From positions 3,410,001 to 3,474,000 of the forward strand of contig NZ_CP046175.1 of assembly GCF_009708215.1 (NCBI RefSeq): 64,000 nt of DNA. The letters run 5' to 3'. The position numbers were made by a program, and so were the translations under genes. The notes under the pieces were generated by a model. It had not been told where the DNA came from. It searched no databases and saw only the letters and a list, made by a program, of their open reading frames with translations. This stretch comes from Occultella kanbiaonis (lineage in GTDB: Bacteria; Actinomycetota; Actinomycetes; Actinomycetales; Beutenbergiaceae). Shown piece after piece: positions 1-64,000 of this stretch. Numbering within the stretch: the first letter of the stretch is position 1; every line of letters begins with the position of its first letter.

Positions 1-1004
1 ACGTCGAAGCGCTCGTTGAACGCGGCCAGTTCGGACTCCACCCGGTCCCCGCGCCCGAACCACTTGCCCAGGGCACGGTTGCCGGTCACCTCCAGGTACG
101 GAGTGGGGACACCGAGGCTCATGTCGAAGATGGATTCCTCGTGGTTGTCGGTCTCGGTGCGCGTGGTCGTGTTGCCGTTGGAGTCCGTGCTGGTCACGGT
201 CCGGGTGGTCTGCCAGTGGTGCTTGAAGGCGACGAACGGCAGCGGGCCGACCTCGCAGCTCACCACGTTGACGATCCGGTGGTTCTGACCGCCGCGGGTC
301 ACGTCGACGACGTTCATCAAGCGGTCGTCCCTGTCGCGGAACTGCCAGTGCGGCCGCCGGTAGAAGCCGACCCACTGCTCCGGTGCCGGGCGGCGGAACG
401 CGTCGAGTGCGCGGGGGTCGAGAGAGCGTGCGATGGCCACCATGGCGTCGAGGAACCGGTCGAGCTCCGCGGCCTCCTTCGGCGCACCGAGCACCACGAG
501 CTGATCACCGTCGATGGAGAGGTCGATGCCGGCGTTGGCCTGCGCGAACGCGGTCACCGCCGCCCCGGCGCCGGCCTGGACCGCCCGGGCGAACTCGGCG
601 TCGTCGCTGAGCACGTGCCACTGTCCGGTCGACGGCTGCTGGGCAGCCTGGGTGCCGGGGCGGGCTCCGACGGTGGTCAGGAACAGTTCCGGCAGCGGCA
701 GTTGCAGGCGCATCGCCGCGACGCGGAACCTGCCGACCCGGCACTTGTACTCGAACACCTGGAACGGGACCCCTTCGCGCGCCCCGGAGATGTGCTCGTC
801 GGTGCTCCGGTCGAACCCGAGCCCGAACGGGGGCACCGTCAGCCCGGCGGCGATCGCGAGCGCCGGCGTGGAGTCGAACACCCAGCCGCGGTCGGTGAGC
901 GACTTGATGTAGCCCACCCGGCGGCGCCAGAAGAAGATGCCGATGCCGCCCCCGACGACGAGCACGGCGAGGACGATGATCAGGACAACGGGTGGGTTGC
1001 TCAC
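1..1004 (-). CDS. Hypothetical N-terminally membrane-anchored protein (partial, C-terminus off the window)
   Basis: An open frame of about 334 codons runs on the minus strand from a GTG at 1004 off the left edge of the window. The protein begins with a hydrophobic segment (roughly residues 5-20, rich in V, I, L and G) followed by arginines, which looks like a single N-terminal membrane anchor with the bulk in the cytoplasm. The rest is a soluble mixed alpha/beta domain; it includes a stretch rich in T, D and N (around TSTDSNGN) that looks like a flexible loop. I do not recognise the family. No ATG is available, and GTG is chosen because it immediately precedes the hydrophobic segment. The coding sense is supported by strong third-position GC bias; frames on the other strand are shadows. 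Confidence 0.6.
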   Translation of the reverse strand, partial: MSNPPVVLIIVLAVLVVGGGIGIFFWRRRVGYIKSLTDRGWVFDSTPALAIAAGLTVPPFGLGFDRSTDEHISGAREGVPFQVFEYKCRVGRFRVAAMRLQLPLPELFLTTVGARPGTQAAQQPSTGQWHVLSDDAEFARAVQAGAGAAVTAFAQANAGIDLSIDGDQLVVLGAPKEAAELDRFLDAMVAIARSLDPRALDAFRRPAPEQWVGFYRRPHWQFRDRDDRLMNVVDVTRGGQNHRIVNVVSCEVGPLPFVAFKHHWQTTRTVTSTDSNGNTTTRTETDNHEESIFDMSLGVPTPYLEVTGNRALGKWFGRGDRVESELAAFNERFD

Positions 1005-1199
1005 CGAAGCGATGATGCCGCAATCGGGCCGACCCGGCCGACACTCGGCAGGTGAGTTCTGCCCACGTCCGTCCCACCGCCGAGGCAGCGGGCCGGAAGG
1101 TGCACGGCCGACGCGGGTGATGGTCCGGTGCTGGGCGGATCTGGTGAAGTTCGCCCGGCGGCCGCACCAGGGCGGGGCACCTGGGGTTCGATCGTGCCC

Positions 1200-1637
1200 A
1201 TGGAACACCCACCCGAGTCCCCCGTGCGAGCGCCGCGGCGGCGGGCGGCCGTAGCGGTGGGGCTCGTCGCCGTGATCGCCGCGGGGCTCGCCCTGCAGCT
1301 CGTGCGACACCTGCCGGGCGCGGACGTCGCGGGCACGGCGGCCTACGCCGTCGCCGCCGTGCTCGCCGTCACCCTCGTGCGGCCACGCTGCCCGGCCTGG
1401 GCCGTCGCGGCCGCTGGCACCGGCGCGGTGTGCGCGGTGGAGGTCGCGCAGCTGACGCCGCTGCCGGGCGCGATCTCCGAAGCGTTCCCGGCGGCCCGGC
1501 TGCTCCTCGGTGCGAACTTCGACCCGGTGGACCTGGCCGTGCTCGCCGTCGCCGGCGGACTCACGGGACTGCTGCTCGCCGGTGCACGGCGGGCGACTCT
1601 GAATCGTGACCTGCGCGGCACCGGCTTCCCGAACTGA
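1200..1637 (+). CDS. DUF2809-family small membrane protein
   Basis: A 145-residue protein of unknown function with four hydrophobic segments (approximately residues 17-35, 40-58, 65-82 and 115-133), separated by short polar loops. The pattern LLLGANFDPVDLAVLAVAG near the C-terminus, and the overall size and topology, match the DUF2809 family of bacterial integral membrane proteins, whose role is not known. ATG at 1200 is preferred over an upstream in-frame ATG at 1128, because the extra 24 residues are polar and lack membrane or conserved character. The gene stands alone between the truncated minus-strand gene on its left and the convergent rsmE on its right, with a hairpin repeat in the convergent gap. 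Confidence 0.7.
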   Translation: MEHPPESPVRAPRRRAAVAVGLVAVIAAGLALQLVRHLPGADVAGTAAYAVAAVLAVTLVRPRCPAWAVAAAGTGAVCAVEVAQLTPLPGAISEAFPAARLLLGANFDPVDLAVLAVAGGLTGLLLAGARRATLNRDLRGTGFPN

Positions 1638-1643
1638 GTCCGA

Positions 1644-1778
1644 GGGTGCGTTCGTGCGGCGAATCGGCACCGTGCGTCGCAGAAACGCACACCCGCAGCA
1701 GGCAGGGCTCAGCCAAAGGTGCGGTCGTGCGGCGAATCGGCCCCTATCGCCCGCAGAACCGCACTCTCGCAGCAGGCA
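1644..1778. repeat. Tandem pair of ~73-bp imperfect repeats, each able to form a hairpin
   Basis: Two copies of a sequence beginning GGTGCGNTCGTGCGGCGAATC and ending GCAGCAGGCA lie head to tail with a period of about 73-74 bp (1644-1704 and 1717-1778). In copy 1, GTGCGTT (1646-1652) can pair with AACGCAC (1684-1690). In copy 2, GTGCGGT (1719-1725) can pair with ACCGCAC (1758-1764). The changed base in the 5' arm is matched by a compensating change in the 3' arm, so the stem is kept while the sequence drifts. The pair fills the gap between two convergent genes, so a bidirectional terminator role is plausible; a dispersed intergenic repeat family is equally possible. Confidence 0.6.
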
Positions 1779-1795
1779 CGGTCGAGGCGGCGGGA

Positions 1796-2578
1796 TCAGT
1801 CCGCGGCCGCGTCCCAGCGACCGAGCCGCTGCGCCAGGACCGCGACCGCGATGGGCCCGGCCGTGGAGGTGCGCAGCACGTGCGGGCCGAGCCGGACCGG
1901 CTGCGCACCGGCCCCCTCGAGGGCCGCGATCTCGGCGTCCGAGAGGCCGCCCTCCGGGCCCACCACGAGGAGCACCTCGAGCGCATCCGCACCGACGGCC
2001 GCGCCGGCCACAGGAACGGTGGCCCCCTCGTGCAGGACGAGCACCGCGCCGCCGTCGGCGACCGCCTGCTCGACCCGCCGCACAAGCGCCGCGCCGACGA
2101 CGAGCTCCACCACCACGGGCACCCGCGCCCGCCGGGACTGCTTCGCGGCGGCGAGCACGATCTGCTGCCAGCGTGCGCGGCCCTTGGCCGCCTTGTCCCC
2201 ACGCCACTGCGAGACGGATCGCTCCGACTGCCAGGGGATCACGCCGTCGAGCCCCACCTCGGTGCCCGCCTCGATGGCGAGCTCGTCCCGGGAGCCCTTG
2301 GCCAGCGCCTGCACCAGCACGATCGCCGGGACCGGCTCGTCCTCGCGGACCACGGCGCTCACGTCGAGCACGACCGCGGCGTCCGACCCGCCGCGGAGGT
2401 CGGTGACGGTGCCGCGGGCGCGCACGCCCAGGCCGTCGACCAGGTCGATCTCCTCCCCAGCGCGCAGCCGGCGGACCGTGGCGGCGTGGCGTGCCTCGGG
2501 GCCGACGAGCGTGTACCTGGCGCCCGGGGTGAGCGCGTCGAGTTCACCGGCCGGGGCCAGGAACACCGCCGCGGACAC
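1796..2578 (-). CDS. rsmE: 16S rRNA (uracil(1498)-N(3))-methyltransferase RsmE
   Basis: A 260-residue SPOUT-class methyltransferase that uses S-adenosylmethionine to methylate N3 of U1498 in 16S rRNA. The N-terminal RNA-binding part contains GPEARHAATVRRL. The C-terminal knot domain carries the family signatures VGPEGGLSDAEI and RLGPHVLRTSTAGP, which form the cofactor pocket. Length is close to the family norm of 240-260 residues. The ATG start lies one base beyond the dnaJ stop codon at 2580, so the two genes are cotranscribed and probably translationally coupled, as in other actinobacteria where rsmE follows hrcA-dnaJ. Confidence 0.95.
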   Translation of the reverse strand: MSAAVFLAPAGELDALTPGARYTLVGPEARHAATVRRLRAGEEIDLVDGLGVRARGTVTDLRGGSDAAVVLDVSAVVREDEPVPAIVLVQALAKGSRDELAIEAGTEVGLDGVIPWQSERSVSQWRGDKAAKGRARWQQIVLAAAKQSRRARVPVVVELVVGAALVRRVEQAVADGGAVLVLHEGATVPVAGAAVGADALEVLLVVGPEGGLSDAEIAALEGAGAQPVRLGPHVLRTSTAGPIAVAVLAQRLGRWDAAAD

Positions 2579-2579
2579 C

Positions 2580-3704
2580 TCAGCGGCCGCCGAACTTCTC
2601 GCGCAGTCGGTGCAGCATGCCCGGGTTCGCGGCGGCGAGCCGGGCCTCGGGGCGCTCCTCGCCCCGGGCCGTCGCGAGCTGGCGCAGCAACTGCTCCTGC
2701 GCCTCGTCGAGCTTCGTGGGGACCTCCACGTCCACGTGCACGTGCAGATCGCCGCGGCCGTTGCCGTTCAGGTGCCCGACGCCGAGGCCGCGCAGGGTGA
2801 CGACCTCCTCCGGCTGGGTGCCGGGACGGATGTCCACCTCCTGCGGGCCGTCGAGCGTGTCCAGGTTGAGCATGGTGCCCAGCGCGGCCGCCGTCATGGG
2901 CAGCGCGGTGGAGCAGTGGATGTCATCGCCGCGGCGGGTGAAGACGGGATGTGGCTTCTCCCGGATCTCCACGTACAGGTCCCCGGGGGGACCACCGGCC
3001 GGGCCGACCTCGCTCTGCCCGCTCAGCTTGATCCGGGTGCCCTCGTCCACACCGGCCGGGATGTTCACGCGCACGGTGCGGCGGGTCCGGACGCGGCCCT
3101 CGCCGGAGCACTCGGTGCACGGGTCGGTGATGATCGTGCCGTAACCCCCGCAGACGGCGCAGGCGGCCGTGGTCATCACCTGGCCGAGGAAGGAACGCGC
3201 CACCCGCTGCACGGAGCCGCGGCCCTGGCAGGTGTCGCAGGTCTTCGGGTGGGTGCCCGGCTGGCAGCAGGTGCCCTGGCAGGTGGTGCAGACGACCGCG
3301 GTCTCCACCTCGAGGTCCCGGGCCACGCCGAACGCCGCCTCGGACAGGTCGATGCTCACCCGCAGCAGGGCGTCCTGGCCGCGGCGCGAGCGGGGCGCCG
3401 GACCGCGCTGACCGGTGCCGCCGGCCGCCGCCTGGAAGAACGTCTCGAAGATGTCGGAGAAGCCGCCGAACCCGGCCCCGCCGGCGCCGCCCATCCCGGG
3501 CATGCCGCCACCCATGTCATACGCGCGGCGCTTCTCCGGGTTGGAGAGCGTGTCGTGGGCAGCAGTGATGTTCTTGAACTTCTCCTCGCTCGCCACGCCG
3601 GCCACATCGGGGTGATGCTGGCGGGCGAGCTTGCGGTACGCGCGCTTGATCTCCTCCGTGCTCGCGTCGCGGGACACGCCGAGGATCTCGTAGTAGTCGC
3701 TCAC
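2580..3704 (-). CDS. dnaJ: Molecular chaperone DnaJ
   Basis: A 374-residue type I J-domain co-chaperone that stimulates the DnaK ATPase and delivers unfolded clients. The N-terminal J domain has the HPD tripeptide (RQHHPDV), followed by a Gly/Met/Phe-rich linker (GGGMPGMGGAGG). The zinc-binding region has four Cys pairs, then come the C-terminal client-binding domains. The first zinc repeat reads CTTCQGTC instead of the usual CxxCxGxG; the last Gly is Cys. The other three repeats are regular (CDTCQGRG, CAVCGGYG, CTECSGEG). The gene lies 60 bp downstream of hrcA, so it falls under the CIRCE operator and is expected to be heat-inducible. A second dnaJ next to dnaK is usual in actinobacteria; this is the hrcA-linked copy. 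Confidence 0.95.
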   Translation of the reverse strand: MSDYYEILGVSRDASTEEIKRAYRKLARQHHPDVAGVASEEKFKNITAAHDTLSNPEKRRAYDMGGGMPGMGGAGGAGFGGFSDIFETFFQAAAGGTGQRGPAPRSRRGQDALLRVSIDLSEAAFGVARDLEVETAVVCTTCQGTCCQPGTHPKTCDTCQGRGSVQRVARSFLGQVMTTAACAVCGGYGTIITDPCTECSGEGRVRTRRTVRVNIPAGVDEGTRIKLSGQSEVGPAGGPPGDLYVEIREKPHPVFTRRGDDIHCSTALPMTAAALGTMLNLDTLDGPQEVDIRPGTQPEEVVTLRGLGVGHLNGNGRGDLHVHVDVEVPTKLDEAQEQLLRQLATARGEERPEARLAAANPGMLHRLREKFGGR

Positions 3705-3764
3705 AGGTCACTTTCGTCGCTTGGGGATCGGAGACGTGCAGGGCGGCACGGGGCCACCGGAAGA

Positions 3765-4793
3765 TCAGCCGGACAGCAGCCGGGTGAGGTAACGGGCCAC
3801 GGCTCGCACCGAGGCCATCGTGGTGGGGTAGTCCATCCGGGTGGGGCCGACGATCCCGATCTGCGCGATCGCGTCGGGACCCTCCCCACCGTAACCGCTG
3901 GTGATGACGGAGGTCTCGGCCAGGTTGGCGTGATGTGTCTCATGCCCGATCCGGACCGAGAGCGGGCGCTCGCCGTCCTCCTCGGCCATCTCGGACAGCA
4001 GCCGGAGCAGCACCACCTGCTCCTCGAGGGCCTCCAGGACGGGGCCGATGGTGCGGGTGAAGTCCAGGTCGGCCCGGGCCAGGTTCGCGGTCCCGGCCAT
4101 CACGATGCGCTCCTCGGTCTCCTGGGAGACCTCCTCGACCACCGCGTTCGTGACGGCGTCCACGAGCGGACGGTCCTCGGGACCGAACACCTCGGCCAGG
4201 TCGCCGAGCACCCTCGGCAGCCTGGCCGCCTGGCGCCCTGCGCCCGCGGCGTTGAGGCGGGCGCGCAGCTCCGCGATGAACGTCGGGTCCAGGTCGGTGA
4301 GCGACTCGACCGTGCGCTGCTCGACGCGGCCGTTGTCCGTGATGATCACGACCATCAGGCGACGCTGCCCGGTCGGCACGAGCTCCACGTGCCGCAGCGT
4401 GGAGCGCCGCAGCGACGGGTACTGCACCACGGCCACCTGCTGGGTGAGCTGGGCGAGCAGGCGCACGGTGCGCTCGAGGGCGTCGTCGAGGTCCACCGCG
4501 CCCTCGAGGAGCTCGGTGATCGCGCGCCGTTCCGCGGCAGAGAGCGGCTTCATCACCGAGATCTGGTCGACGAACAGCCGGTAGCCCTTGTCCGTGGGGA
4601 TCCGCCCCGCCGACGTGTGCGGCTGCGCGATGTACCCGCTGTCCTCCAGCGCGGCCATATCGTTGCGGATCGTTGCCGGGGACACGCCGAGGTTGTGGCG
4701 CTCCACGAGGTTGCGCGATCCGACCGGCTCCCGGCTGCGCACGAAGTCCTGCACGATCGCACGCAGCACATCCAGCTGCCGCTCCGAGCTCAT
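3765..4793 (-). CDS. hrcA: Heat-inducible transcriptional repressor HrcA
   Basis: A 342-residue repressor of heat-shock genes that binds CIRCE operators. The N-terminal winged helix ([18 protein letters not shown], then [31 protein letters not shown]) carries the HrcA recognition helix; the remainder is the GAF-like dimerisation domain. ATG at 4793 is chosen because the sequence GGGAGGAGG lies just upstream; a GTG seven codons earlier (4814) has no comparable ribosome-binding site. The gene heads an hrcA-dnaJ-rsmE operon. A CIRCE element sits 67 bp upstream of the start codon, so HrcA probably represses its own operon until heat or GroE limitation inactivates it. Confidence 0.95.
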
Positions 4794-4859
4794 CCGGGTC
4801 CTCCTCCCGATCACGCGATTGTCCGCGACCCTACGTCAGCGCGCCGTTGGGCCCCGACG

Positions 4860-4891
4860 TCAGCACTCGCGTGCCACGAGTGCCAATTCTA
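4860..4891 (-). promoter_or_regulatory. CIRCE operator and -10 element of the hrcA promoter
   Basis: On the plus strand, TCAGCACTC (4860-4868) and GAGTGCCAA (4878-4886) are separated by 9 bp. Each half matches the CIRCE consensus (TTAGCACTC - N9 - GAGTGCTAA) at 8 of 9 positions. On the minus strand a TAGAAT hexamer (4886-4891) abuts the operator, so the expected transcription start falls inside CIRCE, the usual arrangement for HrcA repression. No clear -35 box is visible. The divergent DUF3097 gene starts only about 50 bp to the right. Confidence 0.9.
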
Positions 4892-4938
4892 CGCGTCGGT
4901 CCGACAACTCCCGGCGGCGCGTGCGTAACCTCACTCGG

Positions 4939-5802
4939 GTGAGTTCCGATCGGTATGGCAGATATGGCCAAGACGTCCTGACCAACGACCCGCACGCCGG
5001 CCGCACCCCCCGCACCGTCGACACCCCCGCCGAGCCCGGCCTCGTGGTCGAGGACGTCGAGACCGGCTGGGTCGGGGCCGTGACGCGGGTCGAGAAGAGC
5101 GGCGGCACCCACGTGGTGGTGCTCGAGGACAACCGGGGCCGCACCCGCACGTTCAGCCTCGGGGCCGGGTTCTGGGTGGACGGCAAGCCGATCCGTCTGG
5201 TCCCCTACCGCAAGCCGCAGGCGCCGCCGACGGCGCAGCGCACCGCGAGTGGGTCCCTCGCCGTTCCCGGTGCCCGGGCCCGCGTGGCCCGGGCGTCCCG
5301 GATCTGGGTGGAGGGCCGCCACGACGCCGAGCTGGTCGAGAAGGTGTGGGGCGAGGACCTGCGACTGGAGGGCGTGGTCGTCGAACTGCTCGACGGCGTC
5401 GATCACCTCGTCGAGATGCTCGCCGAGTTCGGGCCCGGGCCGGGACGACGCGTCGGCGTCCTCGTGGACCACCTGGTCCGCGGCAGCAAGGAGTCCCGGA
5501 TCGCGGCGGAGGCGGTGCGCCCGCACGGCGCCGAGCACGTGCTCGTGGTGGGCCACCCGTACGTCGACGTGTGGCAGGCGGTGCGTCCGGCCCGCGTCGG
5601 GCTGGACGAGTGGCCGCACATTCCCCGGGGCACCGACATCAAGTACGGGACCCTCGCCGCGCTCGGCTGGCCGGCGCAGGACCAGGCGGACGTCGCCCGC
5701 GGCTGGAAGCGGATCCTCGGCACGGTGCGCGACTACCGCGACCTCGAGCCGAGCCTGCTCGGCCGGGTCGAGGAGCTCGTGGACTTCGTGACCGCCCCCT
5801 GA
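4939..5802 (+). CDS. DUF3097 domain-containing protein
   Basis: A 287-residue protein belonging to a family confined to actinobacteria and of unknown function. An N-terminal SH3-like or Tudor-like region (about 30-85, VGAVTRVEKSGGTHVVVLEDNRG) is followed by a region resembling a nucleic-acid-processing Toprim-like fold (about 110-200, IWVEGRHDAELVEKVWG, then VGVLVDHLV). The GTG at 4939 gives a start MSSDRYGRYGQDVL, typical of the family; upstream in-frame codons overlap hrcA and the CIRCE site and are not credible. The gene is divergent from hrcA. The Toprim resemblance is my reading of the glutamate and DxxxR-like patterns and is not certain. Confidence 0.85.
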   Translation: MSSDRYGRYGQDVLTNDPHAGRTPRTVDTPAEPGLVVEDVETGWVGAVTRVEKSGGTHVVVLEDNRGRTRTFSLGAGFWVDGKPIRLVPYRKPQAPPTAQRTASGSLAVPGARARVARASRIWVEGRHDAELVEKVWGEDLRLEGVVVELLDGVDHLVEMLAEFGPGPGRRVGVLVDHLVRGSKESRIAAEAVRPHGAEHVLVVGHPYVDVWQAVRPARVGLDEWPHIPRGTDIKYGTLAALGWPAQDQADVARGWKRILGTVRDYRDLEPSLLGRVEELVDFVTAP

Positions 5803-5944
5803 GCAACCGAGGGGGCCACCCGCCCGAGGTAGTCCCTCACGCCCGCGGGCAGTGCCTGGCGCCCGAGCAAGGACGAGGTACCGGACTTCCTCGGGCGCGG
5901 GGTGCTGGGTCACCGGCGGCGCGGCGACCCGCCGGGGTATGCGT

Positions 5945-5982
5945 GAGGGCCCGCGCACCACGTGGGTGATGCGCGGGCCCTC
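5945..5982. terminator. Bidirectional terminator-like hairpin
   Basis: GAGGGCCCGCGCA (5945-5957) is followed after 12 bp by its exact reverse complement (5970-5982), giving a 13-bp GC-rich stem between the convergent DUF3097 and proline-rich membrane protein genes. There is no T-run, as is common in this GC range. The rest of the gap (5803-6034) holds no gene that I can support. Confidence 0.65.
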
Positions 5983-6034
5983 GGTGTCCTGGGAGCGTTC
6001 CGGCTCTGTCGTGGCGACGCTCGTCAGGGCAGGG

Positions 6035-7096
6035 TCACTTGGGGGCGACCGGCTGGCCGCTCTGCGTCTTGTAGGCGTAGGTGATCGCCACATACGTCAT
6101 CGGGACCGTGATGAACCAGCCGAGCAAGCACGGGATCGCGCCGAGGATGTTGATGCCGATCATGGCCAGCGCCAGCAGCAGGTTGCTGCCGAGGTTCTGG
6201 GTGATCAGCTGCACCGAGCCCTTGATGCCCTCGATCCAGGCGATGCCGCGGTCGATGAGGATCACGTAGGTGAACGCCACCAGGAACGAGGCGATGGCGA
6301 CCAGGATGCCCAGCGCCGGAAGCAGTGCCTGGATCACACCGGTGACGACCGCCCAGACCAAGGCGAAGATCGCGACGTTCGCGAAGTTGTTCACCGAGAA
6401 GAACTCACCGACGGCGGGCTTGCGGCCCGTGATCTCCTTCAACGCGCCCTGGAACAGCATCGCGCCGATGAACGCACCGAGGAGCGCGGTCAAGAGCCCG
6501 GAGATCAGTCCGAGCACGGTGAACTCACCGGTCATCGTCGAGTAGTCGAACCCGCCCTCGGTGACCACCCGGGTGGTCGGGTTGAGCAGACTCAGCAGGA
6601 TCGAGCCGACGACCAGGATCAGCATGAGCAGCACCCAGCCACCGAGGTTGCCAGTCACCGTCTTCCACGCGTAGCCGACCGCGTCACCGACGGCGAACGG
6701 ACGCTGCTGCAGCTGCTGGGCGTACGGGTCGCCGCCCCAGGCCTGACCCTGCGGCGGGCCGCCGTAGCCGGCGCCGGGAGCGCCGTACTGGCCGTACTGG
6801 TCCGGTCCGGGGGGCGGGGCCTGCGGGAAGCCACCCTGCTGCGGGCTCGGGTACGCACCCGGGGGCTGCGGTGCCTGGCCGTAGTTCGGCGGCTGCCCGC
6901 CGGGGGGCTGAGCCGGGTTCTGACCGGGCTGGCCCTGGCCGTAGTTCGGCGGCTGCTGGCCGGGCTGACCCTGGTTCGGTCCAGGCTGACCCTGGCCGTA
7001 GCCCGGGCCGGGCTGACCCTGACCGGGAGGAGGCGGAACGGGGGGCACGCCGCCCTGCCCGTTCGGGTTGTTCGGGTCGGGGGGAAGCTGACTCAT
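6035..7096 (-). CDS. Proline/glycine/glutamine-rich multi-pass membrane protein
   Basis: A 353-residue protein in two parts. Residues 1-130 are low complexity and built of P, G, Q, N and Y, with repeats such as YGQGQPGQNPAQ and QPPNYGQ, likely a disordered cytoplasmic segment. Residues 140-345 hold about five or six hydrophobic helices (for example GGWVLLMLILVVGSILL, and VAIASFLVAFTYVILID). The layout resembles widespread actinobacterial proline-rich membrane proteins of unknown function. ATG at 7096 is preceded by GGGAGAA. It is monocistronic between a terminator hairpin downstream and hemW upstream. Confidence 0.75.
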   Translation of the reverse strand: MSQLPPDPNNPNGQGGVPPVPPPPGQGQPGPGYGQGQPGPNQGQPGQQPPNYGQGQPGQNPAQPPGGQPPNYGQAPQPPGAYPSPQQGGFPQAPPPGPDQYGQYGAPGAGYGGPPQGQAWGGDPYAQQLQQRPFAVGDAVGYAWKTVTGNLGGWVLLMLILVVGSILLSLLNPTTRVVTEGGFDYSTMTGEFTVLGLISGLLTALLGAFIGAMLFQGALKEITGRKPAVGEFFSVNNFANVAIFALVWAVVTGVIQALLPALGILVAIASFLVAFTYVILIDRGIAWIEGIKGSVQLITQNLGSNLLLALAMIGINILGAIPCLLGWFITVPMTYVAITYAYKTQSGQPVAPK

Positions 7097-7213
7097 GGTT
7101 CTCCCTGCCTGGGATGAGAAAAACGGATGACGGCGTAACCGTAGCGACTCCTGGCCTGCTCGTGCACAAGGCGTGCCCGGTTTCTCCCGAATTTCGTCAC
7201 ATGCGCGCAGAGC

Positions 7214-8398
7214 TCAGCCGGTCAGCGCACGCACCACGGTGTCCGCGAGCAGGCGCCCACGCAGCGTCAGCAGGGCCAGCCCTGCGGCGGCGGGTTCGGC
7301 CTCGATCAGGCCGTCCTCGACCAGGGTCGGCAGCCTGCCCCGGAGGTCTGTGCCGACGTCGAGCCCTTCGGCCAGGCGCACGCCGAGCAGGACCCGCTCG
7401 TCCTCACGCTGGCCCAGGGTGAGCGTCTCGCTCTCGGCGACGGGCAACTGGCCGGCGTCGACCCGCTCCGCGTACGGGCGGGGGTGCTTGACGTTCCACC
7501 ACCGGTGCCCGCCGATGTGCGAGTGCGCCCCGGGTCCGACGCCCCACCAGTCGTGCGAGCGCCAGTAGGCGATGTTGTGGCGGCACCGGTCGGCGGGGGT
7601 GCGGGCGAAGTTCGAGATCTCGTACCAGTCGTAGCCGGCGCCGGCGAGGGCTGCGGCGGCGATCTCGTACTTGGTCGCCTCGTCGTCCGGATCCGGCATC
7701 GGCAGCAGCCCGCGGCGCACCTGGGCGCCCATCTTCGTGCCCGGCTCCACGGTCAGCGCGTACGCGGAGACGTGGTCCGGTTCGAGCGCCAGGACCGTGT
7801 CAAGGCTGGTGCGCCAGTGGTCGAGGGTCTCCCCCGGCGTGCCGTAGATCAGGTCGAGCGAGACGCGCAGCCCGGCGTCCCGCGCCCAGGTGACCACGTC
7901 CGGGATCCGCCGCGGGTCGTGGGTGCGCTCGAGGGTGCGCAGCACGGACGGCACCGCGGACTGCATCCCGAAGGACACCCGGGTGAACCCCGCCCCGGCC
8001 AGCTCCGCCAGGTCCGCGGCCGTGACCGAGTCCGGGTTGGCCTCGGTGGTCACCTCGGCGTCCTCGGCCAGACCCCAGGCCTGCCCGACGGCGTCCAGCA
8101 GCCTGGTCAGGTCGACCGCGGGCAGCAGGGTGGGCGTCCCGCCACCGAGGAAGACGGTCGCGACGTGCCGGTCCGGTAGGCCGACCTCCCGCATGGCCGA
8201 CGCGGCCAGCTCGATCTCGCCGATCGCCGTCGTGGCGTAGTTCGCTTGGGACGCGCCACCACCGAGCTCGGTGGCCGTGTAGGTGTTGAAGTCGCAATAC
8301 CCGCACCGCACCGAGCAGAACGGCACGTGCAGGTACACCCCGAAGTCACGCTCTCCCGAGCCGTCGACGACCGAGCCGGGCAGCGGCCCCGTGCTCAC
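7214..8398 (-). CDS. hemW: Radical SAM heme chaperone HemW
   Basis: A 394-residue radical SAM protein of the HemN-like family. The motif [10 protein letters not shown] places the cluster-binding cysteines at residues 28, 32 and 35. GGGTPT and the C-terminal HemN domain ([20 protein letters not shown]) are typical of HemW, which binds heme and delivers it to acceptors rather than oxidising coproporphyrinogen. The extra N-terminal Cys of true HemN (CxxxCxxCxC) is absent: residue 37 is Phe. The start codon overlaps the lepA stop by 4 bp, so the pair is translationally coupled; lepA-hemW adjacency is conserved across many bacteria. Confidence 0.93.
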
Positions 8399-10251
8399 TT
8401 GCCCGAGGGGGGCTCCGAGGACAGCGCGGCCACGAACGCCTCCTGCGGGACCTCCACCCGGCCGATGTTCTTCATCCGCTTCTTGCCCTCCTTCTGCTTC
8501 TCCAGGAGCTTGCGCTTACGGGAGATGTCTCCGCCGTAGCACTTGGCGAGGACGTCCTTGCGCATCGCGCGGATGGTCTCGCGGGCGATGATCCGGGCGC
8601 CGATGGCCGCCTGGATCGGCACCTCGAACTGCTGCCGAGGGATCAGCTCCTTGAGCTTGCCGGTCATCATCACGCCGTAGGCGTAGGCCTTGTCCCGGTG
8701 CACGATCGCGGAGAACGCGTCCACCTGCTCGCCCTGGAGCAGGATGTCGACCTTGACCAGGTCCGCGTCCTGCTCGCCGCTGATCTCGTAGTTCAGGGAC
8801 GCGTACCCGCGGGTGCGGGACTTCAGCTGGTCGAAGAAGTCGAAGATGATCTCCCCGAGCGGCAGGATGTAGCGCAACTCGACGCGCTCCTCGGAGAGGT
8901 AGTCCATGCCCTGGAGGGTGCCGCGACGGCCCTGGGCGAGCTCCATGATCGTGCCCACGAACTCGCTCGGCGCGAGCAGCGTGGCCTTGACGATCGGCTC
9001 GGTGACGGTCTTGACCTTGCCGGTCGGGAACTCGCTCGGGTTCCGGACGGTCACCTCGGTGCCGTCCTCCATGGTGACCTGGTAGATCACGTTCGGGGCG
9101 GTGGAGATCAGGTCGAGGTTGAACTCGCGCTCGAGTCGCTCGCGCACGATCTCCAGGTGCAGCAGCCCGAGGAAGCCGATCCGGAACCCGAACCCGAGCG
9201 CCACGGAGGTCTCCGGCTCGTACGCGAGGGCGGCATCGTTGAGCTTGAGCTTGTCGAGGGCGTCGCGCAGCACCGGGTAGTCGGAGCCGTCGATCGGGTA
9301 CAGGCCGGAGTACACCATCGGCTGTGGGTCCCGGTAGCCACCGAGGGACTCGGTCGCCGGCTTGGCCGCGTTCGTGACCGTGTCACCGACCCGGGACTGG
9401 CGCACGTCCTTCACCCCGGTGATCAGGTAGCCCACCTCGCCGACGCCGAGGCCCTGGGTGGGCTGCGGCTCGGGCGAGCTCACGCCGATCTCGAGGAGCT
9501 CGTGGGTCGCGTTCGTGGACAGCATCCGGATCCGCTCGCGCGGGGACAGCTGACCGTCGACCACTCGCACGTAGGTGACCACGCCACGGTAGGTGTCGTA
9601 GACGGAGTCGAAGATCATTGCCCGGGCCGGTGCGTCCGGGTCCCCGACGGGCGGCGGGACCTGCGCGACGATCGCGTCCAGGAGCGTCTCGACGCCGACG
9701 CCGGTCTTCCCGGAGACCTGCAGGCAGTCCTCGGGCTCCCCGCCGATCAGCGTCGCGAGCTCCTCGGCGAACTTCTCCGGCTGGGCGGCGGGCAGGTCGA
9801 TCTTGTTCAGGACCGGGATGATCGCGAGGTCGTTCTCCATGGCGAGGTAGAGGTTCGCGAGGGTCTGCGCCTCGATGCCCTGCGCGGCGTCCACGAGCAG
9901 CACGGCACCCTCGCACGCGGCCAGGGACCGGGACACCTCGTAGGTGAAGTCGACGTGCCCGGGGGTGTCGATCATGTTCAGCGCGAAGGCGGTCTCACCC
10001 ACCTGCCACGGCATCCGCACGGCCTGCGACTTGATCGTGATGCCGCGCTCACGCTCGATGTCCATCCGGTCCAGGTACTGGGCGCGCATGGACCGTGCGT
10101 CCACGACACCGGTCAGCTGGAGCATCCGGTCCGCCAGCGTCGACTTGCCGTGGTCGATGTGCGCGATGATGCAGAAGTTGCGCAGCAACTCCGGTGGCGT
10201 CGACGCCGGCTGGATGCGGGCGTTTGCGGCCGGGGTGGCGATGGGTGGCAC
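8395..10251 (-). CDS. lepA: Elongation factor 4 (LepA)
   Basis: A 618-residue translational GTPase that back-translocates or rescues stalled ribosomes. The G domain has AHIDHGKST (about 30-38), DTPGHVDF and NKID; the LepA-specific C-terminal domain ends with [19 protein letters not shown] at 10251 gives [14 protein letters not shown], the usual short actinobacterial lead-in before [20 protein letters not shown]. The open frame extends far upstream, but those residues are low-complexity antisense of a divergent gene. The ribosome-binding site is weak (GAGG about 9 bases upstream). It forms a coupled pair with hemW. Confidence 0.93.
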
Positions 10252-10375
10252 GGCAGGGAACCTCGACGTCTGATGGTTGGCGGAACTGCTGGACGGGACT
10301 GCTCCCATGGTCCCACGCCGGAGGTCTCGGCCCGCAATCGCCGAGAATCGCGGGACGTGCGGCACAATCATGGAC

Positions 10376-11041
10376 ATGAGTTCACTCGGCGACTCGATGG
10401 GGAACCTGGCCGCCTTCACGGGCCGGCTGCTCGGCGGCCCGAGCAAGTTCCTGATCATCGTGGCGACGGCGGTGCTCACCCTCGCGCTGATCCTGGACGT
10501 GGTGCTCCTCACCTCCCCGGGTGGCCCCGGCGTCGCCGGATCGGTGGCGCTGCTCGCGCTGCCCGCTCTGCTCGCCGTACCGGTGGTGGTCCTGGCGGTC
10601 CGGCGACGGCGGTGGTTGCGTGCCGTCTCCTCGCTCGGTGAGCACCGGGTCGTCTCGATCGAGCCCGGGGCACGGCTGAGCACCGGTGACGCCCTGGTGG
10701 AGCGGGTCGAGGAGGACATGCGCGGGCGCGCCGGCGAGGACGACGTCAACGCCGTGTTCGACGCGTTCTCCGAGGCCGCCGTGACCGGCTCCAGCAAGGG
10801 CGCCGGCGCCCGCCTGACCCGGATCCTCGGCGTCGGCAGGCTCGGCATCATCGGGCGCGCGCTCGCCCGGGTGGACCAGGCTCAGCGCGCCCTGCTCGCC
10901 GCGGCCGGCGGGCCGGTCGCGGCGCCGTACCTCAAGGACGACCTGCGGGTCACGCTCGCCGCGGCGCTCGGGGTGTTCGTGGCCATCCCGATCGCCTCGC
11001 TGATGGCGATCATCCTCGCGCTGGTGCTGCTCGCCCGCTGA
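10376..11041 (+). CDS. Small membrane protein of unknown function
   Basis: A 221-residue protein with two N-terminal hydrophobic helices (about 22-42 and 50-72), a polar central region of about 110 residues predicted helical, and a C-terminal hydrophobic helix pair (about 195-220, [22 protein letters not shown]). I do not recognise a family. Two in-frame ATGs occur, at 10370 and 10376; the second gives [14 protein letters not shown]. No clear ribosome-binding site is visible, and CACAAT at 10363-10368 could be a -10 box for leaderless initiation at 10376 (inference). The gene is divergent from lepA. Confidence 0.7.
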
Positions 11042-11050
11042 CGCCGGGTC

Positions 11051-11118
11051 GAGCGAGCCGGTCCCCGGCGAGCGAGCCGCCCGCCCCCGGGTCTCGGTCG
11101 GCTGAGATGCGCTCGCTC
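11051..11118. terminator. Convergent intergenic inverted repeats (possible terminator)
   Basis: GAGCGAGC occurs at 11051-11058 and 11070-11077, and its reverse complement GCTCGCTC at 11111-11118, in the gap between two convergent genes. Either upstream copy could pair with the downstream one. No T-tract follows. Confidence 0.4.
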
Positions 11119-11127
11119 GGCCGGGGG

Positions 11128-11970
11128 TCACGTCTCCTGCGTGATGCGCACCTCGACCTGCTGGGTCGAGGCCCCGCCGCCGGCGTAGACGCCCCGGATC
11201 GGGGTGACGTCGGCGTACTCGCGGCCGCGGCCCACCACCACGTGGTGCCCCTCGGGCGTGATCAGGTTCGTCGGGTCGTAGCCGAACCAGTCCCCGCACC
11301 AGTACTCGATCCAGGCATGCGACTCCCCGGTCACGGCCACCCCGATCTCCGCGGAAGTGGTCCGTGGGTGCAGGTAGCCGGACACGTACCGGGTCGGGAT
11401 GCCGACACTGCGCAGGGTGCCGGCCGCGAGGTGGGCGAGGTCCTGGCACACCCCCTTGCGCGCCTGCCAGGCCTCGACGGCGCGGGTGTGCACCCCGGTC
11501 ACGCCGGGGACGTACTCCACCGCCTCGCGCAACGCCCCGCAGACGGCGAGGGCCGCGTCCTGCGGTGTCGCGCCGTCGGCGTGGGCGCGGGCCAGCTCAC
11601 GCAGCTCCTCGTCCGGTTCCGTGGCCGTGGTGACGGCGAGGAACTCCGACATCCGGTCGACCAGGTCGGGGGCGTGCAGCGTGTCCCAGCCGGCTGTGGC
11701 CCCGCCGAGCAGCACCGGTGACACGTCCACCCGGGACTCGGACACGACGACCAGCTCGTCGTGCGCGGTCAGGGTCTCGAACGCCGTCACGGTCGCGCCC
11801 CAGTAGTCCCGGTACTCGGTGCTGAAGGTGCTCGGGGTGGCGGTCAGGCGGGCCTCGAGGACGGTCTGGCCGGGCAGGTTGGCCGGGCGCATCCTGGCCT
11901 CGTTGTAGGACGCCGAGACGGTCCGGGCGTAGGTGTAGTGCGTCGTGTGGACGATGTGCAGCCGGCTCAC
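11128..11970 (-). CDS. Transglutaminase-like family protein
   Basis: A 280-residue protein with the bacterial transglutaminase N-terminal beta domain (IVHTTHYTYARTVSASYNEARMRP) and a papain-like core. The catalytic triad is visible as Cys in ARKGVCQDLAH, His in ESHAWIEYW and Asp in GYDPTN. Such proteins act as cysteine proteases or amidases rather than crosslinkers. It overlaps the alpha-E gene by 4 bp and is the last gene of the cassette CP-ATP-grasp / alpha-E / transglutaminase, a conserved trio proposed in the comparative-genomics literature to make and process a small peptide or amide-linked product. The actual substrate is unknown. Confidence 0.9.
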   Translation of the reverse strand: MSRLHIVHTTHYTYARTVSASYNEARMRPANLPGQTVLEARLTATPSTFSTEYRDYWGATVTAFETLTAHDELVVVSESRVDVSPVLLGGATAGWDTLHAPDLVDRMSEFLAVTTATEPDEELRELARAHADGATPQDAALAVCGALREAVEYVPGVTGVHTRAVEAWQARKGVCQDLAHLAAGTLRSVGIPTRYVSGYLHPRTTSAEIGVAVTGESHAWIEYWCGDWFGYDPTNLITPEGHHVVVGRGREYADVTPIRGVYAGGGASTQQVEVRITQET

Positions 11971-12899
11971 ATCCGGCCTCCGATCCAGTCGTCGGTGGCG
12001 CCCGAGGGGAAGTACCGCAGCCGGATCGCGTCACTGGCCTCCGAGCAGCCCTGCTGGAGCCGGGTCATCTCCGGGGCCAGGTTGCCCAGCAGGGTCAGCA
12101 GGGGCTGGTACTCGATCCCGGACCGGATCCGGCCGATGATCATGCGCGCGTCGCCCGGGTAGTGTCCGCGCGGGTCCGCCGGCTCCAGGCGGGTCAGGCA
12201 CGTCTCCGCCTCCTCGAGGGAGAACAGCACCGACCGCGGGAACAGCCGGTCCATGAGCAGGAACTCCGCGGCGAGGGTGTCCGAGTCGCGGCCCCGGTAG
12301 GTGCGCAGGAACGCCTCGTGGGCGCCGCACGAGCGCAGCATCGTGGTCCAGCCGGGGCCGTTCGCCCCGGACACGGCGCGGGACGCGATCAGCCGGGCGG
12401 TCATGTCCGCCCGCTCCAGCGCCCGCCCGAGGAGCAGGAAGTGCTGCGTGCCGTCCCTGCGGGTCGAGGACTGCACCAGGCCGGCCACGATCGCGGCCCG
12501 CTCCCGCACCCACGCGAAGAAGTCGTGCGGGGTCGAGGCGCTGATCTGGCCCGGCAGCGAGTTCCGGGTGGTGTTCAGGCACTCCCACATCTCCGAGGAG
12601 AGGGTCTCCCGGGCCCGGCGGGCGTTCTCCCGGGCAGCCGCGAGCGCCCCGGCGATCGCCCCGGGCGAGGTCCTGTCGTAGGCGAGGGTCTGCAGGACCG
12701 TCTGCCGGGTCACCTCCACCCCGGGCGGCGGCGCCGCGGCCCCCATCACCCCGAGCAGCGAGCGGCAGGCCTGGTCCTCCTCCATCCACGGGTCCTCCAG
12801 CTGGTGCTGCAGGTGCGCGTCGAGGATCCGGGCGGTGTCATCGGCCCGTTCCACGTACCGGCCGATCCAGAACAGGGACTCGGCGATCCGGCTCAGCAT
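11967..12899 (-). CDS. Alpha-E domain-containing protein (DUF403)
   Basis: A 310-residue, almost wholly alpha-helical protein of the alpha-E family. The start MLSRIAESLFWIGRYVERADDTARILD is diagnostic, as are the central helices with NARRARETLSSEMWECLN and LLLGRALERADMTARLIA. Its biochemical role is unknown; it always travels with circularly permuted ATP-grasp and transglutaminase genes and probably acts with them. The ATG overlaps the end of the ATP-grasp gene by 7 bp and the stop overlaps the transglutaminase start by 4 bp, so the three proteins are probably made in fixed ratio. Confidence 0.92.
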   Translation of the reverse strand: MLSRIAESLFWIGRYVERADDTARILDAHLQHQLEDPWMEEDQACRSLLGVMGAAAPPPGVEVTRQTVLQTLAYDRTSPGAIAGALAAARENARRARETLSSEMWECLNTTRNSLPGQISASTPHDFFAWVRERAAIVAGLVQSSTRRDGTQHFLLLGRALERADMTARLIASRAVSGANGPGWTTMLRSCGAHEAFLRTYRGRDSDTLAAEFLLMDRLFPRSVLFSLEEAETCLTRLEPADPRGHYPGDARMIIGRIRSGIEYQPLLTLLGNLAPEMTRLQQGCSEASDAIRLRYFPSGATDDWIGGRM

Positions 12900-14521
12900 G
12901 CGAGCGCTCCGTCCGGGTCGGACGCGGTGGGCTCATCCGAATCGGCTTGTTGCTGCTGTTGTGTCTGTTCGCTCAGCGTGCCGTCGTCGCTGGGATTGAA
13001 GTCCAGACGGACCCCCTGGACCGGGTGCGGATGAGCGCCCGAGCCGGGCGCCGCCGTCGCCCCGTGGTGCGGATGCAGCTCGGGAGACCTGCGCTCCGCA
13101 CCGAGCACCCAGGTGTCCTTGGACCCGCCACCCTGGGAGGAGTTCACGACCAGCTGGCCCTCGGCGAGCGCGACCCTGGTCAGCCCGCCGGGCAGCACCC
13201 AGACCTGTTCGCCGTCGTTGACGGCGAACGGCCGCAGGTCCACGTGCCGTGGCCGCAGGGAGTCGCCCGCGAGGGTCGGCACGGTGGACAGCTGCACCAC
13301 CGGCTGCGCGATCCAGCCACGCGGGTCCGCCGCCAGTCGGACCCGGGCCTCGTCGAGCTCGTTCCGGCTCGCCGCGGGGCCGATGATGATGCCCTTGCCA
13401 CCGGAGCCGTCCACGGGCTTGACCACGAGCTCGTCGAGCCGGTCCAGCACCTCCGCGAGTGCGTCCGGCTCCTCCAGCCGCCACGTGTCCACGTTCTTCA
13501 GGATCGGCTCCTCGCCGAGGTAGTAGCGGATCAGATCCGGGACGTAGGTGTAGACGAGCTTGTCGTCGGCGACGCCGTTGCCGACGGCGTTCGCGATCGT
13601 CACCGCCCCGGCGCGAGCCGCGCCGATCAGCCCCGGGCAGCCGAGCAGCGAGTCGGGGCGGAACACCACCGGGTCGACGAAGTCGTCGTCGACGCGCCGG
13701 TAGATCACGTCCACCCGGCGCCGGCCCTCGGTCGTCCGCATGTAGACCTTGCCGCCGGAGCAGATCAGGTCCCGGCCCTCGACCAGCTCCACGCCCATCA
13801 GGCGGGCCAGCAGCGAGTGCTCGAAGTAGGCGCTGTTGTAGACGCCCGGGGTCAGCACGACCACGACGGGCTCGTCGACGCCGGGCGGCGCGGCCGCGCT
13901 GAGGGCGGCCAGCAGCCGGCGTGGGTAGTCCGCGACCGGCCGGATCCGCATCGTGGAGAACAGTTCCGGGAACGACTGCGCCATCGCGCGCCGGTTCGAG
14001 AGCACGTAGCTCACGCCGCTGGGCACCCGCACGTTGTCCTCGAGGACGCGCCAGCCGCCGGCGCTGTCCCGGATCACGTCGATGCCGGCCACGTGCACCC
14101 GCACCCCGTTCGGTGGGTTGATCCCGCGGGCTGCGCGCACGAAGTTCGCCGAGGAGACGATCAGGGAGCGTGGCAGCACCCCGTCGGTGATCGCCCGCTG
14201 ACCGCCGTAGACGTCCTCCAGCAGCGCCTCGAGGGCCCGCACCCGCTGCGCGACGCCCGGGGCGAGCAGATCCCACTCGGCGGCGTCGATGACCCGCGGC
14301 ACCGAGTCCAGCGGGAACGGCCGCTCCTCCCCGCCGACGTCGAACGTGACGCCCTGCGCCAGGTAGGAGCGGGCCAGCGCGTCCGCGCGCAGCCGCAGCT
14401 CGTCGGCATTGAGGGTGCCCACCGTTCGGTGCACGTGCCGGTACGGCGCACGGACGGCGCCGCTCTCCATCATCTCGTCCCACGCGACGCCGGCGGGGTA
14501 TCCCTCGAACAGGTCGGCCAT
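12893..14521 (-). CDS. Circularly permuted type 2 ATP-grasp protein
   Basis: A 542-residue protein of the DUF404/DUF407 class. An N-terminal part (YPAGVAWDEMM, RDSAGGWRVLEDNVRVPSG) and a central ATP-grasp core (VKPVDGSGGKGIIIGP, then RHVDLRPFAV) predict ATP-dependent carboxylate-amine ligation. The catalytic chemistry is inferred from the fold. After the conserved NSSQGGGSKDTWVLG the protein carries an extra tail of about 65 residues that is His/Pro-rich and then Gln/Asp/Ser-rich (QTQQQQQ), which looks disordered. It is the first gene of the trio; nothing upstream on this strand is close enough to be cotranscribed. Confidence 0.9.
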   Translation of the reverse strand: MADLFEGYPAGVAWDEMMESGAVRAPYRHVHRTVGTLNADELRLRADALARSYLAQGVTFDVGGEERPFPLDSVPRVIDAAEWDLLAPGVAQRVRALEALLEDVYGGQRAITDGVLPRSLIVSSANFVRAARGINPPNGVRVHVAGIDVIRDSAGGWRVLEDNVRVPSGVSYVLSNRRAMAQSFPELFSTMRIRPVADYPRRLLAALSAAAPPGVDEPVVVVLTPGVYNSAYFEHSLLARLMGVELVEGRDLICSGGKVYMRTTEGRRRVDVIYRRVDDDFVDPVVFRPDSLLGCPGLIGAARAGAVTIANAVGNGVADDKLVYTYVPDLIRYYLGEEPILKNVDTWRLEEPDALAEVLDRLDELVVKPVDGSGGKGIIIGPAASRNELDEARVRLAADPRGWIAQPVVQLSTVPTLAGDSLRPRHVDLRPFAVNDGEQVWVLPGGLTRVALAEGQLVVNSSQGGGSKDTWVLGAERRSPELHPHHGATAAPGSGAHPHPVQGVRLDFNPSDDGTLSEQTQQQQQADSDEPTASDPDGALAC

Positions 14522-14660
14522 GTGCGGAAACTACCCGCTGGATGTGTCTGGCGCGTGTCGACGCGCACCCGGGCCGCGCGCGACGAGCACCACGAGGGCC
14601 CGGCCGCAGCATCCCGCCCCGGCGGACCGGGCGCGAAGGTGCCCGAGTACAGTCCGTCGC

Positions 14661-15002
14661 ATGGCTACTGACTGGCGATCGGACACCGTCGAGGAGGTCC
14701 GGGCCCTCATCCTCGAGGCCGAGCCGGACGTCGAGGAGGAGGCGAAGTGGGTGAAGCCGTCGAACCCGGCCGGCGTGCCGACGTTCTCCTGCTCGGGGCT
14801 CATCTGCACCGTCGAGACGTACAAGGACAAGGTGAAACTCACCTTCGCCAGGGGCGCCGCGCTCGCCGATCCCGGCTCCCTGTTCAACGCGAGCCTCGAT
14901 GCCGGCACGCGTCGGGCGATCGACCTGCGCGAGGGCGACCGGATCGAGCCGAGCACGTTCGTCGACCTGGTCCGCGAGGCGGTCGAGCTCAACCGGGCGT
15001 GA
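14661..15002 (+). CDS. DUF1801 domain-containing protein
   Basis: A 113-residue protein of the YdhG/DUF1801 fold family. Diagnostic patterns are the N-terminal helix (VRALILEAEPDVEEEAKWVKPS), the strand segment (TFSCSGLICTVETYKDKVKLTFARGA) and the C-terminal IDLREGDRIEPSTFVDLVREAVELN. Function is unknown; the fold is frataxin-like and often encoded alone. ATG at 14661 is the first start after the divergent ATP-grasp gene. The gene is single and convergent with the CoA-transferase operon. Confidence 0.82.
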   Translation: MATDWRSDTVEEVRALILEAEPDVEEEAKWVKPSNPAGVPTFSCSGLICTVETYKDKVKLTFARGAALADPGSLFNASLDAGTRRAIDLREGDRIEPSTFVDLVREAVELNRA

Positions 15003-15134
15003 GCACACTCCTCGGGCGCGAGACGAGCGCGAGAAGGGTGCAGAGAGCGCGATCACGACCCCCACCGCGATGAACGCCTTCGCGTAGCCGAGCTGACCGG
15101 CCAGGAGGCCGACGCCGATCGCGCCGAGGACCGC
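15003..15134 (-). pseudogene. 3' remnant of a multi-pass transporter gene (frameshifted)
   Basis: Directly downstream of the CoA-transferase beta gene, the minus strand reads VLGAIGVGLLAGQLGYAKAF followed by IAVGVVIALS in one frame. After a one-base shift it continues in the next frame as LLALVSRPRSV. The composition is that of the last transmembrane helix and cytoplasmic tail of an MFS-type permease. There is no start codon, only about 44 codons survive and a frameshift interrupts them. The simplest reading is that a transporter gene that once followed the CoA-transferase genes was deleted, leaving its 3' end. Confidence 0.55.
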
Positions 15135-15776
15135 TCAGCCCGCCAGCGCCACCCGCACCGGCGGCTCGGTCGCGGCGACCACCTCGTCCACCGTGACCCC
15201 TGGCGAGAGCTCCACCAGCACCAGACCCTCGGGCGTGACGTCGATGACCCCCAGGTCGGTGATGATCCGGTCCACGACGCCCCGGCCGGTCAGCGGCAGG
15301 CTGCACTCGTTCACGATCTTCGGGCTGCCGTCCTTGGCGGTGTGCTCCATCAGGATGATCAGGCGCTTCGCCCCGTGCACGAGGTCCATCGCGCCGCCGG
15401 GGCCCTTGACCATCTTGCCCGGGATCATCCAGTTCGCGAGGTCCCCGGCCGCGGAGACCTGCATGGCGCCGAGGATCGCTGCGTCGATCTTGCCGCCCCG
15501 GATCATCGCGAAGCTCGTCGCGGAGTCGAAGAACGACGCACCGGGAAGCAGCGTCACGGTCTCCTTGCCGGCGTTGATCAGGTCCGGGTCCACGTCCTGC
15601 TCGAGCGGGTAGGGACCGACGCCGAGGATCCCGTTCTCGGACTGCAGCACCACGGTGCGGCCAGCCGGGACGTAGTTCGGGACCAGGGTCGGCAACCCGA
15701 TGCCCAGGTTCACGTACGCGCCGTCGGGCAGTTCCTGCGCGGCGCGCGCGGCCATCTCCTGCCGGGTCAGTGCCAT
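15135..15776 (-). CDS. 3-oxoacid CoA-transferase, subunit B
   Basis: A 213-residue beta subunit of a class I CoA-transferase, which moves CoA from succinyl-CoA (or another acyl-CoA) to a 3-oxoacid such as acetoacetate. The catalytic Glu lies in [16 protein letters not shown] (Glu47). [12 protein letters not shown] near the N-terminus and [18 protein letters not shown] are family signatures. The start follows the alpha-subunit stop after 3 bp. With 3-hydroxybutyrate dehydrogenase upstream and a divergent thiolase, acetoacetate is the most likely substrate; 3-oxoadipate (PcaJ type) is the alternative, but no beta-ketoadipate genes are present. Confidence 0.93.
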
Positions 15777-15779
15777 GCC

Positions 15780-16544
15780 TCAGCCCTCCGTCCGGGTCGT
15801 CCGACGCTCGATGCGCTTCTCGATGCCCGTGCCAACGCCCACCACACGGTGCACGAACACCCCGGGCAGGTGGATCTGGTCCGGGTCCAGCTCGCCGGGC
15901 TCCACGAGCTCCTCGACCTGCGCGATGCAGACCCGTCCGGCCATGGCGGCGAGCGGGTTGAAGTTGCGTGCGCTCTTGTTGAACACGAGGTTGCCGGTGC
16001 GGTCCCCACGCAGGGCGTGCACGAGCGCGAAGTCGGTACGGATCGCGTCCTCGAGGACATATTCGGCGCCGTCGAAGGTGCGGGTCTCCTTGACCGGCGA
16101 CGCGACCGCCACGGTGCCGTCGGGGTGGTACCTGCGCGGCAGGCCGCCATCGGCCACCTGGGTGCCGACCCCGGTCTGGGTGAAGAATGCGGCGATCCCG
16201 GAGCCCCCGGCGCGCAACTTCTCGGCGAGCGTGCCCTGCGGGGTGAGTTCCACCTCGAGCTCACCGGAGAGGAACTGCCGTTCGAACTCCTTGTTCTCCC
16301 CGACGTAGGAGGAGGTCATCTTGGCCAGCCGCCCGGCGCCGAGCAGCAGGCCGAGGCCCCAGTCGTCGACGCCACAGTTGTTCGAGACGACCGACAGCCC
16401 GCTCGCGCCCTGGGCCAGCAGCGCCTCGATCAGCACCATCGGGTTGCCGCTGAGGCCGAAGCCGCCGACGGCGAGCGAGGCGTGGTCGCCGATGTCCGCC
16501 ACCGCTTCGGCCGGGTCGGGCACCACCTTGTCCAGTCCGTTCAT
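15780..16544 (-). CDS. 3-oxoacid CoA-transferase, subunit A
   Basis: A 254-residue alpha subunit, partner of the downstream beta subunit. The glycine-rich CoA-binding loop (GGFGLSGNPMVLIEALL), the conserved SNNCGVDDWGLG and the segment TSSYVGENKEFERQFLSGELEVELTPQG identify it. ATG at 16544 is preceded by GGAGG and overlaps the hydrolase stop by 4 bp; the longer open frame upstream is antisense of the hydrolase. It acts in the cytoplasm on acetoacetate or a related 3-oxoacid, feeding acetoacetyl-CoA to the thiolase encoded divergently at 25554. Confidence 0.93.
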   Translation of the reverse strand: MNGLDKVVPDPAEAVADIGDHASLAVGGFGLSGNPMVLIEALLAQGASGLSVVSNNCGVDDWGLGLLLGAGRLAKMTSSYVGENKEFERQFLSGELEVELTPQGTLAEKLRAGGSGIAAFFTQTGVGTQVADGGLPRRYHPDGTVAVASPVKETRTFDGAEYVLEDAIRTDFALVHALRGDRTGNLVFNKSARNFNPLAAMAGRVCIAQVEELVEPGELDPDQIHLPGVFVHRVVGVGTGIEKRIERRTTRTEG

Positions 16545-17425
16545 GCCGTCGCCTCCGCAGCGGTCAGGGCCCTGCGGACGGCGTCCGCGACGGCGTCCGC
16601 GCCGGTGGGGCCGAGGGTGATCGTGTAGTGGTTCGTGCCGGGTACGTCGGTGAGGTCGAGCCCGAGCCGGTCGGCGTTGGCCCGCGCGTAGGACGGTGAG
16701 TACAGCCCCGGTTCCTCGTCCATCAGACCGCGCTCCGCCCGGAGCCAGGCCACTCGGTGGGTCAGATGCGCGAGGGCGTCCAGGAGGGCGTCGCCGCCGG
16801 CCAGCTCGAGGGAGTCCTCGGTCACGGCCTCGATGGTCGTGCTCGGGTGCAGATCGGGCTCGGTGCCGTAGAGGTCGTAGTCCACGTAGTCCTCGATGAC
16901 GTCGTTCCACTCCGCGAATGCCGGGTGCACCCGCCAGAACTCACGGTAGGCCTCCCGGGTCGGGAACGTCATGGCGAGCCGCTGCGCGGCCGGGCCGAGC
17001 ACCACCGTGCCGACGTCCGCCGGGTCCAGGTCCGGGTCCAGGTCCAGGGGCACCCCGCCGTCGACCAGGACCAGCTCGCGGACCCGGGCCGGGTGCCGGC
17101 GGGACAGCACCACCGAGGCGAAGGCGCCCATCGAGTGCCCCAGGACCACCGCGCTGGGGACGTCGAGCGCGGTGAGCACGGCGGCCAGGTCGTCGGCGTG
17201 GACCGGCATCCCGTACGGGCCGGGCAGATCCCTGCTTCGGCCGCGGCCGCGCAGGTCCGGCGCGATCAGGCGCACCCGCGGCAGCCGCCGGGCGACCTGG
17301 CCCCAGGACCGATGCGAGGCCGTGATGCCGTGCACCGCGAGCACCGGCGTGCCCTGCGGATCGCCCCACTCGCCGACGTGCATCGTGCCGCCGCGGACCG
17401 CGACGTCATGGCTGCGGTAGGTCAT
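16541..17425 (-). CDS. Alpha/beta-hydrolase fold protein
   Basis: A 294-residue alpha/beta hydrolase. The oxyanion region HGITASHRSWGQVA, the nucleophile elbow GHSMGAF (Ser) and the C-terminal TNHYTI (His) mark the catalytic site; the acid is probably in the region around ERGLMDEEPG. The gene sits between 3-hydroxybutyrate dehydrogenase and the CoA-transferase, so a role in freeing 3-hydroxybutyrate from an ester or oligomer is attractive, but the substrate cannot be read from sequence. ATG at 17425 overlaps the dehydrogenase stop (ATGA); an upstream ATG four codons earlier lies inside that gene. Confidence 0.88.
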   Translation of the reverse strand: MTYRSHDVAVRGGTMHVGEWGDPQGTPVLAVHGITASHRSWGQVARRLPRVRLIAPDLRGRGRSRDLPGPYGMPVHADDLAAVLTALDVPSAVVLGHSMGAFASVVLSRRHPARVRELVLVDGGVPLDLDPDLDPADVGTVVLGPAAQRLAMTFPTREAYREFWRVHPAFAEWNDVIEDYVDYDLYGTEPDLHPSTTIEAVTEDSLELAGGDALLDALAHLTHRVAWLRAERGLMDEEPGLYSPSYARANADRLGLDLTDVPGTNHYTITLGPTGADAVADAVRRALTAAEATA

Positions 17426-18183
17426 CGCGCCGTCCACCCCCCATCCATCGTGTAGGAGGAGCCGGTGACCATCGCGGCGGCCGGGGACGCCAGCCAGCAG
17501 GCCAGGTCCGCGACGTCCGCGGGCTCGATGAGCTCCTTGATCGCGGAGCGCTCGAGAAGGATCTCGCTGACCACCCGCTCCGGCGCGATGCCGTGCACGC
17601 GGGCCTGGTCCGCGATCTGGGCCTCGACGAGCGGGGTGCGGACGTAGCCGGGGTTGATGCAGTTGCTGGTGACCCCACGGCCGGCGCCCTCCTGGGCGAT
17701 CACCTTGGACAGCCCTTCCAGGCCGTGCTTGGCGCTCACGTAGGCGGACTTGAAGGCCGAGGCGCGCAGCCCGTGCACGGAGGAGACGTTGATGACCCGG
17801 CCGAAACCGCGCTCATACATGTGCGGCAGGGCGGCCCGGACGAGCAGGAACGGCGCCTCGAGCATCAGCATCAGGATGAGGTGGAACCGGTCCGGGTCGA
17901 ACTCCTCGATCGGGCTGACATGCTGGATACCGGCGTTGTTGACGAGGATGTCGACGTCAAGGTCCACCTCGCGCAGCGCGGCGACGTCGCTCAGGTCGAC
18001 GACCCAGGCCTGCCCCCCGGTGCGCTCCGCGGTGGCCGCCGCGGCCTCGGCGTTGACGTCCACGGCGATCACGTGTGCCCCACGGGCGGCGAACGCCTCG
18101 GCGATCGCGGCCCCGATGCCGCTGCCCGCGCCGGTGACGGCGGCCCGCCGGCCGGCCAGGTCCGCTCTGGTCTCGTGGGTCAT
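17422..18183 (-). CDS. bdhA: 3-hydroxybutyrate dehydrogenase (SDR family)
   Basis: A 253-residue short-chain dehydrogenase. It has TGAGSGIG at the dinucleotide site, NNAG, the catalytic Ser in INVSSVHG, and Tyr148/Lys152 in SAYVSAKHG. Asp following the second strand (IAVDVN) indicates NAD rather than NADP. The stretches NNAGIQHVSPIEEF, KSAYVSAKHGLEGL and INPGYVRTPLVEAQI are characteristic of D-3-hydroxybutyrate dehydrogenase, which makes acetoacetate. A near-perfect ribosome-binding site (GGAGGGATC) precedes the ATG at 18183. The start overlaps the TetR stop and the stop overlaps the hydrolase start by 4 bp. Confidence 0.9.
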   Translation of the reverse strand: MTHETRADLAGRRAAVTGAGSGIGAAIAEAFAARGAHVIAVDVNAEAAAATAERTGGQAWVVDLSDVAALREVDLDVDILVNNAGIQHVSPIEEFDPDRFHLILMLMLEAPFLLVRAALPHMYERGFGRVINVSSVHGLRASAFKSAYVSAKHGLEGLSKVIAQEGAGRGVTSNCINPGYVRTPLVEAQIADQARVHGIAPERVVSEILLERSAIKELIEPADVADLACWLASPAAAMVTGSSYTMDGGWTAR

Positions 18184-18830
18184 GATCCCTCCGGGGGGTC
18201 GGTGGCGCGCAGGGCACCTGAGATGAGTCGCATCATTTCGTCGAAGACCGCCGGCGGCACCGCGGAGGTGCCGGACGCCGTCGGGTCGGAGTCGGCGCCC
18301 GCGTCGGCGCCGGAGCCCCACAGGACCCACCGCATGCCGATCATCTCGCCGATGCCCATCAGCGCCCAGGCGGCCACGGTCGGGTCGACGTTGCCGATCT
18401 CGCCGGCGTCGCGAGCCTGGGACAGGCCCTCGATATAGCCCTCGACGATCCGGGTGTAGTGCAGCCGCAGCGCCTCCGGGGAGACGAACTCCGCCTCGCG
18501 GATCACCCGGTACAGGGCGGGGTGCTCGGCGGTGAAGGCGAAGAACGCGGCGAAGCCGGCGCGTTCGGCCTCCATCCGGGTCGCGGCGCCCCGCGACCCC
18601 TCGGTCATGGCGTGCCGGACCCGCCGGTTCAGGTCCTCGACGAGTTCGTCGAAGACGTGCTTCTTCGTCTCGAAGTACAGGTAGAACGTGCCCTGCCCGA
18701 CGCCGGCGGCCTCGGTGATCTTGACGATGCTCGCCTCCGCGTAGCCGAGTTCGGAGAACACGGTCTCGGCGGCCGCGAGGATCTTCGCCCTGGTCCGGGT
18801 GCCCCGTTCGGTGCGTGGGGTGCTGCTCAC
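18180..18830 (-). CDS. TetR/AcrR-family transcriptional regulator
   Basis: A 216-residue regulator. The N-terminal helix-turn-helix (TRAKILAAAETVFSELGYAEASIVKITEAAGVGQGTFYLYF) is typical of TetR proteins. The C-terminal ligand-binding domain contains FAAFFAFTAEHPALYRVIREAEFVSPEALRLHYT and resembles regulators of fatty-acid or acyl-CoA catabolism. It is embedded in the operon with 4-bp overlaps on both sides, so it is made with the enzymes it probably controls. A candidate operator is the 22-bp palindrome at 25374-25395, between the head of the operon and the thiolase gene. An acyl-CoA or 3-hydroxyacid effector is inference. Confidence 0.92.
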   Translation of the reverse strand: MSSTPRTERGTRTRAKILAAAETVFSELGYAEASIVKITEAAGVGQGTFYLYFETKKHVFDELVEDLNRRVRHAMTEGSRGAATRMEAERAGFAAFFAFTAEHPALYRVIREAEFVSPEALRLHYTRIVEGYIEGLSQARDAGEIGNVDPTVAAWALMGIGEMIGMRWVLWGSGADAGADSDPTASGTSAVPPAVFDEMMRLISGALRATDPPEGS

Positions 18831-20521
18831 TGGTGGACCTCCCGGTGGCTGTGGCTGGGCGCGCTCGGCGGCTGTGGTGCGTGCGGGCCGGGCGGTGGGT
18901 GGACCGCGTCCGTGGGCCCTTCGGTCGGGGCCCGTTCGGCGGGAGGCGGTTCGGCCGGATGCCTCGCGGCCGGTTGTCGCGTGGCCGGTCCCTGCGAACG
19001 CAGGGCCCGCCGGACGGTCTTCCCGGAGGCCGTGTGCGGCAGTTCGGTGACGAACCAGATCCGCGCGGGCACCTTGTACGAGGCGAGTTCGCGGCGGCAG
19101 TGGTCGAGAAGTTCCTTCGCGTCGGTGGCGACACCGCGGCGCACCACGACGTGCGCGACGCCGACCTCGCCCCAGCGCTCGTCCGGCTCGCCGACGACGG
19201 CCGCGTCCGCGACAGCGGGGTGGGCCAGCAGCACGGCCTCCACCTCGGCCGGGGCGACGTTCTCGCCCCCGGAGATGAACATGTCCGAGAGCCGGTCGAC
19301 GATCCGGAAGAAGCCCTCCGCGTCACGGACCACGAGGTCGCCGGTGCGCAGCCAGCCGCCACGCAGGGCGAGGTCGGTGGCCTCCTGGTCGCGGAAGTAC
19401 CCGGCGAACACACCGGGGCCGTGGACCAGCAGCTCCCCGGTGGCCGGTCCCTCGAGCACCTGCCCGGTGACCGGGTCGGCGACGGCGACGTCCACGTACG
19501 GGTAGGCCGTACCGGCCCAGCCGCGGCGGTCCTGCGCGAGCGCGGCCGGCACGCAGAGCACGTTCGGTGACGCCTCGCTGAGGCCGTAGCCCTGCACCAG
19601 TTTCACCCCGCGTGCGTGCCAGGTGCGCAGCAGTGGCTCGGGCATCGGGGCGCCGCCGACGATCGCGAGCCGGAGCGCGGCGAGATCGGCGTCGGCGAAC
19701 GACGGCTGCTCGGCGAGCATCAGGTAGTGCGCGGGCACGCCCATCATGGTGCTCACCCGCCGCTCGGCGATCAGGTGCAGCACCCGGGCCGGTTCGAAGG
19801 TCTGCTCCAGGACGACGGTGGCGCCGGTCCACCAGGCCAGCAGCGGCTGCACGTTCCAGCCGCCCACGTGGAACTGCGGCATCACGGCGAGCACCACGTC
19901 GTCGGGGGTGACCGGCGCAGTCCGGGACAGGGACAGGTTCGTCCAGAAGCAGTTCGCGTGGGTCAGCACCACGCCCTTGGGCCGGGCACTGGTACCGGAG
20001 GTGAACGTGAGCAGCAGCGGGTCTGCGTCCTGGGCCTCCCGGGGCGGCGGCGGCACCTCCGCCGGGTTGCGGGAGGGCGTTGGCACGGCCGCCTCGACCC
20101 CGGTGCTGCCGAGTTCGCCGATCGTCGGTGGCCGGCGCAGGCGGGCGACGGCGGAGCGCGCCAGGGCGCCGAAGGCCTGGTCGGTCAGGAGCAGGACGGG
20201 ATCGGCGATGGCCAGCTGGTCGGCGACCTCCCGGGCGGCGAGTCGCCAGGAGAGCGGGGTGAGCACGAGGGCGGCCTTGGCGCAGGCGAAGAACAGCACG
20301 ACGTGGTCGGCGCTGTTGCCGGTGAGCGTGGCGATCCGGTCCCCTGGGGCGCATCCGGCGGCGAGCAGGCTCCTCCCGAGGGCGGTGGCCCGACGGTCCA
20401 GCTCGCCGTAGTCGACCGGGACGCCGCGGTCGTCGATGGCGACCCGGTCCGATGTCTCGCGGGCGCGTTCGGTGGTCCACCGCCCGAGGGTGTGCCACTG
20501 ACCGGTGCTCGCTGGACTCAT
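18827..20521 (-). CDS. Acyl-CoA synthetase (AMP-forming)
   Basis: A 564-residue ANL-superfamily enzyme that activates a carboxylic acid to its CoA thioester through an acyl-adenylate. Motifs in order are LLLTFTSGTSARPKGVVLTH (ATP-binding P-loop), VQGYGLSEASPNVL, GELLVHGPGVFAGYF, TGDLVVRDAEGFFRIVDRLSD, SGGENVAPAEVE and a C-terminal Lys in HTASGKTVRRALR. Beyond the conserved end (about residue 500) lies a Pro/Ala/His-rich tail of about 60 residues that is probably disordered and unusual for the family. Medium-chain or hydroxy acids are possible substrates. It is coupled to livM upstream and TetR downstream. Confidence 0.9.
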   Translation of the reverse strand: MSPASTGQWHTLGRWTTERARETSDRVAIDDRGVPVDYGELDRRATALGRSLLAAGCAPGDRIATLTGNSADHVVLFFACAKAALVLTPLSWRLAAREVADQLAIADPVLLLTDQAFGALARSAVARLRRPPTIGELGSTGVEAAVPTPSRNPAEVPPPPREAQDADPLLLTFTSGTSARPKGVVLTHANCFWTNLSLSRTAPVTPDDVVLAVMPQFHVGGWNVQPLLAWWTGATVVLEQTFEPARVLHLIAERRVSTMMGVPAHYLMLAEQPSFADADLAALRLAIVGGAPMPEPLLRTWHARGVKLVQGYGLSEASPNVLCVPAALAQDRRGWAGTAYPYVDVAVADPVTGQVLEGPATGELLVHGPGVFAGYFRDQEATDLALRGGWLRTGDLVVRDAEGFFRIVDRLSDMFISGGENVAPAEVEAVLLAHPAVADAAVVGEPDERWGEVGVAHVVVRRGVATDAKELLDHCRRELASYKVPARIWFVTELPHTASGKTVRRALRSQGPATRQPAARHPAEPPPAERAPTEGPTDAVHPPPGPHAPQPPSAPSHSHREVHQ

Positions 20522-21621
20522 CGGGCGTCGACCTCCATGGTCTTGTTCTCCGCGCTGTCCGCCTGCTCGAGCGTGGCTCGCGCGCGGGCCACGCTACCGC
20601 CGGACCGCAGCCGGGCGACGGTTCCGGTGATCCCACCCGGCAGGAACAGCACGACCAGGATGAACAGGGTGCCGAGCAGGAACAGCGGCTCCGAGAGCGG
20701 GATCCGCAGGACCGCCGGCAGCGACTGGATGAACTCGCCGCCGGCGAGGGCGCTCAGCCGCTGGTCCAGGAGCGTGTAGATCACGCCGCCGATCACGGCG
20801 CCCCACCGCGAGCCGACGCCGCCGAGCACCACCATGACGAGCAGGGTGAGGGTGAAGTCCGCGGTCGTGGCTCGCGCCTGGGCGCCGGCCTGGACGAGCA
20901 GGTAGGCCATTCCGACGATGCCGGCGAGGCTGCCCGCGGTGGTGAACGCGAGCAGCCGGACCAGGTAGGGCTGCATTCCGATGACTCTGACCCGCAGCTC
21001 GTTCTCCCGGGTCGCGGCGGCGACGTGGCCGGCGCGGGAGCGTTCGAACCACGTCACGAGCCCGAACACGGCGATCGCGATCACCAGGGACATCCAGTAC
21101 AGGTTCCTCGTGTTCGCCACCCCGACGAACGCCTCCGGGATGTTCGTGATGTCCAGGCCCAGCCCCTCCTCGCCGCCGGTGAGGCCACCGGGGTTGCGGG
21201 CCACGAGCACGGACCCGGCCTGGGCGAACGCCAGCGTCACCATCGCGAACGAGATCCCGCTGACCCGCAGGGAGACCGCGCCGACCACCAGTGCCAGCAG
21301 GGTGGCCCCGACGAACACCACCAGGACGGCGGAGACCAGGGACAGCTGCCAGTGCCGTAGCGCGATCGCGAGCCCGTACAGCCCGGCCGCGAAGTAGAGG
21401 GCATGGCCGAACGAGAGGAGCCCGGCGAGGCCGAACAGCACGTGATAGCTGAGTGCGAGCCCGGCGATCAACAGGCACAGGGCCAGCACCTGGAGGGTGC
21501 CGGGCTCGTAGGTCGCGCCGGGGAGCAGGCCGGGGATCCGGATGTTGAGCAGGGGCAGGCAGGCAAGGACGATGACACCGAGGACGCCGAGCCCGATCCG
21601 CAGTACCGATGCGCGGTTCAT
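20518..21621 (-). CDS. livM: Branched-chain amino-acid-type ABC transporter permease (LivM family)
   Basis: A 367-residue integral membrane permease of the HAAT importer family, with about nine or ten hydrophobic helices. The family pattern LAGLLSFGHALYFAAGLY and the cytoplasmic coupling loop ending in GVGSRWGAVIGGVIYTLLD are present. A hydrophilic C-terminal tail (RSGGSVARARATLEQADSAENK) extends past the last helix. ATG at 21621 overlaps livH; frames running further upstream are shadows. Its operon partners are ketone-body catabolic genes, so the imported compound may be a carboxylic or hydroxy acid rather than an amino acid. That is an inference from context. Confidence 0.9.
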   Translation of the reverse strand: MNRASVLRIGLGVLGVIVLACLPLLNIRIPGLLPGATYEPGTLQVLALCLLIAGLALSYHVLFGLAGLLSFGHALYFAAGLYGLAIALRHWQLSLVSAVLVVFVGATLLALVVGAVSLRVSGISFAMVTLAFAQAGSVLVARNPGGLTGGEEGLGLDITNIPEAFVGVANTRNLYWMSLVIAIAVFGLVTWFERSRAGHVAAATRENELRVRVIGMQPYLVRLLAFTTAGSLAGIVGMAYLLVQAGAQARATTADFTLTLLVMVVLGGVGSRWGAVIGGVIYTLLDQRLSALAGGEFIQSLPAVLRIPLSEPLFLLGTLFILVVLFLPGGITGTVARLRSGGSVARARATLEQADSAENKTMEVDAR

Positions 21622-22496
21622 GCCGCCACCCTTCCCATGATGCCCTTCGGCCGGATCAGCAGCACCAGGGCGAGAGCCAGCACAACGGCGAAGTCGCCGA
21701 GGCCCTGGCCGTAGAAGTTGACGAACTGCTGCAGCAGGGCCACGAGCACGGACGCGATCGCGGCACCGGTGAGGGAGCCGAGGCCGCCGATCACCGTGAC
21801 GATGAAGGCGAAGATCAGGAGCGAGGGCCCCAGGTGCGGCGAGACGATGCTGTAGAACTGCGAGGCCAGCACGCCGCCGAGGCCGGCCGCCGCGCCGCCG
21901 AGCGCGAACACGAGCGTGAACGCCTTCCGGACGTCGATGCCGAGGGCCGTGACCATGGACCGGTTCTCGACACCGGCGCGGATGATGAGTCCGTACCGCG
22001 TGAACCTGAGGAACGCCACGATCGCGACCAGCACGCCCACCGCCGCGACGATCGTGAGGAACCGGATATTCGGCACCCGGGCCCCGAGGACCACGGTGAC
22101 CTCGCTCATCCATCCCGGGCCGGTGATGGTGATCGCGTCGGTGCCCCAGATGCCGGAGGCCAGGGCGCCGAGCGCGAGCGCGAGCCCGACGGTGACCAGG
22201 ACCTGTTCGATGTGACGTTCGTAGAGCCGCCGGACCAGGAGGAACTCGGTCAGCGCGGCGATGGCGGCGCCGGTCAGGATGCCGGCGATCGCGCCAACCG
22301 CGAACCCGGGCCAGGTGCTCGCCCCGATCAGCCGGGACACCTCGTAACCGGCGTACCCGCCGAACATCAGGAAGGCGCCGTGGGCGAAGTTCAGGACGCC
22401 CATCAGCCCGTAGATCAGCGAGAGGCCGGAGGCGACGAGGAAATACAGGGCGCCGAGGCCGAGGCCGGTGATCGCCAGCAGCAGGACGTTGTTCAT
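21618..22496 (-). CDS. livH: Branched-chain amino-acid-type ABC transporter permease (LivH family)
   Basis: A 292-residue permease with about eight hydrophobic helices and the LivH hallmarks LYFLVASGLSLIYGLMGVLNFAHGAF near the N-terminus and GGLGSLTGAAIAS near the C-terminal coupling helix. It pairs with the LivM-type permease to form the membrane channel energised by the two downstream-named ATPases. Its start overlaps the stop of livF and its stop the start of livM by 4 bp, so all transporter parts are translated in tandem. Confidence 0.92.
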   Translation of the reverse strand: MNNVLLLAITGLGLGALYFLVASGLSLIYGLMGVLNFAHGAFLMFGGYAGYEVSRLIGASTWPGFAVGAIAGILTGAAIAALTEFLLVRRLYERHIEQVLVTVGLALALGALASGIWGTDAITITGPGWMSEVTVVLGARVPNIRFLTIVAAVGVLVAIVAFLRFTRYGLIIRAGVENRSMVTALGIDVRKAFTLVFALGGAAAGLGGVLASQFYSIVSPHLGPSLLIFAFIVTVIGGLGSLTGAAIASVLVALLQQFVNFYGQGLGDFAVVLALALVLLIRPKGIMGRVAA

Positions 22497-23272
22497 GCCG
22501 GTGCCTCCGTCGGCTGGTCGGAGTTGGCGCTGCCGGCGGTCGAGGCTGCGGCGGGGGCACCCTCCAGTGGGTCGCCGTGCACGCCGAGGTGTCGCCGCAC
22601 CAGCTCGGGGTCATCGAGGAAGTCGGCGGCCGGGCCGGTGTGCACCACCCGTCCGCCGGAGACCACGACGACGTCGCGGGCCAGGGTGCGCACCACCGCG
22701 AGGTTCTGCTCGACGAGCAGGATCGGGGCGAGCTCGGCGGCCCGGACGAGGGCTTCGGCGACCTCGTTGACGATCTTCGGGGCGAGGCCCTTCGTCGGCT
22801 CATCCACGAGCAGCAGCCGGTTCGGGTTCAGCAGCGCCCTGGCCAGGGACACCATCTGCTGCTGCCCGCCGGAGAGGGTTCCGGCGAGCTGGGCCGAGCG
22901 CTGCACCAGATCGGGGAAGAGGGTCTCGACGATGTCCCAGTGCGCGTCCGGGCCCCGTTGGGCCAGCTTCAGGTTCTCGGCGACGGTGAGGCCGGCGAAC
23001 ACTTCGCGGTCCTCGGGCACGTAGCCGACGCCGCGCTGCACGATCCGGTGGGTCGGTTCGTGCTCGATCGGGACGTCGTCGAGCAGGATCACACCGCGAC
23101 GCTGGATGAGGCCGAGGATCGCCTTGATCGTGGAGGTCTTGCCGACGCCGTTGCGTCCGAGCAGGGCGGTGACCCCGGTGGCGGGCACGTCGAGGCTGAC
23201 GTCCTCGACGACCTGCTGCCCGGCGATGGTCGCGCTCAGGTTGCGGACGCTCAGAATGTGCTCGGAGCTCAT
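22493..23272 (-). CDS. livF: ABC transporter ATP-binding protein (LivF family)
   Basis: A 259-residue ATPase. It has Walker A GRNGVGKTS (about 37-45), the signature LSGGQQQM, Walker B NRLLLVDEPTKGLAP and the switch His in LVEQN. Absence of the livG-specific insert and the sequence YVPEDREVFAGLTVAENL mark it as LivF. ATG at 23272 is chosen because it overlaps the livG stop and yields the usual N-terminus (MSSEHILSVRNLSATIAGQQVVEDVSL is split across two strands of the fold). The open frame upstream of it lies inside livG. Confidence 0.92.
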   Translation of the reverse strand: MSSEHILSVRNLSATIAGQQVVEDVSLDVPATGVTALLGRNGVGKTSTIKAILGLIQRRGVILLDDVPIEHEPTHRIVQRGVGYVPEDREVFAGLTVAENLKLAQRGPDAHWDIVETLFPDLVQRSAQLAGTLSGGQQQMVSLARALLNPNRLLLVDEPTKGLAPKIVNEVAEALVRAAELAPILLVEQNLAVVRTLARDVVVVSGGRVVHTGPAADFLDDPELVRRHLGVHGDPLEGAPAAASTAGSANSDQPTEAPA

Positions 23273-24027
23273 GCGCTCTCCCCCAGGTACGCGGACTGGA
23301 CGGTGGGGTCGGCCATGACGACCGCGGGGGTGTCGCACGCCAGCAGGGCGCCGTGGTGCATCACGGCGACGCGGTCGACGAGGCCGAGCACGACCTCGAT
23401 GTGGTGTTCGACCATGAGGACGGTGCAGCCTCGGTCGCGGTGCATCCGCCTGATGATCTCGGTGAGAGCAGGGACGTCACCCGAACCGACCCCGGCCATG
23501 GGTTCGTCGAGCAGGATCACGCTCGGGTCGGTCGCGAGGAGCACCGCGATCTCGAGCTTGCGCTTGTCCCCGTGGGACAGGTTGCCCGCGGCCACGGTCG
23601 CCAGGTGGCTCAGCCCGACCTGGCTCAGGCAGTCCCGGGCGGTCGTGGTGGCACGGTCCGAGGCGCGCGGGAACGCGAGGATCGACATCGAGCCGCCCTC
23701 CTTCGTCTGCGCCGCGAGACGCACGTTCTCCACGAGGTCCAGCTGTGGGAACAGGTTCGAGGTCTGGAACGTGCGGCCGAGGCCGAGGCGGGCCCGCCGG
23801 GTGATGCTGAGGGCGCCCACGTCCTGCCCGTCGAGCTCGACGGACCCGGTTGTGGGGCGAAGCACGCCCGAGATCAGGTTGAACAGGGTCGTCTTGCCGG
23901 CGCCGTTCGGGCCGATGACGCCGAGCATCTCGCCTGCGGGTACCTCCAGGTCGACGTCGATGAGGATCCGGGCGCCGCCGATCGTGAGTCCGAGGCCACG
24001 CGTGGCGACGGCTGGTGGTGTGCTCAT
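23269..24027 (-). CDS. livG: ABC transporter ATP-binding protein (LivG family)
   Basis: A 252-residue ATPase. It has Walker A GPNGAGKTTLFNLISG, the LivG-type segment LGLGRTFQTSNLFPQLDLVENV, a degenerate signature (LSHGDKRKLEIA in place of LSGGQ), Walker B PSVILLDEPMAGVG and the switch region MVEHHIEVV. It pairs with LivF to drive the importer. The signature LSHGDKR is known from LivG relatives in which Gly-Gly is replaced, so function is not in doubt. A 97-bp gap separates it from the binding-protein gene upstream, the only sizeable gap in the operon, which could hold a processing or internal regulatory site. Confidence 0.92.
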   Translation of the reverse strand: MSTPPAVATRGLGLTIGGARILIDVDLEVPAGEMLGVIGPNGAGKTTLFNLISGVLRPTTGSVELDGQDVGALSITRRARLGLGRTFQTSNLFPQLDLVENVRLAAQTKEGGSMSILAFPRASDRATTTARDCLSQVGLSHLATVAAGNLSHGDKRKLEIAVLLATDPSVILLDEPMAGVGSGDVPALTEIIRRMHRDRGCTVLMVEHHIEVVLGLVDRVAVMHHGALLACDTPAVVMADPTVQSAYLGESA

Positions 24028-24124
24028 GGGTGCTGGCCTCCGGGCCGGGACGGGAGCTGGAACGGTGAACGCGGGCGAGCGCGAGCCGGAGGGCCGACGG
24101 CGCGAGGGCCGCCGGCCCAGCCGG

Positions 24125-25342
24125 TCAGCCCGCTTCGGGTGGCGCGACCGCGTCCGGCGCGACCGTCTCGATCAGCTCGGGAACCCACGTGCCGCCCTCG
24201 TCCACGAGCCGCACCTGGAACATCGGCTGGATGAGCGCGTGGTCGCCCGGACGGATCGTCATCTCGCCCTTGGGTCCGTCGAAGGTCCAGCCCTCGAGCG
24301 CGGCGACCATCGCGTCCGGGTCGTCGCCACCCTCCTCGATGGCACGGACCACCATCAGGGCGGCGTTGAAGCCGTCCGGCGAGAAGAGGTCGGGGACGCC
24401 ACCGGCGGCCTCGATCCCGGCGATCATCGCGGTGTTCACGTCGTTGTCCGCCGCGCCGGCGAAGTAGTGGTTGAGGAAGTTGATCCGGTCCGAGGCCGGG
24501 CCGTAGGCCTGGTAGGACGCGGTGTCGGCGAGTCCGGTCACCACCGTGGTGGCCTCCATGACGCCCTGCTGCTCCAGTGCCTGCCACATCGCGGCGGTGG
24601 TCTCGCCGGCCCACGCGACGAAGAGCAGGTCGGGCTCGGCGTCGAGGATCTTCAGCGCCTCACCGGTGAAGTCGGTGACGCTCTCCCCCACCAGGATCGG
24701 GGTCACCGTCGCACCCGAACCGCCCAGGACGGCCTCGACGGTGGCGGCGTTGCCCTGCCCGAATGCGTTGTCCTGGGCGAAGACGGCGACGTTCGCACCC
24801 TCGACGCTGTCGAGGAACGTGCCGGCGGTGGCGACGTCCTGATAGGTCTGCCGGCCGGAGCGGAACGTGTACCCGTTGATGCCGGTGACCGTGTCCACGG
24901 CGGCCGGGCCGACGATGTAGACGGTCTGGTTCTGCTCGGCCAGCGGGGCCACCTGGAGGGCGACGCCGGACGCCGCCGTGCCGACGATCAGCGGGATCCC
25001 GCTGCCCACCATGTCCTTGAACGCGTTCACGGCCTTGTTCGGGTCGCCGGCGTCGTCGACGATCTCCAGGTTGATCTCGTAGTCGCCGACGATGTTCGTG
25101 CCGTCGGTGGCGTAGTCGAGTCCCGCCTCGAACGCGGTCAGGTACTGCTCGCCGTAGCCGGCCAGTGGGCCGGTGCGGGAGTAGATGACGCCGACGTCGA
25201 TCGTCTGGACCTCGGCGCCGGTCTCGGAATCGGCGTCCGCCGTGCTGCCGGGGTCCGCCCCCTGCGTCGGTGCACACGCGCCGACCAGCATCAGTGACGC
25301 CGCGATCGCCGAGGCGGCGACGTACCTCTTCGCCAGGTACAT
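24125..25342 (-). CDS. ABC transporter substrate-binding lipoprotein (Leu/Ile/Val-binding family)
   Basis: A 405-residue extracellular binding protein. The N-terminal signal peptide (MYLAKRYVAASAIAASLMLVGAC) ends in a lipobox (VGAC), so the mature protein is lipid-anchored at Cys23. The type I periplasmic-binding fold follows (DVGVIYSRTGPLAGYGEQYLTA, GSGIPLIVGTAASGVALQVAPLAEQ). The sequence context argues for a small acid such as 3-hydroxybutyrate as ligand, but the family covers amino acids, amides and aromatic acids. ATG at 25342 has AAAGG upstream; an in-frame GTG five codons earlier is less likely. It is the first gene of the ten-gene operon. Confidence 0.9.
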   Translation of the reverse strand: MYLAKRYVAASAIAASLMLVGACAPTQGADPGSTADADSETGAEVQTIDVGVIYSRTGPLAGYGEQYLTAFEAGLDYATDGTNIVGDYEINLEIVDDAGDPNKAVNAFKDMVGSGIPLIVGTAASGVALQVAPLAEQNQTVYIVGPAAVDTVTGINGYTFRSGRQTYQDVATAGTFLDSVEGANVAVFAQDNAFGQGNAATVEAVLGGSGATVTPILVGESVTDFTGEALKILDAEPDLLFVAWAGETTAAMWQALEQQGVMEATTVVTGLADTASYQAYGPASDRINFLNHYFAGAADNDVNTAMIAGIEAAGGVPDLFSPDGFNAALMVVRAIEEGGDDPDAMVAALEGWTFDGPKGEMTIRPGDHALIQPMFQVRLVDEGGTWVPELIETVAPDAVAPPEAG

Positions 25343-25373
25343 GGGCCTACCTTTCACTTCTTCGTGAATATCG

Positions 25374-25406
25374 AACCTGAGAGGTGCCTCAGGTTGCAGG
25401 TATGGT
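25374..25406. promoter_or_regulatory. 22-bp palindromic operator candidate between the operon and the divergent thiolase
   Basis: AACCTGAG (25374-25381) and CTCAGGTT (25388-25395) form perfect 8-bp arms around a 6-bp centre. On the plus strand a TATGGT hexamer (25401-25406) just right of it could be the -10 box of the thiolase promoter. The palindrome lies about 30 bp upstream of the binding-protein start codon on the minus strand, so one bound dimer could control both directions. The TetR protein encoded at 18180-18830 is the natural candidate (inference). Confidence 0.65.
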
Positions 25407-25553
25407 GGGTCACACGGGCCCTCGGCGTCAAGTCGATCGGCCCCGGCGCGGCGGATCGGATGTCGCGGAACTCGCGCCGAGCGGCCGAGCGATCGGCCCC
25501 GGCCCGGTCGTGGGGTGACAATGGAAGCCAGGAATCAGGCGAAGGAGCTACAG

Positions 25554-26741
25554 ATGCCCACCTCCCCCGACGACGTCGTCATCGTGGGTGCCGCGCGCAC
25601 CCCGTACGGCCGGATCAACGGCGGCCTCGCGAGCCTGCCCGGCACCGCGCTCGGCGCGCACGCCATCGCCGCGGCCCTGGCCGCGGCCGACATCCCGGGC
25701 GTGGACGTCGAGGTGGTGGTGCTCGGCCAGGTGCTGCAGGCCGGCGCCGGTCAGAACCCGGCCCGCCAGGCGGCCCTCGCGGCCGGCATCGCACCGAGTG
25801 CGCACGCCATAGCGTTGAACAAGGTCTGCCTGTCCGGGCTCACCGCCGTGATCGACGCGGCCCGGCTGATCCGCACCGGGGAGGCAGCCGTGGTCGTTGC
25901 CGGCGGCATGGAGTCGATGTCGCAGGCGCCACACCTGCTCACCGGAACGCGCGCCGGTTGGGTGTACGGCGACCGGACCGCCCTGGACCACCTCGCCTAC
26001 GACGGCCTCACGGACGCCGTCGACGGGGACGCCATGGGCGCGCTGACCGAGCGCGGCAACGCCGCACTCGCGCTGACCAGGGCCGAGCAGGACGCCGTCG
26101 CGGCACGCTCGCACCGACTCGCCGCGGCGGCCCGAGACGACGGCGTGCTCGCCGCCGAGATCGCCCCGGTCACGGTGCGCTCTCGCAAGGGGGACGTGGT
26201 CGTGGCTGAGGACGAGGGCGTACGCCCGGACACCACCGCGGAGACCCTGGCCGGGCTGCGGCCGGCCTTCGCCGCCGACGGCACCATCACCGCCGGCAAC
26301 TCCTCCCAGCTCTCCGACGGCGCCGCCGCGGTGGTGCTGACCTCCCGCGCCGAGGCGCAGCGGCGTGGTGCACCGGTGCTCGCCGCCGTGGACGCGGCCG
26401 GTCAGGTGGCCGGCCCGGACAACTCGCTGCACTCACAGCCGGCCCGTGCGATCGCTGCGGCGCTGACCCGGGCCGGGTGGACCACCGCCGATCTGGACCT
26501 GGTCGAGATCAACGAGGCGTTCGCGGCCGTGGTGTGCCGTTCGCAGGTTGAGCTCGGCGTCGACCCCGAGCGGGTCAACATCCACGGTGGGGCGATCGCC
26601 CTCGGGCACCCGATCGGATCCTCCGGCGCGCGACTGGTGGTGCACGCCGCCCACGAGCTGGCCCGTCGCGGCGGCGGACGGGCCGCCGTCGGGCTCTGCG
26701 GCGGAGGTGGCCAGGGCGAGGCTCTGCTGCTGCGTGCCTGA
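25554..26741 (+). CDS. Acetyl-CoA C-acetyltransferase (thiolase)
   Basis: A 395-residue thiolase that cleaves acetoacetyl-CoA to two acetyl-CoA, or runs the reverse condensation. The nucleophile is Cys92 in ALNKVCLSGL. His and Cys of the second active-site pair lie in GHPIGSSGARL and GLCGGGGQGEAL, and the substrate loop GGMESMSQAPHLL is present. ATG at 25554 follows GAAGGAG; a longer version from 25515 lacks a ribosome-binding site. Divergent transcription from the importer/3-hydroxybutyrate operon across a shared palindrome suggests coregulation, completing a 3-hydroxybutyrate to acetyl-CoA route. Confidence 0.92.
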   Translation: MPTSPDDVVIVGAARTPYGRINGGLASLPGTALGAHAIAAALAAADIPGVDVEVVVLGQVLQAGAGQNPARQAALAAGIAPSAHAIALNKVCLSGLTAVIDAARLIRTGEAAVVVAGGMESMSQAPHLLTGTRAGWVYGDRTALDHLAYDGLTDAVDGDAMGALTERGNAALALTRAEQDAVAARSHRLAAAARDDGVLAAEIAPVTVRSRKGDVVVAEDEGVRPDTTAETLAGLRPAFAADGTITAGNSSQLSDGAAAVVLTSRAEAQRRGAPVLAAVDAAGQVAGPDNSLHSQPARAIAAALTRAGWTTADLDLVEINEAFAAVVCRSQVELGVDPERVNIHGGAIALGHPIGSSGARLVVHAAHELARRGGGRAAVGLCGGGGQGEALLLRA

Positions 26742-26793
26742 CCCTCCTCCACCCGAGACCTCATCAGCGGCCCGAACGTTAGGCTCACCGACC

Positions 26794-27435
26794 ATGAGCC
26801 TGCTCGATCGCGCCCTCCGGGTGGCCGGGACCGTCGCCCGTGACCTGTTCCGCTACAGCGGCCGGAACTCCGGCTCCCGCCCCTCGGATGGCCGGTCCAA
26901 GTCCAGGCCGGGCTCGGGCGGCCGGGGACCGTCGGGCTCCGATGCGGGGCCGCCCTCGTCGGAATCCGGCACCGGCCGGCCCTCGTCCGGCGGTGGCGCC
27001 CAGCGGACCGAGCACCCGCGCACGACCCGCGAGTTCGAGCTCGGCCGAGGCCTACCCCCTCTGACCTACTCCCCCAGCGACGACGGCGACGCCGATCCCG
27101 GCGAGGTCGTCTGGGCCTGGGTGCCCTACGACGAGAACGACGGCCGGGGCAAGGACCGCCCGGTCCTGATCATGGCCCGGCACAACAAGGGCTTCCTCGG
27201 CCTCCAGTTGACGTCGAAGGACCACGACCGGGACGCCGAGGACGAGGCCCGCTGGGGCCGGCGCTGGTTGGACATCGGTTCGGGCGACTGGGACTCCCAG
27301 GGTCGCCCCTCCGAGGTCCGCCTGGACCGGGTGCTGTACCTGCCCGCGGATGCCGTGCGGCGCGAGGGCGCCGCGGTCGATCGGCGCACGTACGACCAGG
27401 TGAGTGACGCGCTCCACGTTCTCCATGGCCGCTGA
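26794..27435 (+). CDS. PemK/MazF-like domain protein with low-complexity N-terminal half
   Basis: A 213-residue protein. Residues 1-20 are helical and basic; residues 25-85 are rich in Gly, Ser, Pro and Arg and probably disordered. From about residue 100 (PGEVVWAWVPYDENDGRGKDRPVLIMARHNKGFLGLQLTSKDH) it has the MazF/PemK-like barrel. No small antitoxin gene is adjacent. Such stand-alone forms next to rpsT are common and conserved in this group, so it may be a housekeeping RNA-binding protein rather than a toxin. ATG at 26794 gives MSLLDRALRVAG; longer frames overlap the thiolase. Confidence 0.78.
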   Translation: MSLLDRALRVAGTVARDLFRYSGRNSGSRPSDGRSKSRPGSGGRGPSGSDAGPPSSESGTGRPSSGGGAQRTEHPRTTREFELGRGLPPLTYSPSDDGDADPGEVVWAWVPYDENDGRGKDRPVLIMARHNKGFLGLQLTSKDHDRDAEDEARWGRRWLDIGSGDWDSQGRPSEVRLDRVLYLPADAVRREGAAVDRRTYDQVSDALHVLHGR

Positions 27436-27592
27436 TCAGCCATTTCCGTGTAAACTTGCTCGTTGAGTCTGCGGCCACCCACGGCATGCGATTCACCTCT
27501 GACCGTCGCAGGTATCCCCACGCCTCAGTCCCGGTCAGGCCAGAGCCCTCACCGACGTCAGATCGCGCGAGCGAATACACAAGAGAGTCCAC

Positions 27593-27853
27593 GTGGCAAA
27601 CATCAAGTCCCAGATCAAGCGGATCGGCACCAACGAGAAGGCGCGCCTTCGCAACAAGGCCGTGAAGTCCGAGCTCAAGACGCACGTGCGTCGAGTTCGT
27701 GAGGCCGTCGACGCAGGCGACAAGGAGGCGGCCGGCGACGCGCTGAAGAACGCCTCCCGCAAGCTCGACAAGGCCGTCAGCAAGGGTGTCATCCACCAGA
27801 ACCAGGCCGCGAACCGCAAGTCGTCCCTGGCGAAGCAGGTCGCGGCTCTCTGA
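27593..27853 (+). CDS. rpsT: 30S ribosomal protein bS20
   Basis: An 86-residue basic helical protein of the small ribosomal subunit. [31 protein letters not shown] and the C-terminal [23 protein letters not shown] are diagnostic. The start codon is GTG. The 157-bp upstream gap is relatively AT-rich for this genome and contains TAAACT (27451-27456), a plausible -10 box without a good -35 partner. A strong terminator follows at 27887. Confidence 0.97.
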
Positions 27854-27886
27854 GTCGCACCGCCCGCAACGCGGGCGACAACGCCC

Positions 27887-27922
27887 GACGGCGCCACTCC
27901 CCTCCCGGGGTGTGGCGCCGTC
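27887..27922. terminator. Terminator hairpin after rpsT
   Basis: GACGGCGCCAC (27887-27897) and GTGGCGCCGTC (27912-27922) form a perfect 11-bp stem with a 14-base loop, 33 bp after the rpsT stop. The mannosyltransferase gene converges from the right and ends at 27988, so the hairpin can serve both genes. Confidence 0.8.
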
Positions 27923-27987
27923 AGTCGTTGGGCCGGGTGCCGCGAGCCCACGCCGATCGTGCCCGGCGCTCGCCGTGGGCGTCCCGG

Positions 27988-29112
27988 TCAGGCGGGCTGC
28001 AGCTCGCGCGCGTGGATGACGTCCTCGTAGTGTCCGAGCAGGGCGTCGCCCAGCGCCGTCCAGGACCGCGGCAGTACGTCACGTCGTCCGGCCTCGCCCA
28101 TCCGGGCTCGCAGGCCCGGATCGGCGGCGAGCCGCGCGACCGCGTCGGCGATCGCGCGATCGTCGTCCGGCCGCACGAGGAAGCCGGTGTGGCCGTGCTT
28201 GACGATGTCCTTCGGCCCCCCGCTCGCGGGCGCCACGACGGGTAGGCCCGCGGCCGCCGCCTCCTGCAGGGTCTGCCCGAACGTCTCCTGGGTGCCGGCG
28301 TGCACGAACACGTCCATCGCGGCGTACGCGTTTGCGAGCTCGGCGCCGTCGAGGCGGCCGAGCAGCACCGCGTCGGTGCCGGCGAGCGCGCGCTCGACCA
28401 GCGGACGGCTCGGCCCGTCGCCGACCAGGACGAGCCGGACACCGGGCGTCCGAGCCGCGGCGGCAAGTCGCTCCACCTGCTTCTCCGGGGCCAGCCGACC
28501 CACGTAGCCGACGAGCACCTGGCCCTGCGGCGCGAGCCGGTCGCGCAGCGCCCTGACCTCGGCGAGGTTGCGACGGTTCGGGTGATAATTCCGGGCATCC
28601 ACGCCACGCCCCCACCAACGGGTGCGCTCGACCCCGGCCGCAGCCAGGTCGGCAAGCGTGTCACTCGACGGCGCGAGCGTCAGGTCGGCCGTGTTGTGCA
28701 CGCGGCGAAGCCACCGCCAGGCGGCCGGGGCGGTCAGCGACAGCCCGTATCGGCGGGTGTAGCCGGCCACGTCGGTCTGGAACACCGCGACGCTGGGGAT
28801 GCCCTGGCGCTTGGCCAGGGTCAGCGCCTGGGCGCCGATCCCGAACGGGGCCGCGGCGTGCAGCACGTCCGGGGCCAGGTCGATGACGGCCTTGACCAGG
28901 CGTCGGTTCGGCACGGCCGCCCGGAACCCCTGGAAGTCCACGCCCGCGCACTCGCGAACCTGGAACCCGGAATAGCTGGAGGGTGCGGGGCCGGGACAGA
29001 CGACCACCGCCTGGTGGCCGCGAGCAGCCAGATGATCCAGCACCCGTAGGACGCTGGTCGTGACGCCGTTCACGCTCGGCAGGAAGGACTCCGTGACCAC
29101 TGCGACTCTCAC
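27988..29112 (-). CDS. mgtA: GT4 glycosyltransferase, MgtA-type GDP-mannose alpha-mannosyltransferase
   Basis: A 374-residue GT-B glycosyltransferase of family 4. The N-terminus MRVAVVTESFLPSVNGVTTS, the acceptor-domain AVFQTDVAGYTRRYGL, the donor-site VGYVGRLAPEKQVERL and VFVHAGTQETFGQTLQEAAAAGLPVVAP closely follow the mycobacterial and corynebacterial MgtA protein. That enzyme mannosylates a glucuronic-acid glycolipid or early lipoglycan acceptor at the inner membrane face. The acceptor in this organism is unknown. GTG at 29112 is used; an upstream extension in the same frame is low complexity. Monocistronic. Confidence 0.85.
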   Translation of the reverse strand: MRVAVVTESFLPSVNGVTTSVLRVLDHLAARGHQAVVVCPGPAPSSYSGFQVRECAGVDFQGFRAAVPNRRLVKAVIDLAPDVLHAAAPFGIGAQALTLAKRQGIPSVAVFQTDVAGYTRRYGLSLTAPAAWRWLRRVHNTADLTLAPSSDTLADLAAAGVERTRWWGRGVDARNYHPNRRNLAEVRALRDRLAPQGQVLVGYVGRLAPEKQVERLAAAARTPGVRLVLVGDGPSRPLVERALAGTDAVLLGRLDGAELANAYAAMDVFVHAGTQETFGQTLQEAAAAGLPVVAPASGGPKDIVKHGHTGFLVRPDDDRAIADAVARLAADPGLRARMGEAGRRDVLPRSWTALGDALLGHYEDVIHARELQPA

Positions 29113-29287
29113 GACTTCCACGGTCCACGGCACGGGTGACGATCGTCCCAAGACGCCACGGCCGGAAGGTGACGAGCAGGTGGCGGATCGGAGTCTCGGT
29201 CGAAGGGTCGTGGCCGCCGCGTCAGGCGTGGTTGACCGTGCGTCGCCACGGATCGCGGTCCGCTCGCCGGCCACGTGGCGACGGTGC

Positions 29288-30259
29288 TCAGAGGCCGTGC
29301 TCCACGGCGGCCGCCCACCCGTCAGGGTCGTCTCCGGGTGGCACGGCACCCAGGCCCAGCCAGAGGATGAACGCCTCGAGCCACCCCTCCTCGCGCTTCG
29401 TGAGCACGCCGCGCGAGCGGTAGCCGGCCAGGAAGTGTGCCCGTGCTTCGGGAGTCGTGGGGCGCCAGCTCCGGAACCGGGTGGCCAGGTTGACGACCGC
29501 GCGCGCCACGTCGTAGACGCGGTGGTCCACGGTCATCTCGTCGAAGTCCAGGATCGCGACCACACGCCGGCCGGACATCAGGATGTTCGTGCCGCGGTAG
29601 TCGCTGTGGATGAGGTGTGGCGCCGTGTCGATGTCGGGAAGCTCCGCGAGCAGCTGAGCCAGCCGTGCGCCGGCACGCGGCGCCCGTTCGGACCTGGCTG
29701 CGTCGACCCCGGTCAGGAGCCGGCGGCGCAAATCGGGGTCCGGGACGCTCCGGTTGATCGTGGCCCCTGCCGTGGGCAGGTCTGCGGCGGCCGCGTGCAG
29801 GTGCGCGAGCGCGGCCCCGGCGGCTCGCACGGCCACGGCATCGGAGGTGTCGAGGAGGGCGCCCTCGACCAGCGGCTGCACCACCACGGACAGCGGCCGG
29901 TCGGTGTGGTCCACGACGCGCCGCGCGCCGCCGATCGACGGCAGCGGCGCGGCCACGGGCAGGCCGGCCGCGTCGAGGTCACCGAGGACATCGGCGATCG
30001 CGGCGAGACGCTCGAACGCGGACGCTCTCGAGCCGACCTTGACCACCAGCCGGCTCGTGTCGGTGCGCACCCACGCGATCGCGTTGTGGTCGCTGATCAG
30101 GACGCGTTCGCAGTCCACGACGGACACGCCCCACTCCCGGCCGAGGACGCTCGTCAGCCAGCCGGTCGCCTCGTCGACGTCGGTGAAGCCGAAGCGGGTC
30201 CGCAGGGCATCGGGCGGATGGTCGCGTTCCCACAACATGGACAGTCCGGACGGAAACAT
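29288..30259 (-). CDS. Aminoglycoside phosphotransferase-fold (APH) kinase
   Basis: A 323-residue kinase-like protein. The small lobe includes AWVRTDTSRLVVKVG with the ATP-binding Lys. The catalytic loop is HSDYRGTNIL and the metal-binding motif is ILDFDEM. The APH fold phosphorylates small molecules (antibiotics, sugars, choline, homoserine); no substrate can be assigned. ATG at 30259 gives MFPSGLSMLWERDHPP; the open frame continues upstream into an unrelated GC-rich gap. The 175 bp between this gene and mgtA and the 200 bp upstream (30260-30461) hold no feature that I can support. Confidence 0.82.
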   Translation of the reverse strand: MFPSGLSMLWERDHPPDALRTRFGFTDVDEATGWLTSVLGREWGVSVVDCERVLISDHNAIAWVRTDTSRLVVKVGSRASAFERLAAIADVLGDLDAAGLPVAAPLPSIGGARRVVDHTDRPLSVVVQPLVEGALLDTSDAVAVRAAGAALAHLHAAAADLPTAGATINRSVPDPDLRRRLLTGVDAARSERAPRAGARLAQLLAELPDIDTAPHLIHSDYRGTNILMSGRRVVAILDFDEMTVDHRVYDVARAVVNLATRFRSWRPTTPEARAHFLAGYRSRGVLTKREEGWLEAFILWLGLGAVPPGDDPDGWAAAVEHGL

Positions 30260-30461
30260 TGCCGCATCGTAGGCAGGTCGGCGCGCCGATGCCGACCCAG
30301 CGCGCCGCGCACGACGCGTTCGGCCCGACAGCCCCGACAGTGCCAAGCCGGCAACCACTTCAGCACTCTCGAGACGGCGTTCCGATGCCGCAGCCCACCG
30401 GAGTGCCGCGCCGCCAGGTGGATCCGTCACTCCAGCACTCCCGGGCGGGCGGGTTACGACG

Positions 30462-31565
30462 TCAGTGCCCGCGTGCCGCCGCCACGCGCAGGACGGCCCG
30501 CTCGACGGAGAACTGCGCGTCCCGGCCCTCACCCTTGACCTCGGCGTCGGCGTCGGCCACGGCGGTGATCGCCGTGGCGAGGCCTTCGGGGGTCCAGCCG
30601 CTCAGTTCCCGGCGGGCCCGGTCCACCTGCCACGGGGCGAGGCCGAGGTCCGCGGCACTGGCCCCGCCACGGCCGCGCATCGCGGCGACCTTGGCGAGGG
30701 TGCGGAGCTTGACCGCCAGGGCCGCGACCAGGGGAACCGGGTCGACCCCGGTCTCCAGCGCGTGCCGCAGGAGGGTGACGGCCTCGGCGCTGTGCCCGGC
30801 GATCGCAGTGTCGGCCACTCGGAACCCGGTGGCCTCGACGCGACCGCCGTAGTACTGCTGGACCACGTCCGGGGTGATGGTCGTGGTGGTGTCCGCGATG
30901 AGCTGCTGGCAGGCGGACGCCAGCTCGCGCAGGTCGGAGCCGAGTGCCTCGACGAGGGCCTGGACGGCGGTGTTCGTCGCCTTGCGCCCCGCGGTCCGGA
31001 ACTCCGCGGCCGCGAATGCGACCTTGTCCGCGTCCCTCTTGATCACCTCGCAGGTGACGACCGGGTAGCCGGCCTTGGCGATCGCATCCAGCAGCTTCTT
31101 GCCGCGGACGCCTTTCTCGTGACGCAGCACCAGCGTGACGTCGGTGACCTCGGTGCCGGCCGTGCCGACGAACGTGAGGGCGTCGTCGAGGAACGCATCG
31201 GACATCGCCTCGACGCCGTTCACGACGATGTGCCGGTGCTCCCCGAACAGTGACGGGCTGGCGATGGTCTCGAGCTGGCCGCGCTCGTAGGTGGCGGCCT
31301 CCAGGACGGTCTGCTCGTAGTCGCCTCCGTACTCGCGCACGAGCGACGCGACGCGAGCGACGGCACGGTCGGCCAGGACCGTCTCCTGGCCGCGCACCAG
31401 CACCACGGGGGCCAGGGGCACGTCCTGCCAGGTGGGGCCGGATGCGGAACTGGGGCGACGACGAGCGGGAGGCACGGACCCAGCCTGCCACGAGGGCCGG
31501 ACACGCACCGAACGCCGGCGACGGACCAGCACCGTCCCGTCCGGGCTCAAGGGCTCTGGGCTCAT
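30462..31565 (-). CDS. holA: DNA polymerase III subunit delta
   Basis: The clamp-loader delta subunit, which opens the beta clamp. From about residue 50 the sequence follows HolA: APVVLVRGQETVLADRAVARV, ASPSLFGEHRHIVVNGVEAM, LRELASACQQLIADT and the C-terminal helical collar ending with FSVERAVLRVAAA. The ATG at 31565 overlaps the comEC stop by 4 bp and gives 367 residues, with a basic, probably disordered N-terminal extension of about 45 residues compared with the usual 320-340. A later start is possible but no ribosome-binding site distinguishes one. The comEC-holA-rpsT neighbourhood is typical of actinobacteria. Confidence 0.88.
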   Translation of the reverse strand: MSPEPLSPDGTVLVRRRRSVRVRPSWQAGSVPPARRRPSSASGPTWQDVPLAPVVLVRGQETVLADRAVARVASLVREYGGDYEQTVLEAATYERGQLETIASPSLFGEHRHIVVNGVEAMSDAFLDDALTFVGTAGTEVTDVTLVLRHEKGVRGKKLLDAIAKAGYPVVTCEVIKRDADKVAFAAAEFRTAGRKATNTAVQALVEALGSDLRELASACQQLIADTTTTITPDVVQQYYGGRVEATGFRVADTAIAGHSAEAVTLLRHALETGVDPVPLVAALAVKLRTLAKVAAMRGRGGASAADLGLAPWQVDRARRELSGWTPEGLATAITAVADADAEVKGEGRDAQFSVERAVLRVAAARGH

Positions 31566-33064
31566 TGGCGCCGGGTGGCGCGCCCGCGCAGCTGCCGGAC
31601 GAGCATGCCGAGTACGGCGAGCGCGGAGGCCGTGAGCACCGCGAGCAGGAGCGCTCCGCCCAGCCCACCCGGCCAGGGCACCGTGGCCAGCGGAAGGGCC
31701 GCCGTCGAGGTTGCGACGGCAGCGATCCAGGCGGTGCACCAGCCCGCCCAGGACGCGAGCACGGCGGCGAGGGCCGGGCTCAGCGGCGCGATCAGGGTGG
31801 CCAACACGCCGAGCACGGTGGCCGGCGGGACTGCCGGCGCCGCCAGCAGGTTCGCCGGGACCGCATACATGGCCACGCCGGGCTGCAGGAGCACGATGAT
31901 CGGGGCGCAGGCCGCCTGGGCGGCCAGGGGGACCGCGACGCCCAGGGCGAGCGGCCTTGGCAGATACCGGCCGAGCACGCGCGCGATCGGGCCGGCTCCG
32001 AGCAACAGCCCGGCGGTGGCCACGGCGGACAGGACGAACCCGTAGGAGCGCGAGATCCACGGGTCGGCGACCAGCAGCGCGAGGATCGCCACCCAGAGCG
32101 CCGGGAGCGCGGCCCGGGGTCGCCGCAGCGCGAGGCCGAGGAGCATCACCGAGCCCATCGTGGCCGCACGCAGAACGCTGCCGCTCGGGTAGACGAGGGC
32201 AACGAACGCGAGCAGCGTCGCCGCTCCGACGCCCACCCGGAGCCACCGCGGTGCCCACCAGACGGCGAGCATCACCGCACCGAGGATGATCGCCACGTGC
32301 GCGCCGGAGACCGCGGTGACGTGGGTGAGCGCGACCGTGCGCAGGTCCTCCTCGAGGGTCGCCGGGAGGGCCCGGACGTCACCCACGGTGATGCCCGGCA
32401 CGAGTCCGCGGGCCTGCGGGGCGAGGCCGGAGCTGGCTGCGACGAGCCCCGCGCGCAGGTCGCTCACCCGGGCCTGCCACCAGGGCGGCCCGCGTTCGGT
32501 CTCGACGGCACCGTCGGCGATCACCAACAGGGCCGCGCTGTCCCCTGGGTCGGTGGCACCGAGCCGGGCATCGGTGCGGACCCGGCCGCCGACGGGTAGG
32601 TCGTCCCAGCCCTCCCCCGCGATGACCAGCACCGGGACCGAGCGGCGGTGCGTGGTTCCGGAGACGTCGGCCGCGACGAGGGTGGCGGGGATCCGCAGTG
32701 TCGCCCCCGACCAGCCCGGGAGCGCCTGCGCCTCCCCGCCGATCACGAGCGTGGCGACGGCGCGCTCTCCTGCGAGCGGCGCCACTGCGGCGGATCGTTC
32801 CGCGACCCGGGGCGCCGCGAGTGCGATGACCGCCGCACCGACGAGGGCACCGAGGGCCAGGGCGGCCAGGACCCGATCCCGGGGCGCGAACCGGTGCCGT
32901 GCCCGGTGCCGGCGTCCGAGCAGGTGCAGGCACACCGCGGTGAGCACGAGCAGGCAGAGCACGACCGCTGTCGCGACGACGGGTGGCACCACCAGCACCA
33001 GCCAGCTACCGGCCCAGGCCAGCGCGGCGGCCGGCAGCAGGCGCAGGTCGAGCGGCGTCCTCAC
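31562..33064 (-). CDS. comEC: ComEC/Rec2-family DNA uptake channel protein (short form)
   Basis: A 500-residue polytopic membrane protein. Residues 1-220 contain two or three helices and a DUF4131-like beta domain (AVATLVIGGEAQALPGWSG). Residues 230-490 hold the competence domain with the conserved LTHVTAVSGAHVAIILGAV and YPSGSVLRAATMGSVMLLGLALRR. The C-terminal metallo-beta-lactamase-like domain found in Bacillus-type ComEC is absent. Its GTG start overlaps the stop of the comEA 3' fragment (GTGA at 33061-33064). Because comEA is now split by the integrated element, comEC has lost its native upstream coupling and promoter, and may depend on the element or be silent. Confidence 0.85.
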   Translation of the reverse strand: MRTPLDLRLLPAAALAWAGSWLVLVVPPVVATAVVLCLLVLTAVCLHLLGRRHRARHRFAPRDRVLAALALGALVGAAVIALAAPRVAERSAAVAPLAGERAVATLVIGGEAQALPGWSGATLRIPATLVAADVSGTTHRRSVPVLVIAGEGWDDLPVGGRVRTDARLGATDPGDSAALLVIADGAVETERGPPWWQARVSDLRAGLVAASSGLAPQARGLVPGITVGDVRALPATLEEDLRTVALTHVTAVSGAHVAIILGAVMLAVWWAPRWLRVGVGAATLLAFVALVYPSGSVLRAATMGSVMLLGLALRRPRAALPALWVAILALLVADPWISRSYGFVLSAVATAGLLLGAGPIARVLGRYLPRPLALGVAVPLAAQAACAPIIVLLQPGVAMYAVPANLLAAPAVPPATVLGVLATLIAPLSPALAAVLASWAGWCTAWIAAVATSTAALPLATVPWPGGLGGALLLAVLTASALAVLGMLVRQLRGRATRRQ

Positions 33065-33192
33065 ACCGTCACCAGGTCGCGCAGCCGATCCATGGTCGCC
33101 GGTCCGATCCCGGAGACGTCATCGAGCTGTTCGACGCTGGTGAAGCCGCCGTTCTCGGTGCGCCAGTCGAGGATCCGCTCGGCGAGAGCGGG
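33061..33192 (-). pseudogene. comEA: comEA, 3' fragment (cut off by the integrated element)
   Basis: The minus strand reads PALAERILDWRTENGGFTS followed by VEQLDDVSGIGPATMDRLRD and a stop at 33061. This is the end of the first and the whole of the second helix-hairpin-helix of ComEA, the DNA receptor of the uptake machinery. No start codon lies in frame within the element sequence to the right. The matching 5' part ends at 44774-44782. Joining the two restores a continuous, canonical ComEA C-terminus (PGIGPAL from one side and AERILDW from the other). Confidence 0.93.
33184..33192. other. Left attachment junction (att site, comEA 3' side)
   Basis: On the minus strand the comEA codons CCC GCT CTC (Pro-Ala-Leu) mark where element sequence (to the right) meets chromosome (to the left). 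Compared with CCT GCG CTG at the other end, the shared bases are CC-GC-CT, so the crossover dinucleotide of the serine integrase lies within these 9 bp. The exact pair cannot be set without an empty site. Confidence 0.75.
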
Positions 33193-33254
33193 GCGTGCTC
33201 CATCATGCTTAAGGGAAGCGCGGCAAAGGGTCGCGCCGACCGAGGAGCAACGAC

Positions 33255-33575
33255 ATGCGCATCATCACGATTGACTGCGAGGAGCCGACCACGGCGCCCG
33301 CCCTGGCCGCCGAGCGAGTCGAGCCGAACAGGTGGAACGGCTGGGCCGTACCGGTAGCAACGCGCGCCGCGCTGGCCGCATTCATCACGGAATGGGCCCA
33401 CGTCGACCCGAACGGGATATGGCGCCCGGCGGGCGTGGTCGAGGAGGGCTCGACGCTCACGTATGACGACGGCGAGCACGATGACCCGGACGTGTGGCAG
33501 GCCGTCGGCGTCGACTCGACGGGCGCGGCACTGTACGCGCTCGACGGCTGGTGCTGGATCGAGGCGGACCGATGA
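33255..33575 (+). CDS. Hypothetical protein (element)
   Basis: A 106-residue acidic protein, first gene inside the left end of the element. It contains several Trp residues (RWNGWAVPV, DVWQAVGVDSTG, LDGWCWIEAD) and no recognisable domain. ATG at 33255 has a good GAGGAG ribosome-binding site. Its stop overlaps the next start (ATGA), so it heads a chain of five coupled genes that ends with the integrase. An early regulatory role is possible but not shown by the sequence. Confidence 0.7.
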   Translation: MRIITIDCEEPTTAPALAAERVEPNRWNGWAVPVATRAALAAFITEWAHVDPNGIWRPAGVVEEGSTLTYDDGEHDDPDVWQAVGVDSTGAALYALDGWCWIEADR

Positions 33576-34378
33576 GCCCGCGCCGAGGATCCTTGCTGGG
33601 CTCAGAGGTCGAGTACGTCGACGCCGACGGCAGGCCCGCTACGGGCACCGCGTGGAGTGAGGGCCCAGCCGCGCGTACCTACTGGGTGCTGCCCGCGAAC
33701 GGGTCGAGCGCGCACGCCGTACAGGGTCACGTGCTCGTCTACGCCCGGCCCAAGGACGCAGGCCTCGAGGCTGTCACCCGCGCCAATGCGACGGCGCCAC
33801 GCTGGGCTGCGCTCGAGCGGGCCGAGGCTCTCTCCGAGCGGATGCTGCGCGACGCACAGGCACGCGCCGAGCGAGCCCGCCAGCACGCCGAGTACCTCGA
33901 GGAGGCGGCCGCCATCGAGACCGCGCGCGAGGAGATGGCGGCGCACTGGGACGCCGAGGCCTACGCACAGTGCGACGCGCTGAGCGATGAGGAGGCGGCC
34001 GACCACACCCGCGCCGACATCGACGCGCGCCGCTGGGCCGCCTACTGGCGAGCCCGCGAGGCAGGCATGGACGAGCGCGCCGCCTACCCGCTGTTCATCG
34101 CCGAGAGCGGGCCCAGCCCTGCCGACATGATGGCGGCCCTGGGCTGGCGCGCCCGCGAGATCCGCGACGGCTGCTGGTGGGTCTACGGGCCCAACTGGGC
34201 CGTCAACCGTGAGCAGATCGAGCACGCCTACGCCCGATGGCTGGAAGGGCTCGACGCTCGCTATGGCGTGGTGCCCGACTACGGCGCCCGCAGGTGGCAG
34301 GCGCGGCGCGACGGCGAGCCCGTCGGCGAGGCTCCGAGCCCGGCGCTCGCCTACCGACTGCTGGCGGAGGTGGCGTGA
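33572..34378 (+). CDS. Hypothetical protein (element) with charged helical centre
   Basis: A 268-residue protein. An N-terminal SH3-like stretch (GSEVEYVDADGRPATGTAWSE) is followed by a long charged helical region (about 70-140, rich in Glu, Arg and Ala; likely coiled coil) and a C-terminal part with WRAREIRDGCWWVYGPNW. No family is recognised. It begins within the stop codon of the preceding gene and its own stop overlaps the next gene, consistent with coupled translation. Its close packing with the FtsK-like gene suggests a shared process. Confidence 0.7.
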   Translation: MSPRRGSLLGSEVEYVDADGRPATGTAWSEGPAARTYWVLPANGSSAHAVQGHVLVYARPKDAGLEAVTRANATAPRWAALERAEALSERMLRDAQARAERARQHAEYLEEAAAIETAREEMAAHWDAEAYAQCDALSDEEAADHTRADIDARRWAAYWRAREAGMDERAAYPLFIAESGPSPADMMAALGWRAREIRDGCWWVYGPNWAVNREQIEHAYARWLEGLDARYGVVPDYGARRWQARRDGEPVGEAPSPALAYRLLAEVA

Positions 34379-34380
34379 CC

Positions 34381-34656
34381 ATGGCTACCTCTCTGCGCGA
34401 CGTGCGCGCCGCTTTCATCGGTACCTGCGCCGGAGCCCGCGCGGCCGGGCTCGACCCGACCGACTGGGTCCTCGAGGAGGGCTCGAGCACCTACGGGCGT
34501 CTCTGGCGCATCATCGGCCGCGACCCGCGCACCGGTGGCCACTACTTCGTGCCGGGCGTCTCGGTCCCGCTGGGCACCACGCGCAGCGAAGCGCTACGCA
34601 GCCTCGAGGCGATGCGGGCCGCGTGGTCGGCCCTCACCGATCGGCGGGCGTCATGA
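34381..34656 (+). CDS. Hypothetical protein (element), phage-type small protein
   Basis: A 91-residue protein containing WVLEEGSSTYGRLWRIIGRDP and GTTRSEALRSLEAMRAAWSAL, a pattern seen in small uncharacterised actinophage proteins. GGAGG lies upstream and can serve either GTG at 34375 or ATG at 34381; the ATG is used here. The stop overlaps the start of the FtsK-like gene. Function is unknown. Confidence 0.65.
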   Translation: MATSLRDVRAAFIGTCAGARAAGLDPTDWVLEEGSSTYGRLWRIIGRDPRTGGHYFVPGVSVPLGTTRSEALRSLEAMRAAWSALTDRRAS

Positions 34657-36212
34657 GCGCCGTAGCGGACGCGCTCGACCGCGCGCTCAAGGACCACGGG
34701 ATCTCGGCGACCGTCGAGGAGATCCAGCACGGCGCCGCCGTCGACCGGTACTGCCTACGGCTGAGCCCGGGCGTACGGGTCGCGCAGGTCACGAAACTGG
34801 GCCCGGACATCGCGCTCGCCCTGGGCGCCGACCACGTCCGCGTGACGACGGCCGGGCACTTAGTGGGCGTCGAGGTCCCCGCCCGCGAGCGGGTCGAGGT
34901 GAGCCTGCTCGACCTGCAAGATGGGCTCGCGGCCGATCACCCGCTGCGGGTGCCCGTCGGGCTCGCCATCGACGGCTCCGGCGTCTCGGCGCGCCTCGAT
35001 CGCCTGCCGCACCTGCTCGTGGCTGGCACCACGGGCTCGGGCAAGTCGTCATGGACGACGGCGATCCTCGCCCACCTGCTCACCCACGCCAGCCCGGCGC
35101 AGGTACAGGTGCTGCTCATCGACCCTAAGCGGGTCGAGTTGGCGCCGTTCGCTCGCGTGCCGCATCTCGGCGCGCCAGTGGCTACCGACGTCCCGGCCGC
35201 CCTCGAGGTGCTCGACGGAGCCCTCGAGGAGATGGAGCGCCGCTACGCCCGGATGCAGGCGGCCGGCGTACGCAACGTCGCCGACCTGACCGACGCGCCG
35301 CCGTATCTGGTGCTCGTCGTCGACGAGCTGGCCGACCTGATGTTGGGCACCGGCAAGCGAGCCGAGACCGCCATAGTGCGCCTGCTGCAAGTCGGCCGGG
35401 CCGCCGGTATCCATCTCATCCTCGCCACCCAACGGCCGAGCGCCGACGTCGTCACCGGGCTCATCAAGGCGAACACTCCGAGCCGACTGGTGTTCGCCGT
35501 CCAGTCGCACACCGACTCCGGCGTGGCCCTGGGCCAGACGGGCGCGCAGGCGTTGCTCGGCGCAGGCGATGCGCTCTGGTGGCCGTCGGGCGCCAGCCAG
35601 CCCGAGCGGATCCAAGGGCCCTACGTCTCCCCCGACGACCTAGACGACCTGCTCGCCGGGATCTCCCGCATCGAGCCGCCCGCCATCGCGCTACCCACCT
35701 ACGCCGACGCCGTCGGGATACTCGAGGGCCCCGAGGCCGACGAGGCAGCAGAGATCGACGCCGCCCTCGAGGCTGCTCGCGAGGAGATCCGGCAAGCCGA
35801 GATCGACGCCGCCGAGGCCGAACAGCTCGCCGTCACGGCCGTGGCCGACGAGCCAGAGCCGGCCGTGGTCGAGCCCGCCGTGGTGCCCGTGCCTGTCATC
35901 GCGCCGCGGCACACGCCGGCGGCGCCCGCTCCCGTCGTGGTGCCGCCTGTCGCCGAGGCCTACACGCGCCAGGATCTCGAGCACGCCTACGCCAAGGGAC
36001 GCCACCACGGCGCCACGCTGGCCCCGCTGCCGGTACCGAGCCACCGTCCCGTGCTCGCGGCCGACAGGTGGCTGGCGGCCGCGCTGTTCCTGCTCGGCGC
36101 CGTGATCTCGTTCTTGGTCCTGCCAGCCCTGCCCGTCGCGGCAGGTCTCTGGCTCGCCTACGTCGTCACGCGCACTCGCACCCGCACCAACCAATGGAGA
36201 ATCGGACCATGA
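34653..36212 (+). CDS. FtsK/SpoIIIE (TraB-like) DNA translocase with C-terminal membrane helices
   Basis: A 519-residue hexameric-type DNA pump. Residues 15-85 resemble the FtsK alpha/beta domain (ISATVEEIQHGAAVDRYCLRL, LGPDIALALGADHVRV). Next come Walker A GTTGSGKSS (about 124-132), Walker B YLVLVVDELADLM and LATQRPSADVVTGLIKAN. A long acidic Ala/Glu/Pro linker leads to two hydrophobic segments at about 472-505. FtsK and TraB proteins normally carry their membrane helices at the N-terminus; here they are C-terminal and there is no DNA-reading gamma domain. In AICEs such a protein moves double-stranded DNA between cells; here transfer is an inference. It is coupled to the integrase by an ATGA overlap. 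One rare TTA codon lies at 34859. Confidence 0.9.
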   Translation: MSAVADALDRALKDHGISATVEEIQHGAAVDRYCLRLSPGVRVAQVTKLGPDIALALGADHVRVTTAGHLVGVEVPARERVEVSLLDLQDGLAADHPLRVPVGLAIDGSGVSARLDRLPHLLVAGTTGSGKSSWTTAILAHLLTHASPAQVQVLLIDPKRVELAPFARVPHLGAPVATDVPAALEVLDGALEEMERRYARMQAAGVRNVADLTDAPPYLVLVVDELADLMLGTGKRAETAIVRLLQVGRAAGIHLILATQRPSADVVTGLIKANTPSRLVFAVQSHTDSGVALGQTGAQALLGAGDALWWPSGASQPERIQGPYVSPDDLDDLLAGISRIEPPAIALPTYADAVGILEGPEADEAAEIDAALEAAREEIRQAEIDAAEAEQLAVTAVADEPEPAVVEPAVVPVPVIAPRHTPAAPAPVVVPPVAEAYTRQDLEHAYAKGRHHGATLAPLPVPSHRPVLAADRWLAAALFLLGAVISFLVLPALPVAAGLWLAYVVTRTRTRTNQWRIGP

Positions 36213-37618
36213 CCCGTCGCGCAGCCATCTACGCCCGCATCTCGAGGGACCGCGCCGGAGCCGGCCTGGGCGTCGAGCGTCAGGAGCAGGACTGTCGAGC
36301 CCTCGCCGAGCGGCTCGGTTGGGAGGTGGTGGCCGTCCATGTTGATAACGACATCTCGGCATACTCCGGCAAGCGCCGCCCCGGCTACCGAGCCCTGCTC
36401 GAGGAGATGAGCAGCGGGCACGTTGACGCGGTGCTCGCGTGGCACACGGACCGGTTGCACCGATCGCCGAGCGAGCTCGAGGAGTTCGTGACGCTCTGCG
36501 AGGCGCACGACGTCATCACGCACACCGTGACTGCCGGACCGATCGACCTGGCGACGCCGTCAGGCCGCATGGCCGCCCGCGTGCATGGCGCCGCGGCACG
36601 GTACGAGTCGGAACAGAAGGCCGAGCGCATTCGGCGCCAGAAGCAACAGGCTGTCGAGAAGGGCCAGTGGCGCGGCGGTGCGCGCCCCTTCGGCTACGCC
36701 GCCGACGGCATGACGCCGCGCGAGGATGAGGCGGCAGCCATCGCCGCGGCGACACGTGCGGTGGTGGACGGGCACACTCTCGCCTCGATCGTGCGCCGGT
36801 GGCACGCAGCCGGGCTCACCACCTCCACGGGTCGCGACCACGACGTGCGGAGCGTGCGTGACGTCCTGGTCCGTCCACGTAACGCCGGGCTCATCGAGGT
36901 CAACGACGAGCCCGCTGGCCCGGCAGTCTGGCCAGCCATCGTCTCCGAGGATCTCTGGCGACAGGGGCGATCGATTCTGCTCGATCCTGCCCGGCGCACG
37001 AACCACGTCGGCCCCATGCCGAGGTACCTGCTGTCCGGGATCGGGCGGTGCGGGATCTGTGACGCCGTATTGGTTATGACGAAGAGCGGCAAGGGTGGCC
37101 GGTCCTACGGCTGCAAGTCTGCGCGTAACCACGTCTCGAGGTCGGCCGAGCCGCTCGACCTGCTCGTGCGTGGCGTGATCGTTGAACGGCTGCGCCGGGA
37201 TGACCTGGCTGACCTACTCGCCGAGAGGGACGACGGCGAACTACGCCGCGCCCAGGACAAGGCGGCAGCGTTACGGGTCCGCGAGGACGAGCTGGCGCAG
37301 GCGTACGCGTCCGGCGCCATCTCGGTCCAGCAACTCACCACGGCGAGCGCGCTCCTCCGGACCCAGCGGGAGGCGGCCGAGCACGCCGTGACGGCCGCGA
37401 GCGGGCACTTGAACGTCGGGTGGCTGGCCACCGCGCCGGACCCAGCCGAGGCGTTCCTGGCCGCGCCGCTGGATCTCCAACGGGCCGTCGTGGCCGCGCT
37501 GGTCGATGTCGTCGTGCTGCGTGCGCGGCGTGGCCGCCAGCCCGGTTGGAAGCAGGGCGGGCCCTCGCTGATCGACCCAGAGCGTGTGCTCATCACCTGG
37601 CGCAGCGACACGCCGTGA
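36209..37618 (+). CDS. Large serine recombinase (integrase)
   Basis: A 469-residue site-specific recombinase. The catalytic domain (about 1-150) has the nucleophile Ser12 in IYARISRD and DAVLAWHTDRLHR. The recombinase domain (about 165-260) has RPFGYAADGMTPREDEAAAI, and the zinc-ribbon region (about 285-330) has CGICDAVLVMTKSGK and YGCKSARNHVSRSAEPLD. A coiled-coil and C-terminal segment follow. The fourth zinc ligand position lacks Cys, and a nearby His (NHVSR) may replace it. It is the enzyme expected to have inserted the element into comEA, acting on short att sites without long direct repeats, which agrees with the junctions. GGAGA precedes the ATG; the start overlaps the FtsK-like stop. 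No excisionase (recombination directionality factor) is recognisable. Confidence 0.95.
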   Translation: MTRRAAIYARISRDRAGAGLGVERQEQDCRALAERLGWEVVAVHVDNDISAYSGKRRPGYRALLEEMSSGHVDAVLAWHTDRLHRSPSELEEFVTLCEAHDVITHTVTAGPIDLATPSGRMAARVHGAAARYESEQKAERIRRQKQQAVEKGQWRGGARPFGYAADGMTPREDEAAAIAAATRAVVDGHTLASIVRRWHAAGLTTSTGRDHDVRSVRDVLVRPRNAGLIEVNDEPAGPAVWPAIVSEDLWRQGRSILLDPARRTNHVGPMPRYLLSGIGRCGICDAVLVMTKSGKGGRSYGCKSARNHVSRSAEPLDLLVRGVIVERLRRDDLADLLAERDDGELRRAQDKAAALRVREDELAQAYASGAISVQQLTTASALLRTQREAAEHAVTAASGHLNVGWLATAPDPAEAFLAAPLDLQRAVVAALVDVVVLRARRGRQPGWKQGGPSLIDPERVLITWRSDTP

Positions 37619-37677
37619 ACGACACGCCGCCGATCGGCGCCATGCCGACGGGGTCGAGAACCGCTCTGGCGTGTCGC
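37605..37677. repeat. CGACACGCC repeats after the integrase gene
   Basis: CGACACGCCG occurs twice in direct orientation (from 37606 and 37620), and its inverse GGCGTGTCGC lies at 37668-37677. GCGACACGCC (37605-37614) and GGCGTGTCGC make a perfect 10-bp inverted repeat with a 53-bp interval. This could be a terminator for the integrase operon or a protein-binding site. Just to the right, the gap before 37722 may hold the promoter of the next operon (TACGTT around 37692). Confidence 0.5.
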
Positions 37678-37721
37678 GCTAGTGCCCGGGCTACGTTGAA
37701 TGCAGGACGAAGGGAGATCCA

Positions 37722-38141
37722 GTGAAGCACTGGCGGATCACATGCGAGGGCAGCGGTGGAAAGCAGCACTCGCCGAAGTTGCTCGGCATCATCGCGGACG
37801 CGTGGAACACCCCGTGGCCGGCCTCGAACGCGACCCAAGCGGCTCACCACGAACTTGCTGCGCGCGTCCTGGGAGACCGCTACGAGCCCGAGCCGTCCGT
37901 CGAGCCGATGGGCGGCCTAATCGGATTCGCCGTCCATGAACAGACGAAACGAGGACGCCGTATTGGCTGGCGCACCTCGAGGGGCGTCGTGCTCGCTGGT
38001 GGGGTGGTCACACTGACGTGCCCAACGTGCTCGGCCGAGCGTCCGCTGCGCGAGGTCGAAGTGCACGCCCATCTCGCCACCCTGCCCCCTGGTGCAACTG
38101 TTGAGGCACGGGCGTTGGGCCTGCTAATCTCGTCCATGTAG
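37722..38141 (+). CDS. Hypothetical protein with a CPTC motif (element)
   Basis: A 139-residue protein. The C-terminal part contains LTCPTCSAERPLREVEVHAHL, in which CPTC and a downstream His pair could bind zinc. The N-terminal half (MKHWRITCEGSGGKQHSPKLL, AHHELAARVLGDRYEPEPS) has no known domain. The GTG at 37722 is preceded by AGGGAG. It is the first gene after the integrase and may open the replication operon. A DNA-binding or regulatory role is possible, not shown. Confidence 0.65.
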   Translation: MKHWRITCEGSGGKQHSPKLLGIIADAWNTPWPASNATQAAHHELAARVLGDRYEPEPSVEPMGGLIGFAVHEQTKRGRRIGWRTSRGVVLAGGVVTLTCPTCSAERPLREVEVHAHLATLPPGATVEARALGLLISSM

Positions 38142-38210
38142 TTCAAGAGGAAAGGCTCCGACCTGGGGCCTGCACTCGGGGTCGCGTCGAGTTCGCTCCG
38201 CTATCCGGAC

Positions 38211-38510
38211 GTGGCCGCCATAGGCGGCACGTTGCACACCGATCCCCGGATCACTCACGTGTCCACGGTCAACGCCGCTGTTCGCGCCAAGTACGGCGCC
38301 CCACTCCCAGACGTGGCCCGGCTCCGCGCCAGGCTCGCATCGCTTGTGCACTGGCATCCCGAGAGGGTGGACGAGATCGCCGGCCTGCGGGCCGAGATGG
38401 CGACGCTCTCACTCGAGGCCCACACCCGCGAGGTGCTCGCTGCCCACACGCTCGACGCCCACCAGCGGCAGCGACTCGTCAGCCTGCTCGAGGCCGGCGG
38501 TGCACGATGA
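38211..38510 (+). CDS. Hypothetical helical protein (element)
   Basis: A 99-residue protein beginning at GTG 38211 and predicted mostly helical (VARLRARLASLVHWHPERVDEIAGLRAE and LAAHTLDAHQRQRLVSLLEAG, each part of a separate helix). No family recognised. The start is uncertain because no strong ribosome-binding site precedes it. Its stop overlaps the start of a 47-residue protein whose C-terminal half resembles the end of this one (QKARLAGLL against QRQRLVSLL), suggesting a small duplicated helical module. Confidence 0.5.
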   Translation: MAAIGGTLHTDPRITHVSTVNAAVRAKYGAPLPDVARLRARLASLVHWHPERVDEIAGLRAEMATLSLEAHTREVLAAHTLDAHQRQRLVSLLEAGGAR

Positions 38511-38650
38511 GCGCCACTGTCGCCGAACTCCTGGCCGCCGTGCGCGCCGCCGGGCTCGAGAAGGCCGTCGCTGAGATCGCCGATCGGGCGCCCCGACTCG
38601 ACGTGTCCCAGAAGGCTCGTCTCGCCGGCCTTCTCGCGAGCGACGCGTGA
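38507..38650 (+). CDS. Small 47-residue helical protein (element)
   Basis: ATG at 38507 overlaps the preceding stop (ATGA) and the frame closes at 38650. The product, MSATVAELLAAVRAAGLEKAV then AEIADRAPRLDVSQKARLAGL and LASDA, is Ala/Leu-rich and helical, with a C-terminus like that of its upstream neighbour. Codon bias and the overlap support it as a real gene. Function is unknown. Confidence 0.5.
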   Translation: MSATVAELLAAVRAAGLEKAVAEIADRAPRLDVSQKARLAGLLASDA

Positions 38651-38659
38651 ACGCGCGAA

Positions 38660-38685
38660 CGCCCCGGACCGAGGAGACCGGGGCG
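38660..38685 (+). terminator. Hairpin between the small genes and the replication gene
   Basis: CGCCCCGG (38660-38667) and CCGGGGCG (38678-38685) form a perfect 8-bp stem with a 10-base loop. It directly follows the 47-residue gene. To its right a locally AT-richer stretch has TAGCAT (38718-38723) as a possible -10 box for the replication gene. This argues that the Rep protein starts at 38764, not at the GTG at 38647. Confidence 0.55.
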
Positions 38686-38763
38686 AACGCTATCCAACGA
38701 GCCGAGCTGGCACGCCCTAGCATACTAGCCACCGCCGACAGCGCCAAAGGCACACCGAGCCCG

Positions 38764-40638
38764 ATGAACGTGGCGCTCGGCTACGCACGATCGGGCATCC
38801 CGGTCTTTCCCTGCGGGCCCGACAAGCGGCCGCTCACACGGCACGGATTCAAGGACGCGACCACGGATCTCGCCGTCGTGCGGGACTGGTGGGCGCAGCA
38901 CGCCGACGCGATGGTGGCCACGCCGACGGGCTCGGCGTCCGACCTGGCCGTGCTCGACGTCGACGTGAAGCACGGCATCGACGGTGAGGCCTCGCTAGCG
39001 GCGCTCGAGGCCGAACTGGGCCCGCTGCCCGTCACGATGGCGGTTCGCACGCGATCCGGTGGTCGCCACCTGTACTTCCGCCACGACGGCGCGAGTCGGT
39101 CATCGGCCAGCCGGATCGCGCCCGGCATCGACGTTCGGGCCGAGGGAGGCTACGTCATCGCTCCGGGCTCGCCCGGGTACGTAGTTGAGCGCACGGCCGA
39201 GAGGGCCACGCTCCCCGCCGCCTGGGCCTCTCGGCTCGCGGCGTCCTCGATCGAGGCGACATCGCCCGTGGCCGACCAGTGGGCGACACTGAACGAGAGC
39301 CGACGCGTGGCCGCGCTGGCGTGGGCATCGGCGTCGCTGGCCGGCCTCGAGTCCGAACTGCGCGCCGCGGCGTCATGGCCGGAGGGCCAGCGAGACGACT
39401 ACGGGCGCGGCTGGGAGAAACTCACCGCCGACGCCTACCTGCGCGCGCTGCGGATCCTCGCGGCCGTACCCGATCTCGACGGCGCCGCTTGGAGGGCGAG
39501 GCTGCTCGCTGCCGCTCCCAGGGACGCATCGTGGACCGAGCGTGACGTGGCCGAGAAGTGGGCCAGCCAGCGCTCGGCGGCTGCGCGCAAGGGCCCGGCA
39601 GACCTCTCCAATGTCGGCGGCTCGATCTTCACCGCCACCAGCGATGCGCCCCAGGAGCCGACGGCGGGTGTGCCGGGCGTGGTGCCCGCGGTGGACTGGG
39701 CTGCCCTCTGGGCGGACCGGACCGAAGAGGAGTGGATCGTCGAGCCGATCCTGCCCGCACGGCGGCTGGTGGCCCTCTACTCCCCGCCCAAGATGGGCAA
39801 GTCGCTGCTCATGCTCGAACTGGCCGCGAGCGTAGCCGCCGGGCGGTACGTGCTCGGAGCGACGCCGGACCGGCCTCGCCCTGTGCTCTACGTCGACTTC
39901 GAGAACGATCCGAAGTCGGACGTACGCCCACGACTACAAGCGATGGGTTTCGCCCCGGAGTCCCTGGGCCAGCTTCACTACCTCTCGTTCCCGGCGATGA
40001 ACTACCTCGACTCGGCGGCCGGCGCCGAGCAACTCATGGCGAACGTACGGCACTACGGCGCCGAGGTGGTCGTCATCGACACCGTCTCGCGCGCGGTTGG
40101 TGGCGAGGAGAACGAGAACGACACCTGGCTCTCGTTCTACCGGCACACCGGCCTCGCGTTGAAGCAGGCGCGGGTCGCGTGCATCCGACTCGATCACACC
40201 GGCAAGGACGAGACGAAGGGCCAGCGAGGTGGCTCGGCGAAGTCCGGCGACGTCGACGCCGTCTGGCGTCTCTCGGAGGTGGTCAAGGACGAGACATACC
40301 GACTCACGTGCGAGGCGAACCGGATGCCCGTGGCCGAGAAGGTGCTCACCATCCGCCGACTGACTGAGCCGCTACGTCACGACGTGCAGGTCGGCGGCAA
40401 CTACGCCGCCTTCGAGGCGAAGGTCGCCGAGGCGATCCGCGCGCTGGATGCCGCCGACGTCGACCTGTCACTGGGGCGCGACAAGGCGCGCGTAGCCCTA
40501 TCGGTTCACTTCGGCGAGGACTATCGCGTACGCAACGACGTGCTGTCTAAGGCGCTCGATAAGCGCCGCGGACCTGTCCCCGATTCGCGGGGACAGGTGC
40601 CTTCCACCGACCTGTCCCCCTCGACTGGGGACAGGTGA
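38764..40638 (+). CDS. Replication protein: bifunctional primase/polymerase plus RepA-like ATPase
   Basis: A 624-residue protein. The N-terminal Prim-Pol domain begins ALGYARSGIPVFPCGPDKRPL, with metal-binding acids in LAVLDVDVKHG (about 60-70) and the conserved GGRHLYFRH (about 100-107). A helical linker follows. The C-terminal RecA/KaiC-like ATPase has Walker A PPKMGKSLL (about 341-349), VLYVDFENDP, and Walker B EVVVIDTVSRA (about 435). It is expected to prime and unwind the element's own origin. ATG at 38764 is preferred; a GTG at 38647 overlaps the upstream gene but puts a hairpin and promoter-like sequence inside the frame. The last 20 codons are made of the inverted repeats of the candidate origin. 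Confidence 0.88.
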   Translation: MNVALGYARSGIPVFPCGPDKRPLTRHGFKDATTDLAVVRDWWAQHADAMVATPTGSASDLAVLDVDVKHGIDGEASLAALEAELGPLPVTMAVRTRSGGRHLYFRHDGASRSSASRIAPGIDVRAEGGYVIAPGSPGYVVERTAERATLPAAWASRLAASSIEATSPVADQWATLNESRRVAALAWASASLAGLESELRAAASWPEGQRDDYGRGWEKLTADAYLRALRILAAVPDLDGAAWRARLLAAAPRDASWTERDVAEKWASQRSAAARKGPADLSNVGGSIFTATSDAPQEPTAGVPGVVPAVDWAALWADRTEEEWIVEPILPARRLVALYSPPKMGKSLLMLELAASVAAGRYVLGATPDRPRPVLYVDFENDPKSDVRPRLQAMGFAPESLGQLHYLSFPAMNYLDSAAGAEQLMANVRHYGAEVVVIDTVSRAVGGEENENDTWLSFYRHTGLALKQARVACIRLDHTGKDETKGQRGGSAKSGDVDAVWRLSEVVKDETYRLTCEANRMPVAEKVLTIRRLTEPLRHDVQVGGNYAAFEAKVAEAIRALDAADVDLSLGRDKARVALSVHFGEDYRVRNDVLSKALDKRRGPVPDSRGQVPSTDLSPSTGDR

Positions 40639-40772
40639 GGGACAGGTGATGACTTTGGCGCGAGATCCGTTGCAAACAAAGGGTTTCACCTGTCCCCAAT
40701 TCTGCGGGGACAGGTCGGGACAGGCACCACCGGCCACCTGTCCCCGATGTCCCCCTCCCTATAGGGGGGACA
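40572..40772. repeat. Array of inverted ACCTGTCCCC repeats: candidate replication origin of the element
   Basis: Three palindromic pairs of ACCTGTCCCC and GGGGACAGGT occur at 40572-40598 (7-bp centre), 40610-40636 (7-bp centre) and 40688-40715 (8-bp centre). In addition there is an extra AGGGACAGGT at 40638-40647, a single ACCTGTCCCC at 40736-40745, and a related palindrome, TGTCCCCC with AGGGGGGACA, at 40748-40772. The array starts inside the 3' end of the replication gene and continues into the gap before 40907; an AT-richer stretch (about 40648-40687) lies between the second and third pairs. Position, repetition and symmetry are those of Rep-binding iterons. The remaining gap (40773-40906) shows nothing else clear. 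Confidence 0.75.
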
Positions 40773-40906
40773 GCGGTGGGGACAGCGGGCGGGACTGCTC
40801 GATCCGTAGTCGTAAACCGACGAGCGACTGGCCGGCGCGGCGATCGAGCCGAGGACCACCTGGCCCACCGTGCCGAAGATCCGAACCACTCTCGAGGAGT
40901 TAATCG

Positions 40907-41227
40907 ATGACCGACTCAGAACAGGACTACCGACCAGCGGGCCACTCGACGACCCAGATGGTGCCGGAGGCGTTTCTCTGCCCGACGTGCAACGCCGAGC
41001 CGGGCGTCGACTGCACACGGACCAATCCCGGGGCACACCAGCGTCGCGTCACCCGGTGGGCGAAGTCCGCCCAACGCGTCAGTGACGCACTGGCTGGCCG
41101 ACCCGACTACCGGGCCATTGCCCAACTCTCCTCGGTCGAGCTGGCCGAGGCACAACGGCGGGCCATCATCCGCTCGCTCAAGAACCGCATCATCCATCAT
41201 CACCGAACCAAAGGACTCACATCATGA
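40907..41227 (+). CDS. Phage-type zinc-finger protein (element)
   Basis: A 106-residue protein with FLCPTCNAEPGVDCTRTNPGAHQRRV, the CxxC...C...H pattern of the small DNA-binding phage zinc finger widely found in actinophages. It is followed by a basic helical tail ending in RRAIIRSLKNRIIHHHRTKGL. It is a probable nucleic-acid-binding protein and sits immediately after the origin-like repeats. ATG at 40907 follows GAGGAG; the stop overlaps the next start. It may regulate replication or packaging (inference). Confidence 0.72.
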   Translation: MTDSEQDYRPAGHSTTQMVPEAFLCPTCNAEPGVDCTRTNPGAHQRRVTRWAKSAQRVSDALAGRPDYRAIAQLSSVELAEAQRRAIIRSLKNRIIHHHRTKGLTS

Positions 41228-42078
41228 GCGCACGAATCCAGAAGGCCGATCCTCGCTGGGAGATGGGCACCGCGAGCAAGCTCCTCGCCGTGCTCGAGGA
41301 GATCCCCCTCACCGACGCCGCCCAGGAGGCCGCCCGCGACCTCGAGACCGCCGTGACCGAATACGGCCGGGCGATGGCCGGCGTGAAGACCGTCGACACG
41401 GCCGAGGCCGACCACGCCCGCAAGATCCGCGCCGAGGCAAACGCGGCCGTGAGCGGCGACCGCGACCCGAAGGCGATCAAGGCGCCGGACTTCGCCGACG
41501 CCCGCCAGAAGGCGACCGCGATCGCCGAGGCGACCCTGGCGAAGGCGACCGCAGCACGCGCCCACCTCGATCGCACCATCGTGGCCGAGCGCGGCGCCTG
41601 GGCGGCCATGCTGGCTGACAACATGGCTCAGACGTACGCCAGCGCCGCCGAGGCGCTCACGGCCGCCCAGGAGGCGCTCGCGACCCTGGTGAGGGCTCAC
41701 GACCTGGCCACCGACGCGGCCCGCCAGTCCGACCCGAGCCGCGGCGTCAAGTTCGTGCCGGAGACCGGCCAGCTCGCGGCCCTCGAGAAGGTCGCCACCT
41801 GGCTGGCCGACCACAAGTCCCAACTCTCGGCCGTGCTACGCGAGGAGCTGCTCACCCCGCCGCTCGAGGAGCGCTACGCGCTGGCTGCCCGGCACTCCGG
41901 CCGGCTCCGGGACATCGAGCGCTCCGAGAACTGGTCCAAGACCGCGTTCTCGCTCGAGTGGTCGCCAGCCAACGACCGTCGCGACGACACGTACGTGTCC
42001 ACCGCCCGGGGACCGGCACAGCCCGGTCTCGGCGGCGGCACGTCGGCCGAAGCCGAGCAGTACATCGACCTGTTCTGA
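41224..42078 (+). CDS. Hypothetical coiled-coil protein (element)
   Basis: A 284-residue, Ala/Glu/Lys-rich protein. Residues 20-150 are almost entirely helical with heptad-like repeats (LLAVLEEIPLTDAAQEAARD, ARQKATAIAEATLAKATAARA), and the C-terminal 60 residues are polar and probably loosely folded, ending in AEQYIDLF. A short acidic/hydrophobic C-terminal tail of this kind can be a docking peptide, as in SSB-type proteins (speculative). It starts inside the stop codon of the zinc-finger gene. A terminator hairpin follows. Confidence 0.68.
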   Translation: MSARIQKADPRWEMGTASKLLAVLEEIPLTDAAQEAARDLETAVTEYGRAMAGVKTVDTAEADHARKIRAEANAAVSGDRDPKAIKAPDFADARQKATAIAEATLAKATAARAHLDRTIVAERGAWAAMLADNMAQTYASAAEALTAAQEALATLVRAHDLATDAARQSDPSRGVKFVPETGQLAALEKVATWLADHKSQLSAVLREELLTPPLEERYALAARHSGRLRDIERSENWSKTAFSLEWSPANDRRDDTYVSTARGPAQPGLGGGTSAEAEQYIDLF

Positions 42079-42083
42079 CGGGC

Positions 42084-42112
42084 GAGGCGGGGCCTACCAC
42101 GGGCCCCGCCTC
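42084..42112 (+). terminator. Terminator hairpin before the terS gene
   Basis: GAGGCGGGGCC (42084-42094) and GGCCCCGCCTC (42102-42112) give a perfect 11-bp stem with a 7-base loop just after the coiled-coil gene stop. It separates the replication-side genes from the terminase small subunit gene, whose ribosome-binding site (GAAGGGA) follows. Confidence 0.75.
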
Positions 42113-42139
42113 TCCAACCACCGACCGAAGGGAACCACC

Positions 42140-42490
42140 ATGACCGACCGACCCGCCCCTCGAGGGCTCAAGAAGTCCGGCAAGGCGCTCTGGGCGTCCA
42201 TCGTCGACGAGTACGACATCGAGGAGCACGAGGCGCTGCTGTTGCTCGAGGCGTGCCGAGTCGCCGACCGGCTCGACGCTCTCGCCGTCGCCCAGCGAGG
42301 CGCACCGCTCACCGTGAGCAACGCCCGGGGCGATGAGGTCGCCTCGCCATACCTGGTCGAGTCCCGCCAGCAAGCAATCGTGCTCTCGCGGCTCATCGCC
42401 TCGCTGCGCCTGCCGTCGGGCGATGAGGACGTACGGCCCCAGCGCCGCGGATCCGCCAGGGGCGCCTACGGCATCCGGGGCGCGGTGTGA
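42140..42490 (+). CDS. Phage terminase small subunit (P27-like)
   Basis: A 116-residue helical protein. PRGLKKSGKALWASIVDEYD, ALLLLEACRVADRLDALAVA and YLVESRQQAIVLSRLIASLRL follow the pattern of actinophage P27-type terminase small subunits, which recognise packaging sites on phage DNA. No large terminase, portal or capsid genes are in the element. A lone TerS is the hallmark of phage-inducible chromosomal islands, which use it to redirect a helper phage's packaging motor to their own genome. ATG at 42140 follows GAAGGGA. The assignment rests on pattern recognition, not a search. Confidence 0.78.
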   Translation: MTDRPAPRGLKKSGKALWASIVDEYDIEEHEALLLLEACRVADRLDALAVAQRGAPLTVSNARGDEVASPYLVESRQQAIVLSRLIASLRLPSGDEDVRPQRRGSARGAYGIRGAV

Positions 42491-42726
42491 GGCGCCGCCG
42501 GCCCAAGTCCGACACCCTGCTGCCACTGCCCGACGAGCTCAAGGCCGCGCGCACCCGAGAGGAGTGGCTGGCCACCCTCGAGGACTGGGCGGCCAGCCAC
42601 GTGCCCTACACCTCACCGTGGGCCGAGGCGCTCACATGCACCCAGGAGATCGCCGCGTTCGAGTACGGGCCCGAAACGGCCGGCCAGTGCCTGCGCGAGC
42701 TGGTCAGACGTTGGCCCTCGAGATGA
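42487..42726 (+). CDS. Hypothetical protein downstream of terS (element)
   Basis: A 79-residue protein starting with GTG at 42487, overlapping the terS stop. It begins with a basic run (MRRRRPKS) and continues with TREEWLATLEDWAASHVPYT and ETAGQCLRELVRRW; no family recognised. Coupling to terS suggests a shared role, for example a packaging accessory. Its stop overlaps an ATG at 42723. Confidence 0.58.
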   Translation: MRRRRPKSDTLLPLPDELKAARTREEWLATLEDWAASHVPYTSPWAEALTCTQEIAAFEYGPETAGQCLRELVRRWPSR

Positions 42727-42836
42727 CTCGATCGCATAGTGAGACGTCGCAAGACACACCACCCGTTCTGCGGCGGTATGTCGGTGGTCGGGAGGAGGAT
42801 GCGCGTACGCCTACCAACCAACCCCAGGAGCAGGCA

Positions 42837-43031
42837 ATGGCACCCACGGCGATATTCCAAGCGTTGAGCGTCGACGACGCCAAGACTCGACGCGCCGAGT
42901 TGCTCGGGCGCTTGTCGATCACCGAGCATGAACTGCGCGAGCGCGCTGCACGCTACGAGCTCGCTGCCAACGAGTTGGCCACCCTCGACGAGGTCGACAA
43001 CCTCGACTATCTACTTGGGGAGGTCGACTGA
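42837..43031 (+). CDS. Hypothetical small helical protein (element)
   Basis: A 64-residue protein (MAPTAIFQALSVDDAKTRRA, then ELLGRLSITEHELRERAARY, ending DYLLGEVD), probably two helices. ATG at 42837 has AGGAG upstream; an alternative ATG at 42723 would add 38 polar residues. It might be a small regulator or anti-toxin-like protein, but nothing identifies it. The next gene begins directly after its stop. Confidence 0.58.
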   Translation: MAPTAIFQALSVDDAKTRRAELLGRLSITEHELRERAARYELAANELATLDEVDNLDYLLGEVD

Positions 43032-43787
43032 TTGTCCCAGCCGCCGCGTAGCCTCGCCGAGCAGGCGAGGGCTTTCGCGAACGAACTGACGGCAAGCGTC
43101 TATGCGGTGATCGGCTCGAACTGCGCGCCGTTCGTGGCCCGGGCGCTCACCCGCCCGGGCTCGGAGAACTTCACCGTTCGGCAGGCGCCCTCCACCGGCA
43201 TCCCGCTGCCAACCCAGGGCGCCGAGCCCGTGACACTGACAGCGGACTACAAGTGCGCCTTCGATGGAATCGGCCGGCATCTGCGTATCAACAAGTCCTC
43301 TATCGCCGTCTACTACGGCGGCGTTGCGCAGGGTGAGCCGCTGTTCCGATACGAGTACGACCGCAGCATCTCGCCGAAACTGCCACGAGCTCACTTCCAC
43401 GTGCACGGCCACCCATCCAACATCGCCGGCCTCATGTACATCGGCGGCGACGGCACCAAGCGAGGGCGCTACCGTCAGGACGACATCAACCGCGGCCGAG
43501 ACCCAGTCCAGAGCGAGTTTCACTTCCCGCTGGGCGGCGACCGATTCCGGCCCACCCTCGAGGACGTGCTCCAGATCCTGGTCGAGGAACTGGGAGTGCA
43601 GGCTCAGGGTGGGTGGCGACAGAAACTCGGTGAGGCGCGGGCGCGGTGGCGGGACATCCAGTTGCGCGCCGCGGTGCGAGACAACCCGGCAGCCGCTGCT
43701 GGCGCTCTCGAGGATCTCGGCTACGCCATCACCCCACCGGAGGCTGGCCATCCGACAGGTACGCCCGAGCAGACCACTCGACTATGA
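43032..43787 (+). CDS. Hypothetical protein with an HxHxHGH motif (element cargo)
   Basis: A 251-residue protein using a TTG start (43032-43034) with GGGGAGG upstream; no ATG or GTG gives a comparable product. The centre reads PRAHFHVHGHPSNIAGLMYIG, a cluster of four His residues resembling a metal site. After it come DDINRGRDPVQSEFHFPLGGD and a helical C-terminus. I know no family that fits. Its position between the terS cluster and the attachment site is where satellites carry cargo such as anti-phage functions. That role is inferred from position only. Confidence 0.6.
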   Translation: MSQPPRSLAEQARAFANELTASVYAVIGSNCAPFVARALTRPGSENFTVRQAPSTGIPLPTQGAEPVTLTADYKCAFDGIGRHLRINKSSIAVYYGGVAQGEPLFRYEYDRSISPKLPRAHFHVHGHPSNIAGLMYIGGDGTKRGRYRQDDINRGRDPVQSEFHFPLGGDRFRPTLEDVLQILVEELGVQAQGGWRQKLGEARARWRDIQLRAAVRDNPAAAAGALEDLGYAITPPEAGHPTGTPEQTTRL

Positions 43788-43788
43788 C

Positions 43789-43974
43789 TCAGCGGCCGAC
43801 CAGTTTCTCGGCATCCCTGTACGCGCCACCCACCACCGCATCGGCGATTGTCCGGGCGTCGCCCTCATTTTCGTAACCCTGGCCGCCGTCGGTCGCGATG
43901 ATGAGCCCATTGTCGGCCTTGAGATTCCACGCCCATCGGCCGTCGGCCCGCTTGTAGACCAGTCGTGTCGCCAT
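43789..43974 (-). CDS. DUF1508 (YegP-like) small protein
   Basis: A 61-residue protein, MATRLVYKRADGRWAWNLKA, then DNGLIIATDGGQGYENEGDA and RTIADAVVGGAY. It matches the short repeat of DUF1508 proteins (W.W.L.A.NG.II...GQGY....A), whose function is unknown. It is the only clear minus-strand gene in the element, and one copy of the repeat is present instead of the two in E. coli YegP. ATG at 43974; AAAGGGG lies upstream. Its independent orientation suggests a moron-like cargo gene. Confidence 0.75.
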   Translation of the reverse strand: MATRLVYKRADGRWAWNLKADNGLIIATDGGQGYENEGDARTIADAVVGGAYRDAEKLVGR

Positions 43975-44091
43975 CCTGGAAGCACCCCTTTGTAGGTCCA
44001 CTGGTCTGCCCAGGCTAGGGCGAGCAAAGGGCACCGTCTCGCGAACGGGAGTCGAGTTCGCAATCCCATGACGTGACGGGTTCAGAAGCAC

Positions 44092-44107
44092 CATGCTTCG
44101 GAGCATG
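44092..44107 (+). promoter_or_regulatory. Start-codon hairpin or operator
   Basis: CATGCT and AGCATG flank a TCGG tetraloop, forming a perfect 6-bp stem that contains both candidate ATG codons of the cargo membrane-protein gene. In RNA it could hide the start; in DNA it could be a repressor site. The rest of the right end (44546-44773) has no gene that I can support; it is locally AT-rich just before the junction (GATATATAAA near 44745). Confidence 0.4.
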
Positions 44108-44545
44108 ATCGAACTCTGGCAACTACTGGTCGCGCTCCTGGTCGGGCTCTCCGGCGTCGCCGCGGCGATCGTCACCACGGTGCTCAACCACAGAGCCAAC
44201 AAGGAGAGTGGCAGGCGTGCCGAGGATGCCGCTAGCCGAGCCGAGCGCCGTGCAGTCGACGACGAGCGGCGAGAGCGAAAGATCTCGGCGTACGGCGACT
44301 ACCTCACAGCGCACGCAAGGGTGACGAAGTTCGGCATCCCAGATCAACCGGACCTAGCGACCCTGCTCCATGACACGAACCACCGAGCCCAGCTCGTCGC
44401 TTCGCGCGCGGTCCGTGCGCGGTTGCAGTCGCTCCCAGGCGGAGGAGATGAAGCGCTTCTCGGCAGCGTCGGCGATCTGCGGTCCGGTCTCGTAAGCCTC
44501 ATGGTGGTGGACATTGAGAGCACATACCCGCCGGGCGCCCCCTAG
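44093..44545 (+). CDS. Hypothetical membrane-anchored coiled-coil protein (element cargo)
   Basis: A 150-residue protein with one N-terminal transmembrane segment (LWQLLVALLVGLSGVAAAIVTTVL) and a long charged helix (about 35-65, rich in Arg and Glu), then a helical C-terminus. It resembles many small phage or satellite membrane proteins of unknown role; superinfection exclusion is a possible but untested function. ATG at 44093 lies inside a perfect hairpin (CATGCT-TCGG-AGCATG, 44092-44107); a second in-frame ATG at 44105 closes the hairpin, so the true start is uncertain. Confidence 0.6.
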   Translation: MLRSMIELWQLLVALLVGLSGVAAAIVTTVLNHRANKESGRRAEDAASRAERRAVDDERRERKISAYGDYLTAHARVTKFGIPDQPDLATLLHDTNHRAQLVASRAVRARLQSLPGGGDEALLGSVGDLRSGLVSLMVVDIESTYPPGAP

Positions 44546-44755
44546 CCTCAGGCACGTTTCAGCCTGCACGCACTCTCAGACGCATTGCGGTACGGGCGGC
44601 CGAGCGAGCTGGCCGAGGGGTCATGGGGCAGGGGTCGAGGCGAGCCCGGCCGGCGCGCGACCGAGGAGCTGGGTGCCCGAGCGCGTGGCCACCCTGGCGC
44701 GGCAGCGACCGGGCGCAGGGACAAGATGGCCGGATGCGCACCGATATATAAACCG

Positions 44756-45640
44756 TCATGGGACACGACTTGACAGCGCAGGTCCGATTCCGGGCAGTTC
44801 CTCGAGGTCCGCGGCGGTCGCCGTGTTCAGGTCGATCGGCCCGCCGGCGTCCCCGCCCGCGTCCGTGCCGGTGCCGGTGCCGGTGCCGGACTGCGTACCG
44901 GGGGCCGCGGTGGGTGGCGCGGTCTCGCCGACGGCCGGGACGTAGACCTGCTGCCCGTCCTGCAGCCAGCCGGCCAGGTTCACCGCGTCGAGATCGGCGT
45001 CGGCGGTGGGACCTCCAGCGGCCAGGACCGCGTCGTCGACCCTGGAACCTGCGGGGAGTTCGTAGACGCCGGGGATCAGGACGGAACCGGCCACATGGAC
45101 GACGGCAGCCGAGTTCTCGTCCGTGGGCTGCCCGGACGCCACCGGCGAGGTGGACGGGCCAGGCTCGGGCGAACCGGGCCGGCCGGTCGTGTCGGTCGCC
45201 ACGGGCGCACCGGGGGTGGACAGGGGTGGCTGGGGGACCTGCTCCGGCTCACCCCGGGGCCAGACGATGGCGAGGGCGATCCCGGCCAGAACGACCACCG
45301 CGATGCCGACCCGGGCAGCCATCGACGCGGGCATCCCCCACCGGCGCCGGGACCCGTTGGCATGCCGCCGTGGCGTGCGGGTCTTGTCGGGCCGCAGTGG
45401 CTCACCGGCCTCGTCGTAAGGCCGTGGCGCATGGGCCCCGTCGGAAGGCCGTGGCTCGACCGCACCACCGCCGGTCTCGGCAGGATCCTCGGCCCAGGGA
45501 TCCGCCGGACCCTCGGACCAGCCAGCCCCCGGCGCGGTGGTGCGATCCGGTCGGTCGGCGGGCACCGGGTCCGGCACGGCATAGGCCACCCGAAGCACGC
45601 GCCGTAGCCGGTCCCGCGGTTCGGTTCCTCGACGCTCCAC
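44756..45640 (-). pseudogene. comEA: comEA, 5' fragment (truncated by the integrated element)
   Basis: The frame from GTG 45640 encodes a Pro/Asp/Arg-rich cytoplasmic N-terminus, one transmembrane helix (GIAVVVLAGIALAIVW), a Pro/Ser/Thr linker, an SLBB domain (AVVHVAGSVLIPGVYELPAG, DGQQVYVPAVGE), a Gly-Thr linker and the start of a helix-hairpin-helix (DLNTATAADLEELPGIGPAL). It then diverges into SSRVP and stops at 44756. ComEA is the membrane-bound DNA receptor for transformation. Without the second hairpin and most of the first, this 294-residue product should not bind DNA. The GTG start is tentative. Confidence 0.9.
44774..44782. other. Right attachment junction (att site, comEA 5' side)
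   Basis: On the minus strand the comEA codons CCT GCG CTG (Pro-Ala-Leu) lie where chromosome (to the right) meets element (to the left). Beyond it the frame reads Ser-Ser-Arg-Val-Pro and stops, so these five codons come from the element. The partner junction is at 33184-33192. Confidence 0.75.
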
Positions 45641-45795
45641 ACCTCCGGACGCTAACTGCGGCCCGACCGGGACACGGGGCCGGCCCGGCGTCCTGGGGAG
45701 ACTCCGACATCGCGGGCGGGGCTGTGGACCGAGGACACCGACCGGACGTCGGGAGCGGTGTCGGCGCCGTGGGGTGCGCCCTAGTCTGTGTTCCC

Positions 45796-47868
45796 ATGAG
45801 CGACAACGCGACACCGGACCTGGCCGCCCTCCGGGCCGCGGCCGCCCAGGCAGAGGCGGAGGCCGCCGAGGCCCGCGCGGCAGCCGCACGGGCCGCCCTC
45901 GAGGCCGCCGAGGCCGCCCAGGCCGCATCGTCGCGGCCGGGAGGCGACGCGGCGGAGCCGGTGCCCGAGCCGGAGCGCGCCCCAGAACCGGAACCCGAGG
46001 CCGAAGCCGCGCCAGCGCCACCGCCTGAACCCGAACCGGCACCCGAAACAGCGGCAGCACCCGCGACCGAAACAGCGCCCACACCCGCGACCCAAGCAGC
46101 GCCCGCACCCGCGACCGAAACAGCGCCCACACCCGCGACCCAAGCAGCGCCCGCACCGGCGACCGAAGCAGCGCCCGCGGTCGCGACCGAGGCAACCCAA
46201 CCCGCCGCCCCGCCGTCGGGCAGTGACCTGTCCGAGGCCGCGGCCGCCATCGTGGCCGGCTACCGGTTCGAGGGCGGCATGCTGCCCCTTGGCGCGTTGG
46301 TCGAGGACGACGCGGCGATCGCCCGAGCCCAGATCGGTCTCCCGCTGTCGATGATGAACCGGCACGGGCTCGTCGCCGGCGCCACCGGCACCGGCAAGAC
46401 GCGGACCCTGCAGGGCATGGCGGAGGGCCTCTCGGAGGCCGGGGTGGCGGTGTTCCTCGCCGACATCAAGGGCGACCTGTCCGGCCTCGCGGTGCCCGGA
46501 GAGGGCAACGAGAAGCTCCTCGCGCGCACCACCAGCCTCGGCCAGGACTGGCACAGCGCCTCCTACCCGGTGGAGTTCTACTCCCTCGGCGGGATGGGCC
46601 ACGGCGTGCCGATCCGGACCACCGTGACCGACTTCGGGCCGCTGCTGCTGGCCAAGGTCCTCGGGCTGAACGACACCCAGGAGTCCTCGCTCGGCCTGAT
46701 CTTCCACTGGGCCGACTCCCAGGGCCTGGCACTCCTCGATCTCAAGGACCTGCAGTCCACCATCGCCTACCTCACGTCGGACGACGGCAAGAGCGAGCTG
46801 AAGGGCATCGGCGGGATCTCGACGGCGACGGCCGGGGTGATCCTGCGGGAGATCGTCGCGCTCCAGGCGCAGGGTGCGGACGTGTTCTTCGGTGAGCCGG
46901 CGTTCGTCACCTCCGACCTGATCCGGCTCGCGCCGGACGGGCGCGGTGTGATCTCCGCCCTCGAGCTGCCGTCCGTGCAGGACCGGCCCGCCCTGTTCTC
47001 CACGTTCCTGATGTGGCTGCTCGCGGACCTGTTCACCGATCTGCCCGAGGTCGGTGACGCGGACAAGCCCAAGCTCGTGTTCTTCTTCGACGAGGCGCAC
47101 CTGCTGTTCAACGGCGCGTCCAAGGACTTCCTCACGCAGGTGGTCCAGACGGTGCGGCTGATCCGGTCGAAGGGCGTCGGGATCTTCTTCGTCACCCAGA
47201 CCCCGAAGGACGTGCCGGCCGACGTGCTGGCGCAGCTCGGCAACCGCGTGCAGCACGCCCTGCGGGCGTTCACCCCGGACGACCAGACGGCGCTGCGGGC
47301 CACCGTGCGCACGTTCCCGAAGTCCGGCTACGACCTCGAGGAACTGCTCACCTCCCTCGGCACCGGCGAGGCCGTCGTCACGGTCCTCACCGAGAAGGGG
47401 GCGCCGACGCCGGTGGCGTGGACCCGGCTGCGAGCACCGCAGGCCTCGATGGACCCCGCACCGGAGGCGACGCTCACCGCGATGGTGACCGCGTCGCCGT
47501 CGAACGCGAAGTACGGCACCGCCGTCGACAACGAGTCCGCCTACGAGATGCTGACCCGGCGGATCGACTCCGACCGGGCCGCCGCCGAGGCCGCGGCACG
47601 GGCGGAGGCCGAGGCGAAGGCCCGGTCGGAGAGCGAGAAGCAGGCGTCGAAGGACCGGGCCAAGGAGCAGGCGGACCTGGAGAAGATGCAGGAGAAGCTG
47701 CGCCGGGACGCAGCGAAGGAGGCCGAGCGCTCGCAGCGGGAGGCCGAGAAGCAGCAGGCCGCGTCCGCCCGCACCAGCCGCGCCGGACTCGACTCGTTCC
47801 TGCGCAGCGCGGGCTCGGTGCTGGGCCGGGAGATCACCCGGTCGATCTTCGGCACCCGCAGACGCTGA
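45796..47868 (+). CDS. HerA/DUF853-family ATPase with repetitive N-terminus
   Basis: A 690-residue protein. Residues 1-45 form an Ala/Glu helix, and residues 50-145 are a Pro/Ala/Thr/Glu-rich low-complexity region with an 8-residue tandem repeat. The DUF853 ATPase follows, with Walker A AGATGTGKTRT (about 195-205), DIKGDLSG, LVFFFDEAHLLF (Walker B) and FVTQTPKDVPADVLAQLGNRVQHAL. The C-terminus is a charged Ala/Arg/Lys/Glu coiled coil followed by LDSFLRSAGSVLGREITRSIFGTRR. The family is related to HerA helicases; its role is uncharacterised. ATG at 45796 is supported by the divergent comEA start; the longer open frame upstream is antisense of comEA. Confidence 0.88.
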   Translation: MSDNATPDLAALRAAAAQAEAEAAEARAAAARAALEAAEAAQAASSRPGGDAAEPVPEPERAPEPEPEAEAAPAPPPEPEPAPETAAAPATETAPTPATQAAPAPATETAPTPATQAAPAPATEAAPAVATEATQPAAPPSGSDLSEAAAAIVAGYRFEGGMLPLGALVEDDAAIARAQIGLPLSMMNRHGLVAGATGTGKTRTLQGMAEGLSEAGVAVFLADIKGDLSGLAVPGEGNEKLLARTTSLGQDWHSASYPVEFYSLGGMGHGVPIRTTVTDFGPLLLAKVLGLNDTQESSLGLIFHWADSQGLALLDLKDLQSTIAYLTSDDGKSELKGIGGISTATAGVILREIVALQAQGADVFFGEPAFVTSDLIRLAPDGRGVISALELPSVQDRPALFSTFLMWLLADLFTDLPEVGDADKPKLVFFFDEAHLLFNGASKDFLTQVVQTVRLIRSKGVGIFFVTQTPKDVPADVLAQLGNRVQHALRAFTPDDQTALRATVRTFPKSGYDLEELLTSLGTGEAVVTVLTEKGAPTPVAWTRLRAPQASMDPAPEATLTAMVTASPSNAKYGTAVDNESAYEMLTRRIDSDRAAAEAAARAEAEAKARSESEKQASKDRAKEQADLEKMQEKLRRDAAKEAERSQREAEKQQAASARTSRAGLDSFLRSAGSVLGREITRSIFGTRRR
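46060..46203 (+). repeat. 24-bp in-frame tandem repeat in the HerA-like gene
   Basis: Five near-perfect 24-bp units (46060-46179) and one degenerate unit (46180-46203) encode alternating octapeptides PATETAPT and PATQAAPA. Length is likely to vary between strains by slippage. The peptide is probably a flexible linker between the N-terminal helix and the ATPase domain. Confidence 0.85.
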
Positions 47869-47911
47869 GGATCCCCCGCCGTTCCGCGGTCTGCGGTTCG
47901 GCGAGGGACCC
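47869..47911. terminator. Convergent terminator hairpin
   Basis: The sequence just after the HerA-like stop (from GGATCCCCCGCCG) is nearly complementary to GGCGAGGGACCC ending at 47911, with an inner CCGC/GCGG pairing. The stem of about 13 bp with a few mismatches lies between convergent genes. Confidence 0.55.
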
Positions 47912-47932
47912 GGTGGAGCGTCAGCGTCCTGC

Positions 47933-49306
47933 TCAGAAGGTGCCCGCCTCGATCGCGGCGGTGCGCTCGGCCTGCTTGGCCGCGTCCTTGGGGTACACGC
48001 GGTAGAACAGGAACCAGTAGCCGGCGTTGATCAGGTACGGGATCGTGACCAGGTAGAGCATCACCTGCTGCAGCCCGAGGACGTCGGACAGGAAGCCCAT
48101 GGCGAGGGTCATCAGCGCGCTGATGGCGCCCTGGATCAGCGAGAACAGCACGGCGAAGGCCGTCGCGGAGAGCTGCTTCGGCGCGACGGTGGAGACCATC
48201 GGGAGCACACACGCGGAGAAGCCGACCGAGGCGACCAGTCCGAAGACGAACACGATGAGGTATGCGGTCACGCCCTTGCCCCAGTCCATCTGCAGGGCCA
48301 CGTAGGACATGCCCGCCATCGCGACCAGGTACAGCTGCATCAGGATGATGCGGCCCTTGGCGCCGAACCTGCGGACGAAGAGGTCGCCGATGAGTCCGCC
48401 GAGGAAGGCCGACAGCGCCATACCGGCGGAGAAGACGCTCATCAGCACGGCGGCGGAGGGAACGGACCAGCCGCGCACGTCGACCATGAAGGTGACGAAG
48501 AAGGAGAACAGGACGAGCGAGGTGACCAGGGGAAGCATGCCGGCCAGCAGGCCGATCGTGGGGATCTTGAACAGCTTCGCGGCGTCGGAGATCTTGAACC
48601 GGCCCACGTCGGGATCGTCGGAGATCGAGGAACGGCGCTTCGGCTCCTGCACGAACGCCAGGATCAGCACCCCGGACAGCACGCTGAGGCCGCCCATCGC
48701 GAACATGCCGTAGCGCCAGCCGTTGGGGTCGTTCGCGAACAGGGCGATCGCCGGGCCGAGGACCATTCCGAGCAGGGCCGCGACGGAGCGGACCGTGCCG
48801 AACGCGCGGCCGCGGGTCTTGTCGTCGAACATGTCGCCGAGCAGGCCGTTCACGATGGGCTCGGAGGCCACGGTGCCGATCACGCCGATGCCGTACAGGA
48901 TCACGAGCCAGGTGAAGTCCGGCGCGAGTCCGGCGGCCGCGGTCCACAGGCCCCAGACTCCGGTGACGATGAACAGGACCCTCTTGCGGCCGAACCGGTC
49001 GGCGGCGAGCGCCCAGGCCGGGCCGAAGATCATCCGCGCGAACCGGGACAGGCTGGCCAGCACACCGAGGGCACCGAGGGAGAGCCCGAAGGCGTCCCTG
49101 ATCAGCGGGAAGAACGTGTTGATGAGCGAGTTCTCGGAGTTGTCGACCGCGCTCGCGACGGCGAGGGCACCGACGGCCTTGCCGCGCCCCTTGGTGTCTT
49201 GGGCCCCACCGGTGGCCGAACCAGCCCCGGTTGCCGCGGCGACATCGCCGGGGGCTGCCGTGGTCGCCGACTGGTCGGCGGCCTTCACTTCGTCGAGCAC
49301 ACTCAT
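47933..49306 (-). CDS. MFS transporter
   Basis: A 457-residue major facilitator permease with 12 hydrophobic helices and the loop 2-3 signature RFGRKRVLFI. Helix 1 contains NSENSLINTFFPLIRDAFGL and the central loop is charged (EPKRRSSISDDPDVGRF). The first 45 residues are polar and Ala/Thr/Gly-rich. ATG at 49306 has AGAGAGG upstream. The substrate cannot be told. Six phased GTTGYY repeats lie 94-151 bp upstream, so the gene is probably under the control of a regulator that binds cooperatively. It is monocistronic and converges with the HerA-like gene. Confidence 0.88.
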   Translation of the reverse strand: MSVLDEVKAADQSATTAAPGDVAAATGAGSATGGAQDTKGRGKAVGALAVASAVDNSENSLINTFFPLIRDAFGLSLGALGVLASLSRFARMIFGPAWALAADRFGRKRVLFIVTGVWGLWTAAAGLAPDFTWLVILYGIGVIGTVASEPIVNGLLGDMFDDKTRGRAFGTVRSVAALLGMVLGPAIALFANDPNGWRYGMFAMGGLSVLSGVLILAFVQEPKRRSSISDDPDVGRFKISDAAKLFKIPTIGLLAGMLPLVTSLVLFSFFVTFMVDVRGWSVPSAAVLMSVFSAGMALSAFLGGLIGDLFVRRFGAKGRIILMQLYLVAMAGMSYVALQMDWGKGVTAYLIVFVFGLVASVGFSACVLPMVSTVAPKQLSATAFAVLFSLIQGAISALMTLAMGFLSDVLGLQQVMLYLVTIPYLINAGYWFLFYRVYPKDAAKQAERTAAIEAGTF

Positions 49307-49399
49307 GATCTGCCTCTCTGCCGCCGCCGGACGGACCGACGGCCATGGGTGTTGGTGGTATCGATCCATTGAGACAGAGCACGCCACCGCCCGGCAGCG

Positions 49400-49457
49400 G
49401 TTGCCAACCGTTGCCGGTCGGTTGCCGGGAGTTGTTCGGCGGTTGTCGGTTGTTGCC
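49400..49457. promoter_or_regulatory. Six helically phased GTTGYY direct repeats upstream of the MFS gene
   Basis: GTTGCC, GTTGCC, GTTGCC, GTTGTT, GTTGTC and GTTGCC begin at 49400, 49410, 49421, 49431, 49442 and 49452. The steps are 10, 11, 10, 11 and 10 bp, so all six face the same side of the helix. The first is also part of a CGGTTG-C-CAACCG palindrome (49398-49410). Regular 11-bp direct repeats are typical of sites for OmpR/PhoB-type or SARP-type regulators that bind as a row of monomers. Confidence 0.65.
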
Positions 49458-49530
49458 CTGACCACCGCGGACGTCACGTCGCCTTCGTGACGGCGGCCGG
49501 GACTGGGGATCCGGAGGCCCGCGACCCCGC

Positions 49531-50868
49531 CTACCCGAACTGTTCGAGCAGTCGGCGCAGGTTCGCAGCGACCACCCCGGCCAACTCCCAGCGAGCGTCG
49601 GGTTCCAGGGACCGGGCGATCCCTTCGTATGAGATGCACTGGTGGACGAGGTTCGCGACCGGCGCGAGCGCCAGCGCGCGGTCCACATCCACGCCGGGCG
49701 AGTGGGCACGCCAGGGCGCGGCGAACTCCGCGAGCACGGCGTCGCCGGCCGCCGGGTCCTCCTGCCGGTGGCTGCGCGCGAGGAGTGCGGCATCGAGGAA
49801 CGGGTGCGCGATCGCAGCGTCGGTCCAGTCGTAGATGACCAGGCGGTCTGCATCCACCGCGACATTGCCAACATGCAGGTCGCCATGGGTGAGCGTGTTC
49901 GGGATGCCGCAGTCGGCCAGGTCCCGCAGGTGCGCTTCGACGGGCCGGCCGAGCCGGAGTAGGCGCGCGCGTTCGTCCGCGCTCAGCAGCGGCAGCTCGA
50001 TGCTCGCCGCCAGGACGTCGGCGAATGCCGCCAGGGTCGGCTCGGTGCCGCGATCGGGACAGCCCGCGCGCCTCAGCGCGTCCACGTGCTTGAGCGAGCG
50101 ACGCTGCACCTCGGCCATCGCCCTCGCCGTCGGCAGCGCCACGTCCTCGGGACCGGCTTCTGCGGGCGCACCGGCGCGGGTTCCGGGAAGGCGTTCAAGA
50201 AGGAGCCAGCCGCGGGCCGGCTCAGCCGCCCGCACCGTTGGCGCGAGCTCGGGTGCCAATGCGCCGATCGCGACCGTCATCGGCGGCTCTGTCCGGAACC
50301 AGTCACATGCGGCCTTGAGATACAGCGGCCGGCTCGCACCGCCGTCGGCCCGGCAGTCGAACCGGATGACGGCGGACAGGCACCAGACCTTGATCGGCTC
50401 GCCCGGTCCTTCGCGGCGCAGCCCGAGCGCGGTGACCTGCTCGTCGACCCACGCCGTGGCTTCGTCGAGCCAGCCGGCCCGGTACCAGTCGGGGCGCAGA
50501 GCCGGGGTCGGAACGGCTCCGCGCCGTTCCGCGACCGCGAGCTCGACGGCGGCACGCACGTTGGCAGGCAGTGCGAGCCGATCGATCTCGGAGAACGCGA
50601 CGCGGTACTCGGCGGGCCAGGCGATCGGCTCGGTGACGTCGAGCACGTGCACCACGGCGCGCTCGCCGACGAGCCGGGCCGGGGCGATCGGTAGCGCCGC
50701 CGGGACACCGGTCGCCGCCCGCAGCTCCGTCGAGGAGACCCACCGGCCCGCGACACTCGGCAGGGTCGTGGCACCGTCCGGCGCAAGGCTGGTCAGCACA
50801 TCCGGGCCGGCCAGTGCGGCGACCCAGACGCGACCGTCCCGATCCGCCGGCGCCGTCACAGGAGTCAT
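49531..50868 (-). CDS. APH-fold phosphotransferase family protein
   Basis: A 445-residue protein. The C-terminal half is an aminoglycoside-phosphotransferase-like kinase: catalytic loop NTLTHGDLHVGNVAVD, metal motif LVIYDWTDAA, and GWLLLERLPGT in the hinge. The N-terminal 150 residues (VLTSLAPDGATTLPSVAGRW, VHVLDVTEPIAWPAEYRVAF) look like a Nudix-type or unrelated beta domain preceding the kinase; I cannot name it with certainty. The substrate is unknown. It lies 51 bp downstream of leuS on the same strand and may share its transcript. Confidence 0.82.
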   Translation of the reverse strand: MTPVTAPADRDGRVWVAALAGPDVLTSLAPDGATTLPSVAGRWVSSTELRAATGVPAALPIAPARLVGERAVVHVLDVTEPIAWPAEYRVAFSEIDRLALPANVRAAVELAVAERRGAVPTPALRPDWYRAGWLDEATAWVDEQVTALGLRREGPGEPIKVWCLSAVIRFDCRADGGASRPLYLKAACDWFRTEPPMTVAIGALAPELAPTVRAAEPARGWLLLERLPGTRAGAPAEAGPEDVALPTARAMAEVQRRSLKHVDALRRAGCPDRGTEPTLAAFADVLAASIELPLLSADERARLLRLGRPVEAHLRDLADCGIPNTLTHGDLHVGNVAVDADRLVIYDWTDAAIAHPFLDAALLARSHRQEDPAAGDAVLAEFAAPWRAHSPGVDVDRALALAPVANLVHQCISYEGIARSLEPDARWELAGVVAANLRRLLEQFG

Positions 50869-50919
50869 CCTGCCCCGGTGTCCCGCCGGTGTATATCCCG
50901 AGACCTGCGCGCCCCGGCC

Positions 50920-53889
50920 TCAGGCAGGAACGATGTTGACCAGCTTCGGTGCCCGCACGATCACCTTGCGGATACCGCGGCCGTCCAGCGCGCGCTGCAC
51001 GGCTGGGGCGGCCAGCGCCAGCTCCTGCAGCTCGTCCTCGCCGATCGACGGCGCTACCTCCAGCCGGTCCCGCACCTTGCCCTGCACCTGCACCACGCAG
51101 GTCACGGTCTCGGCGACCAGCAGCGCCTCGTCGGCCTCCGGGAACGCGTGGTAGGTCAGCGACTCGGTGTGGCCCAGCCGCTGCCACAGCTCCTCGGCGA
51201 TGTGCGGGGCCACGGGTGCGGTCATCAGCACCAGCGGCTCGATGGCCTCGCGGGCGACGTGCGCCTGCGAGGTCAGGTGGTTGTTCAGCACGATCAGCTT
51301 CGCGATGGCCGTGTTCGGGCGCATCGCGGACATCTCGGTGCGCACGTCCGCGATCGTCCTGGCCACCACGCGGCGGGTCTCGTCGTCGGCCGGGGCGTCG
51401 GTGACGGTCAGCTCTCCGGTCTCCTCATCGACCGCGTTGCGCCACAACCGCTGCAGGAACCGTTGCGCCCCGACGACCGCGCGGGTGTCCCACGGCCGGG
51501 ACAGGTCCAGCGGCCCCATGCTCATCTCGTACACCCGGAACGTGTCCGCGCCGTAGGCGGCGTACATCTCGTCCGGGGTGACCATGTTCTTCAGGGACTT
51601 GCCCATCTTGCCGTACTCACGGTTGACCACCTGGCCGTTCCAGGTCCAGATCGGGTCGCCGTCGGAGCCGACCTCCTCGGTGACCTCCTCGGCGGGCACG
51701 TGCACGCCGCGGGCGTCGGAGTAGGCGTACGCCTGGATGTAGCCCTGGTTGAACAGCTTGTGGAACGGCTCGACGCTCGAGATGTGGCCCAGGTCGAACA
51801 GCACCTTGTGCCAGAACCGTGCGTACAGCAGGTGCAGCACGGCGTGCTCGACGCCGCCGACGTACAGGTCGGCGCCCCCCGTGGTGGGCTTGCCGTCCGG
51901 GCCGGTGCGCGGCCCCATCCAGTACTTCTCGATCTCGGGGTCCACGGCCGCGGACGTGTTCGTCGGGTCCAGGTAGCGCAGCTCGTACCAGCACGAGCCT
52001 GCCCAGTTGGGCATCGTGTTCGTGTCCCGGCGGTAGACCTTCGGCCCGTCGCCCAGGTCCAGCTCGACGTTCACCCACTGCTCACCCCGGGCCAGCGGGG
52101 GCTCCGGGGAGGACTCGGCGTCGTCGTCGGCGTACGTGCGCGGCGAGAAGTCCGGGACCTCGGGCAGCTCGACGGGCAGCAGCTCGTCCGGCAGCGCGAT
52201 CACGCGGCCGTCGGAGTCGTAGACCACCGGGAACGGCTCGCCCCAGTACCGCTGCCGGGAGAACAGCCAGTCCCGCAGCCGGTAGGTGACCGTCGCGGCG
52301 CCCAGCCCCCTGCGCTCCAGCCAGGCGGTGATCGTTCGCTTGGCCTGCGCCACGTCCAGCCCGTTCAGGCTGACCTCGTCGTTCGCCGAGTTGATGATGG
52401 CACCGTCGCCCCCGTAGGCACCGCCCTCGAAGCCCGACGGCGGCGCTACCGTGTGCACGATCGGCAGCTGGTAGGTGGTGGCGAAGTCGTGGTCACGCGC
52501 GTCCCCGCCGGGCACGGCCATGATCGCGCCGGTGCCGTAGCCGATCAGCACGTAGTCCGCGATGAACACGGGCAGCCGGGCGGCGTTGACGGGGTTGATC
52601 GCGTACAGGCCGGTGAACACGCCGGACTTCTCGCGGCCCTCGGCCTGGCGCTCGATGTCCGTCTTCGCCGCGGCCGCGGCGCGATAGGCGGCGACGGCGT
52701 CGGCGGGGGCCGTGTGCCCGCCGGTCCACGCGGAGTGGGTCCCCTCGGGCCACTCGGCGGGCACGCCCGCGTCCAGCAGCGGGTGCTCGGGGGCCAGCAC
52801 CATGAACGTCGCACCGAACAGGGTGTCCGGGCGGGTCGTGAACACCTCGATCTCGGCAGCGGCGCCATCGGCACCCACGGAACTGGCGCCGTCGGCACCC
52901 GCGGAAGGGCCGCCGTCGCCCCCCGCGACCGCGAAGGTGACCCGGGCGCCCTCGGAGCGCCCGATCCAGTTCCGCTGCATGGTCTTGACCTTCTCCGGCC
53001 AGTCCAGCCGGTCCAGGTCGTCCACCAGCCGGTCGCCGTAGGCGGTGATCCGCATCATCCACTGGCGCAGGTTGCGCTTGAAGACCGGGAAGTTGCCGCG
53101 CTCGGAGCGGCCCTCCGCGGTGACCTCCTCGTTGGCCAGCACCGTACCCAGACCGGGGCACCAGTTCACCGGCACGTCCGCCACGTAGGCGAGGCGGAAG
53201 GTGCCCAGCACGTCCTCACGCTCGGCCGCGCTCAGGTCCGCCCAGTCCTGCCCGTCCGGAACGGCCCGCTCCCCCGCCGCGAAGGCGGCCTCCAGCTCGG
53301 CGATCGGGCGCGCGGCACCCACGCCGCCGCCGGGCCGTGGCGCGTCGTGGTCGTACCAGGAGTTGAAGATCTGCAGGAAGATCCACTGCGTCCAGCGCAC
53401 GTAGCCGGCGTCGGTGGTGGCGAACGAGCGGCGCTCGTCGTGCGCCAGGCCCATCCGCAGCAGCTGGCGGCGCATCGTGTCGATGTTCTCGTCGGTGGTG
53501 ATGCGCGGGTGCTGGCCGGTCTGCACGGCGAACTGCTCGGCCGGCAGCCCGAACGCGTCGTAGGACAGCGCGTGCAGCACGTTCGCCCCGGTCATCCGCT
53601 TGAACCGGCCGACCACGTCCGTGGCGATGTAACCCAGCGGATGTCCCACGTGCAGGCCCTTGCCCGAGGGGTAGGGGAACATGTCCAGCACGTAGAACTT
53701 CTCGGCCGGGACCTCACCGCCGCCGGCCAGGTCACCGGTCGGGTTCGGCGCGTGGAACGTGCCCTCGGCGGCCCACCGCTCCTGCCAGGACAGTTCTATG
53801 TGAGCCGCCAGGTCCGCGGTGTAGCGGTGGGCCGGGACGGCGACGTCGGTGCCGGCCGTATCGGTGACGGCGGCGTGAGGCTCAGACAT
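50920..53889 (-). CDS. leuS: Leucine--tRNA ligase
   Basis: A 989-residue class I aminoacyl-tRNA synthetase that charges tRNA(Leu) and edits mischarged tRNA. The HIGH signature is in [17 protein letters not shown] and the KMSKS signature is the variant [14 protein letters not shown]. The CP1 editing domain (about 280-480) includes [23 protein letters not shown], and the anticodon-binding and C-terminal domains follow. The Ala/Gly/Ser repeat insertion around [20 protein letters not shown] in the CP1 region is unusual and low complexity. ATG at 53889 has AAGGAAA upstream. A 12-codon Leu-rich leader peptide and two hairpins precede it, suggesting attenuation by leucyl-tRNA supply. Confidence 0.97.
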
Positions 53890-53950
53890 GTGCGTTTCCT
53901 TGGGCAGGGCCACCGGCAGGCGGCGGCGTCACGGAGGCTGACATGAGAAC

Positions 53951-54025
53951 GACCCCCCGCAGAACGTGGGAGGTCGGCCGCGCTGACGCGACGCCGCGTG
54001 GGCGTCCGCTGCAGATCAGCGCGGC
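53951..54025 (-). promoter_or_regulatory. Attenuator hairpins of the leuS leader
   Basis: On the minus strand, reading towards leuS, a first hairpin pairs GCCGCGCTGA (54025-54016) with TCAGCGCGGC (53986-53977). Its loop can form an inner ACGCC/GGCGT stem. A second hairpin pairs GACCTCCC (53975-53968) with GGGGGGTC (53958-53951) and is followed by GTTCTC, a weak U-rich tail. The second resembles an attenuator terminator 61 bases before leuS. The 5' arm of the first overlaps the end of the leader peptide gene, so ribosome position could decide which structure forms. The antiterminator pairing was not worked out. Confidence 0.65.
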
Positions 54026-54054
54026 TGGGTAAGCAACAGCTCCGTGGAGAACAT
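54016..54054 (-). CDS. leuS leader peptide (12 residues, three consecutive Leu codons)
   Basis: ATG at 54054 opens MFSTELLLTQPR and stops at 54016. The Leu codons are CTG, TTG and CTT in a row; TTG and CTT are rare in this GC-rich genome, which makes stalling more likely when leucyl-tRNA is short. The stop codon lies in the first hairpin of the leader, the classic attenuation layout. TAGGCT six bases upstream could be a -10 box for a leaderless start, and GGTAGG could alternatively be a weak ribosome-binding site. Confidence 0.7.
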   Translation of the reverse strand: MFSTELLLTQPR

Positions 54055-54147
54055 CCCATCAGCCTACCGCAGCCCGATCTGCGCGGTGCCTGTGGCCGGC
54101 GGCACGGCAGACCTTGGTTCGCCTGGGCACGGACCTGCCGCACCGGG

Positions 54148-55179
54148 TCAGGGATGGATGCCCGCGGTGCTCTCTCGGACCACGAGACTGAACGGGACCT
54201 GTTCGTCGACAGGCGGCACCGGGCCGCCGTTCGCCGCGATCTGCGCCTCGAGCATCCGCAGCGCCGCCTCGGCCAGGGCCGAGCGGTCCGGGGAGACCGT
54301 GGTCAGCGAGGGCGTGACCGCCCGCGCATACGGGATGTCGTCGAACCCGACCACCGCGACGTCGTCCGGTACGTGCAGGCCGCGCAGGTGCAGCGCGCGC
54401 ATCGCGCCGAGCGCCACCCAGTCGGTGACGGCGAAGATCCCATCGGGGGTGGCGGCGCCGAGCTCGAGCAGGGCCCGGGTCGCACGCTCGCCCTCCTCCC
54501 CCGAGTTGGCCGTGATCGGCACCATCAGCTCGGGCAGCACCGGCAGGCCCGCCGACTCCAACGCCTCGACGTAGCCCTGCTGGCGCGGCCCGGGCGTCGC
54601 CCCCACCAGCGCGATCCGTCGCCGGCCGAGCTCCAGGAGGTGCCCGACGGCGGCGCGTGCGGCCTCGGTGTTGTCGATGGCCACGTGGTGGGCCACGCTG
54701 CCGAACGTCTGCTCGCCGAGCAGCACCAGCGGGGTCCGGTCGGTGCGTGCGGCCAGGTCCGCGGGCGCGAGGTGCTGCACACTCACGATGAGTCCGTCGA
54801 TCCGCTGGGGGAAGCGGCCCTCGAGCGCCTCCCGCTCGGCCGCGAGGTCACCGCCACTCTCGTGGATGAGCACGAACCAGCCACGGGCCTCGGCCCGCTC
54901 GACCACCCGGCCGGCGAGCGCCGCGAAGTACGGCATCTCCAGGCGGGGCACCACGAGCGCGATCACGCCGGAGCGTCCGCGGGCCAGGTTGCGGGCGGAC
55001 AGGTTCGGCCGGTAGCCGACCTCCTCGATGGCCGCGAGCACCCGCGTGCGGGTGCTCTCGCTCACGTGCGCGTAGCCGTTGATCACGTTGGAGACCGTCT
55101 TCATCGACACCCCGGCGATCTCGGCGACGTCGGTGAGGCGAGGCTGCGGAGACCTCCGGTCCTGGACCACGGCGGTCAC
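54148..55179 (-). CDS. LacI-family transcriptional regulator
   Basis: A 343-residue repressor. The N-terminal helix-turn-helix is PRLTDVAEIAGVSMKTVSNVINGYAHVSESTRTRV with hinge helix LSARNLARG. The C-terminal domain is a periplasmic-binding-like effector domain (VALDN-type strand as VAIDNTEAARAAVGHLLELGRRRIALVG, and VAVVGFDDIPYA). It lies one base downstream of the solute-binding lipoprotein gene, so it is the last gene of the sulfatase / lipoprotein / LacI operon and probably autoregulates it. Two LacI-type palindromes with an AGCGCT core lie upstream of the operon at 58030 and 58075. The effector is probably a sugar or sulfated sugar. Confidence 0.93.
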   Translation of the reverse strand: MTAVVQDRRSPQPRLTDVAEIAGVSMKTVSNVINGYAHVSESTRTRVLAAIEEVGYRPNLSARNLARGRSGVIALVVPRLEMPYFAALAGRVVERAEARGWFVLIHESGGDLAAEREALEGRFPQRIDGLIVSVQHLAPADLAARTDRTPLVLLGEQTFGSVAHHVAIDNTEAARAAVGHLLELGRRRIALVGATPGPRQQGYVEALESAGLPVLPELMVPITANSGEEGERATRALLELGAATPDGIFAVTDWVALGAMRALHLRGLHVPDDVAVVGFDDIPYARAVTPSLTTVSPDRSALAEAALRMLEAQIAANGGPVPPVDEQVPFSLVVRESTAGIHP

Positions 55180-55180
55180 C

Positions 55181-56485
55181 CTACCCGAGCACGCGTGCGG
55201 CCTCCTCGACGAACTGCGCGGCTGCCGCGGCGGGCGTGGCCGCCCCGAAACCCACGTCCTCGTTCAGCCGCGGGAACACGCTGCCCTGCAACTCGCCGTA
55301 GCCGGTGGGCCAGGCGTCCGGCGACGGTCCGACCTGGTCGGCGATCTGGTCCACGAAGGCCACGGCACGTCCCTCCGGGGTCTGCGGGTCCAGGGCGAGC
55401 AGCTCCCGCGAGCTCGCCGAGGGTGGCACGCCGAGGGTCAGCCCGATGGACGTGATCGCGCGCTCGTCGTTGAGGAGGAAGTCGATCAGCTCCGCGGCGG
55501 CGTCGGCGTTCGCCGACGTGTTCATGACACACCAGAAGTCGAGGGCCTTGACGAACTGCCCGTCCAGGGACCCGGCCGTCAGGCCGGGCACCGGGCCGAC
55601 CGCGAGCGGATACTCGGGAACCAACGGCTGGAGGAACGTGACCTGCTGCACCCACCCGAAGGTGACCGCGGCGTTGAGCTGTGAGAGCTGCGACGTCTCG
55701 AACGAGTCGCTCTCGGCCGTGACGTCCGGCGGCGGCACCGCCCCGGCCTCCCGCAGCGTCTGCCACATCACCAGCCACTCCTCGACGACGTCGGCGCCGA
55801 CGGCCAGGCCCTGCTCGTCGAACAGGTCCGTGCCGTGCTGGCGCGCCCAGACCTCGAACATCTGGAAGTCGCCACCGGCGTCCGTCGATCCGTACTTCCC
55901 CGGTCCCGCGGCGTCAGCGAAGGAGGAGCAGAACTCGGTGAAGTCGCTCCAGCTCCACTGCTCGGGCAGCGCCACGCCGTGCTCCTGAGCCAGACCGGTG
56001 TTCCGGAACGTGGCGTGCGTGATCGAGGACTGACCTATCCCGTAGAGGCCGTCGTTCAGGGAGCCGCTGGTCGCGACGTCCTCGTCCAGCGCTGCGGTGT
56101 CGATGACGTCGCCCACGTGGTCGCTGAGGTCCAGGAGCGCCCCGCGGTCGGCGTACTCCGCGAGGAACGTCATGGACATCCGCAGCACGTCGGGCCCGTC
56201 ACCGCCGGCCACCTGGGTGGCCAGCCGGTCCCAGTAATCGCCGAACGGGGCCTTCTCGGTGGTGATCGAGGAGTCCGGGTGGTCCTCGCCGAAGGCGGCA
56301 AGGGCGCCCTCGATGCCCTCGTGGGCGGGCTGACCGCCGTACCAGGCAACCCGCAGGGAGTCCGCCGAGCCGGAACCGTCGGCGCCGCCACCTGCGCCAC
56401 CTCCGGAACGGCAGCTCGCGAGGGCACCCGCGATGAGGGCGGCGCCGCCGGCACCGAGGAACGTCCGTCGATCGATGGGTGACAC
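55181..56485 (-). CDS. Extracellular solute-binding lipoprotein (sugar ABC type, Tat signal)
   Basis: A 434-residue family 1 extracellular binding protein. The N-terminus MSPIDRRTFLGAGGAALIAG is a twin-arginine signal ending in the lipobox LASC, so the folded protein is exported by Tat and lipid-anchored. The mature part has the sugar-binding pattern (LRVAWYGGQPAHEGIEGALA, SFFDYWDRLATQV-like segment, WSWSDFTEFC, EYPLAVGPVPG). GTG at 56485 is chosen because GGAGGT lies 5 bases upstream; the apparent in-frame ATG overlaps that site. No permease or ATPase genes accompany it, so it must use a transporter encoded elsewhere, or serves as a surface sensor. Confidence 0.88.
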   Translation of the reverse strand: MSPIDRRTFLGAGGAALIAGALASCRSGGGAGGGADGSGSADSLRVAWYGGQPAHEGIEGALAAFGEDHPDSSITTEKAPFGDYWDRLATQVAGGDGPDVLRMSMTFLAEYADRGALLDLSDHVGDVIDTAALDEDVATSGSLNDGLYGIGQSSITHATFRNTGLAQEHGVALPEQWSWSDFTEFCSSFADAAGPGKYGSTDAGGDFQMFEVWARQHGTDLFDEQGLAVGADVVEEWLVMWQTLREAGAVPPPDVTAESDSFETSQLSQLNAAVTFGWVQQVTFLQPLVPEYPLAVGPVPGLTAGSLDGQFVKALDFWCVMNTSANADAAAELIDFLLNDERAITSIGLTLGVPPSASSRELLALDPQTPEGRAVAFVDQIADQVGPSPDAWPTGYGELQGSVFPRLNEDVGFGAATPAAAAAQFVEEAARVLG

Positions 56486-56517
56486 GGTGACCTCCATTGG
56501 TCGCGGCACCGGCCGGG

Positions 56518-57975
56518 TCAGGCCCAGCGCCAGTTGTGGGGACGGTGGTTCGGCCGGTAGTGGCCTTCTGGCAGGTCGTCGGCGGCGCGCAGGAGCCACT
56601 GCACGAGCCGACGGTGCAGGTCCGCGCGAACCTCGCCATGGGCGGGGTCGTCGCTGAGGTCCTCGAGCTCGGCGGGATCGCGCTCGAGGTCGTAGAGCAG
56701 CTCGTCGCCGGTGTCGTCGACGACGAGCTTGTACCGGCCGCAGACGAGCATGCGCGTCTCACCGCTCATGGTGACGCTGTTCAGCTCGTCGAAGGTAGGC
56801 CCGTCGTAGGGGAAGTGCAGTGGCGGCCGGTCCGACTCGGCGTAGGAGACGCCGCCGAAGCCGGATTCGCCGAGGATGCTGCCGAACTCGGCACCCGGAG
56901 CGCCCTCGCCGCGCAACAGCGGAGCCAGCGACCGGCCCTGCACACCGGCGGGGATCGGTTCACCGAGCCACTCGGCGATCGTCGGCAGCAGGTCCACCAT
57001 GGACACGAGCTCGTCGCGGCGCTGCGGCACGATCCCCGGCCCGCGCAGCGCCAGCGGGATGCGCATCAGGGCGTCCGACATCCCGGCGCCCTTGCGCTGC
57101 AGGCCGTAGTCGCCGAGGAAGTCCCCGTGATCGGTGACGAACACGAAGAGGGTGTTCTCGCACCGGTCGCCGAGGTGGTCGAGGAGGCGCCCGACCTGGT
57201 CGTCGATGAGGCGCAGCATCCCGAGGTAGTTCGCGCGGTAGCGTCGCCAATGCTCGTCGTAGCCGGGCCGCTTGTCCTCGATGAGCCGGCGCAACCAGCG
57301 GTAGCGCCACCCGAGCCGGTCCAGGACCTCGGGTCCGACGGCCCGCTCCGGCACGTCCGCCTCGGCGAACATGCTGAAGTACGGCTCGGGCACCTGGTAG
57401 GGATTGTGCGGCTCGGGGAAGGACAGCCAGAGGAAGAACGGCCGCTCGGCGGCCGTGGTCCCGAGTGCTTCGATGCCGCCGTCGACGATCCGGTACGGCA
57501 GCTGGGCCTCGACCCCGAACGGCGTGGGCTCGGCGGCCACGCCGTGGTCGAGCCCGCGCAACCACGCGTCGAACTCGGCGTGCTCACTGTCGGTGCCCGG
57601 TCCGCCGTCGTGCAGGTACGGGCCGTTGAAGGTGTCGAAGTCAGCCGGGCCACGATGCATGTGGGGCTTGCCGCTGAAGTGCAGCGAGTACCCGGCGCCG
57701 CGGAGCAGGTCCAGCAGGTCGGTGGCGTACCGGGCGAACTCCGCCGTGCTGTTCTGGCGCACGCCGTGCGCGCTCGGGAACCGGCCGGTGAGCAGGCTGG
57801 TGCGGGCCGGTACGCAGACCGGGCTGGAGGTGTAGGCACGGGGAAACCGCGCTCCGTCGGCGAACAGCCGGTCCAGGCGCGGCATCGTGTCCGGGCCGCC
57901 CTCGGCTGCGGTGAAGCCGGCGCGCTGCTGGTCGGTCATCAGCAGCACGATGTTCGGCTGGTCGGTGGATGTCAT
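56518..57975 (-). CDS. Sulfatase
   Basis: A 485-residue type I sulfatase. Metal-binding Asp residues lie in NIVLLMTDQQ, and the active-site signature is SSPVCVPARTSLLTGR with Cys54 in the CxPxR motif that formylglycine-generating enzyme converts to formylglycine. FVFVTDHGDFLGDYGL supplies further metal ligands. No signal peptide is visible, so it is probably cytoplasmic and acts after uptake of a sulfated sugar or related ester. It heads the operon with a sugar-binding lipoprotein and a LacI regulator; substrate unknown. The 202-bp upstream gap carries two LacI-type operators. Confidence 0.92.
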   Translation of the reverse strand: MTSTDQPNIVLLMTDQQRAGFTAAEGGPDTMPRLDRLFADGARFPRAYTSSPVCVPARTSLLTGRFPSAHGVRQNSTAEFARYATDLLDLLRGAGYSLHFSGKPHMHRGPADFDTFNGPYLHDGGPGTDSEHAEFDAWLRGLDHGVAAEPTPFGVEAQLPYRIVDGGIEALGTTAAERPFFLWLSFPEPHNPYQVPEPYFSMFAEADVPERAVGPEVLDRLGWRYRWLRRLIEDKRPGYDEHWRRYRANYLGMLRLIDDQVGRLLDHLGDRCENTLFVFVTDHGDFLGDYGLQRKGAGMSDALMRIPLALRGPGIVPQRRDELVSMVDLLPTIAEWLGEPIPAGVQGRSLAPLLRGEGAPGAEFGSILGESGFGGVSYAESDRPPLHFPYDGPTFDELNSVTMSGETRMLVCGRYKLVVDDTGDELLYDLERDPAELEDLSDDPAHGEVRADLHRRLVQWLLRAADDLPEGHYRPNHRPHNWRWA

Positions 57976-58029
57976 GGAGCCTGGGATTTCCTCTCGCGGG
58001 TCCGGCGGCCTCGCCGGGTGCGTCAGAAA

Positions 58030-58045
58030 TCTACAGCGCTGTAGA
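58030..58045. promoter_or_regulatory. LacI-type operator 1 of the sulfatase operon
   Basis: TCTACAGCGCTGTAGA is a perfect 16-bp palindrome centred on CG, the form preferred by LacI-family repressors. It lies 55 bp upstream of the sulfatase start codon. The likely binder is the LacI protein encoded at 54148-55179. Confidence 0.75.
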
Positions 58046-58074
58046 CGTCCGAGTCCAGAGATTCGCCAGATGAG

Positions 58075-58090
58075 TTTCTAGCGCTGTACT
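58075..58090. promoter_or_regulatory. LacI-type operator 2 of the sulfatase operon
   Basis: TTTCTAGCGCTGTACT shares the AGCGCT core and the right arm of operator 1 but has a diverged left arm. The two centres are 45 bp apart, about four helical turns, allowing two dimers on one face or a short loop. Confidence 0.55.
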
Positions 58091-58133
58091 CGCTGGCGGC
58101 GCGATTGGACCGCCGGCCGTTTCAGACGCCACT

Positions 58134-58171
58134 GACCCGAGCGGGCCCGCTCGCACGGGCTCGCTCGGGTC
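58134..58171 (-). terminator. Terminator hairpin after the FMN reductase gene
   Basis: GACCCGAGCG (58134-58143) and CGCTCGGGTC (58162-58171) form a perfect 10-bp stem just downstream of the minus-strand FMN reductase stop at 58178. Confidence 0.75.
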
Positions 58172-58177
58172 GACGGA

Positions 58178-58753
58178 TCAGGCCCCGGCGTGTGCCCGTG
58201 CGGTGACGACGGCCAGACGCAGCGCCTCGTCGCCGGCGCGGGCGATGCGCTCGGTCAGCGCGGGCATGGCCCGGCCCGCCACGGCGAAGTCGTCGGCGGA
58301 GGCATAGACGGCCGTCGGTGCGATCAGTGCACCGAAGTAGGCGAACAGCGGCCGCATCGCCTGGTCGATGGCGAGCTGGTGTCGCGACGAGCCGCCGGTG
58401 GCGCCGAGGAGCACCGTCTTGCCGCGCATCGCGACGGGGTCCACCAGGTCCATGAAGGCCTTGAAGATGCCCGCGTAGGAGCCACGGAACACCGGGCTCG
58501 CCGCGATCAGCAGGTCCGCGCCCTCGACCAGCTGCAGGGCCTCGTCGAGCGCGGGGCTCGGCAGCCCGAGCACGGTCGCGTTCGCGACGTCCGCAGCGTG
58601 CTCGCGCGCCTCGACGGTGCGCAGGCTGACCTCGACACCGGCCGCAGTCGCGGACTCGGCGACGGCGGAGAGCAGGTCGTCGGTGAGCGTGCGGGTGGTC
58701 GAAGGGAAGCCGACGCCGCCGGTGAGGGCGACGATCTTCAGTGGCTCGGTCAT
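58178..58753 (-). CDS. NAD(P)H-dependent FMN reductase (CE1759 family)
   Basis: A 191-residue flavodoxin-like reductase. The phosphate-binding loop is GVGFPSTTRTL near the N-terminus; LLIAASPVFRGSYAGIFKAFMDLVD and LLGATGGSSRHQLAIDQAMRPLFAYFG are typical of MsuE/CE1759 FMN reductases, which supply reduced FMN to a partner monooxygenase. The upstream LLM oxidoreductase is of the matching CE1758 type, so the two probably work as a two-component system. Translation is coupled to marR by a 4-bp overlap. A terminator follows. Confidence 0.9.
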   Translation of the reverse strand: MTEPLKIVALTGGVGFPSTTRTLTDDLLSAVAESATAAGVEVSLRTVEAREHAADVANATVLGLPSPALDEALQLVEGADLLIAASPVFRGSYAGIFKAFMDLVDPVAMRGKTVLLGATGGSSRHQLAIDQAMRPLFAYFGALIAPTAVYASADDFAVAGRAMPALTERIARAGDEALRLAVVTARAHAGA

Positions 58754-59235
58754 GAGCTCGGGGTCTCCGTTCTGGTGCGGATCCGGTTGGTGGTCGGGGT
58801 GTCGGTGACGGCCGCCTGCAGTCGCTGGCAGATCCGGGCCAGGGCGAGCTGGTCGGCCTCGTCCAGACCGGCGTCGACGAGGGCCGAGATGTGGCGCACG
58901 TGCCGTCGTCCGATCTGCTTCTGCTGCTCGGCTCCAGCGTCGGTGAGCGCGACGACCACACCGCGGCCGTCGTCATCGGCCTCGCGCCGGGCGACCAGCC
59001 CGGCGGCGGCCAGGCGGTCGACCATCCGGGACAGGCTCGGCTGCGAGATGAGCAACTGGGCGTTCAGGTCGCGAAGCCGCGCCGCGCCGTCGGGCATCCG
59101 GGAGAGGTTGAACAGCACGTCGTACTCACGCGAGCTGAGCGGTTCGAAGTCGCGCGCGGCCTCGAACCGCCGCATCAGCGTGACCTGCGTGCGGAACAAC
59201 GCCTCCCAGGCCAGTGCGGCCGTCCTGGTGGTCAT
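58750..59235 (-). CDS. MarR-family transcriptional regulator
   Basis: A 161-residue winged-helix regulator. LSSREYDVLFNLSRMPDGAARLRDLNAQLLISQPSLSRMVDRLAAAGLVAR is the MarR DNA-binding core, with the wing in READDDGRGVVVALTDAG. It overlaps its neighbours on both sides by 4 bp. It probably represses the LLM-marR-reductase operon by binding the CATGC-GTTT-GCATG palindrome upstream of the first gene. Ligands of this family are often aromatic or sulfur compounds, or redox signals; no redox cysteine is present. Confidence 0.92.
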   Translation of the reverse strand: MTTRTAALAWEALFRTQVTLMRRFEAARDFEPLSSREYDVLFNLSRMPDGAARLRDLNAQLLISQPSLSRMVDRLAAAGLVARREADDDGRGVVVALTDAGAEQQKQIGRRHVRHISALVDAGLDEADQLALARICQRLQAAVTDTPTTNRIRTRTETPSS

Positions 59236-60368
59236 GATGCGGTGCGACCGGTGACGGTGTCCTTGACGACCTCACGCGGGGTGAGGTCGACCTCGGCGCC
59301 CTTGGCCGCGACCAGCGCCGCGTGCGTGGGGCCGTCCGGCACGTGCGCCGGCCGGTTCTTCGCGAACTCGGCGCGCAGCACCGGCACCACCTCGCCGCCG
59401 AGCAGGTCGAGCTGCTCGAGCACGGTCTTCAGGGGCAGGCCGGCGTGGTCCATCAGGAACAGCTGGCGCTGGTAGTCGCCGAAGGTGTCGCGGAAGGCCA
59501 GGGTGGAGTCGATGACCTCCTGCGGGCTGCCAACGGTCAGCGGGGTCGCGTCGGTGAACTCCTCGAGCGAGGGGCCACCGCCGTAGACCGGCGCGTTGTC
59601 GAAGTACGGACGGAACTCGCGGACCGCGTCCTGGGAGTTCTTGCGCATGAACACCTGCCCGCCGAGGCCGACGATCGCCTGGTCGGCGGTGCCGTGCCCG
59701 TAGTGCTCGAAGCGCTGGCGGTACAGGCCGATCAGCTGCTTGAAGTGCTCCTTCGGCCAGAAGATGTTGTTCGCGAAGAAGCCGTCGCCGTAGAACGCGG
59801 CGAGCTCGGCCACCTGCGGTGAGCGGATCGAGCCGTGCCACACGAACGGGGCGACGCCGTCGAGCGGACGCGGGGTGGACGTGAAGCCCTGCAACGGAGT
59901 CCGGAAGCGGCCCTCCCAGTCCACGACCTCCTCATCCCACAGCTGGCGCAGGAGCTGGTAGTTCTCGACGGTCAGCGGGATCGCCTGGCGGATGTCCTTG
60001 CCGAACCAGGGATACACCGGGCCGGTGTTGCCGCGGCCGAGCATCACGTCCGCCCGACCGTCGGAGACGTGCTGGAGCATCGCGAAGTCCTCGGCGATCT
60101 TCACCGGGTCGCTCGTCGTGATCAGGGTCGTCGAGGTGGACAGGATGATCTTGGACGTCTGCGCGGCGATGTAACCGAGCATCGTGGTCGGCGAGGAGGG
60201 GATGAACGGCGGGTTGTGGTGCTCCCCCGTCGCGAACACGTCCAGACCGACGTCCTCGGCGTGCTTGGCGATCGTCAGGATCGCCTTGATCCGCTCACCC
60301 TCGGTGGGCGTCTTGCCGGTGGTCGGATCCGTGGTGACGTCCCCGACGGTGAAGATCCCGAACTGCAT
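59232..60368 (-). CDS. LLM class flavin-dependent oxidoreductase (CE1758 family)
   Basis: A 378-residue luciferase-like monooxygenase. The N-terminus MQFGIFTVGDVTTDPTTGKT, ATGEHHNPPFIPSSP, and the flavin-site region ADVMLGRGNTGPVYPWFGKD place it in the CE1758 group, whose members use reduced FMN and oxygen; the substrate is unknown. It is paired with its FMN reductase two genes downstream. ATG at 60368 follows GGAGGAG. A MarR-type palindrome lies about 20 bp upstream of the start codon. Confidence 0.92.
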   Translation of the reverse strand: MQFGIFTVGDVTTDPTTGKTPTEGERIKAILTIAKHAEDVGLDVFATGEHHNPPFIPSSPTTMLGYIAAQTSKIILSTSTTLITTSDPVKIAEDFAMLQHVSDGRADVMLGRGNTGPVYPWFGKDIRQAIPLTVENYQLLRQLWDEEVVDWEGRFRTPLQGFTSTPRPLDGVAPFVWHGSIRSPQVAELAAFYGDGFFANNIFWPKEHFKQLIGLYRQRFEHYGHGTADQAIVGLGGQVFMRKNSQDAVREFRPYFDNAPVYGGGPSLEEFTDATPLTVGSPQEVIDSTLAFRDTFGDYQRQLFLMDHAGLPLKTVLEQLDLLGGEVVPVLRAEFAKNRPAHVPDGPTHAALVAAKGAEVDLTPREVVKDTVTGRTAS

Positions 60369-60388
60369 CTGAACTCCTCCTCGATCTT

Positions 60389-60410
60389 CATGCGTTTGCA
60401 TGATTCTACG
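60389..60410 (-). promoter_or_regulatory. MarR-type operator and -10 box of the LLM operon
   Basis: CATGC (60389-60393) and GCATG (60398-60402) flank GTTT in a perfect palindrome. On the minus strand TAGAAT (60403-60408) lies directly upstream of it and fits a -10 box, so a bound dimer would cover the transcription start. A TTGACA (60413-60418) is only 4 bp from TAGAAT, too close to act as its -35 element. Confidence 0.6.
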
Positions 60411-60522
60411 GGTGTCAACGCACGACGGCGTCAGGTATTCCCGGCGGGTCGCTCGCCTTGGTCGTGGCGTGCGCCACAACGTCCCGCCGACGGCGGAGGG
60501 TCGGCTCGGCCTGTCGGCTCGC

Positions 60523-60586
60523 CGCTCGAACGCGAGGCTGTTGGCTCCGATCCGACGAGACGGGGCAACAATCTCGCGTTCAAGCG
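60523..60586. terminator. Long imperfect hairpin after the FGGY kinase gene
   Basis: Arms of 21 bp (60523-60543 and 60566-60586) match at 18 positions, with GAACGCGAG/CTCGCGTTC as the perfect core and a 22-base loop. It lies 26 bp downstream of the minus-strand kinase gene and can terminate that operon. Its length and drifting arms also resemble a dispersed hairpin repeat. The stretch 60420-60522 has nothing that I can support. Confidence 0.6.
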
Positions 60587-60611
60587 CGACCCCGGTCGGT
60601 CGGCCGGTCGG

Positions 60612-62183
60612 TCAGGGGCGGGCGGCCTCGAGGACGTCGGCCACCTCGGCGAGGGAGCGGATCAGCGCCGGCAGGCGCTTGCGGCGCGCGTCGTAACCCG
60701 CGACCACGTCGGCGGGCACCGGGACGTCAGTGCCGCCGTCGACCCCGCCGTCGACGCCGGGACCACCGACCGCCCGCAGCGCCGTGGCCAGGTCGGCGGC
60801 GCCGTCGAGGGCGTACCAGCCCAGCGCCGCGGCACCGAGCGCGGTGCCACCGGCGTCCGAGGCGATCGCGAACGGCCGGCCGATCGTGGCGGCCATGACC
60901 TCGCGCCACAACTCAGCCCGGAACGGGCCCCCGGTGGCGCGCACGGCCCGAACGGGGGCCACCGCGTCCAACAGGTCCACGATCGTGGCGACCTGCAGGC
61001 AGACCCCCTCGACCGCCGCCCGCAGGAAGTGGGCCCGGCCGTGGTGGTGGCGCACCCCGAGGAACGCGCCGGTCAGGTCCGGGTCCCACAGCGGTGCCCG
61101 CTCCGAGAGCACGTAAGGGAGCATCACGAGTCCGTCCGCGCCCGGCGGGACCTGGGATGCGAGCGCGAGGAGCTCGGTGTCCGCGTGGCCGTGCGCGAGC
61201 AGGTCCGGGGTGAACGTCTCCCCCGCCCAGCGCAGCGTGATCCCGCCGTTGCTGACGGCGCCGCCGAGGACCCACAGGTCCTCGGTGAGGGCGTAGCAGA
61301 ACAGCCGGCCGGCGTCGTCGGTCACCGGCTCGTTGACGGCCATCCGGACCGCGCCGCTGGTGCCCAGGGACAGGCCGGCGATCCCGGGCGTGATCGCGCC
61401 GGTGCCCAGGTTGCCGAGCGGGCCGTCCGCCGCGCCGACGGCCACGGGCAGCCCGGCGGTCAAGCCCGTCGCGTCCGCCACGCCGTTGGTCAGGGGCAGG
61501 GTGGCGGTGGTGGGCAGCACCTCGGGGAGCTGGTCGGCGCTGACGCCGGCCAGGTCGAGGGCCAGCGGGGACCAGGCCCGGGTGTGCACGTCGAGCAGCC
61601 CGGTGGCGGAGGCGCTGGAGAGCTCGGTGACCAGGCGTCCGGTCAGGTGGGCGAGGACCAGGTCCTTCAGGCCGACCCAGCGACGCACCCGCGCGGCCAG
61701 CTCCGGCTCGTGCCGGGCGAACCAGATGAGCTTGACCAGCGGGCTCATCGGGTGGACCGGCGTGCCGGTCAGCCGGAGCAGTTCCGCGCCGCGGCCGGCC
61801 GCACGCAGTTCGCGTGCCTGGGCTGCCGAACGCGCGTCGGCCCACGTGATCAGCGGGGTGAGCGGCCCCCCGTCGGCGTCGAGCCCGATGAGCCCGTGCA
61901 TCGCGGCGGACACCGACAGGCCGAGGACCCGGCGCTCGCCCAGCTGGGCGACGACATCGGCGAGCGCCGCGTCGACCCCGGTGAGGATCGCGGCGGGGTC
62001 CTGCACCTGCCAGCCCGGGCGGGGCTGCTCGAGCGGGTATTCGCGCTGTGCCGCCGCGACCGAGGCCCCGACGGCGGTGGTGGAGCGGCCCTCCCCGGCG
62101 GCGTCGGCCACCTCGAAGGCGGCCACCTTCGCGGCCGTGGTGCCGACGTCGAGGCCGATCAGCACCGGGAGAGCACCAACCAC
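60612..62183 (-). CDS. FGGY-family carbohydrate kinase (probable gluconokinase)
   Basis: A 523-residue sugar kinase with the actin-like ATPase fold. LIGLDVGTTAAKVAAFEV is the phosphate-1 motif and GLSLGTSGAVRMAVN the phosphate-2 region; the FGGY signature region is GVRHHHGRAHFLRAAVEGV. The substrate region MHGLIGLDADGGPLTPLITWADARS follows Bacillus-type gluconokinases more closely than xylulokinases. Its neighbours are fructuronate reductase and uronate isomerase, so gluconate, or a keto-deoxy sugar derived from uronates, are both possible substrates. An internal Gly/Val/Asp-rich repeat (GGPGVDGGVDGGTDVP) near the C-terminus is unusual. Confidence 0.85.
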   Translation of the reverse strand: MVGALPVLIGLDVGTTAAKVAAFEVADAAGEGRSTTAVGASVAAAQREYPLEQPRPGWQVQDPAAILTGVDAALADVVAQLGERRVLGLSVSAAMHGLIGLDADGGPLTPLITWADARSAAQARELRAAGRGAELLRLTGTPVHPMSPLVKLIWFARHEPELAARVRRWVGLKDLVLAHLTGRLVTELSSASATGLLDVHTRAWSPLALDLAGVSADQLPEVLPTTATLPLTNGVADATGLTAGLPVAVGAADGPLGNLGTGAITPGIAGLSLGTSGAVRMAVNEPVTDDAGRLFCYALTEDLWVLGGAVSNGGITLRWAGETFTPDLLAHGHADTELLALASQVPPGADGLVMLPYVLSERAPLWDPDLTGAFLGVRHHHGRAHFLRAAVEGVCLQVATIVDLLDAVAPVRAVRATGGPFRAELWREVMAATIGRPFAIASDAGGTALGAAALGWYALDGAADLATALRAVGGPGVDGGVDGGTDVPVPADVVAGYDARRKRLPALIRSLAEVADVLEAARP

Positions 62184-62188
62184 CGGGG

Positions 62189-63571
62189 CTACTCCTGGAT
62201 CGCCGCAGCCTGGGCGACGACGGCCGCGACCAGGTCCGCGTCCGCGCCCAGGTCCGCCTGGAGCGTGTTCAGGACCGCGGGCACGACGTCGTCAAGCTCG
62301 CCCGCGTTCGCGGCGTCCTGCGCCGGGCCGGCGCCGGGGTCCTTGACCGGGGCACCGACGCCACGCAGGTGCAGCACCCACCCGGCGAGGGTGGTGGCCG
62401 CACCCACCGGGACCCGCCCGGCGGCCCGCTCGGCGTTCAGGGTGGGCAGCGTGCGCACGGGAAGCTTCTGCGAGCCGTCGCTGGCGATCTGGGCGAGCAG
62501 GTGCCGAACCCGCTCGTTGCGGTAACGGTCCAGGAGTGCGGCGCGGTAGGCGCTCACGTCCCCGACCGGCAGGCCGAGGTTGGCCTGCGCCTCGTCCCAG
62601 AACTGCTCGACCCAGGCCAGGCAGCTGGGGTCCGCGATGGCCTGGTCGATCGTGGTGTGTCCGCGCACGCTGCCCACATAGGCCAGCTGGGAGTGCGAGC
62701 CGTTGAGCAGCCAGAGCTTGCGCCGCTCGTGCGGGGCGACGTCGTCGACGACCTTCGCGCCGGCGTCCTCCCAGCGGGGCCGGCCGGCCGGGAACGCGCC
62801 CGAGATGACCCATTCGCTGAAGGGCTCGGTCGGAACCGGGGACGCGTCGTCATAGCCACGCTCGGCGGCCACGTGCGCGCGGTCGTCGGTGGTCGTGGCC
62901 GGGGTGATCCGGTCCACCATGGACGTCGCGAAGTCGACGTTCGCGTCGGTCCAGTCCACGAGGGACTCGTCGACGAGCGCCGCGAGCTCGGTGACAAGGG
63001 TGCGGGTGACCGAACCGTTCTCGGGCAGGTTGTCGCAGGACAGGATCGTCAGCGGACCGGCCCCGGCGGCCCGGCGGGCGAGCAGCCCGGCGACGAGCTT
63101 GGCCGGCATCGTGGTCACGGGCGAGCGTGGGTCCTCGCGCAGCGCCGAGACGTCGGCGAGCACCTCGGGGCGCCGGGCGTCGAGGTGGTCGCGCTCGCCG
63201 CGCACGTAGCCGTGCTCGGTGACAGTCATCGTGACGATGGCCAGCTCCGGGTCGGCCAGGTAGCCGAGGTAGGCGTCCTGCTCGGACGCGGCGTGCACGG
63301 CGGACAGCGAGCCGACCAGTTCGTAGGAGTCGCCCTCGCGGCCACGCACGACGAGCGTGTACAGGCCGTCCTGTGGGCTGAGCGCCTCCGCCTGATCGGG
63401 ACGGCGACCGGTGAAGGCCGCGATCCCCCACTCGGCGGCGTCCGGCGCGTGGTGGGTGTACCAGGCCTGGTGCGCGCGGTGGAAGTTGCCCACCCCCAGG
63501 TGCACGATGCGCACCGGCGCGGCGGCCGGCGTATCGGGCAGGGATCGGGACAGCCGAGGGGTCGCAGTCAC
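62189..63571 (-). CDS. uxuB: Fructuronate reductase / mannitol dehydrogenase family protein
   Basis: A 460-residue polyol dehydrogenase-type enzyme. IVHLGVGNFHRAHQAWYTHHAPD is the NAD-binding N-terminus, SCDNLPENG and VDRITPATT are conserved, and the catalytic Lys lies in KLWLLNGSHSQLAYVG. Adjacent uronate isomerase and sugar kinase genes favour D-fructuronate as substrate (forming D-mannonate); mannitol is the family alternative. Its start overlaps the uxaC stop by 4 bp and the kinase gene follows after 5 bp, so the three form one operon. Confidence 0.88.
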   Translation of the reverse strand: MTATPRLSRSLPDTPAAAPVRIVHLGVGNFHRAHQAWYTHHAPDAAEWGIAAFTGRRPDQAEALSPQDGLYTLVVRGREGDSYELVGSLSAVHAASEQDAYLGYLADPELAIVTMTVTEHGYVRGERDHLDARRPEVLADVSALREDPRSPVTTMPAKLVAGLLARRAAGAGPLTILSCDNLPENGSVTRTLVTELAALVDESLVDWTDANVDFATSMVDRITPATTTDDRAHVAAERGYDDASPVPTEPFSEWVISGAFPAGRPRWEDAGAKVVDDVAPHERRKLWLLNGSHSQLAYVGSVRGHTTIDQAIADPSCLAWVEQFWDEAQANLGLPVGDVSAYRAALLDRYRNERVRHLLAQIASDGSQKLPVRTLPTLNAERAAGRVPVGAATTLAGWVLHLRGVGAPVKDPGAGPAQDAANAGELDDVVPAVLNTLQADLGADADLVAAVVAQAAAIQE

Positions 63572-64000
63572 AGCTTGAACACCTTTCGCGGGTTGTTCGC
63601 CACCAGGTCGGTGATGGCCTCGAACGCCTCATCCTCGGGCAGCCGGTGCTCGACGACCAACTTCGCGATGTATCCGGCGTCCAGGCGGCGGCTCATGTCG
63701 TGGCGGGCCGGGATGGAGCAGAACGCGCGGGTGTCGTCGATGAAGCCGGACGTGCGAGCGAACCCGGCGGTCTCGGTCACGGCGGCGCGGAACCGCTGGA
63801 TCGCCTCCGGTGCGTCGATGAACCACCACGGCACGCCCACGTACACGGACGGGTAGAACCCGGCCAGCGGCGCGATCTCGCGCGAGTAGACGGTCTCGTC
63901 GATGGTGAACAACACCAGGTGCAGGTTCGGGTGGGTCCCGTAGGCGTTCAACAGCGGCCGCAGCGCGTCGGTGTACTCGACCGCGATCGGGATGTCGCAG
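63568..64000 (-). CDS. uxaC: Glucuronate/uronate isomerase UxaC (partial, N-terminal part off the window)
   Basis: The last 143 codons of a uronate isomerase are present; the gene runs off the right edge. LLNAYGTHPNLHLVLFTIDETVYSREIAPLAGFYPSVYVGVPWWFID, followed by TETAGFARTSGFIDDTRAFC, SIPARHDMSRRLDAGYIAKL and LVANNPRKVFKL are classic UxaC C-terminal motifs, including the conserved Arg/His substrate and metal site residues in ARHD. It interconverts D-glucuronate and D-fructuronate (and galacturonate/tagaturonate), the first step before fructuronate reductase encoded next. Confidence 0.93.
   Translation of the reverse strand, partial: CDIPIAVEYTDALRPLLNAYGTHPNLHLVLFTIDETVYSREIAPLAGFYPSVYVGVPWWFIDAPEAIQRFRAAVTETAGFARTSGFIDDTRAFCSIPARHDMSRRLDAGYIAKLVVEHRLPEDEAFEAITDLVANNPRKVFKL

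Follow-up and report, generated by a model that had tools for sequence, protein, structure and literature searches.

The Rep proteins of SaPIs recognise iterons 3′ of rep by means of their C-terminal domain, and their helicases belong to the DUF927 or Primase_Cterm/D5 families (PMC7581432). The SCCmec helicase Cch2 uses its C-terminal domain to bind repeats that lie downstream of cch2 (PMC7581432). RSF1010 has a RepA-type hexameric helicase, iterons and hairpin priming sites (PMC4234260, PMC4434180); its primase starts at the ssi hairpins (PMC4434180). ORF904 of pRN1, and the corresponding protein of phage BIP-1, are PrimPol-helicases that carry a winged-helix domain at the C-terminus; the origin proposed for them is a stem-loop 3′ of the gene (PMC4234260). 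Finally, AICEs are defined by the presence of an integrase, a Rep or Prim-Pol protein, and FtsK/SpoIIIE in one integrated element (PMC3218068).

Here, we describe a rep gene, and an array of short repeats at its 3′ end, in an integrated element of Occultella kanbiaonis. The analysis covered a stretch of 64,000 nucleotides (the window), to which coordinates refer unless a relative is named. We conclude that the array is very probably the replication origin of the element, with the repeats serving as iterons for the putative C-terminal helix-turn-helix (HTH) of the element's own Rep.

As at SaPI origins, the array lies directly 3′ of a rep helicase gene. However, the window Rep is an AAA_25, RSF1010-RepA-like helicase fused to a PF09250 PrimPol domain. 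SCCmec cch2 also has repeats behind the helicase gene, and here too they are putatively bound by the C-terminal domain. Conversely, Cch2 is a D5-type helicase with three AAGTG repeats and a separate primase. Like RSF1010, the element has a RepA-family helicase, iterons and a hairpin that is a candidate priming site. Whereas RSF1010 has separate RepA, RepB′ and RepC proteins, the primase, helicase and putative iteron-binding domain are here in one chain. The location of the array 3′ of rep is a further difference from RSF1010. A stem-loop 3′ of a PrimPol-helicase gene is shared with pRN1 and BIP-1, although it is much shorter than the 100 nt of pRN1. Those replicons have an SF3 helicase and no iterons, in contrast to the RepA-like helicase and iteron array of this element. 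By the features tested, the replicon falls outside the SaPI, RSF1010 and pRN1 families. Its origin would nevertheless work in the manner of the SaPI iteron origins. Among the mostly open-access papers searched, none joined prim-pol and iterons.

The Rep protein and the repeats at the 3′ end of its gene

The rep gene (38647–40638, + strand) encodes a PrimPol-helicase of 663 amino acids. The PrimPol domain spans residues 43–178 (Pfam PF09250, E = 3e-38) and includes the typical motifs LDVDVKHG at 103, GRHLYF at 139 and GIDVRAEGG at 160. A Walker-type helicase domain occupies residues 347–565, approximately (PF13481, AAA_25, E = 2e-29). These are the sole Pfam matches in Rep. The closest solved relative of the helicase is RSF1010 RepA, as judged from a profile match (1g8y, E = 1.1e-6) and from a match of the predicted fold (1nlf, E = 4.4e-12). 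The PrimPol and helicase assignments are both established by sequence. AlphaFold predicts that residues 583–642, approximately, form a C-terminal three-helix HTH domain, whose helices have block pLDDT values near or above 90. A Foldseek search of the PDB with this domain gave no significant match, and VIA-align returned weak matches, mostly to winged-helix proteins, with Z at most 4.8. Because these fold matches are weak, the HTH stays a prediction.

Seven exact copies of ACCTGTCCCC are present, starting at 40572 (+), 40589 (−), 40610 (+), 40627 (−), 40688 (+), 40706 (−) and 40736 (+). Six of these are arranged as three inverted pairs with centres of 7, 7 and 8 bp. Pair 1 (40572–40598; 10+7+10) and pair 2 (40610–40636; 10+7+10) are within rep. 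Since the stop codon is 40636–40638, both are protein-coding, and the last base of pair 2 falls in the stop codon. The near copy ACCTGTCCCT (40638–40647, − strand), a single near match to ACCTGTCCCC, follows. Pair 3 (40688–40715; 10+8+10) is beyond an AT-rich spacer and precedes a lone GGGACA core site (40718–40723, − strand) and the lone exact copy (40736–40745, + strand). The last core site, GGGGACAG (40778–40785, − strand), is 3′ of a palindrome, TGTCCCCCTCCCTATAGGGGGGACA, at 40748–40772. When the TGTCCC core is counted, the array contains 12 sites.

An earlier, sequence-only reading of this DNA had described seven exact copies and one near copy, with three inverted pairs of 7–8 bp centres, straddling the end of rep. 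This is correct base for base, and the further related palindrome that it mentioned is TGTCCCCCTCCCTATAGGGGGGACA. It had placed the whole at 40572–40772; the array stands but its end does not, since it runs about 12 bp further, to include GGGGACAG at 40778. The same reading had proposed that the last residues of Rep are dictated by the sites. This holds: the LSPxxGD-like tail of Rep in the window, and at three related loci (L023, L025 and L058), is one repeat pair read in frame. In relatives with different repeats, rep mostly stops ahead of the array.

The repeats are more numerous than expected by chance. Allowing one mismatch, there are 18 matches in the window compared to 6.7 expected, and none of 100 shuffles reached 18. 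Only 22 exact copies of ACCTGTCCCC were counted in the complete 5.65 Mb genome, and 7 of these fall within the 174 bp of the array. We also counted 7-mers in an unbiased way. The commonest at the rep 3′ end was found 11 times in 750 bp; for 200 shuffles the mean was 3.4 and the maximum 5. No Rfam family or tRNA was found in the window.

Inverted pairs are typical of sites for dimeric regulators, and autoregulation by Rep is conceivable. The array might then be an operator or stoperator, where Rep or a repressor controls transcription, and not an origin. We consider this very unlikely. The array is behind rep, not at a promoter, and the sole promoter-like match nearby (minus strand, 40549–40520) is weak. 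Furthermore, an AT-rich spacer and a hairpin are not features of operators, and the repeats vary with the Rep C-terminus, as described below for relatives of the element.

Repeats and Rep C-termini among relatives

A further 39 Rep rows came from scanning IMG/VR, GTDB contigs, whole genomes and a phage collection. This gave 40 rows, including the window and phage mu1/6; two of them, L045 and L060, are the same sequence. For genome contigs, matches were obtained with an alignment as the query and not with a single Rep. Identity to the window Rep was 39–63% over the compared part in the alignment and up to 67–68% over the helicase in local matches. No near-identical copy of the window Rep was found; the closest relatives are about 57–63% identical over the helicase and C-terminus.

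Short repeats form a significant array at the rep 3′ end in 36 rows out of 40, where significance means a 7-mer count reached by 0–5 of 200 shuffles at that place. Thus, the position of the array is conserved. At L031, the array (CGATCCG) is displaced and sits behind an inserted ORF. This ORF, between rep and the iterons at 8919–9430, looks by eye like a GIY-YIG endonuclease. Arrays are visible, but weaker, at L038 and L071, and L064 encodes a Rep relative with no clear array at the rep 3′ end. The sequence-only reading had suggested looking for the same repeats beside related prim-pol genes. Repeats are found there but their letters vary. They include TGTCCC, TGTGCC, TGTCCG, TGTTCC, CTGCCCG, CGTGCCG, GGTTCCC, ATGCCCC, CACCCCG, CGATCCG, GATTCCC, GGTCACC, GCGCCCA and GCGCCGA, among others.

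Streptomyces phage mu1/6 provides an example. Its gp21 protein has a helicase of 40% identity, and the gene carries at its 3′ end a CCTGCCC array and a CTAAAG hairpin. Conversely, the repeat is a different one and the array falls within the coding sequence, which continues into a CxxC tail. At L033, L058, L061, L065, L068, L069 and L071, the rep frame likewise stays open across a large part, or the whole, of the array and hairpin. Most of these read-through frames end in a CxxC/HxxC zinc-finger-like tail; elsewhere, a separate CxxC ORF is behind the hairpin.

The repeats and the Rep C-terminus change jointly. In close pairs of relatives, with helicases 85–96% identical, the repeat letters differ in most or all copies and the C-terminal HTH differs too. 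Between L026 and L027 (helicase 96%) TGTCCC has become TGTGCC at 9 of 9 sites, with spacers that are 83% identical. The changed stretch of rep encodes helices 2–3 of the C-terminal domain; helix 1 and the tail are unchanged. The L037 and L039 Reps are 95% identical in the helicase and 42% in the C-terminus. Here, GTGCCCC is replaced by GATTCCC at 6 of 7 sites and the hairpin is nearly the same. For L052 and L055 (helicase 85%) 5 of 7 sites are changed and spacers are 80% identical. L045 and L049 (helicase 94%) differ at 7 of 9 sites; this is a weaker pair because, outside the sites, the arrays are only 53–56% identical. As a control, we compared L039 and L041, which have helicases that are 98% identical and C-termini that are 81% identical. 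The repeat is kept at 7 of 7 sites.

Across 34 Reps (a set that takes in L041 and L071 and leaves out L063) a partial Mantel test gave a weak correlation between repeat and C-terminus, given the helicase (r = 0.13, p = 0.023). The correlation between repeat and helicase, given the C-terminus, was not significant (p = 0.21). The strong evidence for joint change comes from the four close pairs and the control, and the correlation across the whole set is weak. Most simply, the C-terminal HTH of Rep would bind the repeats. The sequence-only reading had held that an absence of repeats beside near-identical Reps would speak against an origin. Because no near-identical copy of the window Rep was found, we examined near-identical pairs among the relatives, and no such absence was seen. 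Together, the arrays in 36 of 40 rows, the displaced array of L031 and the joint change with the HTH support its proposal of a candidate origin that also helps to locate relatives. Natural Rep/repeat pairs that differ by one letter in all repeat copies, along with Rep helices 2–3, are ready-made tests of origin choice by an initiator.

Partition centromeres and packaging (pac) sites can also be short repeat arrays, and the element encodes a TerS-like protein. It is extremely improbable, however, that the array is a centromere, or a pac site read by this protein. The letters of the repeats track the Rep C-terminus in close pairs, and of the element proteins that were scanned none was recognised as ParA/ParB-like.

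The spacer, the terminal hairpin and a proposed mechanism

The spacer between the iteron clusters (40648–40687) is a candidate unwinding element. Its AT content is 50%, compared to 30% for the element, and 0.8% of the element's 40-nt windows are equally AT-rich. Some short motifs recur in the spacers of relatives. Thus, CCGCAGGTCAGA occurs in L023 (10435–10446), L025 (10007–10018), L033 (3944–3955), L051 (7088–7099) and L055 (7019–7030), and L055 has two further occurrences, approximately 1 kb apart. It is not present in the window's own spacer. The motif TTTCCCTCAC recurs in L026–L029, and TTTCCCTCACAAA is found in the spacers of L026 (8973–9170), L027, L028, L029 and L050, which represent the other C-terminal class.

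The terminal hairpin TGTCCCCCTCCCTATAGGGGGGACA (40748–40772, + strand) is a candidate priming structure. It has a pyrimidine-rich 5′ arm, a CTATAG centre and an outer stem made of iteron cores. Computed folding indicates that it forms as single-stranded DNA. A similar hairpin is behind the array in most relatives. Stems centred exactly on CTATAG occupy this place in 9 of 37 loci; 354 control windows contained none. Hence, the CTATAG-type terminal hairpin is specific to the rep 3′ end.

Could this hairpin alone be a transcription terminator for rep, outside the origin? It is GC-rich and directly behind the gene. Actinobacterial terminators are frequently without a T run. Against this reading, no T run is behind the window hairpin and no terminator was called. 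At L045, L052 and L055 a T run comes before the hairpin and an A run after it, which is the wrong way round for rep. In addition, the rep frame continues past the hairpin at L058, L061, L065, L068 and in mu1/6. A terminator is thus improbable, and we set it aside on the basis of the missing T run and the reversed T and A runs of the relatives.

The inner form of the hairpin is kept in close Rep pairs whose iterons differ, so that some other factor, rather than the Rep C-terminal domain, probably reads it. By analogy with the ssi sites of RSF1010, or the pRN1 stem-loop, it may be a priming structure. A Rep-bound origin is the best explanation for the array because the repeats and the C-terminal HTH change jointly in close pairs and the hairpin stays.

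We propose the following scheme. Once the element is excised by its serine integrase, Rep would bind the inverted TGTCCC pairs that flank the AT-rich spacer. Bound Rep would then load the RSF1010-RepA-like ring helicase and the spacer would be opened. The PrimPol domain could prime on the strand laid bare in this way, possibly using the CTATAG hairpin much as RSF1010 RepB′ uses the ssi hairpins, and host enzymes would carry out extension. Binding is inferred from the joint change, and the later steps are drawn by analogy. Overall, this would be the SaPI scheme, run with RSF1010-type parts in one chain and with the addition of a pRN1-like stem-loop 3′ of the gene.

A candidate origin with its own initiator is defined for a little-studied group of actinobacterial phages and integrated elements. 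Metagenomes can be searched for such origins by the rule that a PrimPol/RepA gene has, at its 3′ end, both an array of short repeats and a CTATAG-like hairpin. The natural Rep/iteron pairs could also supply compatible replicons for actinobacterial vectors. A broader proposal is tentative, and we hold it with slightly more doubt than confidence. The Reps may be a family, widespread in actinobacteria, that unites RSF1010 primase, helicase and iteron-binding functions in one chain. The origin would have two parts: a CTATAG-type hairpin that hardly varies and is used by the N-terminal parts of Rep, and an iteron whose letters switch in every copy each time the C-terminal HTH is altered. Such origin switching would allow co-resident phages and elements to escape incompatibility. 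If so, about twenty natural Rep/iteron pairs would be available, from which a recognition code of the HTH could be read.

The integrated element in comEA

The element (33187–44774) is inserted in comEA and has a 2-bp AG core at both ends. In a genome of the same genus (G001, locus L073) comEA is whole, and the two flanks share an AG overlap of 2 bp where they join, which fits a serine integrase. Because the element sits inside the gene, comEA is interrupted in this strain. The insertion is in the helix-hairpin-helix part of comEA, beside comEC.

Upstream of rep are genes for an FtsK/SpoIIIE translocase (34653–36212, + strand; PF01580, E = 1e-45), possibly a transfer protein, and a large serine integrase (36209–37618, + strand; PF00239 and PF07508; PHROG 95, E = 1e-90). 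Relatives of this integrase are also encoded upstream of rep at L057, L058 and L061. Directly behind the candidate origin is a gene for a small, putatively zinc-binding protein (40907–41227, + strand; PF24623, E = 1e-6). In many relatives the same place is taken by a CxxC protein or by the CxxC tail of Rep. The TerS-like protein, resembling a terminase small subunit (42140–42490, + strand), matches PHROG 1496 (E = 5e-22) and nothing in Pfam or NCBIfam. The scanned proteins of the element included none that was recognised as a capsid or structural protein.

Like the Prim-Pol AICEs (SLP1-like), this is an integrated actinobacterial element with integrase, Rep/Prim-Pol and FtsK/SpoIIIE together, which is the gene content that defines an AICE (PMC3218068). 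Conversely, in Prim-Pol AICEs a separate replication gene follows Prim-Pol, whereas this element has a single Rep and a TerS-like gene. The integrase, rep-ori and TerS-like protein, with no capsid gene recognised, resemble the content of a PICI-like satellite, for which FtsK is unusual. Judged by gene content, the signs are mixed and the element resembles an AICE or a phage satellite. Unlike the other genes of the element, one for a DUF1508 protein (43789–44202) is on the − strand.

Follow-up and report, generated by a model that had tools for sequence, protein, structure and literature searches.

Upstream of leuS in Occultella kanbiaonis lies what is, with high likelihood, a leucine-responsive, ribosome-mediated transcription attenuator, through which this leucyl-tRNA synthetase gene would very probably be upregulated when charged leucine-tRNA runs short. 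The element sits within the window analyzed here (64,000 nt of contig NZ_CP046175.1, positions 3,410,001 to 3,474,000) and comprises a short leader frame with three consecutive Leu codons, a hairpin that we call P, and an adjoining terminator-like hairpin, T. We regard the attenuation reading as well supported because the element is conserved, its helices covary, and the leader codons of its relatives match the gene that follows. These observations imply that leucine-controlled attenuation of leuS, reported in Streptomyces, is widespread, and that a common scaffold serves several branched-chain amino acid genes with its codons exchanged.

The target gene encodes a leucyl-tRNA synthetase of 989 aa (50920–53889, minus strand; TIGR00396, 859.7 bits summed in frame), the only leuS found in a search of the whole 5.65-Mb genome, with a Shine-Dalgarno-like AAGGAA at 53896–53901 and its closest named counterpart in Occultella glacieicola (91%), a match that places the window in Occultella or a closely allied genus (Ruaniaceae, Micrococcales). 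The first-pass annotation, made from the sequence of the window, had described ahead of leuS a 12-codon frame with three consecutive Leu codons, two of them rare, and we confirm this frame on the minus strand at 54054–54016 (ATG TTC TCC ACG GAG CTG TTG CTT ACC CAG CCG CGC TGA); it encodes MFSTELLLTQPR before its stop codon, and relatives encode M...LL(L)(T/S)xPR-stop. The regulatory codons CTG, TTG and CTT occupy 54031–54039 (minus strand, beginning at 54039, 54036 and 54033), and CTT begins 8 nt ahead of hairpin P. TTG and CTT are indeed rare here, since the 167 Leu codons of three well-framed window genes (leuS, a lacI-type gene and a sulfatase gene) comprise 119 CTG, 43 CTC, 5 TTG and 0 CTT. 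Hairpin P, predicted by folding (53977–54025, minus strand), has an outer stem that pairs 54025–54015 with 53987–53977 and an inner stem-loop between; the stop codon TGA (54018–54016, minus strand) lies within its 5′ arm, as first described, though the outer stem is 11 bp long and not 10. Hairpin T (53950–53976, minus strand), which folding and covariation both delineate, follows P with 0 unpaired bases between them and leads into the weak U-tract UUCUC (DNA TTCTC, 53945–53949, minus strand), so that the terminator-like hairpin with a weak U-tail noted earlier is also borne out; in many relatives the U runs after T are longer, and in most the tract is strong. Two marks of a ribosome-mediated attenuator are present: a short leader ORF whose codons call for the amino acid that the regulated gene serves, and a terminator hairpin ahead of the structural gene.

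Generic searches did not return the element. An E. coli-style terminator scan of the stretch gave no site, a sigma-70 consensus scan of it gave no promoter site, and at the gathering cut-off no relevant Rfam family was matched in the window, neither T-box nor any other curated family; when Rfam models were run against the leader stretch itself, nothing came near threshold. The plus-strand fold was discarded as irrelevant because leuS lies on the minus strand. RNA folding of the region does yield P and T, as the first pass proposed, but its energy is unremarkable, with z = -2.09 and 7 of 200 shuffles folding equally well. Folding energy by itself is weak evidence for the element, and homology is strong evidence.

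Leaders of the same pattern, followed by P and T, stand ahead of leuS in Georgenia, Jiangella, Phytoactinopolyspora, Haloactinopolyspora and Streptomyces, as well as in Micromonospora, Hamadaea, Actinophytocola and most genera of the window organism's family; alignment of the regions upstream of leuS therefore shows the Leu run and hairpins to be conserved among relatives, on which the first-pass claim had been staked. A covariance model of 24 leaders (R1) matched 29 of 93 leuS loci, every time just upstream of leuS, with no other match in those loci stronger than E = 0.05. To avoid circularity, a second model (R2) was restricted to 13 sequences, Streptomyces and others, all outside the family of the window organism; R2 matches the window element with E = 4e-15 and, over the whole 5.65-Mb genome, nothing besides. 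Across 95 leuS leaders, 94.5% of P and T cells are paired, against 43–55% in slid controls, and two-sided compensatory changes occur in 16 of the 18 modelled pairs (9 of 10 in P, 7 of 8 in T), with 202 two-sided cells compared to 43 in shuffles. This alignment leans towards structure because it was fitted to a covariance model; a smaller MAFFT alignment that was not model-fitted gives the same picture, with 28 two-sided cells against 8. A chance GC-rich structure beside an unrelated short frame, which the modest folding z would suit, is refuted by this conservation and covariation across families and by the score from a model built without the organism's own family, and we assign it a negligible probability.

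The scaffold is not confined to leuS. R1 had matches in 25 of 396 genomes drawn from the phylum and in 95 of 248 drawn from the order, where 43 of 86 sampled genera carry a match, mostly ahead of leuS. All 123 distinct R1 matches classified by downstream gene lie upstream of one of four genes (leuS 87, cimA 27, ilvB 7, leuA 2; none elsewhere), the leuS matches dividing into 46 at long-form and 41 at short-form leuS. Leader codons track the gene: LLL for leuS and leuA; LII, VII or III for cimA; and runs of Val, Leu and Ile for ilvB. Because the sequence part of R1 contains Leu codons, the search held no bias towards the Ile and Val leaders that it found.

Two further members occur elsewhere in the window genome, outside the window. 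The citramalate synthase gene cimA is preceded by a leader MMPTSVLIID and stop, with P and T (3737777–3737867, minus strand), of a type represented by 27 cimA leaders across the order; a literature search for a cimA leader or attenuator found nothing pertinent, subscription journals lying outside its coverage. The ilvB gene has a leader MFSSAIVVVLTGRAHATV and stop, again with P and T (3750994–3751107, minus strand), which is the one match of the 123 accepted at E = 0.016. In other classes of the phylum the scaffold stands before leuA, with leaders MSQNLLLT-stop and MTSTLTLLLLS-stop (L139 and L140). The distribution between the two forms of leuS also varies: in five family members the short form is the only leuS found (L184, L191, L194, L195 and L199, in genomes G016, G019, G020, G014 and G018, respectively) and has the attenuator within about 70 nt upstream, and congeners with a long-form leuS (L101, L102, L113) have lost it at that gene. 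Two genomes carry both forms, G004 with the attenuator at each (L105, L182) and G021 (L101, L223) with the attenuator at the short form only.

The leader mRNA is probably leaderless. A candidate -10 hexamer, TAGGCT, lies at 54061–54066 on the minus strand, 6 nt ahead of the leader start codon, and its position (54066–54061) leads us to predict that transcription starts at 54054 on the minus strand, the first base of the leader ATG, and not downstream of it, in keeping with the reported leaderless S. lividans orthologue leuL2 (PMC8079986). A TAnnnT box 6 or 7 nt ahead of the leader start is present in 31 of the 31 leuS leaders listed, and almost every additional leuS leader that has upstream sequence shows it too. 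Where the attenuator is missing, leuS itself seems to be leaderless, because a -10 box usually lies 6–7 nt ahead of its own start codon: TAnnnT occurs 5–8 nt before the leuS start at 38 of 64 loci without an attenuator (L025, L027, L030–L035 and L041–L047 among them) versus 1 of 33 loci with one. The attenuator and a predicted leaderless leuS are thus mutually exclusive apart from the locus of Myceligenerans pegani (L036, 1170–1279), which has an internal leaderless-type promoter at its leuS start in addition to the attenuator and is perhaps an intermediate in attenuator loss.

The spacing of the parts is strikingly constant. The last Leu codon begins 8 nt before the first P pair in 87 of 93 leuS leaders, and this distance stays fixed while the end of the stop codon ranges from +1 to +40 relative to P. 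Among 94 leuS leaders, the linker between P and T measures 0, 1 or 2 nt in 28, 47 and 19 sequences, respectively, and the apical part of P varies from 4 to 57 nt. A model-free stem search likewise places the codon-to-stem distance at 7–9 nt in 72 of 78 leuS, 33 of 37 short-form leuS, 21 of 26 cimA and 2 of 2 leuA leaders, the ilvB leaders being more variable (3, 5 or 8 nt). Of 94 leuS leaders, 81 have CTT as this last Leu codon, in contrast to the 0 of 167 in the window genes. Takyar and co-workers are reported to have located, in 2005, the point at which the ribosome unwinds mRNA at about +11, counting from the first base in the P site. If the last Leu codon occupied the A site, the first pair of P would on this scale fall at +12, immediately outside the ribosome, and melting of P would begin with any further step.

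The textbook 1:2 / 2:3 / 3:4 layout is nevertheless not seen, as no antiterminator that competes for the bases of T was found, and it is in this respect that the ribosome-mediated attenuation first proposed from the sequence needs revision, attenuation as such being well supported by conservation, covariation and codon-gene matching. In classical attenuation, a separate antiterminator would share bases with T and become free upon ribosome stalling. Such a scheme was predicted in 2005 for the leuS genes of S. avermitilis and S. coelicolor, with both an antiterminator and a terminator hairpin upstream (Seliverstov 2005, PMC1262725). In partition functions computed for 12–16 ribosome positions, however, T is predicted to form with a mean probability of 0.88–0.95 at every position, and because this is at least 0.88 throughout, thermodynamics alone gives no switch. 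Before its 3′ arm exists, the 5′ arm of T is ~0.07–0.1 paired with P intact and up to ~0.36 with P opened; the rise on opening P, from 0.07 to ~0.35, speaks for a classical competitor, but one induced by stalling would have the wrong sign, since the T arm is free while P is intact. Mutual information over the leuS leaders reveals no helix beyond P and T and no covariation of P arms with T arms, and growth of P would take a T base in 5 of 94 leaders and none in the other 89. With no antiterminator sharing bases with T supported by any of these three approaches, we consider the classical scheme unlikely here.

Hairpin P itself is the likely antiterminator. The transcript would begin with the leader start codon itself, and a ribosome could load straight onto the RNA 5′ end. 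When leucyl-tRNA is scarce, this ribosome would stall at the leader Leu codons, and with CTT in its A site P should remain intact, because it begins 8 nt downstream, about at the mRNA entry of the ribosome; P would then block T, and leuS would be read through. When leucyl-tRNA is plentiful, the ribosome would reach the stop codon inside P and melt it, allowing T to fold and transcription to end. Since P would survive only during a Leu stall, and leuS is needed when charged leucyl-tRNA is low, an intact P should mean read-through, a sign of regulation that we assume from physiology. That P could antiterminate with no shared bases we infer from geometry: P and T adjoin but have no base in common, and most simply P would prevent the arms of T from joining at their base within the RNA exit channel. 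We found no pertinent literature on a hairpin that sterically excludes an adjoining terminator, and the exact P/T switch is offered as a plausible but tentative model. More broadly, the leuS, cimA, ilvB and leuA leaders may possibly constitute one actinobacterial attenuator family, apparently not in Rfam, in which the ribosome would act as a ruler: the last regulatory codon and the hairpin that follows it would be 8 nt apart, and this hairpin would remain paired throughout the stall and antiterminate by abutting the terminator, with no shared bases; we advance this with some doubt. The distances of 8 nt between codon and hairpin and 0–2 nt between hairpin and terminator provide a testable mechanism for attenuators without a visible antiterminator.

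In known attenuators, 1:2 hairpins form before the terminator. P, too, forms ahead of the transcription of T, and its main role could be to make RNA polymerase pause and so keep ribosome and transcription in step, leaving T as the sole switch under kinetic control; the dominance of T stability over expression in C. glutamicum ilvBNC mutants (PMC11857589) would agree with this. We nonetheless judge such a role unlikely to be the main one, as it leaves unexplained both the P-T linker of 0–2 nt in 94 of 94 sequences and the Leu-P distance that stays fixed despite a moving stop codon.

In the E. coli trp attenuator, the first arm contains the regulatory codons, and pairing 2:3 is in competition with 3:4. 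The window element resembles systems of this type in that leader codons would report charged tRNA and a terminator precedes the gene, and differs in that its codons are placed 8 nt ahead of P, with neither a 2:3 pairing nor an antiterminator sharing terminator bases found. The actinobacterial leuA LEU element forms a pseudoknot or base stem that involves the Shine-Dalgarno box, and it lacks a terminator (PMC1262725), whereas the window has a terminator-like hairpin and a base stem is unsupported there. Translational control of this kind, with the leader and Leu codon run pairing to the spacer before the leuS ribosome-binding site, would account for matched leader-spacer duplexes being slightly stronger than mismatched ones (p = 0.006 at 25 loci; p = 0.011 among 46 representatives), but the effect is small, has a median rank of 0.42 and is uncontrolled for the genome composition that matched pairs share, and we think this explanation very improbable. 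A more general objection comes from S. coelicolor ilvB, where substituting codons is reported to have made no difference (as cited in PMC1262725), a result that counts against the attenuation reading.

The nearest experimental support for P as antiterminator is the C. glutamicum ilvBNC leader (ilvB-II motif), whose hairpins have been identified by mutational analysis as terminator, antiterminator and anti-antiterminator (PMC11857589). It shares with the leuS leaders a leader rich in branched-chain amino acids, a start codon at about the transcription start and a CUU control codon (PMC11857589, PMC10272879), and its antiterminator and terminator bases adjoin (PMC11857589). The hairpins there share a GCC trinucleotide and are accompanied by a third hairpin; the leuS leaders lack such a shared boundary trinucleotide, P and T having no base in common in 89 of 94.

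An attenuator of leuS in an actinobacterium is itself already known in kind (PMC1262725, PMC8079986). What is new here is the gene-matched codons over 123 leaders, the 8-nt codon-to-P spacing and the 0–2-nt abutment of P and T. The 2005 prediction, compared by description (PMC1262725), likewise places ahead of leuS a Leu-codon leader ORF and hairpins, one of them a terminator, and differs in its antiterminator hairpin, none that shares T bases being found here. In S. lividans TK24, leuL2 precedes leuS with the leader MRAVRLLLSEPR, is leaderless by RNA-seq, and is followed by a hairpin and a U stretch (2021, PMC8079986); neither a P-T geometry nor a wider family is described in that paper. Relative to leuL2, the window U-tract is weaker and the window leader starts MFSTE. 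Both nonetheless have three Leu codons in an -LLL.xPR-stop pattern, and the full leuL2-type arrangement of a leaderless LLL leader, a hairpin and a U stretch recurs in the window, with the leaderless start predicted there from the -10 spacing only.
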